Part shown: positions 1 to 64,000 of the stretch, piece by piece | How the letters are laid out: the number at the start of each line of letters is the position of its first letter | Numbering within the stretch: the stretch's first letter is position 1 | Source of the DNA: Citrus sinensis | Taxonomy: Eukaryota > Streptophyta > Magnoliopsida > Sapindales > Rutaceae | Assembly (NCBI RefSeq): GCF_022201045.2 | Contig: NC_068558.1 | Span: 51,067,501-51,131,500, forward strand | Direction: 5' to 3' | DNA length: 64,000 nucleotides | Notes under the pieces: generated by a model | Seen by the model: only the letters and a program-made list of their open reading frames with translations | The model's database searches: none | What the model was told of the DNA's origin: nothing | Position numbers and translations under genes: made by a program

Positions 1-37
1 TAAACACACACACACACACAGATATATACATATGAGA

Positions 38-232
38 AATGACACATCCACAAACTCTTGTACAAAATTATTTTGTATAAACTGACGTGTCATTAATTTA
101 TTGGTCGAATTAAAATATAAAATAATAAAAACAAATCATGTGGACCAAGTGATATTTAATTCAACCAATTTTATCATGTCACGTCAGTTTGTACAAAATA
201 AAATTGTACAAGAGTTTGTGGCTATATCATTA
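38..232. mobile_element. Small foldback element (MITE-like)
   Basis: Two arms, about 38-93 and 175-232, are near reverse complements, with the shared core CCACAAACTCTTGTACAA and a shared ACTGACGTG. About 80 bases of AT-rich DNA lie between them, and a TA-rich microsatellite (about 233-278) abuts the right arm. The size, long inverted arms and lack of coding capacity fit a non-autonomous DNA transposon (MITE). I could not assign a superfamily, because the TA-rich flank hides any target duplication. Confidence 0.6.
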
Positions 233-3200
233 CTATATATATATATATAGATATATATAGATATATATATATATATATGCTTGTTTTATTTATCACTTAC
301 AAGAAGAGTGGCGGTAGCGTAGGACCCGCATTTTTAGAATTACCAACAGCGGGAAAAAAAGGGAGAGCTCTTGTGGTAGTTAAAGCTGTGTTGAATTGAA
401 TCCATCTGTTAATGCTGACGTGCAACTTGTTCAAGCTAACGAAAGTAATCGTGAAGATGAATCTTGTAAACTAGGATGAAACATTTCAAATTTTACACTG
501 ACCGCACAAATGCAAAATGTGGTAAATTAAAATGGATTTAGACCTCATTTGAGATTGGGGTTAAATAGCTGTATTTTAAAAAATATAATATTAAAATATT
601 TGATAAATACTAACTACTGTAACTTAGAAGCTAAGTTAATTAATTTGATTGTACACTTTTATGATGAATAATCTATTATATCTTTATTAATTTTTTCAAA
701 ATTATTATTTACAAATTATATCTACTATCTACGATCTCCTATTTACTACTTTTATTTTATAATCATAAGTTATTCTTTTTTTCAATAGTAATAGTTTAAA
801 AACTACAACACCACATTATCAAATAGGGTCTTTTAAGTTTTAACTTGTCATTTCATTCCTTTCTTAACGTTATATGTGCAAATAATAGACATAAAAACTG
901 GACATTGGTGTATTCATCATCGTGTAGGCGAATTATATTCAAGGTTGTTGAGATTATAAGAATCGTGCACAACGAAAGTCAAAGTGATTTGTAATGTTTA
1001 ATCTGCCCGTTGATAATTTTTACAAATTAAGTTATATAATGGATACAGTTGACAAATTAAATGAAAGTGGGCGGATAACGATGGGCGTGGCCATTATATT
1101 CCATTATGGTTCATCAATAAAACTATTAAAAAGTTTAAAGGTCATGACCTAATACTGCCATTATAAAATCGTGAGCTCATGTAAGATCTTGAGGGTCTCA
1201 GCCGTACATAGAATTGATCAATTTTGTACAATATTTTCAAAAAGCTAACACTTTCAACTTTTTTATTGATTTAAGTAACTAAAAGATGAGTTTTGTGATA
1301 TAAGCACCAAATAGAATAGGAAATCCAATGAAACATTTGATTAGAAAAAGGGTCAGTTTTTTGTCAAAACTTTGTCATTAATATTGGAGATAAGGCAACA
1401 ACCAATAGATTGCATTTTTTTCTTTTTTTTTAAAAGAAAGTTGTGTTAATTGTATATAGAATATGTAGGGCGTGATTGTGACTTCTGCTAAGTCAATGCC
1501 CCTCAAATTGCAGTCTAAAATCGTTTTCTAGACCCATAAACATACTATTTAAATGAAACAGTTCGTAAGAAATTATCCAACTTTTAGCTAATTGGTCGTG
1601 GATACGTTAAATCCATTATTTGCCGTCCAGCATTTAACTATATAAATGGTTTGGGTCTGTATACATAAATAGGATTGAGCGAAAATTATCAAAACTCCCA
1701 TGTTATTTCAATGACGATATCATTATCCCCCATATTTCAAAATCTATTTAATCCCTTATCGTTAAAACCTTTATTCTTATTATTTTACAGTTGACATGGT
1801 GAAACCCATCATTGAATTAAAAATTATTTTAAGGGTAAAATAGTATAAAACAAAAAAAAAATCAAAACAACTGAGGTCTTCTGATTAGATTTTGAAATAT
1901 TGGGGGGAGGGGGGGGGGGGGGGGGGTGATATGTTTTGAAAAACAATATTGGGGTTTTGATTATTTTCACGCAGCATCAACTACCATAAATAATGCACAA
2001 ACTGACGGCCTAGCTGAAGAAGAAGAACTGTATAAATTGAATTTTATCACTCTTTGATATTATCTTAATGAGTGTTACAAATTAAGTAGTGTTTCATTTG
2101 TGTGCTTGCGTACGTGTAAGTGTTTTTTTTTTTTAGCCTAATATTATTTGGAAACGGAAATGTAAGCTAATTTGGTTAGTTTATCAAACAACAACTTGGT
2201 AAAGTAAAAAGATAATAAATATATAATTGATAGATGAATTGATTGACTTGAAACATTTGAGAAGTTGCCTTCACTCGATTAACTCATGTGCGTACATAAA
2301 TAATGAACTCACACAATTTATGTAGTTGTTGTTGAATGTGTATGTTACATTAATTGTAACATAATATTTACTTAGATTATATATATATATATATATATAT
2401 TTTTAACAAAAATGAAAAATCGCCTGCCACATGTTTGAAAAAGACAAATAGCCGATCTTTTTCAATAGGGTGACCCGAAATTTATGCTGCATTTATAAGT
2501 ATGCGCTCAACCAAAGTACATGACATCATGATAGATAGGCTGAAAAGTTCAAGCCCCATAAATTAAAATATCAGCATCTGTTATCATTGTCTTGTTCCGA
2601 TTTTCTTTTTGGATTGTCTTCTTCTGATTTTAATAAAAACGCAATTTTATATACAAATAAAAAACGTCAATCAATGCTAATGATTCGACTTAATCTAGAT
2701 GTGTTTTGGAGCTATCGCCGGAGGTCGATACTTGGTACTAGACTACTAGATCTTCAGTTGTTGCAACAAAGCTTTATTTCACGAGTTTTTTTTTTGGTTT
2801 TCTAATAAAAAAAAAAAAAAAAACCAAATGCTGTTTAAAAAAAAAAAAAAAATACATGATCAAAACTTTCCAATAACTTTTTGTCAAAATCCAGCCATAC
2901 AAATCTTAAAAAATCGTAAATTGACAATCTCAGAATTAGAAGTCCGTAATTGTTTTTTTTTGCAGTTTTTGTTACACTACATATTAATACGGGACAATAT
3001 TTTTATAATAAAAAAATGAGAATTAAAAAAAAAATGAGAGAATTGCATCTTGGACATGTACAGCGATATCCTCTCTCAAAAGTTTTCAACATTTTATCGG
3101 CCCATGGATTTGAGATTTATAAGCCCATGAAACTATGCTGGGCCAAACCATTTCCTCAGCGAGTCTCAAAATGCATCAACAATATTGCTCCCACGCGCTC

Positions 3201-3306
3201 TGAATTTCCGTGGACGGCACAGGGGTTAGCCGTTAAGAGGTCGTTGCAATACTAGAGGAGAAAAGAAAAAGGTAGCTGACTGAAGAAATTGTTGTAACTG
3301 AAACTA
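233..3306. other. AT-rich non-coding DNA left of the PPR gene
   Basis: No gene is supported here. The stretch is AT-rich with TA microsatellites (about 233-278 and 2378-2400), homopolymer runs, and one inverted-repeat element listed separately. Short open frames between 2587 and 3255 are low-complexity and resemble no family I know. The last few hundred bases presumably hold the promoter and leader of the PPR gene. Confidence 0.6.
1680..1971. mobile_element. Inverted-repeat element with an internal poly-G run
   Basis: The left arm (about 1680-1755) and right arm (about 1884-1971) are imperfect reverse complements of roughly 75-85 bases. Both run from GYGAAAATWATCAAAAC into a C-rich part and then ATATTTCAAAATCTA. 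The right arm has a run of 18 G (1909-1926) where the left arm has only a short C run, so the homopolymer has expanded since insertion. There is no coding capacity. It is best read as a MITE or foldback element, with no clear target duplication seen. Confidence 0.55.
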
Positions 3307-5211
3307 ATGTTTGTTTCTGCAAATTATAATCAGCCATGCAACTCAACACAATCTACTCTTCTTCTTCTTCGAAAATGCAAAACCTTAAACGACGTAAACC
3401 AAATTCACGCGCGAATGATTACAACTGGATTCATCAAAAACACTCATCTCACTACCAAGCTTGTAGCCAGCTTCTCATCTTCACCGTGCACACCTCTAAC
3501 TGAATTCGCTCGCTATATTTTCTTTAAATATCACGCTTTTCGAGAGAAAAAGGACCCTTTTCTCTGGAATGCTATAATCAAGACGTATTCTCATGGGCTT
3601 GACCCAAAAGAAGCTCTGGTTATGTTTTGTTTAATGCTTGATAATGGGGTTTCTGTTGATAAGTTCTCGGCGTCGTTAGTTTTAAAAGCGTGCTCGCGGT
3701 TGGGTTTGATAGAGGAAGGATTGCAGATTCATGGCTTGTTGAGGAAAGTCGCATTTGGGTCAGATTTGTTTTTGCAGAATTGCTTGATTTCGTTGTATGT
3801 CAGATGTGGCTGTCTTGAATTCGCTCGTCAATTGTTTGATAAAATGGGAATAAGAGACTCGGTTTCGTATAATTCCATGATTGATGGATATGTTAAGAGT
3901 GGTAACATTGAGTCAGCTCGTGAGTTGTTTGATTCTATGCCTATTAGAGAGAGGAATTTGATATCTTGGAATTCAGTGCTTAATGGTTATGCGCAATTGA
4001 AATCTGGGCTCCAGTTCGCTTGGCAGATATTTGAGAAAATGCCTGAAAGAGACCTGATTTCTTGGAACTCGATGCTCCATGGGTGTGTAAAGTGTGGAAA
4101 GATGGATGATGCTCAAGCTTTGTTTGACAAAATGCCGAAGAGGGATGTTGTCAGTTGGGCAAATATGATTGATGGCTATGCAAAATTAGGTAGGGTTGAT
4201 ATTGCTAGGCGTTTGTTTGACGAAATGCCCAAGAGAGACGTTGTTGCGTGTAACGCCATGATGGGTGGTTATGTTAGAAATGGGTATTCCATGAAAGCTT
4301 TGGAAATCTTTGACAACATGCAATGTGAACTTTATTTGCACCCTGATGATGCCTCGTTGGTGATTGTTCTTTCAGCAATTGCACAACTAGGTCATATTGA
4401 CAAAGGGGTAGCGATACATAGGTATCTTGAAAAAGATCAGTTTTCTCTGAATGGGAAACATGGTGTTGCTCTCATTGACATGTATTCTAAATGTGGCAGT
4501 ATAGAGAACGCTATAAAGGTTTTTGAGCAGATAGAGGATGGAAGTGTTGATCACTGGAATGCTATGATCAATGGATTAGCCATCCATGGCTTAGGTGAAT
4601 TGGCCTTTGATTTGCTCATGGAGATGGAAAGGCTATCCATAGAACCAGATGATATCACATTCACTGGATTGTTGAATGCTTGTGCCCATGCTGGCTTGGT
4701 GAAGGAAGGTCTCTTATGTTTTGAGCTTATGAGAAGAATTCACAAGCTGGAGCCTGAGCTGCAGCATTACGGATGCATGGTTGACATTCTTGGTCGGGCT
4801 GGGCACATAGAAGCAGCTAGAAATTTAATCGAGGACATGCCCATGGAACCAAATGATGTTATTTGGAGGACTTTGCTTAGTGCTTGTAGAAATTATGAAA
4901 ACTTAAATGTTGGCGAGCCGGTAGCTAAGCATCTCATAGGGATGGATTCAAGTAATTCGAGCTCTTACGTGCTTCTGTCCAATATGTTTGCCGGCCTTGG
5001 TATGTGGAATGATGCAAGAAGGGTTAGGTCGATGATGAAGGAAAGAAACCTAAAGAAACTTCCGGGTTGCAGTTGGATTGAACTTGAGGGAGTTGTTCAT
5101 GAGTTCTTTGTGCGAGATAAATCCCGTCTCCAAGTTAGAGACATCTATTATATGTTGGATAATATGTGGACACCTGATTCTGTGGCCACCTCTTGTACAC
5201 ATTACGGTTGA
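3307..5211 (+). CDS. CRR4: Pentatricopeptide repeat protein, CRR4-like plastid RNA-editing factor
   Basis: This intronless 634-residue PLS-class PPR protein has PPR motifs from about residue 70 to 530, with repeated 'SWNSMLHG', 'ANMIDGYAK' and 'LFDKMPKRDVV' phrases. It ends in E and E+ domains (GCSWIELEGVVHEFF near residues 585-600) and has no DYW deaminase domain. The whole sequence lines up with Arabidopsis CRR4 (At2g45350) as I remember it, including 'KTLNDVNQIHARMITTG' and 'LQHYGCMVDILGRAGHIE'. In Arabidopsis CRR4 binds ndhD RNA in chloroplasts and specifies the C-to-U edit that makes its AUG start codon, so the plastid NDH complex depends on it; orthology here is inferred. The protein is probably plastid-targeted, with a presequence overlapping the first 40 residues. 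The start was chosen as the first in-frame ATG. It converges on the receptor-kinase gene to the right. Confidence 0.9.
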   Translation: MFVSANYNQPCNSTQSTLLLLRKCKTLNDVNQIHARMITTGFIKNTHLTTKLVASFSSSPCTPLTEFARYIFFKYHAFREKKDPFLWNAIIKTYSHGLDPKEALVMFCLMLDNGVSVDKFSASLVLKACSRLGLIEEGLQIHGLLRKVAFGSDLFLQNCLISLYVRCGCLEFARQLFDKMGIRDSVSYNSMIDGYVKSGNIESARELFDSMPIRERNLISWNSVLNGYAQLKSGLQFAWQIFEKMPERDLISWNSMLHGCVKCGKMDDAQALFDKMPKRDVVSWANMIDGYAKLGRVDIARRLFDEMPKRDVVACNAMMGGYVRNGYSMKALEIFDNMQCELYLHPDDASLVIVLSAIAQLGHIDKGVAIHRYLEKDQFSLNGKHGVALIDMYSKCGSIENAIKVFEQIEDGSVDHWNAMINGLAIHGLGELAFDLLMEMERLSIEPDDITFTGLLNACAHAGLVKEGLLCFELMRRIHKLEPELQHYGCMVDILGRAGHIEAARNLIEDMPMEPNDVIWRTLLSACRNYENLNVGEPVAKHLIGMDSSNSSSYVLLSNMFAGLGMWNDARRVRSMMKERNLKKLPGCSWIELEGVVHEFFVRDKSRLQVRDIYYMLDNMWTPDSVATSCTHYG

Positions 5212-6211
5212 ATTCAAAGCCTTCTGGTCAATTGTACAAAGCAATAAATAAATTTGTTAATGCATGTTGAATTTATATTTACGTGGGATGGAAAATCTCC
5301 ACACACCCAAACAAGTATGTATGCGTTTATTCGTGCGCGGACTGGTGATGCCAGACATAACATTTATTTTTTATTACATTTTAGTCTAGGAAAAGCATTA
5401 AACAATAAGATGAAACAGACAAGGGGTTAGAAAAAGTAGAAGCCTTTTAGCTCATGGGTGAAGAGGACAAGAAATATTCACAGGCACAAAATGGAAAAGC
5501 AAGAATGCCAAACAAGACATATTCACAGGCACAAAATGGAAAAGCAATGATGCCAAACATTGATTTTTACATAGATTGCCCACGGAATAGATTATCAGGA
5601 CATGTCAATGTCTTTATCATTACCAACGCACTGCCATTTTGATATAATAGAATATGTTAAAATTTGTATTGGTTTGCAGTTGGATGGAATCACATCACAC
5701 GCCGAGTTTGTAACGGAATCCAAATTTGGCTTGCTGCAAAGGCACTGGAAAAAAATAAAAATAAAAATAAAATAAAGCTATAATGATCATATGAAGAATG
5801 ACAAAATGGAAATGTCATGCCTTTTATCGGTTGCGTGACTTGAAACAGAGACGAGAAGAAAAGATACTGTAATCATTTTTGGTTTTAAAAGCCTTGAACC
5901 TTTCGAGCAGAGAGATTCTTCAGTCATTGTTAGTGCTATTGAAGAGGATTTTTCCGAACTTTTGAACCACATAAAAGTTAATAAGTCGTTCTGGCGAGAA
6001 GCCAACTTGTTACATCGCTAAACTTCAATTACTATTAACTAAAGGGTTTACATTAAAGGCCCACCAGGTTCCAAGAATAGATTACACCACTCCAAGTTCA
6101 TGATTTCACAGCTTCAGTCCTCGGGTAAAGGACAGTACAAATAAGCATTAGGGGGTGATTGATCCATCTTGCCTCTTGGAGCTGAAAAATGAGGCAAAAC
6201 CTCAGTCAAAG
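5212..6211. other. Convergent intergenic region between PPR and receptor-kinase genes
   Basis: This holds the 3' flanks of two converging genes. A 45-base tandem duplication occurs at about 5475-5564, with both copies containing TATTCACAGGCACAAAATGG. An AAATA-type simple repeat lies near 5752-5775. No gene is supported; the short open frames are unconvincing. Confidence 0.6.
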
Positions 6212-9072
6212 TTATGAACTGCCAATAATACTGCTCAATTCCTGCATCACGTTTTCTATGGATGGCCTGTGGCTAGGAGATTCATGGGTGCAATGTAGAG
6301 CAATTTGCCCGAGGTTAGATGCCTCAGACACTGAAAACTTTCCTTCAAGATTTGGGTCGATGAAATCTTCAACCTTAGATGACTCTGCTGCCTGGCGAGT
6401 GAATGGGGTGATACTACATTTTCCACTCAGAATCTGGAATACAATCATTCCAAATGCATATATGTCACTCTTTTCTGTGAATCGCCCAGTGGTGGTGTAT
6501 TCAGGAGCCAGATATCCCATGGCAGCACTGGCTTTGAGCATTGAGAAAACAATATCATCTGCAAGGAGTTTGTGCAGGCCAGAATCTGAAAGCAAGGGAT
6601 TATATCGTCTATGAATGAGCACCTTCTCAGCAGACAAATTCGGGTGAACTAGACCAGGTCTCTTTCCATGTAAATAACTGATCCCTGGTAAGAAAGACAT
6701 CAAAATTCAATATACACAAATGTAAAACAACGAGAACAAAATAAACAATCTGTACAACTTCCTTGAAAGAGGCACGTAAACTAACCTTTGGCAATTCCCT
6801 TTATGACAGAAATTCTGGTAGCCCATTCAAGAACCTTTTCACTGCCTGCCTCTAAATCAAGATGCTGTAAGAGGTTTCCATTGGGGACAAAATCATAGAT
6901 GAGAAAACACTCACCTCTGCCTTTTGAACAGCAGATACCTCTCAAGCTGGCAAGATTTTCATGTTTTAATGAGGTCAATATCTTTAGCCCCTTCAAAAAC
7001 TCACCTTCGTCAGACTTGCAACTTGTCTTGGCAATGCACTTTACAGCAACAACTGATCCATCTCTCAGGATCCCTTTGTAGGTGGCAGAAAAACTGCTCT
7101 TTCCCAGCAAATTCGCCTCTGAGAAACACTGAGTTGCTCGCTCCACCTCTTCCAAATTAAACATGAAACTCTCAAGAACTTCCTGAGAAAACCCATTTCC
7201 ACTCTGACCTTTGGCCAACGGATCCCATCCATTGGAATACTCAAGGCTGATAAGTGGGGAAGAATTTCTCCTGCAAACCTCCTTTACCTGGTCGGTACTA
7301 AGACGACTATCTGAATTATCAAAAGCATTTCCAATTTTCTGTTTTCGCCGACGATACCAAGTAAATGTAAAAAGTCCAGTAACAGTCAATATGATAAACA
7401 CAGCAATTACCCCCACAAAGACACCAGTATGTGGTCTTCTAGCCGGACTTGAGCAACCAGGTTGCCCACAATTAGCTGGTAATTTGGCTGACTCTGGAAT
7501 ATCCTTCGTTGAGAGACCATTAGGCTCGAATGGTTCAGGTTTACCAGGAGTTGGATGATCAGATGCTGTGCAATTTTTCAAATTAGTGAAGCCAGTCCCA
7601 CATAAGGCTGCATTGTTGTCATATTGAAATCCACCGTTCAGCCTCTTCAGAGCTTCATAGCCATGCACAAGGGGAAGAAAATCAAGATTAAATTTTATAC
7701 ATCCTAATTTTCTTTTAACAAATGAAATTGAAAAGCCCATAACAGAACATGAAATATTTGGAAAGACCATAATACCTGGAGGAACATTTCCAGAGAAAGA
7801 ATTATTACGGATGTCTAGAACTTCCAGCTTAGGCACATTAGCTAACTTAACTGGAACTGGACCAAAAAGATTATTAAAGCTCAAATCCAACCTCATCAAC
7901 ATCCCCAAATCTCCCAAACTCGCAGGAATTGCACCAGTTAATTGATTGTATTGCAGAGCAAGGACACTGAGCTTCCTCAAAGATCCCAACTGAGTGGGTA
8001 TGTTCCCAGTCAATTTGTTGTAACATAGCTGTAGAACTGTATAAAAAAAGATCCACTGTTAAAGCTCCATTGATGAAAATCACAATGTACTTCCAACAAT
8101 AAGCATGAAATCTGATAATGTTGCTCAAGGTTCAAGCTAGATTAGTCAACTAAGTGAACCTAAAGTCTGGAAATAAACCTGTAACGTTGAATTCAAGAAT
8201 CATTAATTATCACCCAAGCTTCAATTTAATTTCATTTATCCAAGTAATTATCACAACCCAAAAACATTTGAAAGAACTCAACGTTAAAGATTTAAGCTTT
8301 TTACTTAACAACCTACTGATGAGCTAAAAAAATGACCATCATTACATGCCCCACATGTATAAGTAACCACAGGGAATCAGTAAGAATAACGATAAATGTA
8401 GATCATTGAATAAAGCCTAGATTTAAAAAATTAAAATCAGAGCTTTTTATTTTACACAGTTCAATCTACAGTGATTGAGTTAACCGAAGTAAAAATATGT
8501 AATAAATTTTTGGGCTTAAAGGCCAATCCAGAAAAACACACGTGTAATAGAATTCAAATGTAATAATTTGGATACGGATAAAAAGAAAAAAAGAAAAAAA
8601 AAAGCTTATACTCTTCTGCGGAAAAACCAAGAACCAATAGTAGCAACCAACCTTGAAGATTAGTCATGTTTCCAATTTGAGAAGGAATCTTGCCAGAGAG
8701 ATTGTTGACATTGAGGTACAAGTCACTAAGCTCACTCAAGCTAGCAATCTCTTTTGGAATCACCCCGTTCAAGGCATTGAAGTGGAGGTACAAGCCGGTC
8801 AAGCTCTTGAGGCCGCCTACAGCTGCCGGTATCTCACCGGAGAGACCTTTTCCCTGAAGGGAAATGTTGGCCACGCGACCATTCTCATCGCACGCCACGC
8901 CGTCAAAAGAGTCACTGCTACATGGGTCAGCGTTAGGAGCCCAAGAAGTCAAGAGCCGGTTTTCTGGGTCTAATGAGTCTTTGATATGCATGAGAATGTC
9001 GACCTCTGAAGTTGAAGAGAGTGTGTAAGTGACGGAGAGGAAGAGAGTGAGGACGTAAAGCGAAAAAGACAT
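6212..9072 (-). CDS. Leucine-rich repeat receptor-like protein with a degenerate kinase domain
   Basis: Four exons (9072-8652, 8036-7776, 7652-6786, 6684-6212) sum to 2,022 nt, giving 673 residues. The order is signal peptide (1-19), LRR N-terminal cap with a DPCSS motif, about five LRRs ending near 225, a spacer, one membrane segment (about 300-322) followed by WYRRRKQK, and a kinase-like domain (about 395-670). It resembles Arabidopsis At2g45340 and At5g51560. Catalytic motifs are altered: the glycine loop reads GKSSFS, HRD is HPN (530-532) and DFG is DSG (550-552), while the VAVK lysine is kept. The Arabidopsis relative, as I recall it, also lacks HRD, so this is a conserved pseudokinase and not a recent lesion. 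It probably acts at the plasma membrane as a co-receptor or scaffold; the ligand is unknown. Intron 2 (7653-7775) is 123 nt with no in-frame stop. Confidence 0.9.
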
Positions 9073-12000
9073 GTTTGGTTTGTGGGAAAATGAAGGAAAA
9101 TGCGAGAGAAAGTGTGGGAAATAAATGTGTTTCGATTCTTGTTGGTTTTATTTGAAGTTGAGGTGAGAGAAAAGAGTGCGTGAAGAATTCGAAACTCAGT
9201 TCAGTTTCAGTGTTAACAAGCTCACCTGAGTTAATACTTACTGCGCACCCTTGCAAAAGTACAAACTCCACGCGGACCACGCCCCCTTTTCTCCTCTACG
9301 GTGAAAATTTTCCAGTGCCGTGCTGTTTTTATCTTGGGATTTGTTGAAAATAACATCTTAGCCCCTATTCTTCATGTTTTCTTAACAAAAGATATAGCTT
9401 TCCTATTCTTAACCAAAAAATCCTTGATCGAGTAATAACATTTTTTTTTAAATAATTACATATATTACTAGGGTCAACAAAGACTAACAATATATTATTA
9501 TATAAATGTAAAAACAAAATCATGCTTAAGCATGATATATAAAACAATACCTAAGACTTAAGCTTAAGCTACAAACACCTAACTACAAAATAACAAAGAA
9601 TTATAAATTTAAAAACTGAAAAGATGCTAAATAGTTCCATATAATAAAATCTCATAAAGTATTAGAAAAATTTTACGGTACTAACCTAATCTACCAACCT
9701 CAATTTTTGTAAGTAAAAACCACGTATGAATTATAATAGTAACAAAACTTAAAAATGCCACAACAATAAAGAACACTTAAAAACTAAAAAAAAAAACCTT
9801 AGGCTGTTCTAATAACATGAATATGAAGAAGGTTTGACAATTTACTTTTTAATTTTGATCAAAATTTTTTATTCTAATTTTAGACTGGTAAATCAAATCG
9901 TTTTTGTTACTAAATACTAATCTTAGAGACTTAGACATATGAATCGAATTGAAATTTATAATTTGTTAAATTTCTTTTTATTTTTCATTTTTAGTTCATT
10001 TTTTTTATTCGTATCTCTTAGTCTATCTATCAATCAATAATTTGTTTTATTTAGACAAGCTACCCCTAATTTGAACAGTTACATATAATGCGAATGATAT
10101 TTTTATTAGAATAATGCTACAAATACAAAAAAGAATACAAAGTTTAGTGCAAAAGATAAAAAAGACAAGAAAAATTCTTACCGCATAATGATTTTCTTTT
10201 TCTAGTAATAGTATATTATTTTTTGTGCACATAACACTATGTTTTTGCCGTTTAAATAGAATTGGGGACCGTATTCAAAAAAAAAAAAAAGAATTGGGGA
10301 CCTATTCTACGCAATGAAAAACACTGCCTTTTAACTGTGAAATATAATAAATTGAGGTCCTTTACTCTATTTAGTATTAGTTTTTTTTTTTTAAATTATG
10401 ATTCTGTTAACTTATTCACTTCGGTAAGCGTTTTTGAAAAGAACGGGACCCAGAATTCAAAAAATTGACAGTAATGGTGGGGCCCAATTTTAGGAACGAG
10501 AAGCATGGGCCTTACAATGTGATGATGAATCACCAATGACTCCTGCACCGGCAAAGACATTCACGCACTCGCAGTGTGACCCAATAACATCATTTAGAAT
10601 TTGAATTCTTCTTCCCCGTCAATTCTCTGATCTAATTATTAAAAAAATGGTTCCACTATTCTTTCTTGGAAAATATTAAGGGTTTGGAGATGGTCATTTT
10701 CAAAAAGAAAAATGATTGTCTATATAAAATGAATCAATTTTTTTAATGGGAAGGTAAACTTGTGCAGCTGGCTGGTGTTGTTGAAAATTCTAAAAATTTC
10801 AGTGATTTTGGTACAATATGGTGCCCTACCAATCTACCACAATCAAACAGAATTTTTTTTTTTTTAAAAAAAAAAAATCTTTTGTGGAATCAAAAAATCA
10901 CTGAGTTTCAAAACACGTGAACTCTTTTTATCCTTTTCCCAGAATTTATCAATGATTGATGGTTGAAAACGAGCAACCTGCTTTCTTACCACACATGAAG
11001 CAAAGCTAATAAGCTACCACACTTTCATCAAATAACAGTACATTTTGGCTTAAGAATCTTGTTACGATACATTATAATTCATATTGTACTTACAACATAC
11101 GACAAATTAACTGAATAGTAGTGCCCAATAATTTAAATATTTAATCAACAAAATTATGTTTAAATTCATAAAATTAACTTTTAGATTTAATGTATCATGC
11201 ATTATAATATATCTTAGCTAACGCCCTATGGTTAAATAAGAGAGGCCTGCTAAAATAATAATTGGTGAGTACTTGACATTTGACAATCGTTTTGAAAATG
11301 GATGGACCCATTTCATAGCTCCACGTGAACCTTAATTAAATTTTATGCACGTTTTGGTTTCACGTAAAAAGGGGTCACTTTAAGAGACCAAGACACTAAT
11401 CCGGAAAGATCAGGCGGCAAAGGACATATTTAGTAGGGACCATGACTCGCATTGCATTATTGCAATGCCGTGGCATCACCTTAAGTTAGTAACTAAAACT
11501 ATCTTTTCTATGTGTGCTCGTGAATTAAACTTATCCAAATAATTTATGTGGTTGGCAAATAGTTTTTGAAAAAATAATAATAATAAATCGATAGACAAAC
11601 TCCGTCACTCACCCATCCCTTTCTGTTGTGTTGATGCTTATTTTCCCGTTTGCTTAGTACTTTTGTTTGTTAGTGTTTGTTTTTTTAAAAAAAAAAAAAA
11701 TTTGAAACAGCAAAACCAAGTAAATCACAAAAATGTCCAATGCTTGTTTGTTTCAACCACAATCCTAGCTTTTTTCCTTTTCCTTATCTGACTTCTCCTT
11801 GTACTGTTTATTACGATTCAAAATCTTAGCATAAAAAGATGATGGGTGTTTATCGGACTTTTGTGTGAAGAAAATCAAAATCTGATGGAGTCTCACATCC
11901 TTGCTGGATTTGCCCATTTGCACTTTGTTGAGCAGTTGAGTTGGCTTTTTTTTTCTCTCCGTCTTTTCGGCTTTTATAGTGTCCTTCCTCGTCTTTTACC

Positions 12001-12112
12001 AACTCCTATCTCCATAACATTTGTTAGAAATTTTAAGAGAAAAAATGACCATTTGATTATTATAATTCTTTTTTTTTTAATACTGTTTATACAGGATTGT
12101 AGGTATTACAAT

Positions 12113-12573
12113 TAATATTTACACACATATTCTACAATTGGGACCTTCATCGTGGCATGTACTCCTCTGAAGCGCTGCCCAAATTCTTCAAATTACACAC
12201 AGATTCTACAATTGGAACCTTCATCGTGGCATGTACTCCTCTGAAGTGCTGCCCAAATTCTTCAAACTGCATGTACTCCTCTGAAGCGCTGCCCAAATTC
12301 TTCAAATTACACACAGATTCTACAATTGGAACCTTCATCGTGGCATGTACTCCTCTGAAGTGCTGCCCAAATTCTTCAAACCCTCTCAAATATTCGAGGA
12401 TTGTCCACTCTACTCACATTTCGTGAGGAATAGACTGGCTCCACTCAATTATGTGATAATTGAGGAAGGATTGTAAATAAGCCCCATAAATACTTTTATG
12501 GAGGCTTGAACCCTTACACTCATTATTCTAAGTGCAAGGACTCTCCCACTGGACCAAAGTCCCATTGGTTGAT
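12113..12573 (-). mobile_element. tRNA-derived SINE with internal tandem amplification
   Basis: Read on the minus strand, the element begins near 12573 with a tRNA-like head: an A-box-like TGGTCCAGTGGGAGAGT and, about 35 bases on, a B-box-like GGGTTCAAGCC. It ends near 12113 in a TGTGTGTAAATATTAA tail. The 9-base duplication TATTACAAT flanks it exactly (12104-12112 and 12574-12582), the hallmark of LINE-mediated insertion. The layout recalls the plant Au-SINE family, though I cannot confirm that. Inside, a block containing GCATGTACTCCTCTGAAG occurs four times (about 12155, 12229, 12268, 12343) at spacings of 74, 39 and 75 bases, which roughly doubles the usual length. It encodes no protein; the open frames on both strands are products of the repeat. 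Confidence 0.8.
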
Positions 12574-13945
12574 TATTACAATCCAAACGGCGGTTTTGGT
12601 TCTTTTCCACGGAGGAGACAAAAACAAATGAAGCTTTGAATTTTGTAATTTAATATGTGCTTCGGGAGATGTGAGTCATATGCTCATGCACCAACAACCG
12701 AGGTTGGCGCACATTATGGTGATATTGAGTATTGACGCATATTTTTCACTTACCTCCGCGCTGGAATGAATTGACACACACTGTTTGTCGACTTGTGTCC
12801 ATTAAAAGCAGTAGCCTTTTATTGTTACGCCCACTACTACAATGAGGTCACGACTTTATTTATTTTTAAATGAATTTGGGTTAATAGTCTACTTGTTTTG
12901 TGCATTGGAAACAAAGAGAAAGCGATAAAATGCATTGACCTATTGAAGGTAGAAAAACGGAAGCAATGTAAGTGGTGGGCTGCTGCTCTCACGGATGTTA
13001 TAGCAGCAATTCCGAGTCTCGAGGGACTCGACTTTCTTCCTAAGAATGATCGAGTGGAGCCTAATTTTCTGCACAAGAATAATTGAGCGGGGCCCTTTAC
13101 AGTCTTTCTACTTTACAAAAAAATTATAAGCAGGGTAAGATATCCCTAGTGAGATTGACAATCTGTGCAATACTTCGTAGAATTTAATTTAAATGAATAT
13201 TTCTAATAAAATTATCTGATTGTAATACTACTAGTTATCTACCATATAATCTGAGTAGTATTAATATTTCCAGTAAAATAAAGACATTTCTCGAATATTA
13301 GTACTTCATAGAATTTAATATAAACTAATAGCCCTAATAAAATTGTCTGAATTTAATGTAAATTAATAGTCCTAGTAAAATTATTTAATTTTAATACTAG
13401 TAGTTGTTTGCCATAATAACTGTTGTGAATATATGATTTAATATCATATTATCTGATACAGTATTGGAAAAAAAAATGGACGTAATGGACTCATAAATCA
13501 TTGCTTGCAATTTGCAAAGTTTATAATCCACACAACTTAGATATCAGCCTTATTATCTAAATAATTGCAAATAAATTAAGTCATTTTTTGTTTTGAATGA
13601 AAATGTAACTAAATATATAAACAAATTATTCTTTTAATACTTTTTTTACATCCACCCCATCTAATAATTTATATTTATATTTTAAATTTTAATAGAAAAT
13701 TGAGAAACTTTTCAGAATCAAGAATTATGGATATTGAAATTACATAATAAGAAGAAAATAATTTAAGATTTTAGAATGAAATTTATTGACGAGCTGATTG
13801 ATTTTAATTTATGAGTTAGTATCACCTTATAAAGTAAGTTGGGGGGTATTTTTTGGAATAGAATTCAAATGGGGGTGTTAAAAGGATTGACGGGGTGTTA
13901 TAAGCTTGACTCGTTCTGTTTATAACCCGTTTCAATTCTCGAGTC

Positions 13946-14165
13946 GGCCCATAACCCAGATCGATAGTCCTTGGACCCATTGTTCGACCCATTCCGCAAA
14001 TAGCTACAATAGTAGACCAATCTTGGGCCAAACATTATATCTAGTTCGTATCGTAGATTAAAAACAAAAATAAAAGAACTATAAGGTCTTCGGTGCAATT
14101 TAAAAAAGGATAATAAAAGCCCTCGTGTCCTGCACCTCTCTTTCCTTCAATACTAGCTAGGGTTT
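13946..14165 (+). promoter_or_regulatory. RPS13 promoter elements (site II and telo-box)
   Basis: Two TGGGCY/RGCCCA site-II elements (GGCCCA at 13946-13951 and TGGGCC at 14024-14029) precede a telo-box-like TAGGGTTT at 14158-14165, just upstream of the RPS13 start. This pairing is the known signature of plant ribosomal-protein promoters, where TCP and Telo-box-binding factors link transcription to cell growth. The transcription start was not determined. Confidence 0.65.
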
Positions 14166-14241
14166 CTCTCGCCAAGGAGCAGGCAGCGTAGCAGTGGTGA
14201 CACAGAGATAGAGTGGTAGCGAGACTCTATTCTCCGCCAGC

Positions 14242-15737
<1,496 letters not shown>

Positions 15738-18700
15738 GTGAGATATATTTGGTACCACATTTGGAACTTCCAGGATCGTATCTTTGACAAGTGGCCTCAA
15801 GTTTTTTCCTTATTTATTGTTATTCCTTTTATAACGACTTTATGCGAGAAGAGTGAGCTGAATCGATTAGGGCGGAAATGACGTTTGATGTATTGGACTA
15901 GTTCATCATTTGTTCTCTCTGGATCCTTTTGTTTCTATTTTTGGTACTTTTGAAATTATGATTCTTAGATGCATAATGTTCTCGTTCTAGTGTGGGAATT
16001 TCTATGGACGCCATTGACAGGGTTTGGTTTCGCATGACCTTTCTCTGTTGGTTGGATTTTTGAAGATGGTGCTTTTGTTACAGTTGCTCTTTGGTAATCC
16101 ATGATGCGGAATTTCTATGTTTAGCTTTTGTAGTTTTGTTCGTCCTAGTTAAATAAAGATGGTCATGAGCTTGGTTATGGAGGTTGCATTGCTGCATGTG
16201 ACTCCGAAATTGCACTAGCTTGAAGGGTCTGTTTGTTATAACCTTTTTATTTTTATTTTTTATTTATTTTTCCTTCGAGTAGATCTTAAGTAGAGTTTTT
16301 AACCCAAAAAAGAAAAAAATATTAAGTTTGGTTGTGAATGAGCTTTAGCATAAAATTATTTTGATAAACAAGTTTCTAAAGTAATATTATGAGTGGGTAA
16401 AATAACGATGTGAATAAAAGAAGGTTATTGATGAGTATCAAAATTTTTAATTTAGTTTGAGGCTTTGAGCAATGACATTTTGAATAGGAAAAAAAATCAA
16501 CTGTGCGCTGTCAAGGAAAAAAAAAGTACTAATTGGCTGAGATTTCGGTGTTAATTGATTGAAAAATAATCCATTAGTGGAGTGTTAACCTTATTCCGGT
16601 GTACGGCGTTCAGTTTATGTAGTATTTTTCATTTGTTTCACACGTGACACGCCTCCCACAAGGTGCAACTCTGTTTCTTGTTATGCACGCTCAATTAAAT
16701 CCTTTTGGATATTTTTGTTATTTTTTACACAATATGGCATCTGCAAAATCCAAATTGAAATACCTGTTATTGTTATTTAAAAAATTATTGATACCAAGTG
16801 AAATTATTCATGGAGCAGAGAACGAAGACGAAGAGAGAGTTGCAGAGAGGCAAAAGAATTTTAGAAAATTTTGTTCAGGATTATTTTTTCATACTTTTAA
16901 ATTATATACAAAATCTCTGCTTATTTATTTTTTTTTTTTTTGGGTTACTTTTTAGGGCGATATTCATATTTTTAACATGTATAACTCTATTTTTTAAAAA
17001 GAAAAAATACAAAAATATTACGCTTCCAAGTTCGATTACTGTTATAGCTATTTATTATGATTTTTTTGAAAGAATTTCAGCTTTGGACACGTGGTTCGAG
17101 AGGATTAACCATTGAAGTGGAAACGCAGCGTTGTGGGCTACGGGGATTAATGGGGCGCGCGCAGGTGGGAGCCTTAGAGGAACATTTTCCCTTGCCGGCG
17201 CTAGGGGTTTTTTTTTTTACTTGTATGTGAGAAAATGATTTCCACTTCCCATAAATAGAAATATGACAACGTTTTTACAAGTTTTTAGAATCTAATGCAT
17301 ATGATATTTTAGTGGTATTTTATCTAAAATATTCTTCTCATCCCTATAAAAAACAACCTCTCTTTCTATAGAAGTTTCAACATCTTTCTACTAAATTTCA
17401 CACAAAATTTAATATTTTTTCAACAAACATATCTTAAAATGATTTAAAAATCATACCCACTTCTAGCAAGCTACATTGTTTTTTCCAATATTTATTATAA
17501 AGTTAATTTTTTGAGTTTAAATTTTATTTTGTTTACTTACAATTATATAGATACAAGTGTTGAATTTATAAGTGTTCTGTATTTTTTATTTAATGTTTTT
17601 TGTTATAAAATATGATGAAATTTATTTAAATGTACATGTAACATTTTATTTTTTGTGGGATTTATTGTGTTGATCGTTGATAAATAAATTTAGTATTAGA
17701 ATATCTGTTTCATATAATAATTTAGACTTCTCGATTTCTACATCTCTAAACAATGGTTGTTGATAAGATAAATAAAAATAAATAAAAATTTAAAATAATT
17801 TCAATCATTAATTTAGTACTCAGTAAAAACTTAACTCGGTACTGAATGTTAATCCCTTTAAATAAGTCTCGAGTGGAGAACAAAAAAAAAATTTAATAAA
17901 TTTACGACGTGTTCAATTTAAAAAATATAAAATTTCACATCTTTCTTGTGTCATTCATTAACACCATAATTAAAAAAACTAAATAAAAAATAATTACGTG
18001 AAAATACCATACAGTATGATCACTAGTCCTTCTCGACCTCCCTTGCCTCCAGTTCTGTTGACGTCCGTAGGTTTCATGGACAACAGAAACCGGTTCGATC
18101 AGAGCTCCTCATCCCTGGCTTCTTTCGCTCAGTCCAGTAGCCGGATAAAACTGACGCTCTTGGTATATAGGCTCTTGTAAGTTCAATTATAACGCTTAAC
18201 CTAATTAACTATTGTTCTTTACTCATTACTGATTACATGCACGTTTTGATGTAATAATGTATGTTCAGGAGTTGACTCTGAGAGCTTGATAAAACCGATC
18301 CTTTCTGCTGCTGAAGAAGTTTTAGGTGGACTGCTTCTGTCCTTCCAGTCCAGCATTTCTTTTTTTGAGTATAGAATATTGTTTTTTCCTTCGGTCAACT
18401 GGATTGCTTATGCTTTTGTTGGCAGTGTATGTACGTGGATCACTTCTCGTGTAGCTTGCCAACTGATGGTGAAGTAATCAGTGGGAAGATATCCTAAGAT
18501 AGTTCTTTGGCAATAGCCCTTTTACCATTATCCATGGTTTCATTATTTCTTTTCAGTCTCAAAAAAGATTAAAAAAAAAAAAATGTAAAGGAGTGTCATT
18601 GAATCTGTTGGAAATTTAGTTATTTTATGTGTTACTCCCACTTCCTGTGAGCTGATGTTGAAGTAGCTGCTAAGGATGGTATAAAGAGGGTGCATTATGT

Positions 18701-21700
18701 GTTTGAAGCCCCGTCATTTAATTCCTAATAACCTATAGCAAAATTCTATTAACATTCGCCTTTCAGTGGGAGCGGCCACAGAGAATTCTCTATTTGAGTC
18801 TTTGAATTGAATGCAAGCACAGGCAGAGCTAAAGAGTTGAGAGCCCAACTCTTAAAAGTTATTAGAAGTGATATTTTGGGCTTGCGCACGTTTCAAAGCC
18901 TGGGCAAATCTGCCTTACTGAAGACGGGACAAACTTCTCAGCTGCTTTTGGCAGTGAGCTCAACACAAAAACCCAACTTTATAACTAAGATGAAATTATA
19001 TCAGACAACAAGGTATTCTTGACAAAAGGATTTGATGGCATCGTGCCAGTTGAGTACTTTTAAAAGATAGAATCATGGCCAGATAAGCGTCTTGTATCTT
19101 TCTAAACCGGGTTTGTTGGATTACCCAGAGAAATGGGCTGTTCTTTTCGTTAAATTTTCAAATGTGGCACTAAGCTAATCACTTTTACTAATTTGTCATG
19201 GTTTCTGCATGAATTAAATCCAACGTCAAATGGTTAATTTTTTTTACTATTTTGCTTCGTAAATTGTTGGGTAATTGTTGTCGACACTTTTTTTTATTAT
19301 TTATTTTATTGTTCCGTTAAAATTGCTTTCTCTCTCTCTCTCTCTCTCTCTCTTTTAAATACAATTTTGAAGTTACTTAACTGGGATAGGAAAAGAAAAA
19401 GAAAAAGAACCATAGTTAGTTTTGAATTGCAATCTTAAAGTTATCAACTATTGGGATGATCGATTCCATTGAAGAAAGAAAAACAATCTGTTGAGGTAAT
19501 GATTATTAATACCAAAGAGCAGAACCAAAAAGGAAATGAAAGAAGAAAAGTAAGTGACCTACCGTTGGGTGCTTCTTAACAAACCAACTGGTGCGTGTGA
19601 CTGGGGGAAAAGAATTTAGCGCTTCCATGTAATAAGAGAAAAATATAAGAGGTTTTGGCGCTTCTATGTAATAAGTGGAAAATACGAGCGTTTCTCTGTA
19701 ATTTAGTCAGAACGAAGCTAATCGCGTTGTTCTTAGACTACCTATCTATGCTTTGGCACTGTGCTTAAAGTTTCACTATCTAATTTTCTTGAGTGTTTGT
19801 GGAAAATTTAGTGGTTAGCATTCTTCTCTCACAGATGTATACATAGAGGAACTTTTGATTGAATTACGTAGCTCATCTCTTTAATACGTTCTTGTAGATC
19901 ATGGGAAACTGATTTCAAGTAGAAACGGAATTTTAAAAAGTGGCCTTTTCACTCAAATTGCTATAAAATATTATTATGAAAAAGGGCGGCATCTGCATGA
20001 AACGATATGCTGCAATGAAGCCTACTAAACCTGGTTTGGAAGAAACCCAGGAGTACATAAACCAACCATATTAGCACTTTCATGAGTTTAATCTATCTGC
20101 TTATACATAATTTTGCATCGGATAAATCAGATCCAACCCATGCTCTCTGGTTAAGTAATTGCCTTTACTCAAAGCCGCGGAGACAGACATGTTTAATACT
20201 ACGGTCTTGCATGGCACACGAGAGGAAATTGTTGAAATTGTTTACTTATTACAGCTTTCAGATTCGATTACACAGAGATAACACATGAGTATATAAAGGA
20301 AAGGTTGCTTATTTGAGCTACACAAAACTAGATAATGAGAATTCTGAACACTGGCTCGAATAACTTGTTACCTTTGCAACAAAGAGAAAGAAGACTCATA
20401 AAAGTTCCATCTGATTACTTGAGTTAAGAGGTAGTTAAGAATCTGATGCAAATGAAAAATACAAACCAGACAACTACCCAGCGAACACACATCAGATGAA
20501 AAGAACTTCCACTTTTCATATTTCTATCTATTTAATATTCAATAGGAACCACATAGAGACTGATTATTAGGTTCTTACAACTGCCAGGCCAGCTGATTTT
20601 CAAGTCTCTTTTTATGTACGCTTGCCCTGGAATTTAATCTTGCCAAAAAAGAATTGGTGAGAGAAAACTTCTTTTCTGAAAACAGCAATACATTGATCCT
20701 CTACGTACAAGTTACAAATGCCACACAATATATCTTCTTTTCGGAGAACCATTTCCAAAACTTCCAATTGCCAGTCAACACTCCCCCATATTTAAAAATC
20801 GCAATATGCTCGCTTAAAAAGAATAAAAAATTAATTAAAAAAGAATACCCAGGGATATCATCTAGGTTTTGCAAAAATAACTCCCAAAAACACGAGAGCC
20901 TGGCAGGTGGCTGCACTTGCAAGGCCCGCACAAGCAGGAGAAGGAACATCCTCTGGCAGGTTACTATGAAGATGATAATCATACACAAGCAATCATGAAG
21001 ACCACCAATAATTTTTATGATATTGGCTATAGTAATCTTGCTAACATAGACAAACTTCTACGAAATGGAAAATTCTCTCCATCTAAAATTCTCTGAAGTA
21101 CAGCATGCAAACAATAACCTAAAACATGAAATGAAAGTGAAAAGACCATATGCAACTCAAGATTCTACTGTAATTGGCCAAATCTATTGAGGTTGGAAGA
21201 TCTAAACTGACGTCGAAGATCCTGACTGTAATAGAATTAATTGAGAAAGCCAGAAGTTGGGTACATCACAAACAGTATATGGAAGAATAACCGTTTCTCT
21301 TAAAGAGTAGACACTAAATAAAACTAATATCAAATTTTCAACTTCTAAGTTCTATGTACCAGTAGGGGTGGAAAACCAATCATTCCCTGGAGATAGTGAA
21401 ACGGACCCACTTCCCTCAAAAATTACAATCTGATAATCCATTCACAAGAGTTCAATAAAATTGCAACTTAGTAGCTTGTCATGTATGGATAACAGCAAGA
21501 TATATTGGTAAGTTGGGCAAAGTAAGCACTTCCATGATTAGAGTACATATATTTTAACAGTTCATGGCAAGACAGTCACTAAAAATCATCAGTAAAAAAT
21601 TTAGCAGCTCCGAAAATCAGGGGCATTATTAATACACCAATAAAAGGAATTAGGTAATCAAGCAGTTAAATGTAATTGAATTTACCTAGTACGTGTGCTC

Positions 21701-22064
21701 TTTTATTGAATTGCATGGCAATGATACATGTCCAACAATCAGCAGATGTTCTATGAGTCATGAATTCTACAATGCTGAAACTACAACAATTACATTCCAG
21801 AAGGGGTAAAAAAAGGGAAAAATTAAAAAAAACAAAGGTTCTGGCTTTCTTTAATACACCCGGGACTGGCCAGCAAATAATGTTCACCAACCATAAAAAC
21901 TTCTCCAACGCAGTAGAACTTGATGTTCCTCATATTGGCATCATCAGAAATATATGAAAGATGAACAGTAATTGGACAAGGAACAAAGAAATGTTAAAAA
22001 ACAATCATAAGAAGCATGACGAACAAGAACTCAAAGGATCCTACCACACAATCAAAAGAACAGA
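15738..22064. other. Long gene-poor stretch
   Basis: I see no gene I can support. Features include a (TC)12 microsatellite (19329-19352) and an imperfect repeat of 'GCGCTTCYATGTAATAAG' near 19620-19705. A stretch at about 18000-18480 has less AT-rich, exon-like patches around GT/AG-type junctions (GT after 18177, AG before 18270), but its frames close quickly and match nothing I know. It may be a non-coding transcript or gene debris. The right end should include the 3' UTR of the epimerase gene. Confidence 0.5.
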
Positions 22065-23384
22065 TCAACCAGCAGCCTTCTTTCCACCAGCGTAGTAACT
22101 GAGGTACCACCGCACAAACTTCTTCAGCCCTGTCTGCAGATCTGTTGTCGGCTTATACCCCAGTTCTCTCTGAGCCAAACTAATATTCGCATGAGTAAAC
22201 GGAACATCACCATTTCTCGGCAACTTCATAATATTTCTCTTGGCCTTAACCTTCAAAAGCCTCTCCAAAATACTCACAAGATCTGAAACTGGTACAGGAG
22301 AAGTGTTCCCCAAATTGAAAACCCTCAATTGCGCTCGTCCCCTCTTCTTCCCCCCACTTCCTGTACTCTTCTCTGCAGTGTCCAATGCTGCTAAACAACC
22401 CTTCACAATATCATCAATGTAGGTAAAATCCCTAGCAACCGTGCCATGGTCAGGAGACTCAAATATCGGAATCGATTTCCGATTCAAAATGTCCCTGGTA
22501 AAAAAGAAATATGCCATATCTGGCCTACCCCAAGGTCCATAAACAGTGAAAAACCTCAACCCAGTCAAAGATAATCCATAAATGTGATTATAAGTATGTG
22601 CAATCTCTTCACCGGCTTTTTTAGTAGCAGCATATAAACTAGCAGGCTGATCAGTTCTATCTTTTTCACTAAATGGCACCTTGGTATTAAGCCCGTAAAC
22701 AGAACTAGAACTCGCCCACACAATAGCAGGTTGCGGATTCGCATTTTTACAAACTTCAAGTAAACTAACAAGACCAGCAATGTTACTGTGCACATAAGAA
22801 TTAGGATTCTGCATGGCATACCTCACACCAGCTTGTGCAGCCAAATGCATCACGTGCGTAAAAGACACGACATCGAAGAGTTTCTTCAAAAGAGCCATGT
22901 CATTTATATCACCTTCAACGATAAAAATTCCACTTCGCTCCAAAAGCGCTCGCCTTGCTTTCTTCAAAGAAGGGTCATAATAGTCATTGAAATTATCAAG
23001 ACCAAGAACACCATCACCGCGCCTTTTAAGGGCAGCTGACACGTGGGTGCCCACAAAACCAGCGGCACCAGTGACCAAAACAGAGATGCCATTTCTGGCC
23101 CTGACCCGGGCCGACGACCTGACCCGTTTCTCAAAAGCGGGGCCACCCCAGTCGTAAGTGCGAAGTGAACGGCGAGATGGATCGGCAGAGGGTAGAGGAT
23201 TGGACGATGGGGATCTAAAGAAGAAAATCAAGATTACGGCTAAGAAAATGAAGGACCAAAATGTGAGCTTTGCTAAAGAAGAATGGAATCGGAGTCTGTT
23301 AAAATATGGGGATTTGTCCATCTTGAATTTGCCAGGAGTTGAGGGAATGTTATCAAGATGGGACATTTGTTTCAGCTGTGACAT
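22065..23384 (-). CDS. GAE4: UDP-glucuronate 4-epimerase (GAE family)
   Basis: This intronless gene encodes 439 residues from the ATG at 23384. The frame stays open 26 codons further upstream, but that stretch is lysine-rich and unlike the family, while MSQLKQMSHLDNIPSTPGKF matches the GAE2/3/4 N-terminus. It is a type II membrane protein with a transmembrane segment at about 41-56, then a short-chain dehydrogenase/reductase fold with the NAD-binding GAAGFVG (about 105) and catalytic YAATK (about 250). GAE enzymes interconvert UDP-glucuronate and UDP-galacturonate in the Golgi and so supply the precursor of pectin. 'ESPDHGTVARDFTYIDDI' and 'STGSGGKKRG' are typical. It lies next to EPSPS, as Arabidopsis GAE4 (At2g45310) does; the symbol rests on that context and on similarity, since GAE2, 3 and 4 are close paralogs. 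Confidence 0.93.
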   Translation of the reverse strand: MSQLKQMSHLDNIPSTPGKFKMDKSPYFNRLRFHSSLAKLTFWSFIFLAVILIFFFRSPSSNPLPSADPSRRSLRTYDWGGPAFEKRVRSSARVRARNGISVLVTGAAGFVGTHVSAALKRRGDGVLGLDNFNDYYDPSLKKARRALLERSGIFIVEGDINDMALLKKLFDVVSFTHVMHLAAQAGVRYAMQNPNSYVHSNIAGLVSLLEVCKNANPQPAIVWASSSSVYGLNTKVPFSEKDRTDQPASLYAATKKAGEEIAHTYNHIYGLSLTGLRFFTVYGPWGRPDMAYFFFTRDILNRKSIPIFESPDHGTVARDFTYIDDIVKGCLAALDTAEKSTGSGGKKRGRAQLRVFNLGNTSPVPVSDLVSILERLLKVKAKRNIMKLPRNGDVPFTHANISLAQRELGYKPTTDLQTGLKKFVRWYLSYYAGGKKAAG

Positions 23385-25656
23385 TTGCGAGTTTTTTTTT
23401 CTTTTTTTCTTTTTGATTTTAGGGTTAGGGTTTGTTTTGAAGATAAGGATAGTGAAGGCCAAAGGGTTGTTTGTTGTTTGTTTTAAGCTCTCATGTCCTT
23501 GTGAGCAAAATGGGAAATGGGAACCTTCTTGTTTGCTGGGGGAATGGGTTGATTTGCTCTGCTTTGCTTCGCTCTATCTATGATCTATATTGTATTGGGT
23601 TCTATTGTTATTCAAAAGACCAAGTTTTGATTTTGTTTTTATAGAGAGAATTTTAAAACTTGGGTAATGGAGATCAAGGAAGGCCAGAGTAATAGAACTG
23701 TGATTAATGGAAATGGGGCTACTTCAATATCAATATCAATTTCAATTGAGCCTTGTTGTTTTAAGATATGATTTATTATCCCATTCAAAAATAAATAAAT
23801 AATGATATGGGTTATTATTATCATTACTCTTCTTATGATAATATTTTGGGAGGGATGTGAAATGTGATTGTAAAATAACATTTTAATCTAACTTTTTGTC
23901 TAGCACAAATTTTTGTTTGGGGGTAAAATATAATTGGTGCCAGTTATTCATTTTGGGATTTAAATTGCAATATAATTACAACTAAGACCGGTAAGTTTCT
24001 CAATTAAAGGGAAATTTTCAATGTAATTATTGATGTGTAATGAATTTATAATAAACTACTTTGTGTTTAACACGATTATTTGCAATTTACAAGTGTATAT
24101 ATGCAGTACCTGCTTTTCCAGGCTTGGATTTTCTTTTCTTTTCTTTTAGAAACTCATACAGAGAATTGAGTTTAATTTTAGCGGGTGGCAATTATCATGT
24201 AAAGACGGGTCCGGATATTATTCCGTATACAAAGCGATTCAGCGTGTAATCACGTTGAATGATTGTGATATCAGATGATTAATTAGATTTTGGTGTTATT
24301 GAATTTTTGGGTGCTATTCATATAAAGCTTATTAGGAGACTGGTTGCATTGCATTTCGCAGACAGCATCATCGTCATTTATGACGATACGACTTGTATTT
24401 TGTATTTTTGTATATAAAACGTTCAAAAGCAAACCGCTGAATTTATTTATTTTCTGCATTTGTTTGTTTGTTTGATTGAGACTTGGGAGCGAATTAAAGC
24501 AGTGGGAGACAAGTCTCATGTGAGAAAGAGTGAAACAAGTCAGATTTGGTGAAACAAGCTTGAAATGAAGGCAAAAGCACCTTTACAAACAGCCCTTACT
24601 GATATCTTAGATTGCAATTTTGTTAATGATAGGCAAGCATCACGTGGAGTGCATGTACACAACAAATAAAAATAAAACAAAAACTGTAAATTCACCAAAA
24701 CAAAACAAGACATTTTCACTTACCTAAAAGCTCATCATATCAAGAATAGAGATGCTGAGGAAAATTATACCAAATTTTTGCTCTTCTGCCCAGAATTTAG
24801 TGCTCATCATTATGACATTCACATCAAGAATTTGAATAAACACACAAACAATGCCTAATTTGGTAAACAATGGAATTAAAATCTCAACAAAAGATATCAA
24901 AAGATTAAAATATCTAAAATTTAGCCTACCAAGCAGATCATGCATTGCTGTAAATTTGTGCAGTACTAGATACTTAGGATATTTCATAGTTTATTATTTT
25001 TATTATTGGTGGTATTCACACAATTTTTGGTAGATGATAGAATGAATGAAGACAGTTTTGAAAGGGGAAAGAGACGGAAATTAAATATTTTTAGCCACCG
25101 CTACCACTCAACCCATGTGACCATCTGATGAAAAAGACGAGATGGCCACGTCCTGCTAGACTTTTCTTTTATATCCTGGCAATGGCATCATCATGTTCCA
25201 TGTCCTGCTAGTTAATGCTTGTATAAGTTGAACTTGGACATTATGAAATTTTACATAAAGGTCCAAGATTCATAAATAACATTGGCAATACATAATTGTA
25301 CTCACAAGTACCCCTCACTAATGTGGATCCAACTCAATTGCAAATTGCAACTAGAAACTTAAAATCAGAGATGAACAATCAAGTATACTTGTGTTCAATG
25401 ACTAATTGGTACGTCGAAGTGAACTCACTGGAGTAATATTAGTTTCATTCAAATTTAATCTTACAAGATAGGACCAAACAAACTCATCCTAAATTTGTAA
25501 AACAAAAAACACTCGGTCCTCGTAAAAATAACATGCTCAACTTACACATAATTATTGGCAATTACAAGGCCATGCAAGTTACAGGGTGGTTTTGCTGTTC
25601 TCGTCGGTTGATGGAGGTGAGAAGTCTCTCTCTCATGAGAAATGTGGAAGAGCTGT
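23385..25656. other. Intergenic region between epimerase and EPSPS
   Basis: It contains the epimerase promoter (left part) and the EPSPS 3' flank (right part). It is AT-rich with no convincing coding or RNA gene. Short open frames show no family resemblance. Confidence 0.6.
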
Positions 25657-28761
<3,105 letters not shown>

Positions 28762-28773
28762 TTCTCTCTGGAT

Positions 28774-28804
<31 letters not shown>

Positions 28805-31800
28805 GCCCCTTTTTCTGGGTTGTTTTAAAGTAGTAGTTTTAGGTGTAAAGCTTGGTAGTTGTATTGTTGACTCTCGGTGGAGGCCTTCACCAACCGAACT
28901 CCAACCCAGGCCTATTTGAAAGCTACAGTGGAAGGTGAATTATTATTGATACCCAAATTCCAAAAATGATGCTTTGCCCAAAATTTTATATTATTTGAAC
29001 GGTTCACGTGTTCTGCTGGCGAGTGATTGTACCTCTTGGGCTATAATGAAAATTAACCTTGTAGTCGCATCGTGTCAAACTCGTGGTTGGTGAGGATGCC
29101 GCGGTACAATTTTGATCTCGATCCGCTGGTGGCTGCTCCTCTCGTCCCTGATTCTCACCAACTTCCTGGGCGGCTACTTTTGTGAGATGATCTCTCTGCT
29201 TCATTTATCAATAGGGTCCTTCTATCTTACATGCACGTAAGATACATTCCTCTCACATAAATGGTATGTGGGTCCCACACATGCACTATTTATATGAGGA
29301 GAATGTATCTTACATACATGTAAGATAGGGTTTACCTTATCAATAAATCAAATCTTTTAGCGCCAGCTAATGAGCTAATGACAAAAGGAGCATCACTTTG
29401 TGGATGTGTCAAAACCAATGTCATAAATAATAAAAATCAGATTCGAGTCTCGCAACAGGAGTCCCAACGTAATCTTTGTGCAACTTGAACGTAATATACA
29501 CAAATATAATTCATTCAATATCTTTTTGTTAAGCATAAGACATCGGTTGTGATGGAGTTGTTTTACCGCACAACAATGCTTGATAATTATAAAATTAAAT
29601 TGATAAATAATAAAAAACTAATTATTATTATGGTCATATAGTTATTAATAGTGTTCTACAGTAGTCATTACCGGACCTTAAATATAAATAAAGTGACGTA
29701 GCTATTAGTTAATAACTAATTTAATAAAACAATTATATACAATTGATTGCATCACCTGAATGTAAAACTCAAGTAGAGACTCACGGATACCTACCACTGC
29801 TCCTGTATGTATTGTGTAAATTATATAAATGAACTATTCAAAATTTGATCATCATAAAAATATGGATTTCTATGAGGATGCGATCTAAATTTTTTAGCGA
29901 GTTTGGTTGTTGCATTGATATTATAATTTTTATTGGATAGAAATGGGACCCACGGAGTAGGTGGGTTTGTCCAGCACTATTTGGGTAGGTATTTTTCGAT
30001 TAGCTCAACAAACATGGGTACGAAATTTCAGAATTCACACAATGACGGGGTTCTACCATAAATTTATCAAAGTTACACAAGATTATTTATTACCTCAACG
30101 CACATGTGAAAATTCTATCGTTTTAGAAATGATTTAATGCGCATATTTCCATGCACCACTCCAGGTGCACAGTAGCTGGAACCCCCGGTATCAAAAAAAA
30201 AATAAATAAAAAAAAAAAATTTCACTGCTGTGCAAATCTCGAAAAGAAAACTAAAGAAATATTTGTATTTTTTTATACCTCGAAATAGATGAAAATTACA
30301 AATCAAATTTAAAGGGGATTTATGCATCTTGAGTGTTTAGATACCATTGATGTGCGATTACATATGTATATATTATATATAGCACGTTTCCAATTTTGAA
30401 GGGTTTTATTTAACTAGTCAATTGCTTCGAGGGTCCTCACCCCATTTTCACGATTGATTTCCTTTTGGTTGTAAATTTTTTGTGTGCGCAGCTGTCTAAG
30501 AAGTCAAACGAGAATTTAATGTTTTTTAATTATAAAATTATTATAAGAGTTCAAACTATTACTCTCACCATTGTGAATCCAAGCGTTCTAAAGTCCGTTG
30601 GTAACGAACATTTGATGATTAAATTAACAAAAATGAACGAAGTTTAATTTTGTTGGTCAACATTGGTACTCTGCGCAAATGACCAGATCTTCTTGTGCGT
30701 GTGAATAAAAATATTTGGTTGATTGTGGGGAACACCCAAGATGTATGGTATCACATGGCCAAGTTAGAATCAAAGAAAGACTTCAATCATGGATTAAGAA
30801 TGAAAAAAAGAAAAAAACATTACAATCAAGATGTAACCGTCTAACGAGGAAAATCTTCGGTCGCCAAACCATCAAGACTGGTGCGCAAAAAGAGCGCACG
30901 CCAGAATCTGGATAAATGTTGAATATGCTGAAATATTCGTTGATGAGAGCTGACTCAGTGTATGTAAGTAAGATGGGCCCACTGCCAAATACGAAACATA
31001 ACCAATCAATTTTTATAAGCAAACTTAACTTTATTATTGGTGGTATAAGACAACATGGATTGAACATAAGCTTCAACAACCACAAACTTATCATCAAACA
31101 TCAAGTGGACGCTTGCTTTTATCAACAAATTTCTCAAGCTTCAGTTTCACCAAGTAACTTCTGTAGGTCCAATCCCACACCCTTCTTGAATGGCTCGAAA
31201 CCATTACACAATCCGGCTCAATTTCAATGGTGGGGACAGTAAAGCGAAAGCCCTTCTCACTTCTCATTTATCATTTTGTTTTCATACCTTGGTGTTGGTG
31301 AAGAATCAGCCGCTCGTTTGCCCAAATCAAGAAATATGCAAGTGGAAAGTCTTCTGAAGAGATTTTCAGTTTATACCGAGATCACATAGACAACCCAACT
31401 TGACGCCAAATTTGGTTTTATAGATCAGATTTTGCAAAACGAGAAAATTTATCTCATTGGCAAAAAGAAAAAAATTTGTAGTTATATAAGCAGAAATCAC
31501 TCAAAAATGATGATGGACGAGCAAATTTGCATCAAAATCAACAGGAAACATTACAAATCTCAAGATAGGTCCAAGAGTTTGATACAAATTCATGAACATG
31601 AACAAGCCCTACTCTCTCTCCCTCTCTCTCTCTTCAATCTACGATGCTCTGCAGTGGAATAATAAGCAAAAGGAAGAAAAATAATCTTGCTTTTATTAAA
31701 ACAAGAGAGACCATAATGAAGCAACTCTCTTGGGAATGGTCTCTTCACTGTAATCACCAATTCCCAAATGCATATGGAATAATAAGAAGTTTTTGACTAA

Positions 31801-31806
31801 CCAAGC
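28762..31806. other. Intergenic region between EPSPS and transketolase
   Basis: Left to right it contains the EPSPS leader and promoter, a 123-bp MITE (29214-29336, listed separately), AT-rich DNA, and the transketolase 3' flank with a TC-rich patch near 31613-31634. Open frames of 60-108 codons at 30465-31242 have no recognisable family. Confidence 0.6.
29214..29336. mobile_element. MITE with 9-base target duplication (Mutator-like)
   Basis: A 123-bp palindromic element whose arms share CTATCTTACATG and GTAAGATACATTC in inverted orientation, meeting around GTGGGTCCCAC. It is flanked by exact copies of TTATCAATA (29205-29213 and 29337-29345). A nine-base duplication is typical of Mutator-like elements, and long inverted arms with no coding capacity fit a MULE-derived MITE. 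The outermost bases start GG on both sides but match poorly until the CTATC core. Confidence 0.7.
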
Positions 31807-34800
31807 TTAGCAGACTTCTTTGGCTGCAGTGATAACAGCCTCCGCGGTGATACCAAACTCCTTGTATATTTTGCCTGCTGGTGCACTAGCACCGAATCGG
31901 TCAATGCCGATGGCCTTTCCTTTGCTTCCAACAATCTTCTCCCACCCAAATGTAGATCCAGCTTCAATGCTAACTCTAGCTGAGACAGCAGCCGGAAGCA
32001 CACTTTCCTTGTAGGCATCTGATTGCTCATCAAAAAGCTCCCAAGAAACAAAGGAGACAACTCTTACAGCCTTTCCTCCCTTTCTAAGTTCCTCAGCTGC
32101 TTTGGCGGCAATTTCCAATTCAGAACCAGTTCCAATCAAAATGACATCAGGTTTGTTACCAGAAGAATTGTCCGAAATTATGTAGGCACCCTTTTCAACA
32201 CCATCAATGGAAGTTCCAGCAAGGTGGGGAAGCTTTTGCCGGGAAAGGGCAAGGATGGACGGTCTCTTCCTGTTGGCAACAGCAACCTTGTATGCACCAG
32301 CAGTTTCATTACCGTCAGCCGGACGGAGCATCAAAATGTTGGGCATGGCACGGAAACTTGCCAAGTGTTCAATTGGCTGATGGGTAGGTCCATCTTCTCC
32401 AAGACCAATAGAATCATGGGTCATAACATAGATAACGCCAGCTTCACACAGAGCAGATATCCTTATAGCAGCTCTCATGTAGTCGGTGAAAACAAAGAAA
32501 GTAGCACAGTAAGGAATTAGGCCAGGGCTGTGCAGGGCAATGCCATTGCAGATGGCTCCCATCCCATGCTCCCTAACACCAAACCGAACATTACGTTCCT
32601 CTGGGGTGTCCTTTTGGAAGTCCCCAAACATTTTTAGTAGGGTCATGTTGGAAGAAGCAAGGTCTGCACTACCACCAAGAAGACCAGGGAGAGTCTTTGC
32701 AAGGGCATTAAGACATGTCTGAGATAAATTTCTGGTAGCTTCCGCTGGGCTCTCTGGACTGTATGTCTGGATATTGCAAACACAATGTGTTAACAGATGA
32801 TCGATATTGCACACGAAATGGAGATTTGATGCTTCAATTGGACATGAAATGTTTGAGAAATTGATGGGCACCAATCAATCAATGTCATTCAAAATGCTAA
32901 ACGCAAAGCATATTTACAATCGTATGCAGATCACAATTGTATTGTTATCAAAAAGGCCCACAAATGTGAGAAAAAACAGCACACAAGATCATCAAAGCTC
33001 CACTCACCGGAAGGGCTTTCTCCCAACCAGCAGGTAATTGACCACTGCTGATAGACTTAAACTCTGCAGCTTCTTCAGGGTATTTTTTCTCATACTCAGC
33101 AAACTTGGCATTCCACTCAGCTTCAAGAGCGGCGCCCTCAGCAACATGGCGACTCCAGTGCCTGCAGAAGTGCTAGTGAGTTACTAAATATCAAATCAAA
33201 CCCTAGAAGCAAAATGGACCAGATAAAAGCTATCAACAATTGATTACTTTTTAACATCTTCTGGCACATGGAAAGGCTCGTATGGCCATCCAAGATTCTT
33301 TCTAGTAGCATCTACTTCCTTGGCACCCAGCGCACTTCCATGTACACTGTAGCTGTTGGCTTTGTTTGGAGACCCAAAGCCAATGGTTGTAGTCACCTGT
33401 GGAAATGTGAACATACAACAAAATCATAACACAGTTTCAGAGCTAAGCCAAGCATAAAAACTGATAATTTTGTAGTGGCAAATTCGAAAAAGATTTACAA
33501 CACTAAAAATTGATATTTCGCATAATTCATGAATCACAAAATGGAAAAGAATGAGAGAAAGAAAGAGAGAGAGATAGATTTGTAAGGAAAAACAATAGTG
33601 AATGCTAATCAGTTAATTCAATTTCATTTTGCATATGATTTAATAAAAAATCAAAGCGAGGCCAATAAGGAGCAAGTGGCAGCCTTAGGACACAGGTCTT
33701 GGGTTTAAGCCTCACTTATAACAGAAAAAATCAAATAAAAAATCAAAGTAGGTTAAAATGAATCCCCATTTGTATGCATGAAAGAGATGTCTAACCCTAA
33801 TCAAAGTGGGTTTATCTGTGACAGCCTTTGCTTCCTTAATAGCAGCACGAATATCATCATAGCCAGTGTTTCCATTCTTCACCCAGATAACATGCCAGCC
33901 AAGACCTTCAAAACGCTTGTCAACGTTCTCCGTAAAGGCAATCTCCGTGTCTCCATCAATAGAGATGTGATTGTCATCGTAGAAAGCAATAAGCTTCCCA
34001 AGTCCCAAGTGTCCAGCAAGGGAAGAAGCCTCATTTGCAATCCCCTCCATTTGGCACCCATCTCCCAGTATCACATATCTACAAGAAAAGAGATACCAAG
34101 ATTACTAATCCAACAAAATGAGAACCAGGATAATAAAATAAAAGAGAGATGAATATTAATTATACGTGTAGTGGTCAACAATCTCATTGTCAGGCTTGTT
34201 GTATCGAGCAGCCAAATGCTTCTCTGCAAGAGCCAAACCAACAGCATTCGCCATACCCTGGCCAAGAGGACCTATGCGGAACATCAAGCGATAATTAATT
34301 AACTTTGATAATGGATTCTCTCAGTTACAACAAGTCAGTAGACTAAGAAAAGACAAAGATCACTTGAAACTTACCAGTTGTGACCTCGATACCAGGTGTC
34401 TCAAAGTTTTCTGGGTGTCCAGGTGTTTTGCTTCCCCATTGTCTGAAATTCTTCAAGTCGTCTTCCTATAACATGCATGACATTACACAACATTTATAAT
34501 GAGATTGGTTCAACTGAACAGATCCAAGGTAATATTATCCCAAAGCAAAGGAAAGACAGATCCAAAGAGCAAGAGGACCAATCAGAAAGACACACCTGGA
34601 CACTGTCGTAACCAGCAAGGTGAAGGAGAGCGTACTGCAACATGCAGCCATGTCCGGCGGACAAAACGAAGCGGTCACGGTTAAACCAGTAGGGGTTTTT
34701 GGGGTTGTATCTCATGACCTCATCATACAAAATATGACCCATAGGAGCACATCCCATGGGCAATCCCGGGTGACCCGAATTGGCCTTCTCGACGGCGTCG

Positions 34801-35099
34801 ACAGCCAAGAATCTAATGGTGTTGACTGATTTCTCAACCAAAGCGGCATCAGTCGAGGTTTCGAGTGTTTCTACGGCCGCTGCGCGGATGGGTAGGCTGG
34901 CTTGGCTGGTGGAGAGGCGGCGGCGGGAGGTGGGGGTGCGTAGGGTGGAAGAGGAGGTGGATTTGAGGCCGGAAAAGGAAGGGAGAGAGAGTGTAGAGAG
35001 AGCGAGACGATGGTGCTCTGATGATTGAGTGAAGCCATGGTGAGAAGTGCCTCTGGTCAGAAGGGCTTGGGATAGAGTGAAAGAAGATGAAGAAGCCAT
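31807..35099 (-). CDS. TKL: Transketolase, plastid precursor
   Basis: Seven exons (35099-34596, 34465-34375, 34271-34166, 34078-33796, 33396-33248, 33161-33008, 32766-31807) sum to 2,247 nt and give 748 residues, normal for plant plastid transketolase. The thiamine-diphosphate enzyme moves two-carbon units in the Calvin cycle and plastid pentose phosphate pathway. Residues 1 to about 75 form a Ser/Arg-rich transit peptide. Known motifs are [11 protein letters not shown], the TPP-binding GDGCQMEG (239-246), the catalytic-glutamate segment FGVREHGMG, and [18 protein letters not shown]. The gene sits between EPSPS and RAD51C, as At2g45290 does in Arabidopsis. A 49-base (GA)n run (35111-35159) lies immediately upstream of the start and would be a CT-rich leader on the mRNA. 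Intron 4 carries a small tRNA-like retroinsertion. Confidence 0.96.
33657..33733. mobile_element. Short tRNA-like retroinsertion in transketolase intron 4
   Basis: A 77-base segment is bracketed by identical 15-base copies of AATAAAAAATCAAAG (33642-33656 and 33734-33748). It contains a B-box-like GGGTTTAAGCCTC, a weak A-box-like GCAAGTGGCAGCC, and an A-rich end. Its size, the long exact duplication and the tRNA resemblance point to a SINE head or a similar retroposed Pol III transcript. It is not expected to be a working tRNA, because the arms do not pair into a cloverleaf by eye. Confidence 0.55.
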
Positions 35100-35107
35100 T
35101 GTTTTGT

Positions 35108-35110
<3 letters not shown>

Positions 35111-35159
<49 letters not shown>
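35111..35159 (-). repeat. (CT)n tract in the transketolase leader
   Basis: About 24 GA units on the plus strand read as a CT repeat on the transketolase strand, ending some 11 bases before the start codon. CT-rich leaders are frequent in highly expressed plant photosynthesis genes and may aid transcription or translation. That role is inferred here; only the repeat is seen. Confidence 0.75.
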
Positions 35160-35160
<1 letters not shown>

Positions 35161-36885
35161 CTGAGCTCGCCTTCTGATTGTGTTTCTTGTGTTAAGGGCG
35201 ATTGAGTTCGTTGATATAATCGAGCCTTTTGTTCGCGTCAAGACTCATTTAGTTAGATAAAGAGTGAATAACATTTGTATCCCCAATTTTTCATGATTTC
35301 TAAATGGAGCACGTTTCTATATTTTTATTAAATAAGTCCTGAACCTCTATTGAAATACCCGACTCAAAACATCATACTTTGTACAATTCTAAAATATGTT
35401 ACCAATTAACTGACTAATCTTAAGTTAAATTATCGTAGATTGGTAGAGTGAAAATCCAAATCACAAGGGTACTTTAGTATTTTAACAAGAGTAAAGTATC
35501 CATTTGATACAAATGCAAACTTTTGGTCCTTATTTGAAGAAATATAAAAACTAATATCCTGTTTTGAACTTTATGTTGGGATTGGAGGGAGGGAGAGAGA
35601 GAGCGAGAAAGAGAGAGAGAGAGACGGAGAGCCAACAACTCTTCTGTTGATCTTCTCGGCTTCAGTTAGGGGCAGGGGTAAGGAGAGCTGACCGTTAGAT
35701 TCGAAGAGGAGACATCTCAACCCTTCACTATGGGTTGGAGTTTGGAAAATGCTCAGCCTTCCATTTTTTCTTTTTTCTTAAAAAAAATTTAGGTGCCACG
35801 TCATTATTTTTGAAATTTTTATATTTTTTATTCACTTGGGTCAAAATCTTTATTGAGGCATGACATCGATGCCAAAGTCACTTGGCAATAAAATAATGGT
35901 GATTAAGATTTAACAACTCAAGTGATCGGATTGTTTTATTTTTTTAATTATGGGTGAAACTATTTTAATTTAAATTTTTTACTTAAAAATTTACACAAAT
36001 TTTGAGTTATTAATTTCAAATAATCTAACAGTAACAAAGCTATTAGCTGACAAAAAGATGATCATCATCAGCTAATTAATCCAAACTGCAAGTAAACTTA
36101 CCTGAATTTCGGGAGTTTTACCATGGCTGTTAGTCCTCAAGCGACAGAGGTAACTTAAATTGGGGGTCTCCACTCAGCAAGGCGGCTGCCATACAAGAGG
36201 GTCAAAAGCGATAGGCATTTAACTTAACTTTTTACTATGATTTGATGATCCAGCATATTTTGGTGGGTTGTTAGAAAAGGTTTGGTGGCAATGGTCAAAA
36301 ACTTTGTCTAATAGTATATATTCTTTCCGTTAAAGATTTGTCCTATAATTATGCATAATAAAATTTAAAAAATAAGGCATTTGCTATTCAAACTTCAAAT
36401 CCCCACTATTGCTCACAACTAATTACCATTACCTACCATATAGGAAAGCTAAAACTAAACTCCACACGTGGCAGCAAAGATAGTTAAGAGAGTAATACAA
36501 GCAAAGCTAAGGGCCAAATCCGATATTAAGTAATGAAAATGACAATGAATTTTGCTAGATTAGTCAAAGTTGACCTCACTTTCTTTGGCAAGTAGGAGGA
36601 TTTAACTTCAAGTGGGAAACGCAGTTGTGAACCGAGCAGCATTTCCCAGGGTGATGGACTGATCATTCGCTTCACCTTTCTAAATCCTACAAGACAACAA
36701 ACAGGCACTTATGGACTACACAGGTCTGATCTGAAAGCAAATTATACACGTAAATTGAACATAGTTAAAAATTTCAGATGGCAGGTAGCAATAAAATTAC
36801 TCATCCTCTTAATTTGTTTAATTATTGAAGGAAAATCACACCTATGAAAATAATATGGTGGCTTGTTTTCCAGGCTATCTAATTC
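35160..36885. other. Intergenic region between transketolase and RAD51C
   Basis: It holds the transketolase promoter and the 3' flank of RAD51C. A GA-rich patch lies near 35587-35627. I see no gene or structured element I can support. Confidence 0.6.
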
Positions 36886-39800
36886 TTACATCATTTTGAT
36901 CCTTTTACTTCTTGATGTGGAATTCCTGATCCCTCTGCTAGTAACTGAATATGAAGCTGATGCTGATCGAAGATAAGGTGACTTGTCAATGTATGCATGA
37001 CGTTCATTGCTGTTCCAGTATAAAATGAGCCGATTTGTACAACAATGTGACCAGCTATCACCTAGCCAGTGTGTTTTGAAAAAAAAGGGCAAAGTGAAGG
37101 GACAAGCAAACTACAAATACACGCATGTACGCATGGATCTATTTTCATGTGAAACTGTGGCAATGACTAAATGAGCTAGTGAATTTAATATTCAAGTAGG
37201 AGAGTAGGAGACTGAGGTTTGACAAGAGAATTGAATTTTTTACCTAGTGCAAGACATAATTGGAAGGAACCTTCTGTGTACTTAGTGGTCACCTGGTTCA
37301 ACAAAACCACCTGAAAAAAAGAAGTTATGAGCAAAAAGCAGCTACAAAAGGAAACCAAAGGATGTTGCCGACCTAGAATATAACCAGGTAGTGTAAGAAC
37401 TGAATTAATGGCAATAAATTAATTTAGAAAAAAAAAATTGGTAAAGGGATAGGGATGTCAAAATAACCCGGACCCGGCCCGAACCCGGATAATCCGGGCC
37501 GGGTTGAACCCGTACCGGAGAGGGAAAAAATCCGGATCCGGAATGGGTTTTAATAACCCGGATGAATCCGGGTCCGGATCCGGGTTTGGGATAACCCGTG
37601 TATCCGGAACCCGGACCCGGATTCATTTTTATATTATTTTTAATTATATTTATTAGTAAATATAAATACAAACATTAAAAAAAAAACCTAATTCTATTTC
37701 AAAACTCACACACAAATCGCGATTTACCCAAACAAGACAAACCCTAGCTGTGCCGCCGCCGCTGCTGCTGCCTTCTGGCTTCCGCTGTCCCGCAAGCAAG
37801 TCAAACAACTCTCGGCTAGGTTCGCCGTCGTCGCAAGGTTGGGTTCAAGAAGCTTGTGAAAATTACATTTCCTTTTACTGTTGATTTTGATTTACTTGTG
37901 TGAATTTTCTGGGTTCGGTTTTCTTCTGAGAATGTTGGGGATCATTCCTCTAGCTGAGCGTCTTGGTTTTGTAACTGAGCATGTTTCCTTTGCATTTTTA
38001 CTGACGAGAGAGATTATTGCCATCAGATCAGACTCTCCAAGCTCGAATTCGCATGTTGAATATGAATTAATTAACAGAATTGATAAGTGATTTGTGTTAT
38101 GTGATTTGTGTTGTGTGATTTGTGCTATGTGATTTGTGTTGTGTACTTGTGTTATACTGCTGTGAACACCATTGATTTGTGTTGTGTACTTGTGTTATAC
38201 TGCTGTGAACACCATTTATTTGTGTTGTGTACTTGGGGTAAAATCTACTGCTGTGATTCCTGTGAACACAACTCAAAAATAGTTATAAGTGTAAGAAGAA
38301 TGGCAAGTTGATTTTATTGTATTCGGTTAATACTCTTTTAGTTATTGAATTCTGATCTTCGTACTGTTTACGGATATTAAAATTCTTACCAAATATGGCC
38401 TTTGTTTAATAAGTTCTAGCATTCTCTACAAAGCAATTAAATAGTGTATGATTTACTGTTTTCAAATTAATAAGTTTGCTTTCTTTGTTGTGTTATGTTG
38501 TTCCATTTACCAGGCTTTTGACGAGGCAATTGCTAAGTTGGATACCCTGGGTGAGGAGTCCTACAAGGATAGCACTTTGATCACCACCGTCGCATGCTTG
38601 CAGCAGTGCAGTTCCTCAATTCGTTTGATTCACCGGCGTGAGTTGCTGTTATACTTTGTTTTATGTTTGAAATGTTGCTGTTGCAGTTACAGTTAAAAAT
38701 AAATTGTTGATTGTGCTCGAAATGTTGTGCTGTTATACCATTGATTTATGCTTGAAATGTTGTTGATTGTTGGTGTTACTAGATTCGAAATTGTATATTT
38801 CAAATGTTAGAAAGTTGTTATAGTTAAAAATAAATTGTTGTTGTTAATGGATTTGTTACCGTTAATAGATTCCAAAATGTATTTTTGAAATGTTAGAACT
38901 TAGAACATTGTTACAGTAAAAAAAATAAATATAAAATGGAAGAAATTGGAGGAATGATGGGTTAGTTTAATTTGTTTTGACATAATTCTTGTAGGGTGTT
39001 AAATTCGTAATGGAAAATGAACAAAGAGTTGATTTAGATGTTTCCAAGACTGATGAAAGTGTGGGTGTGAGGGTTGGCATGGATATGGCAGCAGAAAATA
39101 ATGATACAACTGCTGAATTAGAACCTGATTCAACAACAGTAGAGCAGGGGGGTGGGAGTGGGAGTGGCCGTGGCCGTGGCCGTAGGGGTAGGGGTAATAC
39201 TACTGCTGGCGCTTCAAAAAAACGAGGCGCTGGCAGCGAAGGGAGTAGTTCAGATAGATTAGTTTCTGATGCTTGGAATCATTTTAAAAAAGTTAAGTTA
39301 GGCAAGGAAGTTCAAGCGATTTGTAATTATTGTGGGTTAGTTATGCAAGGGCATTATTCTCAGGGCACTAATCACTTGATTAATCATGCGAAACGTTGTC
39401 CTAAAAGGTCAATCAAGAATGTGCAGCAAATGCACCTTTCTTTTTCTTCTAAAGCAGATGGAACTACTGTTCTTAGTAATTGTAGTACTGAACCAAAGTG
39501 GGATATGGCAATACTGAGGGTTTTTATAGCTAGAATGATTGTAATGCATGAGCTTCCGCTATCATTTGTTGAGTATATTGGGTTTTACGAACTATTAAAG
39601 CTTCTCCAACCTTCAATTGAGACTATTAGTAGAAACACTATCAAGGCTGAAATTTTGAAACTTTACGATATTGAGAAGACTAAGGCAATGAGTGTTTTGG
39701 AAGCTTGTGACAGTAGAATTGCAGTGACTACGGATATGTGGACTGCTGGTAACCAAAAGAAAGGGTATATGGTTGTTACGGCACATTATATTGATAACTC

Positions 39801-42800
39801 GTGGGTGTTGCGAAGTCGTATTATGAGGTAATATTCTCGAGACTTTTTTTTTTTCGTTTCAACATAAATGAATGTTTGCATTATTTAATATTTTGATTAT
39901 TTTTTTACATTTTTAGGTTTATATATGTGCCGGCTCTACATAGTGGTGAAGTTATGTGCAATGAGTTGTATGAGTGTTTGATGGAGTGGAATATAGATAG
40001 GAAGTTGTCTATTGTAACTGTTGATAATTGTTCTGCAAATGAGTCCATGATTGATTTGTTGTTGGGACAATTTTCAGCTAGTTCAATGATTATGGGTGGG
40101 AAATTCCTTCACATGCGCTGCTGTGCACATATATTAAACTTGATAGTTAGAGATGGTTTATCTGTAATCCAAAAAGAAGTTGAAAAGATTAGAGAGAGTG
40201 TCCATTACTGGACAGCAACACCTTCTAGATTTGAAAATTTTGAGGCTGCCAAAAAACAATTAGGTGTTAAAGAAACTAAAAACTTAGCACTTGATTGTAA
40301 AACTAGGTGGAATTCCACTTATTTGATGCTTAGTACAGTTTTGTTGTATAAAGATGTATTTATTCGTTTAAAGGAGCGTGATAGAAATTATACATCTTTG
40401 CCTAGTGAGTTGGAGTGGAATTTTTCAAAACTTATGTGTGATTATTTGAAGAGTTTTTATAAGTTAACAGAACTTTTTTCGGGGACACGATATCCGACAT
40501 CTAATTTATTTTTTAGCAAGATTTGTGAAATTAGATTGTCAATGAATGCATGGTTACAATCACCAATTGAGGGGGTAAAAAATATGGCCACTAAGATGAT
40601 TGCGAAGTATGACAAATATTGGGATGTTATTCATGGAGTTCTTGCTGTGGGTACTTTGTTAGATCCTAGGCGTAAAATGTTGTTAATTAACTTTCTATTT
40701 CCCAAAATCTATGGAGAAAGAGCTGAATTTGAAATTGAAAGGGTGCACAAATTATTTGTTGATTTAGTGCATGAGTATGAAGTCAAATATTCATCAAATG
40801 CAAATTGGGGGGTTAATGGTTCAGCTAGTTCTGAAGGTGCTGAAGCAGATGATTCTATCATGGTAGACTTAGACTTAGATGAGATGGCTGATGAGTGGGA
40901 ATCATTTAGAAATCAGAACTCACAAAATAATCATTTCAAAACAGAATTTGAGCTTTATCTTGAGGAAAGTACTTTGCCTTCAACTAGTCAATTTGATATT
41001 TTGTCATAGTGGAAGAATAATCAAGGCAAATATCCTATACTTGCAAAGATTGCGAGAGACTTTTTGGCCATTCCTGTATCAACAGTTGCTTCCGAGTCCG
41101 CCTTTAGCATTGGAGGTAGACATTTGAGTCCTCATCGCAGTAGACTTCAGCCATCTACAGTGGAAGCGTTGGTGTGTACTCAAAATTGGTTTTGGCTTGA
41201 CCACAACCTAAAAGGTATGGAAAATTTATTTATTACATAAAATAAATTAATTTGTTATAGTATCAATTTATTACTAACTAGCTGTTTTGTTTCTTATTTT
41301 TATGATTTATTCATGTTTTTTAGATGGAATTCCAGAGGAAGCAATACTTTTTGCAGAACAACTTATTGATGAAAGTTTGATGAGTGAGTTGTGAACAACA
41401 ATGAATCAAGTAAAGAAGAATAGAAAATGATGGAGAAAAGTTTAAACTTTGGATTTGTGGTTTTTAATTTGAACTTTGAATTGAGACTTGTGTAATTGTG
41501 TTATGGATTTATATTTGTGGCCGTTTTATTACTTGAAACAACCGTTTGAATTGTAGAGTTTGCACACTAGCTGTTTGAATTGTAGAGTTTGCAGAGAGTT
41601 GATTAATTGTGATTTGTGAGCACTGGATTATTATGCCATTAATTGTGATTTGTTGTTTAAGTTTTAATTATTAAGTGCTGGGATGGCATTTGAAACATTG
41701 AGAATTTGAGATAGGTTTACAAACTTCATGTGGTAGAGATGATGTTGAAATATCGTGCAAAGTATGGACTGTATGGTTATCTTGATGATGTTGGTATGTG
41801 GTAGAGAAAAGCTTGGGGACATTCTCCAATCTTTTATGCTATGTTACAGGGGCTGTCCAGTGTGTGTAAATCTCATCTTTTTGTTTATGTTAATATTTCC
41901 TTTAGTTACATTAGTTGTGTTTTGGTTCTATCACTAATAATGAAAGTGAAATTTGAAATTTCATTATTGATCCGGGTTCAAAACCCGGAATCCGGAAACC
42001 CGGATTTTTTCGGGTTGAACCCGGACCCGGACCCAGATGGAAAAAACCGGGTTTTAATCCGGGTCCGGGAAAAAGAAAATGACGTCCGGGTCCGGAACCG
42101 GGAAGGCTAAACCCGGACCCGGACCCGGATTTTGCCATCCCTATAAAGGGATGGTAGGGGTTCAACAAAATTAACATTGCACAATCATAAATAGCCTATT
42201 ACAAAATTCAAAAGTTAAAACATTTAAGAAGATATTTAAATTGTCCTTACCGCCAAACTGAACTTTTTTGCTAAGTTCATCAACTTTAAAGCTATTCCAC
42301 TGAGCACTCGAGTTCTGAGGGCTAAGTCAACAAAACCATGGCGGAAATGGAATGCAATGCTATCGATAATAACAACCTTAACCTGTTATACAATTAATAG
42401 TCAAATAAGCAAGAAAGCTGATGCAATACATGCACAACATAATGATAAGTGATTCAACTTTAACCAATCTATACAACAAGGAGTCAATGAATATGCAGAT
42501 GAGAAATTTTATTTGCCATACTCCTAATATAAGAGCACATACATGGGGAAATCCCAGATCAGTAATTTAAACAATTCAAAAACACCATCCATGTATGCTT
42601 CTTAACCATAGTTTTAACAAGAAAATCAATAAAAGGCATAGTCTCATATAGAATAGAAAATGTGACAGGAATCAGATAACTACAATTCACAAGTAAAATG
42701 ATTTCTGGTATGTTCAAGAGCAACATATTCATGTTATACTTATACCTACATCTTTATGCTCTGAAACGAACTTGTCAAGGTAATTTATCACCGCAGATTG

Positions 42801-43982
42801 CTCTGTATAACTGCAGATGCGGAAATAGAATATATTTTCCAAAATATCTTTCGGTTGTGTTTTAACTTGGCAATCATTCCGCAAAAATCGATTATATTCC
42901 AACATGTCCTCTACACATGCCTCAGCAATTTGTAAGGCACGCTCAACCATAAAGCTACCTTCTGTATCTAAATATCAAAAGCGTTGTGTTATAGCTTACA
43001 GCTTTATGGTGAGATCAAGTGAAACAACACGAGAACCAATATTGATATCTACAAGCCTAAACACTTGCCTATGTATATTGCCTTCCCACCAAGCCCACCA
43101 AATTCTACTGGAATTTGAACATTGACTGCAAGCTGAATCCTGTAAACATAAAAAATTAAATATGATAACTTCCAAAAGAACATGCCACTTTTACAGTAGC
43201 AGAAAGTTAAAAGGACAGGAACCCTTACCCAAGCTGCGTTTTGCCAATACCAGGTACCCCGCCTGCATATATGAGCAAAAAAATAAGAAAACTAATATTT
43301 CTTAAAACAAAGCCTTTATATTAGAAGCACCAACGGGGCACAAGACGAAGAAATTAGCCCAATGCGAGAGAAGTGATAACAAACCAATTTCGGTAACTTC
43401 TCTGCAACCGATTCCACCACCCAGTATGTTATCTAGATCGGCACAAGATGTAGTAATCCTTGCCAACGACTCCTGTTCCTCCTGGAGCATGTCCCAGGCA
43501 GTCTGTGTACCTGTATGCCGCAAACATCAAACAATCTCATAGCTATTAACTAATATGCTGGAATATTTATCCAGATACAAATTAGTGTCATTTAAAGACG
43601 GCATTATTGGTAAGAAAAAAAAAAGGAGAATCAAAGAGGAAATGGATTACAATTCAGAATAGATTGACACCAGCTGTTTGATGCAACCTTTAGAATTTCA
43701 ACAGCTTCGGTCTCTGAAATTTTTAAATCTGTTTTAAGCAAAGCAGCAAGTGAATTATATATATGTTATATGAATGTAGTTCGTGTAGCAATTACAACAA
43801 ACACTTGGTATGTGAAATTCGTTATAGTACCATATAATTAAAAACTAAATTTAAAAAAAAAAAAAATTACCGCGAGATATATCAGAAGAGGAGGCCGAAC
43901 AAATTGAAGAAAGAGAAGTGTAACCTGCAGATATTAGTTTCCCTCTTTGCGTTGCTGAGATTGGTAGTTTCGAAACCTCCAT
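36886..43982 (-). CDS. RAD51C: DNA repair protein RAD51C, split by a transposon-bearing intron
   Basis: Nine exons (43982-43871, 43728-43651, 43510-43385, 43262-43229, 43139-43069, 42967-42750, 42382-42251, 37310-37244, 37061-36886) give 1,014 nt and 337 residues. It is a RAD51 paralog ATPase that acts with XRCC3 in homologous recombination and meiosis in the nucleus. Walker A is GVPGIGKT (107-114) and Walker B is VVIIDS (216-221). The C-terminus SKRIKMM matches Arabidopsis RAD51C (SKRVKMM) and resembles a nuclear signal. Intron 5 begins GC rather than GT (AG|GCAAGT). Intron 7 is 4,940 nt because it houses a 4,694-bp hAT transposon on the opposite strand; without the element and one target copy it would be about 238 nt. 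The coding frame is intact throughout. The junction after exon 2 gives a Cys codon and is the least certain. Confidence 0.93.
37466..37625. repeat. Left subterminal CCGGGT/ACCCGG array of the hAT element
   Basis: About 160 bases are packed with ACCCGG, CCGGGT and TCCGGA units in both orientations, far richer in GC and CpG than the surroundings. Clustered subterminal motifs in hAT elements bind the transposase (AAACGG in Ac); a similar role is inferred here. High CpG content also makes it a likely target of DNA methylation. Confidence 0.85.
38090..38245 (+). repeat. TTGTGTTGTGTACTTG tandem repeat inside the hAT element
   Basis: Units built from 'GATTTGTGTTGTG' and a longer 55-base unit ending CTGCTGTGAACACCATT are repeated in tandem within the element's 5' non-coding region. 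The longer unit occurs twice, followed by a partial third. It has no evident coding role. Confidence 0.7.
38514..38583 (+). pseudogene. Captured 14-3-3 exon fragment inside the hAT element
   Basis: The translation [20 protein letters not shown], followed by TLI, is the highly conserved C-terminal segment of plant 14-3-3 proteins, which normally reads AFDEAI(A/S)[16 protein letters not shown] and goes on to MQLLRDNLTLW. Here the match stops after about 23 codons. It starts directly after an AG preceded by a T-rich tract, where plant 14-3-3 genes have an intron acceptor as I recall them. The fragment was therefore probably copied from genomic DNA with its intron edge, not from mRNA. It lies in the same orientation as the transposase, about 430 bases upstream of its start. 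It is not a working gene but may be spliced into transposon transcripts. Confidence 0.85.
39010..41394 (+). pseudogene. hAT transposase gene (BED zinc finger, hATC domain) with one in-frame stop
   Basis: Three exons (39010-39827, 39917-41214, 41324-41394) keep one frame over 2,187 nt, equivalent to 728 residues plus stop. The order is an acidic N-terminus, a Gly/Arg-rich linker, and a BED zinc finger (about residues 85-140; CNYC then H and C). The RNase H-like core follows with [17 protein letters not shown] and the hAT-type [15 protein letters not shown]. The C-terminal hATC dimerisation domain ([17 protein letters not shown]) comes last. A single TAG at 41007-41009 falls just before the hATC domain, where relatives have a tryptophan (typically ...WW). 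Everything after it stays in frame with a normal intron and stop, so this copy appears disabled by one recent change or subject to read-through. As a plain DNA transposon gene it could still be mobilised by a related active copy. Confidence 0.9.
41970..42128. repeat. Right subterminal CCGGGT/ACCCGG array of the hAT element
   Basis: It mirrors the left array, with about fifteen ACCCGG/CCGGGT/TCCGG units in mixed orientation directly inside the right terminal repeat. Its density and GC-richness match the left end, which supports both as functional transposon ends. Confidence 0.85.
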
Positions 43983-44863
43983 CTTTTCTTCTCTCCTTTT
44001 CGTCTCCTCGCGCTCTCACCTCACACGCCTTTCCTCTTCTCAGACATAGGGCCCACAAGCTAGTGTTAACTGTTAAGGCGGGTTTTGGTTCACAATCAAT
44101 TTCAAAATTTAAAAATAATAAACAAACCATAATAAAATGTTTTTTTAGGGACTTGATTATCTAAAAATTTTCCTTATCGTTGTTTCATAATAGAAAAAAG
44201 GCACTTTATATTACTAAATCGCATATAAAAATCTATAACAAAGTCAATTTACATTTAATACTAAAATAAACCACTATAAATTTTTTAAAAATATCAATTG
44301 TAGTTTTGATATCCAAGTTTTAAATTTAATATTAGATGCAAATTTTAGTATTATATGATTATTGAAATTTAACCCGCATTAAATTATATCTTAAATTTCG
44401 AAATTTGTCTTCAAAGTGAAAATCAAAATTTTTTTTATTTTACTTTCTTGTTTTAAAGGAAAACAGCGTTAATAGAAGCCATAATATACAAAAAGGCAAG
44501 AGTAAAAACATGAGGAATTTGATTGATACTCTTGAATTCTGAAACAATCAAACAAGTACCTTCTCGTTACTTCAGTTGACGATGCAAAAAAAAATGCATT
44601 TGCAGTTACAAATTTGAATCTCAATTTGGCACAAACAGTAACATAGTTGGGCGCTAGGCTATTACAGAAAATGTAACAAGCTTACAATGGCTCCCAATCC
44701 CAGCATTATACTGCTCATTAGTATCAAAAGCCCGGCATGCCAGCGGCAAACAATCTCTATTGACCACCAAAATACTTGATTCAGAGTGCAATGGTCAGTC
44801 ATAAATCAGAGATAGTTACAGCTTGTTGAATTTGCTACAAATGGCTCAATGCATGGATCCATA
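43983..44863. other. RAD51C promoter and GCP1 3' flank
   Basis: It holds the RAD51C upstream region, with a GGGCCCA site-II-like element at about 44048, and the 3' end of the tandemly arranged GCP1 gene. It is AT-rich with no further gene seen. Confidence 0.6.
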
Positions 44864-47800
44864 TCAAGGAGATTGCTGCTGCATAGATGCCTGGATGATA
44901 GATGTGAGAGAAGGATGCATTCGAGCTTTTCTCAAGGACCGCGCTTCGCTTCTTCCTTCAGCAAATTCCTCTCCCAATGGCCACCGTGGCCGTAAATCAT
45001 ACTAATAACACAAATATGTGATAAAAGTAAAACTACGATTACAGGAAGCCAGCCCTTACTCAGAGAAAGCAATCAACTTTTCAACTTACCATAAAATCTT
45101 CAGGGTCATCTGCAGGTGGTGGAGGATCAAACCTTCCAACACAGAAATGCTCAATGCCAGTCCAAGCCACCATTACACCTATATAGATGGAAAGCAAGGG
45201 ATTTCATTAGCCATTAGATGTCATGGCAAGCAAGGGATTTCATTAGCCATTAGATGTCATGGCCTGCTTATCTCACAAGAAAGAAACTTTTTCTTAGCAT
45301 ACCAAGGCAAAATCCCTAGTTTAAACCATGACAAATAAAAGCTAATGACATTGTTATACGTACAACCTTTTGATTGTCATATTGTTTGAAGAAATGAAAC
45401 TGAAGTCTTGATACTGTTATATTTATGAGGGATTGGAATAAAGGAATTATCACAATCTTCCTGTCATATCCTCTTCAGCAGAATGGTAGAGAGCAATGCG
45501 GAGTAAGTAAATTACTTCTTATAAGTAAAATCTAAAAACCTTCACTCTGCTCAGAGAAAACAAGGAACAGTTTGAAAAGTGAAATACAACTTACCATTGT
45601 CAGTACAAAGGCTGGGAGGAGGGCACACAAGTTGCAGGCTGTTATTTTTAACTACCCGATCAAGTCGAGCCCTAACATACTTATTTGATGCAACACCTCC
45701 AGAGACTACCTGCACGATAATAATGTCACACACCACTAAGAGGTCGAAACCACTTAGAGCGTGGATTTAAGATAATTAGACAGTTGCAGTTGACATCACC
45801 AGATGTTTTATAGAAGGCTCAATCTTCAATGCCCATTCAATTGCTCGTTCACACCTTTCCTCTAGATGTAATACTGCAACTCGCTGCACGAAATGTAATT
45901 GAAAATTATTAATTGAACATTACTCATGCATAAACTAACAGGAGCATGTTGACAACATGAATTTCATCATTTCTTTCTCCTTCCGCAACCCCCCCCCCTC
46001 CCCCCCCACACAAAAAAAAAAAAAGAACCTGAAAAGAGGCAGCAATATTTGCCCGAGATTTTCTGTCTTGGCAGCTGGTAGAAGAAATGGGAATCCTAGA
46101 ATCACTGCATGTAGCCAATGCACATCAATAGGTAGGTGGATACAGCAAAGGGTTGAAAATATATTAGTAGTAGTTAGTGTGAGATTCAGAACCATGTCTC
46201 CTTAATTGTTTATAAGGTATATATCATATCACCCTACATTTTGTCTTGATTAAGTTCAATAATATTGAGAAATGGCCAATATACCTGGAATGCCCATTTT
46301 GCACCTAATGTGGTCATTAAAAGGACAAATATTGGCACTGGAAAAACAGTGATAGTTGAATATTTCCCAACATTGCTGGAGTTAATTAAGGCAAAACACA
46401 GAGAGGAAGATAGAAGTATTTTCCTGTATTTCCATTGACTTAATTTACATTAATTTTATGAGTCAAGAGAACCAATGTGGCTGACTAGAGTTGACATTGC
46501 AGATACAACTCCAAACAGTTGCAAACATTGATATTTAACTTACATATTTTTGGATTCAATTGCCAGTCTCACTTGAGTCTTCAGACCAGCATATGAGAAG
46601 TTGCAATCTTTATGTTGTTTCATTGGGGTCTATTAAAAAATAATTGCCAAAATTAAGAGTGTACCATAAGAGAATGCAAAGATCAGTCATACGACAAACT
46701 TGTTGAACAAGCATAAAAGACAGTCTAACATACCTTGATCACCAAAAAAAAAAATGATAAATTTTTAGGCAAACCAACTTACTGAGAATTTGACAGACTC
46801 AGCATCACCCTCTAGAGCAAGTTTCTCCACAGCTGGTCCACCACTTCTCCTCATATCCAGACCCAGCCATTTTGCTGTCTTATCAAATGCCTCACCAATT
46901 GCATCGTCTATTGTGGTCCCAAGCTGTGTGTATTGCCCAAGATTATGCGCAAGAACAAGTAGATTGTGACCACCTAAGAAACAGACAAGCCAGCAGTCAT
47001 CATAACCTTTACAATAATTGCCAAAAGAGATAGAACAAACAGTGAGGGGTTTGAAGTAACCACTGAATAACTGACGCTCTTCTTAACCAAAGAATGACTA
47101 GTATGCGAAGACTTGCAATTCAACAAAGGAAACATTGAGGCAGCAGTCTCACGAGAAAAGATCAAATAACAGCTAAGCAAAAAGTTTTCATCAAGTGCAT
47201 CAAGGACTTGAGTTACATCTCCTGGACTTACCATAAAATTAGTAGGAAGTTCCTCCCTTCTCATTCACCAGGAGATCATGCATATTAATATTGCTAATAT
47301 ACATGTTGTGCATCCTAATCATGCAGCAGGATCACAATCACCCATGGTTTCAAATCACAGAGTGAGATTTGTCCCATATATATGGTTATATTCCATTACT
47401 CTAAACTACTCAAAATCTTTATTCCTCTTCACACAAAATTATCAGTTAAACCAAGAAAATAAGGACTAGGGGAGAAGTAAAGTTTATACCTGATATAAGC
47501 AAAGCTAAGAAAGGAAATCGCAAGTCCTGTTCAATTAATCTAGACATAAAAAGAAATACATTAGATGCTGGCAAGCAACTACATAATAGTGATTAAGCTC
47601 TTATAACAGCATGATTACATCATTACTTAAGAAGCAAAAACATGTGGTAATTAACTTGTGTCTTTCTGTCCTATATGTATGTTATTGAATAGATCAAGGA
47701 AGTCATTCTGCATTCTAGTCATAGTTAACCCTTGCCTGGCTACTAAAGCATGAGCCTCCATGTGGTGAACACCAACAATGGGTAGATTGAATTGACCAGC

Positions 47801-49258
47801 AATCTTCCGAGCTTTCTGCACACCAACTGTATTCCAGTATATACAAAAGTAGAACTTGTGAATCCCATCCTCACAATAATTTTCCGCTACCCTAGTTCAC
47901 AATAGAACTTGTAAAATATGTTTTAAATTACCACGAAGACATAGGCTTAATCCGGGACCAATAGTGACAGCAACTGCAGAAAGATCTCTCTCAGTTAAAT
48001 TGGCTTTATGGAGTGCTTCTTGCACAACCTGCATTTAAAAATCACAAATTCAAAACCATCTGAGCATTAAACCAATTTTAAGCAAAGTCTAAAGAATTAC
48101 ACAAACCATATGAGAAAAATGCAAGATCAAGACACATTCACGGGTTATTGACAAAGACTGTGTCACAAAAATATAATACTAATTTGCAAAACTATAATGC
48201 AACATAAACTTGGATGGTGAAACTATTGGTGACAGAGATGTAGAATTAATGTCACCACACGAGATAAAGTACCCAGCACACTTGTTACCAGATATCATAC
48301 CGGATCAATAGCTAGTGAGTGTGCTTCTTCAGCCATCTTTGGAGCTACACCTCCATATTTAGCTAGCAGATCTGCCTTGACATAGTACAGACTTGAAAAA
48401 TCAGCATATGGCATATAAACCGAAAAGCAAACACAGACTGACAGCTAACTCAACTAAAATTATCATGAATGCAAGTCAGGGTAGACATGAAAAAATCACC
48501 TTGATTTTTCTGGTTTTCACTAATGCAGTCAATTTATGTGGCAGCCAATTGCAATGATTTGATAACAAAAACAAACATTTTTTGTTCTAAGATATGTTTA
48601 TGCTAGTTCCATTTGTAGCCCTTGCTTCAATTAATTTTATAATTTAAACCGCACAACACAAAATTGTAAATCATATAACCAACATACCTGTTAGTTGATT
48701 CAAAACAAATTTTAGTAGAATCTGAAACCAAAATATCAAATTCAACCTAATAAACGCAATCTTTACCTGAGAAGACACAACTTGACTGAGAATTTCACCA
48801 TTGCCTCTCACCTACAATCACCCAAAAAACAAGAAACAAACTAACCCCATTAAGAAATAAAATAAAAATAGACACCCCAATTAGGATTTCTGCAAACACA
48901 GCATTCACTTAGAAATATATATTAAAAGATAGTGCTAATTCTCCTTGATAGAACTCCACCAAAATTAAAAACACGCAAGGAAATGGCTTACAACAGCAGC
49001 CGCCGTGTCATCGCAACTCGTTTCGATGCCGAGAATTATTAAATCATCTTTAGCACTCATCTTGATTTGGCCGAAATTCTTTGAACTGAAGTGACGGTTT
49101 GGTAGAGAAAAAATTCTGAGAGGGGACCACGTGGGTCTTATTATTTGTCGATTGTGACGGACAAATAATCCTGGAGACATTGGCGAATAGTTAAGCGAGG
49201 GTTTTTGAAGGAGATTTAGGCGCGAAATTCTTGAGGAGAGTGTTTGTAACGAAGACAT
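44864..49258 (-). CDS. GCP1: Organellar tRNA N6-adenosine threonylcarbamoyltransferase (Qri7/GCP1)
   Basis: Thirteen exons (49258-48992, 48811-48767, 48375-48301, 48028-47932, 47826-47736, 47539-47490, 46973-46783, 46629-46544, 46104-46029, 45883-45800, 45709-45595, 45178-45090, 45001-44864) give 1,404 nt and 467 residues. It belongs to the TsaD/Kae1/Qri7 family, which transfers threonylcarbamoyl to A37 of ANN-decoding tRNAs (t6A). The organellar form works in mitochondria, with Arabidopsis GCP1 (At2g45270) embryo-essential. Seen are [14 protein letters not shown], metal-binding HHMEAH, SGGHNLL and [15 protein letters not shown], and a basic N-terminus suited to targeting. Upstream in-frame ATGs at 49303 and 49288 make the start uncertain. 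Intron 5 appears to use a GC donor (AG|GCAAGG); a GT donor 6 nt on would add two residues. A 36-base tandem duplication lies in intron 11 (about 45193-45264). Confidence 0.93.
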
Positions 49259-50782
49259 CGTTTTTGGGTGATCTGAAAAGCTTGCCATGTGGTGCAACGG
49301 CAATATAAGTTAGATAACACTGGATCAGTTTCCCAAACGCCACCGTTTCAGGAATGGCTCGTTGAGGAATTTGATTGGTCGATATCGTTTGGATAAAGAC
49401 CACGAAACCATTTCCTTTCGTTTGACTTTGAGACCTCCCAGGTACCAAAAAAAAAAGGAATAATAACATTTGGCTCCCAATTTATTAAATTTTCTCAATG
49501 AATACATATTTTTGAATTTTTATGAAATAGGTCCCTATCTGCTAAAACTGACACGCGACTGATAAAACTGGCAAGTGAGTAGTGACTCCTCCTAAGTGAC
49601 TGAAATTGGGTTCTTCAAAAAATTATAATCTTAAATTTTTTTTTTTTTAACTTTTGGGAAGAGTCTTACAATCTATTATTATCATAATGAAAGTTCTTCT
49701 TTTTCCCACGATAATATGGTTTTGCCATTCAAAATTAGAAACTCCGCAACCAATGAGGGCAAGATCTTTCCTATAGAGATCAATATTTCTAATAGAGGAA
49801 TAAGCCCCTCACGAATAGTTGAGTTCTTGCCCTCCAACATAATGAAACTATTGTTTTACCTTCTAATCAATCACTAAAGGCGGCTCAAGAATACTGAAGG
49901 TCTTATATGAAAATTTTTTTTTTACCAGCCTAAATTAATTGCTTCATAATAATCGTTTTTGAATTAAAAATATCACAAAATAATTTATATAAAAGGATGA
50001 TTATCAATAGGGATCCCCTTCTGGAAAATGAGATATATTTCAAATTTGTGATCACTAGAAAAACTGTCTAATTTGCGCTGTGACAGAATTGGCGCTACCA
50101 AGAGATTCATGTGTCGTGACATTTTTATTTGACTCTAGGTTTACACACGTTGTGTAAGCAGTAAGACATGATTACATGATAAAATAAAACCAGATACAGT
50201 CATTAATGAGATATTATCTTATGTTGATTCTGAAAGATCATACCAATAAATTAGAATCTAGCAGCATCATCTCTCTTTAGGTACAATATCTCTGTAGATT
50301 GATGACACAATCAACGTTTTGCCTATCAAGAGTTCCTTCTCTGGGGATTCGTAGATAGATGCGTCATGCAGCCATTAAGCAACCGGTAATCCGATTTATC
50401 TAACGGTAGTAATGTCACGGCCAATGGCCCTCAAAATCATCATATTTCTATCGTGAATAAACAAATTTGGTTCTTGGTCACCTCTGCATTCCATTACTTA
50501 CTCCAGAATTCAGATGCATGCATGAATGCAGTAGCTTTTCCCAAGATAAGGTTTGTTCATCTATTGGTCAATCGTCTCCATAACTGTTAACTAACAAACC
50601 CAGTAAGTAAAAGAGCAATGTAACTTCGTGTACGTGTCAGCATTACCTTAATTGCTTCGCATGACCACCATATATATATAAATATATATGTAGTGTCGAA
50701 TTGACAACTCATTTTCCCATAGAAATTCAGACAGTCACGGGAAAAAACTTTCGGTCCGCAGCTTCCCTCTGTGTGAGCAATA
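49259..50782. other. Divergent promoter region between GCP1 and the NPF transporter
   Basis: No gene is supported. The left 200 bases may include GCP1 leader sequence. The right end has a strong AT-rich TATA-like run ahead of the transporter gene. The remainder is AT-rich spacer. Confidence 0.6.
50671..50690 (+). promoter_or_regulatory. TATA-box region of the NPF transporter gene
   Basis: A TATATATATAAATATATAT run lies about 95-110 bases upstream of the start codon, a plausible TATA element with a transcription start near 50700. The call rests on position and composition only. Confidence 0.4.
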
Positions 50783-53265
50783 ATGGAGGCAAAGCAACAG
50801 GAACCTATAACCAGTGAAGCTTCTCAGGTGTGTAATATTGATTTTATGCCATGGTTTAAAAGTTTACTTATTTTCTTCCACACCCTTTGATAAATTAGTT
50901 CTCCAAAATAACTCTCTTACACAATTATTTCAAGTTACTTCAACATTTTCCTTATGTTATGATTCAGTTACTTCTCTTCCTGAAATTGAAAAGGAAAAGA
51001 AGAAGAAAAATAGTATTGGATTTTTAACTCTAATATTAGTAGAATTCTAGGTAATATTAACTAAATAAATAAAGTATTGGATATTTAACTCTAATATTAG
51101 TAGAATTCTAGGTAATATTAACTAATTTATTTAGTCTTATAAAATAAAATAAAAGTATTGGATTAATTTTGCATGGCATGTGGCACTGCAGCTTAATCTG
51201 TCAATCGAAGAAAGGCTTCGCCATGCATACACTAAAGATGGGTCGCTCGATTTTCATGGTAAACCGGCCATTAAAGATAGGACTGGCGGATGGAGATGTG
51301 GAACTTTGTTATTAGGTATCTGCTGCGCAATTCATTAATCACTGCTACTTCAATTAAGATAATTTATCATTATTCTCGTTTCTATCAAAACTGTGCTATC
51401 ATATTCTAGTGAACCAAGGGCTTGCAAACCTTGCTTTTGCTGGAGTCGAAGTGAATATGGTTCTATTTGCAAAATCTGTACTGAGGCAGACCAATGCAGA
51501 AGCATCAAACACTTTCAGCAGATGGATGGGATCCTTGTATCTCTCTTCTTTGATGGGTGCTTTTCTTAGTGACTCTTATTTGGGAAGATACCTCACTTGT
51601 GTAACTTTCCAGGCTTTCTCAATTATTGTAAGTAAGATTCATTCATGAAGGTTGACAAATTAAATTTTAAATGCCACTCCCTTCACGTTGTCTGTTAGAG
51701 ATTCTTATGGACCTTAACTTTGGGCTTGCTTTTGGCAGGGCCTGCTAGGTCTATCCTTTGCAACTCAGTCATTTCTGCTTAGACCTCATGGCTGTGGCAA
51801 AATTGGGCAGCTTTGTGATCCGCACTCACCAGCTGAAACTGCAATATTCTACATATCAATTTATCTATTTGCACTAGGAATTGGAGCCCCTGAACCTGCA
51901 CTTGCTACATTCGGTGCAGACCAGTTTGATGAAGAGGATCCCAAAGAAAAGAAATCCAAAACTTCATTTTACAGCTATTTTTATATTGCTTTAAATCTCG
52001 GTTGCTTGTTTTCGGAGACAGTTCTCGTTTATGCAGAGAACATGGGGTATTGGGTATTGGGATTTTGGATTTGTGCAGGTTGTGATATTTTGGCATTTTC
52101 ATCACTGCTTAGTGGGACTCTCAGGTATCGGCATTTCAAGCCTTCTGGTAATCCACTCTCCAGATTCTCACAGGTCATTGTGGCTTCGTTAAGGAAAATA
52201 AATCTTGAAATGCCAACAAACGGTGGAGGTCTCTTTGAAGTCCATGTAAGGGAATATGAAGCTAATGGGACAAGGAGAATCCTACACACTAATGACTTCA
52301 AGTAAGCAAACAATCTATAGAATTAAACATTGCCTACGGATAATGAATTGTGCACACACGGAGATTGTCCCTACAAAGCTCAATGTAATGTTTGAGTTAT
52401 GAAATGATGCAGATTTCTTGATCGGGCTGCCATTATGACCTCTGCTGATATAACAACAAATGAAGATCAAAACCCAAACCAGTGGCGACTTTGCACAGTC
52501 ACACAGGTTGAAGAAGTGAAATGTGTATTAAGGCTATTACCGGTGTGGCTTTGTACCATCTTGTCCTCCATGGCATACATACAGATGCTTTCGCTCTTTG
52601 TCGAGCAAGGAGCAGCCATGAACACGGGAGTCTCAAACTTTCAAATTCCTCCAGCCAGCATGACAGCATTTGATATTGTGAGCACGACTGCATTCATCCT
52701 ATTATATGACAAACTCATTGTTCCTTTATATCTAAAAGTAGCAAAAAGAAGGCCAAAAACTCCATCAGAGCTGCAAAGAGTCGGAATAGGTCTGGCCATT
52801 GCAACAGTGGCAATGATAATCGCAGGCATCGTTGAACAACGCAGGCTAAAATATGCTAGTTTCGGTGGTGAGGAGACAAGCTCTCTAAGCATCTTCTGGC
52901 AGACTCCGCAATACGTGCTTCTAGGAGTGTCTGAAGCATTTGTGTATGTTGCACAAATGGAATTTTTTGCATCACAGATACCAAATGGATTGAAAAGCTT
53001 GGGGATTGCATTGTCCATGTCATCAACAGCAATTGGGACCTACGTGTGCAGCATGATATTGTCTGTCGTGATGGTTTTGACAACCAAGAACGGGAAGCCC
53101 GGTTGGGTTCCTCCAAATCTTAATGATGGCCATTTGGACAGATTTTTTTTCCTGTCGGCTACTGTGACTGCCATGAATTTGGGTGTTTTTGTTGTGTGTG
53201 CCAGGCGTTATAAGTCCATATCACTGCAAAAGCAAGAGGGGGAAAGTGCAGCGGGGGTGCAATGA
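50783..53265 (+). CDS. NRT1/PTR family (NPF7-type) nitrate/peptide transporter
   Basis: Five exons (50783-50827, 51192-51315, 51410-51627, 51739-52301, 52413-53265) total 1,803 nt, giving 600 residues. It is a major-facilitator transporter with about 12 membrane spans, expected at the plasma membrane and proton-coupled. Family marks are VNQGLANLAFAGVEVNMVLF, GAFLSDSYLGRY, FGADQFDEEDP, SFYSYFYIALNLG and the large central loop ending before PVTQVEEVKC-type sequence (here CTVTQVEEVKCVLRLLPVW), then QGAAMNT and FFASQIPNGLKSLG. It most resembles Arabidopsis NPF7.1-7.3, which includes NRT1.8 and NRT1.5 of xylem nitrate transport. Which one is orthologous cannot be decided by eye, so the substrate is left open. 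Intron 1 has a 61-base tandem duplication (about 51012-51133). Coding exon 1 is only 15 codons. Confidence 0.92.
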
Positions 53266-54102
53266 AGCATTTTGTCTTGTAAATTTCGGATCAAAGTCCG
53301 AATAGGGAGAGAATGAATTGTTACGATGAATTAACGCAAGGTTCCAAAATAGCACCTGAATATCGGTATAAGTCACGTGGTGCATAATCTTTTAACCGTT
53401 TGGTCCTTGGGAATTTAGTCATTTTACCAATAAATCATTAAATCAATAAACCTTCCCCGCGCCCTTTTCCCTTTTTCTCCTTTCGCCTAAATTGAGCAAA
53501 ATGGAATACCAAAGGGGCTAATTTGCGAACCATCCAGAGAACTGAAGTAGATAACTACCAAAGTTGGCAGTACAATAACTCTCCGGTAACCATTTTAAAG
53601 AAAAATTTTCATACAATCTTCTAATATAAAATTATACCAAAATTCTGACCGCAAAATGCAAATCTTGATACTCAGAAATTGTGCTTCTCTCCGACTTACA
53701 ATCTGCATTACTTCATCTGACTTCTGAGGAATAAGAAAACTGATCTATTATAAATAACACCAATCGTGCTACAAGGGACTGAACCAGTCTACTGCGTTCT
53801 ACAGAGACCCACAGCTGCTAATTTGCATCAATCGACATTATTAATTCATAGGGCAGATTGTAAAAATCTCCATTTGAACTCTATAATATTTGTTTATTCT
53901 TATTTAGACATGATACAGAATACAATTATGTTGACATGCTCAAGAATGAGGGATTACCTGGCAGGTAGGCATTTAATTCCTTCATTGATGTGGCTGGGGA
54001 TAAATGGCCGAAGTGACTTATGAGCTGGCCATTGGCCAGATTTTTAAGGACATCAATGAATTATAGGGTATAAAATTTAGGATAGTTGAGGGAAAAGATC
54101 TA
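53266..54102. other. Convergent intergenic region between transporter and arginase
   Basis: This contains the 3' flanks of two converging genes. No open frame of interest, RNA gene or clear repeat was seen. Confidence 0.6.
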
Positions 54103-56353
54103 CTATTTCGAGATCTTTGCTGTCAGTTCCCTAACTAACTTAGCAGCAACCATTGCAGTCATCCCATCAACAGTGTCACGCTGTGGGTTGAACTCAACCA
54201 CATCAGCAGCAACAACATCAGCTTGAAGATTGTGGAGAATGTTTAAAACATCACGGAAAGAGAGACCTCCAGGCTCTATGTGTGATACTCCAGGAGCAAA
54301 GGCAGGATCAAGACAGTCAACATCTACTGAGATGTACACACCCTTTACACCCTCCCCAAGTTTCTGCAAAGGAACAACGAGGAATTAATGCCCTTAAATT
54401 TATAAACTGCACCTCAACTAAACATTGACATCTCTCTAAAACAAAACCATTACTCCACATTCTGATCAATCTTGGTGATGCAAGTTCATAATTCACATAA
54501 TATAGGGCATTAGAACAATTTTACAACCATTTAGACTGTCCAGCAAGAAAAGCTTTTACATTTTATCCACATTATAAGAAGTGTTATATACCAACCTTGT
54601 TTCATATAATTTTTGCTAATTCCCAGGATTCTTACAATATTTTACAAAAGACGCCATCAAATTAGCTTTTCTTTAGTAATTTACAATACTATGAAAATGC
54701 AGTTGTTTGGATAAACACATCAAAGGTGAGGCACAGAAGATAAAAAAAAGCAATATAGGCACGTATAACCGTTTGCAATTGTGAGAGTATGTGTATGTAT
54801 TTGAGGAGGAGAGAAAGAGAGACCAGGTTCTCCAAAAATTGGCGATCTCTTGAAAAGGTCCTCATTTCATATTGCTCTACTCCAAACCTCTTGCCCTGTT
54901 CTCGGCCTTCTTTTGTTATTGATCTGATTCCGACCTAAACAGTCAGAAATTCAGCTCAGTATCCAAACTATAAAAACAATGCCTTGCATATGTACATGTA
55001 AGATAACACCAGTATCCAACTTTATGTCAATTACAATTGGTTGATTTCATGAGGATGAAAAGGGCAGAAACATGGATAATTCAAAAGACAAAAGTCCACC
55101 TGCAATAACCGCCTAGCATAACCACCTTCCATGATTCGGGCAAAAGATGATGCATGTGAGTATTTGTTTCCCTCAAAGGCATCATAGATATCGGGATGGG
55201 CATCCAGATGAAGAACATCCACAGGTCCTCCAAGCTTCTCAGAGACAGCTCTTATAACAGGAAAAGATATCGAGTGGTCACCACCTAAAACTAGTGGATG
55301 CAATGGATCCTGAATGGGTATAAACTTCGTGAGGGCGATTCATCTGTAGTAGATGGTATTAGGAAATAACAGACTCTCTTGATCAGTATAACTCTTCTTA
55401 GACAGTACAAATTTCTCACAAAAGATGCACAAAGAAGATCACACTTTCCACAAATCTGATGTTATGAGTTCAAATAATAGGCTGTCTTTTCAATTCACCT
55501 CCAAGAGAAGAAAAACTAACACCGTAACAACCATATATACATAGAGTGTACATAATTTCAAGATTCGTCAGGAATAGAAAGTTCATTCGTGAATTTTCGG
55601 ATCCTATAATAAAATTAATGAAAAACTCACAGAGAAAAAGAAAACTTACCTCTTCCATGACCAGCTTGACAGACTCAGTTATGACATTCATCAATCTATC
55701 ATCATCTACTCCACAATCTCGAATTTCTTGGACAGGGACATCACCGACATCTGTTAGCACCCGCGGGTCGTTTAATTCTTTCCCTGCATATCCAAAAAAA
55801 CCAGATTGCCTACCATTTCAATCATGACGAATTCTTGGGGAATTAGCTGTAGGCAAAGTAAAAGTACCTTCTTCAGTTGTTGAATTAGTGCTGCCGCACC
55901 AAATGGCTTCTCTAATCCGAGGAGGCGCAAATGCTGGCCCCTGAAGAAATGACGAGTTGTGTCCTAAGGGAACTCCAAGAAGTGACGTTGATGCCACAGC
56001 ACCTCCCAAAGCACGCACAAGTTCTCCCTGCATAAAAATTTTGAAAGCACATAACCTAAACTGTTATATTTATTTGGCAGCGAATTCAGTCCATCCCCAA
56101 GGATCTGTTTTTTTGACAGCACCCGCTGAAGCATCAAAGATACAGCACCACAATACAGACGAAGCTCAGATTAGAGGAATGCAAAAATAAAATGAATTCA
56201 AGATTTTACCTTAAGTTTTGCCCTTTCACGAATAAGGGTAAGAGAAGCGTCAATAACACGATTCTGACCTTTTTCTATCACAGCAATTGGGATATTCGCA
56301 GACTTTAATTTTTGCAGGTAATGAACTCCTCTTTTTCCTATCATTGCCGACAT
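54103..56353 (-). CDS. ARGAH: Arginase, mitochondrial
   Basis: Six exons (56353-56210, 56027-55868, 55783-55650, 55309-55100, 54934-54824, 54363-54103) give 1,020 nt and 339 residues. Plant arginases are mitochondrial Mn enzymes of the ureohydrolase fold that split arginine into ornithine and urea, used in nitrogen recycling and stress. Metal-binding motifs are all present: GGDHS (155-159), LDAHPD (181-186) and SVDVDCLDPAF (265 on). The N-terminus MSAMIGKRGVHYLQKL is basic and amphipathic, as expected for a mitochondrial presequence, and parallels Arabidopsis MSRIIGRKGINY. Upstream in-frame ATGs (to 56464) were passed over for that reason. Similarity to Arabidopsis ARGAH1 and ARGAH2 is near end-to-end. 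A divergent gene starts 870 bases away. Confidence 0.95.
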
Positions 56354-57225
56354 GTCTGCTAAACGAATCATAAAAATCGAAATTTTAGCCCATTTCGAGT
56401 TTCCGATAACTGAAAGTGAACCATAGTATTCGTACCTTAAACGATGGAGAATAGAGATGAACAATTCACAATCGAGTTTCGTCCGAGTGAGCAGCAGAGG
56501 AAGAGGAGTGTATTTAGCTGGCGCTACTTTAAGGGAACCAGCCTTTTTCTTTTCAGTTACGGTGGACGTCGATTGGAGCCAGAGAGATTACTATTTATAC
56601 ATATGATTCAAGATCCCAGTATTAATATGCTGATGCTTAGAATTTAGAGCACTCGAGAGTTGCTGGCATCCGTGACCAAGGCGAACTAAAGGGTAATTTT
56701 GCTAATCAAGATGTTTTGGGAGTGAGAGATAATGATGACATCAATTGGCTGAGTCACTGCGCAAAATCATATCATACGAAAGTACAATCCCGTTGTGGAA
56801 ACTGACGTCACGCGCTTGAAGGTCGATAGAGTGACGTATACGCAAATGATTGGCCCTTTGTGCCAGAGGCGGCGGCAGAATCTCGTATCCCTATGCACGT
56901 CTAATTCCAATAGTGCAAGCAAGCAACGTAGAGCTTTGTCGGTTTTTAACCCTTGGGCTTGAATTTCTATTATTGCCTTCTGGGCCGTGAAGCGGTATAC
57001 GCACCCTCTCATCAGTCCCTACTGAGATAACCCCGTTCATTAAACATTGGGTGGGCAGTCAATCAATTGGATCTATTTTTTTTTTTTAAATATTAAACAC
57101 ACGGCAATCAGCGGACTCCAGATATATTGGAAATTATATTCCTCACCGGCCCGCACCGTCAAAGTTCAAAAAGTCTAGAAGAACTGAATTGACAGCATAG
57201 CACTAGCACTAACAGGTAATAAAAG
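56354..57225. other. Divergent promoter region, arginase and SagB-like gene
   Basis: A head-to-head intergenic region of 872 bases. TGGGCT/TGGGCC site-II-like motifs occur at about 56956 and 56983. The left part includes the arginase leader. No other gene is seen. Confidence 0.55.
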
Positions 57226-60200
57226 ATGCCACACCTTTCAACAAGTTTCTACTCTCGTCCTCCTAACGCTAACCGGTTCCATTTAAACTTACGTCCTTCG
57301 ACCTCCGTGCTCCGCCTCCCTAACAGAAAATTAATACCCGCTATGTCCTTCTCTTCATCCTCAGCATCAAAAATGAATACAAGGCAAGTAAAAAACCCAG
57401 GAACCACAGACCCTCGAAAGCTCTCACATGTTCTAAAATACCATGACCAAACCAAGCATTCGTTCACCAAATACGCACGTGGCCCTCACGGACTAGACTG
57501 GGCCAATCAACCCAACCCATTTCGCCGTTACATCTCTGCTCCTCTCCTCCCTCTCATGCACCTCCCCAATCGCACTGACCATCGAACCCAAACTCCGTCG
57601 TCTCTGAGTAATTACAATCACGATAATGCCCCTCTGTACTCTTCTCTATTCACATCTCTTCCTCCTCCGCAACCCCTCACTGTTTCCTCAATTTCTCAGC
57701 TCTTTTACGATTCCTTAGCTCTCTCCGCTTGGAAAACAACTGGATACTCCACGTGGTCTCTTCGGGTCAACCCCAGCAGCGGCAATTTACATCCCACTGA
57801 GGCTTACATAATCGCCCCGGCTATTGAACCCCTCTGTGACTCGCCGTTTGTTGCTCATTACGCGCCAAAAGAGCATGCTTTGGAACTTAGAGCTAAAATC
57901 CCATCTCGGTTTGATCTTTTCAACAATTTCTTTCCAAAAAACTCGTTTCTTGTAGGATTTTCTTCCATTTTCTGGCGGGAGGCCTGGAAATATGGTGAGC
58001 GCGCGTTTAGGTATTGTAATCATGACGTGGGTCACGCTATTGCGGCGGTTGCCATGGCTGCAGCTGAGCTTGGTTGGGATGTAAAGATTCTAGAGGGTAT
58101 GGGATACAAAGAATTGAAGAAATTAATGGGGCTTGATATTTTCCCGGAGTTTGTTATTCCATCAAAACCCATTAAAGGGAAGATTCCAGAGATTGAATTC
58201 GAGCACCCGGATTGTGTTCTTGTTGTTTTTCCATCTGGGGCCACTGGATTTGATGTGAATTATGAGAAATTGAGATTGTTAATGGAGGAGTTTTCGGCTT
58301 TGGACTGGAAAGGAAAGCCCAACTTGTTAAGTAAAGAGCATTTTTGCTGGGATATTATTTATAGTACTGCTGAAGTAGTTAAGAAACCATTAACAATCAG
58401 AAATGCATTTTCAGTTGATCCATTCTCTAGCAGTGGGGTTTGCAGTGAGAGTTCCTATAAGGGATTTACAGTCAGAGAAGTTGTAAGGAAGAGGAGGAGT
58501 GCAGTTGATATGGATGGAGTGACTGCAATTGATAGAGAAACATTTTATCAAATAATGTTGCATTGTCTTCCTTCCGGTTCTAGAAGCAGAGAGAAGCAGA
58601 AAAGGCAATTAGCATTGCCATACCGGGTTCTTTCCTGGGATGCCGAGGTGCATGCTGCTTTGTTTATTCATAGGGTGAAAGGCTTGCCAAAGGGCTTGTA
58701 TTTCTTGGTAAGGAATGAGGATCATTTGGGGGAGTTAAAGAAGGCTGTGAGGTCTGGCTTCGTGTGGGAGAAACCAGAGGGGTGTCCTCGGGATCTACCT
58801 TTATATGAACTTGCTAGGGGTGACTGTCAGCAACTCGCCAAAGGGCTTTCGTGCCATCAGGTTTGCCTGTTCTTTTCATGATTCTGTTTCTCTTATTGTG
58901 ATTGATAGCTTGTGTTAGTGAAAATCAAGAAAATGTGCAATTTGTGGCGGTGATTTATCTAAACAGTTGAGATGCTTGACCATATGTTGTCAGTCCTGAG
59001 CATAAAGTTTGAAAAAACTATTAAAGACAACATTACAGATGGAGACGAAATTGAAAATGCCTCGACCTAGTTCCAACAGTGAAAAGGTTGATGAGTTTAG
59101 ATTGTGAAATTCTAATTTATTGTGGTTCAGTTGCATTAATTAAAGATGCTCTGCTGGTTCAGTTCTTGCATTGACTTTTCACACGAAACAACCGTCCACT
59201 GTTTATTAACCGTAAAAAACATGTTCCAACAAGCTCTAAGCATGAAAAATGCTAACTGGAGTAAGTGGTAAAAGAAAGACAGATTCTAAATGAATTTTCC
59301 ATCATCTGCTGCCCACGAATTATTATATCAGAAATTCCACATTGGTTAACTGAGACCAATAGTTATGCACCATGCCTAGAAGAATAAATAATCTCTCACT
59401 TTCTCTCTGTAGTTGAAAAACCAGAGATAGCAAATGGATTAAATTGTCAAAATTTCTATGGCCATCTAAACTATTGTATCCTTAAATTAAATGCAGGACA
59501 TTGCTGGTGATGGTTGCTTTAGCCTTGGTATGGTGGCTCATTTTGAGCCTACATTGAGTAACAAGAATGTTTGGATGTATCCACGATTGTTTTGGGAGAC
59601 TGGAGTTCTTGGTCAGGTGTTGTACCTTGAGGCACATGCTGTTGGCATATCTGCAACTGGAATTGGTTGCTTCTTTGATGATCCTGGTATGTTGACTTCC
59701 ACTCTTCTCTAAGTTGTGAATATTTATGCATGAATCTTTAGAATCCCTAGGAAATATGTTTCTATTTCTTCTTTCGAATATCTTATGGAGTGTGCATGAT
59801 AACTTGATGAATAAGAATAACTGAATTCCAGGAAGCATTTATCAGATTGCAAAACCTTAAAATCTAGCAACAATGCAATAGGTCCCAAAAGAGACTATTA
59901 TTATTAATATGATTACAGAGCTAAAGGATTCAGCTGGTGGAATGAAACCCTTCACCAAGTGAAGAGTTTTAAGTATTGCTTCATAGTTTAATTTTCCTCT
60001 ATGTTAGTCCTGTTTATGTGTTGTTTTTAAACATGAAAATTGATAAGTCTTTTAAATCAATTGTCATAGCAAAATGGCTCTATTCATTAGATGGGAATAT
60101 TGTTGTTTTTATTATGATATAAGGCAAGCATCTTCAATAGTTGTTCAAGCCATCATGGTTTCATTTCTTGTGTTTTACCCTCTAACAAGTGTAATCTTGA

Positions 60201-60349
60201 ACTCCCTGTGTTTCCTTGCAGTCCATGAAGTTCTCGGATTGACAGGATCAAAGTTTCAAAGTCTGTATCATTTCACTGTGGGTGGCCCTGTAGTAGATAG
60301 GCGGATTATGAGCTTACCAGCCTATCCAGGCCCTAACATAGATGCATGA
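57226..60349 (+). CDS. SagB/nitroreductase-like protein with two nitroreductase-type domains
   Basis: Three exons (57226-58860, 59497-59686, 60222-60349) total 1,953 nt, giving 650 residues. The first 50 residues are Ser/Arg/Pro-rich and could be a plastid presequence. A first nitroreductase-type region (about 155-330) has WSLRVNPSSGNLHPTEAYI, the flavin-site pattern of SagB/ThcOx oxidoreductases, and HDVGHAIAAVAMAAAELGW. A second region (about 395-645) has REVVRKRRSAVDMDG, then LSCHQDIAGDGCFS and LYLEAHAVGISATGIGCF, ending LYHFTVGGPVVDRR. Bacterial SagB proteins oxidise azolines with FMN when partnered with cyclodehydratases, but no such partner genes are here. The plant function is unknown to me. 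The large first exon followed by two small ones suggests a bacterial-type gene that gained introns late. Confidence 0.8.
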
Positions 60350-60715
60350 CTCCACTGTCATAACGTACAGAGGCTAAGCAGACAGCAGAAGTCATCTTGT
60401 TCATCATCGACAGATATATTACAGAAGATGCTAGATAGTTTTTATTCTGATAGGTTATACTTAGTATATTTTTATAAAAAAAATAAATAGAATTCGTGGA
60501 TTTTGGATGCCCTACATGTAATTATCAACCATGGTTGTCTCCAAGATTCTTCACTCTTCAGGTGTATAAATAAATTCAACTTCTGTCCAGTGGTAGCAAA
60601 CATTGATTGTCTCTGCTATTTGTCCAAAATAGCTTCCCAACAAATCACTTCTTTGAATGGTTAGATGCAAATAACACAAAGATATAAAATCAACGGCACT
60701 TAAAAGAGCCTAGTG
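60350..60715. other. Short convergent spacer
   Basis: This 366-base region contains the 3' ends of the SagB-like and Ycf20-like genes. Nothing else is seen. Confidence 0.6.
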
Positions 60716-61967
60716 TTACAAAAATGTGGGGAAGATATCTATTGCAAAAATGAAGGGGTGACAAGACCCAATAATGTTATCCATTTCATACTTAAATGAA
60801 TCCAAGAAGAGACCAAGAGTTAGCCCGGCCTTCCAATAATTAAACATGGTGATCAAATTCCTAATCTTGCTAAGTAAACGAAGAGAAGCCCTGTACATTA
60901 AAGCCCCAATCCCCTCCACAACAACCACGGCCAAGGCAGCAGACAGGATGTCCCAGTCACCTGTTTGCCCAATAACAGTGGCAAAGGCGGTTGCACAGTA
61001 AAACCCCACCAAGAAAAACAGTAATTTTGTTGGAAAATCTTTCCTGAGCTCCTGGATTCTTGCACCTATTCTGGTTTGAAATGCTTGTATGACTCTAATC
61101 AATCGAGTCCTGCCATTACTGCTGTCTGATGAAGAAGGGTCAAATCCGTTGTCATCAACACTGCTTCCAATAGCCCAGGACATCTTCCTGAGCCAACACA
61201 AATTGTCACAATTTTATGATGTAGTTAGTAGTTAAGAATAGTTGAAAAAAAATCAAATCCACATAAACTACAAGCACTTCTACCACGAGAAAGTATGCCC
61301 TTTGTGTATGGCAAGCAGCTATATAATGCCTACTCCAAAATGACTATTAAGGACTGAACATCCGGTTGACCCATGAAATGGAAAAAGCTTCCCCTATAAA
61401 GAGATCCAATAATCTAAGTACTGTTAATGAGGCTGCATAAGCTTTTATGATAAATATAACTAATCCTTGGCACGGCATTAGTCATGTGTGCATGTATAAT
61501 TATGCTGGGGATGCTAAGTTCTACAGCTGCCAACAGAGGAACTCAATTATCATTGCTCTAGCAAATTGCCTATATTCAGATGCCGACAACAGTAATCCAA
61601 ACTAAAAATATAAAATTCAACCTCGTCACACCATCATGTACCCCCCCCCCCCCAACCATGTCGTCTCAAGCAAAATATTTCTGCAAAAATATTAATCCTC
61701 GAACAAAGATCTCAAGAACCATAACGATCAAACTTGAACAACAATCATCAGAAAGACTTACTTGAGATTGTTGACAAAGTAAGGTTGAGCTACATGGACC
61801 AAAAAGCACCGAGGATGTAACTTTTGGCCGAAGGCAGAAGAATATTTATGAAAGCATGCCGCGACAACCACAATTCCAACTCTTCTTCTATCATACTTTG
61901 AAGCCGGAAGTGAAAGCTCAGGACTGTTCATATACTTGGGCAGCGGCACTGTAGTTGCCATCATCAT
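60716..61967 (-). CDS. Ycf20-like chloroplast membrane protein
   Basis: Two coding exons (61967-61762, 61187-60716) give 678 nt and 225 residues. Residues 1 to about 70 look like a plastid transit peptide. The conserved Ycf20 region (95-210) has TRLIRVIQAFQ, IQELRKDFPTKLLFFLVG, TVIGQTGDWD and NYWKAGLTLGLFLDSFK, with about three hydrophobic segments. Ycf20 is plastid-encoded in algae and nuclear in land plants; one Arabidopsis relative affects non-photochemical quenching, but the molecular role is unclear. The start could be 61967, 61964 or 61961 (MMM). A leader intron is likely (61976-62445; GTAAGT donor, TTGCAG acceptor), placing a 5' UTR exon above 62446. The last about 15 residues are hydrophobic and differ from what I recall of relatives. 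Confidence 0.85.
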
Positions 61968-62840
61968 ATAGGAACCTGCAAGTAGCTATTCACAATGTGT
62001 AAATTATAACAGCAGGTATCCAGATAACAATATGCATAATATCATTAATCAAACCAGAAAATAAGGCATCCCTTAATCTCAGTTAGCATTCGTTCTATCT
62101 ACCAGCCATAATGAACTCACTTCGTATGAGGCAACTGCAATGCTAAAGTCCGAGTATACAATTATAGCACAGTTGACCAATAGCTTCTTCTCCTATTTAA
62201 TCCTTTAAAGCAAACCTATTTTGAATTCTATAAGGGTGAGATTCTCTAATCGTTTTTATTCACGTGGAATTAACCCATTAACAAAAGGGGTTTTTTTCAA
62301 TTAATTTCGTATATATTTACTATTAAGGCAAATCAAAAAACATCCAAGGCTTGACAACCAAAATATTTAGTTATTTCTTCAGTTAGATTCCTCAAATCGA
62401 ATGATAAAATAACAGAAACTGTAAATTGAACAGAGAACAACTTACGATATGATTATAATCCTTTGATTGAATGAATGTGCCTCAACTGTGGAAGCCCACT
62501 GCTGCTTCTTTCTTCTTCTGTGGATTCACAATTTGCCTCTCTAATTGTATTTTTCTTTTTATTGGGTTTAAAATAAATTTGTAGAGGGTAAAGAGAGTCT
62601 TTCAAGTTGACAAGGAAACGCGAGTCTATCCACTCTTTCAGTCTAGAAAACACCCAGCAGCCGTTCGGAATTGGAAGAAACAGTTTTCCTTCTTCTTTTT
62701 TTTCTCTCTCTTCAAATATTTCTTGGTCCTCTTTTAATTAATGTTTCAATTTATTTGGTTTGTTAAGCGGCTTACATTAATTTTCTCGTTTACAAAAAAA
62801 AGTTTAAACTAATTATTTTCTAACCAATTTAAACAAACAA
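61968..62840. other. Leader and promoter of the Ycf20-like gene
   Basis: It contains a probable 5' UTR intron (61976-62445) and leader exon of the Ycf20-like gene, followed by AT-rich promoter DNA. An open frame at 62453-62653 on the minus strand lies in this leader and resembles no family. Confidence 0.5.
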
Positions 62841-63789
62841 AGAGTAATTTTTAATTGAGTCCTTATTATTTGTAGAACAAAATTTAGAGACTATAAATTT
62901 ATAAAATGAATCAATTAAATCCTTTCAAGTATAAATTTATGTCATTCAAGTCTTTAATTTAATTACTTCATTAAAAATGTTAACAACATTGAGGACATTT
63001 TAGTAAAAAAATAATTGAGCGCCTCCTTATTTTTTTTTTTTTGGATTGGTGGTAATAGTTAAACTAAACTCAAATAACCTAAGTTAATATTTTTTGAAAA
63101 AATACTAAATTAATGTTACAAAAACTACCACATTGTTCGTGTCAGAGGAGAGATTGAGGGAACGTGCATTACACCAAAAAAAACAATTGTATAAATCTAC
63201 CATGAATTTAACTAAACCTTTGTTAGCATTGGTTAAATTCAAGTATTGGGGAGAACCTAAGTTTAAAGGTTAGTAATTCTTTTTTTAGGTGATTTTTGTA
63301 TGTATTTTATGGTAAAATTGTTCCCATGTTTAATGATATTGTGTAAGATTAGGTTTCTCAAGTCTAATTTTTCAAATGATAAACTATGTTTAATTATTGG
63401 TGAGATTTTTTTTAAAAAAAATTGAATGTTGTATTCTGTCAATGTACTTCTTTTAATTTGCTATTTAGTTAATAAAAATTGACCAAAGATTTTGTTTTTC
63501 TTTTAGAGTTTTGTTTCTTGTTACTCAAATTAATAAATAGCAGTTAGACTAAAAAAAATTAATGACTAAGGGTAAAATTATACTTTGAATCATTAATATG
63601 ATATATAAGAGTATAACTGTCTTTTTATGTTTAAGTTAAAATTTTCACTTACTTTTTTAACGGAAGAATCAAGCAAAGGACTTGAATGGCGTAAATTTAT
63701 ATTAGAAAGGATTTAGTTGATTCATTTTATAAACTTCTAGTCTCATAATTTTTTTCTACAAATAATAAGGACTCAATTGACAATTACCC
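62841..63789. mobile_element. Non-coding element with long terminal inverted repeats
   Basis: The left arm (about 62841-62985) and right arm (about 63655-63789) are reverse complements over some 110-140 bases. They share AATTGAGTCCTTATTATTTG, TTTATAAAATGAATCAA and CATTCAAGTC, and differ at perhaps one base in eight. The core of about 670 bases has no coding capacity. TTTAAACAAA occurs at 62828-62837 and again at 63790-63799, a likely target duplication, although three bases separate the left copy from the arm. Length of arms and duplication size suggest a Mutator-like non-autonomous element. Several diverged arm positions point to an older insertion than the hAT element. Confidence 0.65.
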
Positions 63790-63799
63790 TTTAAACAAA

Positions 63800-64000
63800 T
63801 TTTTACTTTATCATGATTAATTAGTTAATGGGTCAAAACTTGTGGTTTAATCTCTTTCAAAAAGTAGCTTTTTAATCACTGCATAACAGTAAATCCTCAA
63901 TCTTTGAAATGTAAATACTCATTAGTAAGTAATAATGAAATAATTTTTGACATTTTTAAAGCATCTTCCTTGAGCACGCTTCATTTAATTTATTCATTCA
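63800..64000. other. AT-rich DNA at the right edge
   Basis: Nothing can be supported in these last 200 bases. Confidence 0.5.

Follow-up and report, generated by a model that had tools for sequence, protein, structure and literature searches.

The window, which is 64,000 nucleotides of Citrus sinensis DNA, contains a RAD51C gene on the minus strand, in which one intron is occupied by a large transposon. Nine exons were modelled, and the joined protein (304 aa) had its best PDB matches with the RAD51C structures 8gj8 and 8faz (1e-66). The gene is apparently complete; the model was adjusted by eye at exon 8/9, which left intron 7 unaffected, and sequence may be missing from its short N-terminal part. 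The features at the insertion site are as follows.

36886..37061, minus strand: RAD51C exon 9, with the stop
37244..37310, minus strand: RAD51C exon 8, acceptor TTTCAG (low end placed by eye, one base further)
37442..37449, no strand: left target site duplication, TAAAGGGA
37450..37464, plus strand: left terminal inverted repeat, TAGGGATGTCAAAAT
37460..37625, no strand: left subterminal repeats, CpG-rich, CCGGACCCGG type
41970..42130, no strand: right subterminal repeats, CpG-rich
42129..42143, minus strand: right terminal inverted repeat, 14/15
42144..42151, no strand: right target site duplication, TAAAGGGA
42251..42382, minus strand: RAD51C exon 7, donor GTAAGG

Intron 7, between 42251 (end of exon 7) and 37310 (start of exon 8), is 4,940 nt long, and 238 nt remain when the element and one duplication are subtracted. 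Both figures agree with the sequence-only reading, which had estimated 4.9 kb with the insert and about 238 nt without it. Outside the duplications, 99 nt of the intron were left at the exon 7 side and 131 nt at the exon 8 side. Both the reading frame of RAD51C and the splice signals flanking intron 7 look intact, with no sign of damage. An effect on RAD51C, with intron 7 being poorly spliced or antisense transcripts arising from the promoter of the transposase, might be expected from a 20-fold longer intron that contains an element in antisense orientation, but it is unlikely given the normal-looking splice signals at exons 7 and 8 and the 99 nt and 131 nt of retained intron. As judged from the sequence, RAD51C would most likely still be spliced despite the size of intron 7 and be affected little or not at all, and on present evidence this is an ordinary intronic insertion. 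The RAD51C 3' flank had one match in the assembly (299.7 Mb, 11 contigs), where the window occupies 51067501-51131500 of contig C3; the locus is single-copy, and no empty site or second RAD51C allele was found within this one assembly.

The element spans 37450-42143 (4,694 bp). It is flanked by an exact 8-bp target site duplication (TAAAGGGA, 8/8; 37442-37449 and 42144-42151), and its terminal inverted repeats, TAGGGATGTCAAAAT and the reverse of TAGGGATGGCAAAAT, match at 14 of 15 positions, both as expected of a hAT element. The duplications, terminal repeats, length and paired subterminal arrays had all been recognised in the sequence-only reading and were confirmed, the arrays as CpG-rich repeats at both ends. 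The window was scanned for 8/8 flanks adjoining 15-nt terminal repeats spaced 200-8000 bp apart. At 14/15 or better, the scan returned the element pair and five more, all five with AT-only or near-AT-only flanks (three in an AT microsatellite, one at 11166/17514 and one at 62906/63725). The same scan of 20 first-order Markov sequences of the window's length gave no pair at 14/15 or better and seven at 12/15 or better. The cargo had also been described as CpG-dense. This is correct for the two ends, where 35 of the element's 102 CpGs lie in the outer 370 bp (18 in the outer 190 bp at one end and 17 in the outer 180 bp at the other), but not for the interior, where the observed/expected CpG ratio is 0.55 (whole window, 0.56).

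The transposase gene has three exons and 729 codons including the final stop, and is antisense to RAD51C:

39010..39827, plus strand: transposase exon 1 (BED zinc finger at about 39265-39396)
39917..41214, plus strand: transposase exon 2 (hAT RNase-H domain at about 40479-40778; dimerisation domain at about 41010-41192)
41007..41009, plus strand: in-frame stop in the transposase of the window copy
41324..41394, plus strand: transposase exon 3, with the final stop

The predicted protein carries the domains of a hAT transposase, namely BED (PF02892, 3e-6), hAT RNase-H-like (PF14372, 1e-27) and the C-terminal dimerisation domain (PF05699, 6e-26). The duplication, ends and domains, together with the RAD51C model, establish an Ac-like hAT transposon lying antisense in RAD51C intron 7, as had been proposed. 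It had been called nearly whole, which holds for its ends and its three-exon transposase but not for the reading frame of the window copy, which is interrupted by the stop at 41007-41009. As this stop is upstream of the dimerisation domain, the window copy is probably not autonomous. Uninterrupted transposase frames were found in 4 of 23 copies (the window copy and 22 others), which are L004, L007, L008 and L030; the remaining 19, including the window copy, are interrupted by early stops, by frameshifts or by both.

The stretch upstream of the transposase in the window copy is a patchwork with three pieces of host DNA, from a CAX-like locus (156 bp), a locus on C9 (81 bp) and a 14-3-3 gene (313 bp), which are 95-97% identical to their source loci:

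37843..37998 (element 394-549), plus strand: capture from the CAX-like locus, 152/156 to C6:14761834-14761989; the CAX label is weak
37994..38074 (element 545-625), plus strand: C9 capture, no gene identity, 80/84 to C9:33822022-33822105; overlaps the CAX-like piece by 5 nt
38075..38270, plus strand: tandem-repeat-rich stretch between captures
38271..38583 (element 822-1134), plus strand, sense: 14-3-3 intron and exon capture, 304/321 to C5:31800842-31801162
38584..38637, plus strand: remainder of the uncaptured-type leader exon, with a conserved GT at 38638-38639 that is a putative splice donor

The sources of the three pieces resemble the element over the captured stretch only. The 14-3-3 piece comes from a gene with a PF00244 match (2e-60), and the acceptor of that gene and 70 exonic bp (38514-38583) lie within the capture. 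At the CAX-like locus, the Na_Ca_ex matches (0.003 and 0.0002) were below the cut-off and outside the captured stretch; none was found within that stretch, which holds what we take to be a CAX motif. A longer piece of the CAX-like locus, 631 bp (610/631), is present in L056, a related element of 1,565 bp without a transposase, and the 156 bp in the window copy are thus probably a remnant. The sequence-only reading had not mentioned captured host-gene pieces.

Sister copies were collected by searches in which the best 40 of 832 and the best 40 of 78 candidates were scored, so all family counts are lower bounds. At least 38 loci were obtained. Exact 8/8 duplications with matching ends were present at 15 of the 38, and four more (L034, L035, L036 and L056) had 7/8 duplications with good ends; the duplications called in L037, L045 and L046 were doubtful or spurious and were set aside. 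Judged by position, each of the pairs L005/L049, L006/L048 and L039/L040 probably represents one split element, and L005 and L006 were scored as capture-bearing solely through their presumed 5' halves, L049 and L048. Architectures were determined for 33 of these 38 loci (L040, L042, L045, L050 and L051 were left out). The CAX piece was present in 16 of the 33, the C9 piece in 9 and the 14-3-3 piece in 13 (about 313 bp in six, about 100 bp in five and 29 bp in two). Two further captures, a C7 piece in five loci and a UPF3 piece in two, occupy the same leader slot as the captures of the window copy. The UPF3 source gene carries PF03467, and UPF3 exons are present in L004, where the piece matches its source at 437/442, with a 5-nt gap as the sole difference, plus 78/78, which amounts to zero substitutions in 515 aligned bases. 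Two of the five capture sources were not identified as genes, which counts against the main explanation given below. Captured pieces are present in all four open-frame copies. Of these, L007 and L008 are 99.6% identical as whole copies and have different duplications. A 1,141-bp insert in the transposase of L033 was rejected as a capture, being a repeat with about 40 matches (best 40 of 2,571 candidates). No single source can be named for the filler of about 260 bp in L058 and L059, since it matches 11 places, and in the distant copy L043 the 5' region matched a mixture of repeats and elements, with no clear host source.

In a tree of the transposase, the capture-bearing copies were split from L032 and more distant copies with a support of 1.000; some nodes within the capture-bearing group were weak. 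L032, L034, L035, L037 and L038 have none of the five captures and fall outside this group, and L041-L046, whose leader capture state was not read clearly, lie further out. The K80 distance between the window copy and L002 was 0.016; it was at most 0.0055 among L007, L008, L030 and L031, and about 0.007 between L004 and that group. From the architectures and the tree, the probable order is that the CAX and 14-3-3 pieces were captured first, the C7 piece later, and the UPF3 piece last, replacing most of the slot.

Nine capture junctions were read. At four of them the adjoining sequences overlap by 3-5 nt (GTTCA, ATTTT, ATCA and TCA), with overlaps of 5, 5 and 4 nt at three junctions of the window copy and 3 nt at one of L007. 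The other five lack clear microhomology: two, both in L004, have a 1-nt overlap, as would occur by chance, two have fillers (5 nt, and 14 nt in L007) and one is ambiguous. In L004, at least 19 nt of UPF3 are repeated at the start of the UPF3 piece. Taken together, the microhomology, the fillers and the templated repeat fit copying repair with template switching, and the introns inside the 14-3-3 and UPF3 pieces indicate that these were copied from DNA and not from spliced mRNA. Repair errors have been suggested as a source of captures in work on maize Ds (PMC3260210, in excerpt).

We favour, with a probability of roughly 0.87, the reading that an Ac-like hAT transposon inserted into RAD51C intron 7 and belongs to a family in which host DNA was repeatedly used to patch the leader, most likely through break repair. 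The transposon would have been cut and pasted into the intron, giving rise to the 8-bp duplication, and the transposase leader of the family would have been patched on repeated occasions. The most likely mechanism, which we infer from the junctions, is that a break in or at an element, for instance after excision, would be repaired by copying short stretches of other loci, with template switches. Copies patched in the leader would then survive and spread. In other parts of the element, changes would often damage the ends or the transposase; leader-patched copies would then be those that persist, and this might amount to selection for the leader slot.

The role of the pieces within the leader was considered separately. 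In the capture-free copies L047 and L032 the slot reads as one continuous leader exon; the idea that it is a leader intron was dropped on this ground, and the captures thus break up an exon and do not occupy an intron. This interruption weighs against the proposal that the transposase gene draws on captured host exons and splice sites to form new exons or introns in its leader, with host DNA supplying working splice signals. The acceptor from the CAX locus, which was altered in all 13 readable copies (14 examined), also weighs against it. Other observations favour such a use of host sequence. The CAX, 14-3-3 and UPF3 pieces are all sense to the transposase (1 in 4 by chance for all alike), all 11 loci with the 14-3-3 acceptor have it in exact form, both copies with the UPF3 piece retain a complete intron of it, donor and acceptor included, and the donor of the leader exon and the last acceptor are kept. 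On balance a splicing role of this kind may exist but is rather doubtful. There are about even odds that this was an ordinary hAT insertion and that the host pieces are passive, functionless filler, kept for want of counter-selection. Maize Ds elements contain filler with occasional gene pieces (excerpt of PMC3260210), and the low divergence among the citrus copies makes splice-site conservation uninformative; the swapping of pieces in one slot and the open frame in four capture-bearing copies limit this explanation without going further. The two proposals disagree on the role of the pieces, not on the identity of the element.

The favoured reading, a hAT family with a repeatedly patched leader, has described relatives. 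The nearest is Hatvine-6, a grapevine hAT with gene capture in which the transposase is retained (PMC2528002). In the available portion of that paper, Hatvine-6 copies have a common transposase coding sequence and ends and a variable genic intron/exon region that is unique or in few copies. The citrus family likewise combines a common transposase and ends with a varying host-derived region, so the phenomenon is already known and the citrus family is a well resolved case of it. The citrus captures differ in that their layout within one leader slot is resolved for individual copies and in that open-frame copies carry them, detail that this portion of PMC2528002 does not give. Pack-TYPE elements, including Pack-hAT, also have host gene fragments between hAT ends that are mobile with the element, and a captured host coding fragment does lie between the citrus ends (the 14-3-3 exon; UPF3 exons in L004). 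However, Pack-TYPE elements are non-autonomous by definition and without a transposase match, and the pipeline in the excerpted text of PMC8903248 files transposase-matching elements as autonomous before its capture search; the citrus element has transposase domains. Maize Ds2 and Ds-l4 are hAT-superfamily elements with a captured exon and intron, capture from DNA and a repair model, but they are non-autonomous Ds elements containing filler and pieces of genes (PMC3260210, in part), whereas the citrus element retains a transposase gene.

Ac-like ends and an 8-bp duplication, as in the citrus element, are features of maize Ac. The subterminal repeats differ, being AAACGG in Ac/Ds (PMC3260210, partial text) and CCGGACCCGG in the citrus element. 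A link to the MITE of citrus CitRKD1 was dropped, since the duplication of that MITE is 3 bp long (PMC6090715, partial text). The word 'hAT' does not occur in the main text of a 2026 review of gene capture (PMC13317346), nor do 'captur', 'gene fragment' or 'transduplication' in that of a 2024 comparison of citrus transposable elements (PMC11397423). In a partial literature collection, no account of a capture-bearing citrus hAT family was found by title or abstract start among the matches listed. The citrus hAT name CiHAT1 was not found in the literature among the matches listed.

A bolder possibility, improbable as judged from the sequences, is that the leader is an exon-trapping slot, in which host exon-intron pieces replace each other, would give the transposase transcript splice sites and persist with open frames, so that a potentially autonomous transposon might rewire its own 5' region (14-3-3, UPF3). 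If this were true, transcripts sharing sequence with UPF3, a gene of nonsense-mediated decay, could affect UPF3 through small RNAs. By definition, work on Pack-TYPE capture has dealt with elements that lack a working transposase, and one published annotation pipeline excludes transposase-bearing elements first (PMC8903248, in excerpt). The citrus family has pieces of five host loci in one slot, some open transposase frames, and one capture with zero substitutions against its source. With such a slot, open frames and a very recent capture, the capture of host DNA by hAT elements becomes directly testable.

A stretch of approximately 820 bp at window positions 62906-63725, bounded by long but imperfect terminal inverted repeats, was MITE-like. 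The same flank, TTTATAAA, was present on both sides of this stretch, and is weak as a duplication because it is palindromic. A second pair resembling terminal repeats, at 11166-17514, matched at 14 of 15 positions and had flanks (GTTTAAAT) identical at 8 of 8; the likeness between its ends ran for about 16 bp and then ceased. This pair is possibly a chance likeness in AT-rich DNA.

Nested tandem repeats with units of 40, 74 and 114 bp (95-100% alike) were observed at 12119-12381, and a long open frame of 552 aa was present on the plus strand at 57223-58881, with a modest match to Nitroreductase (PF00881; 4e-8). For exon 5 of RAD51C, a GC donor (GCAAGT), not GT, was read at 43063-43068.

In L033, a sister copy of the RAD51C-intron hAT element elsewhere in the assembly, a 1,141-bp repeat (L033:1839-2979) was inserted in a transposase exon. 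This repeat had at least about 40 matches across the assembly, part of which were paired, with 8-9 kb between members, and the insert looks like a solo LTR.
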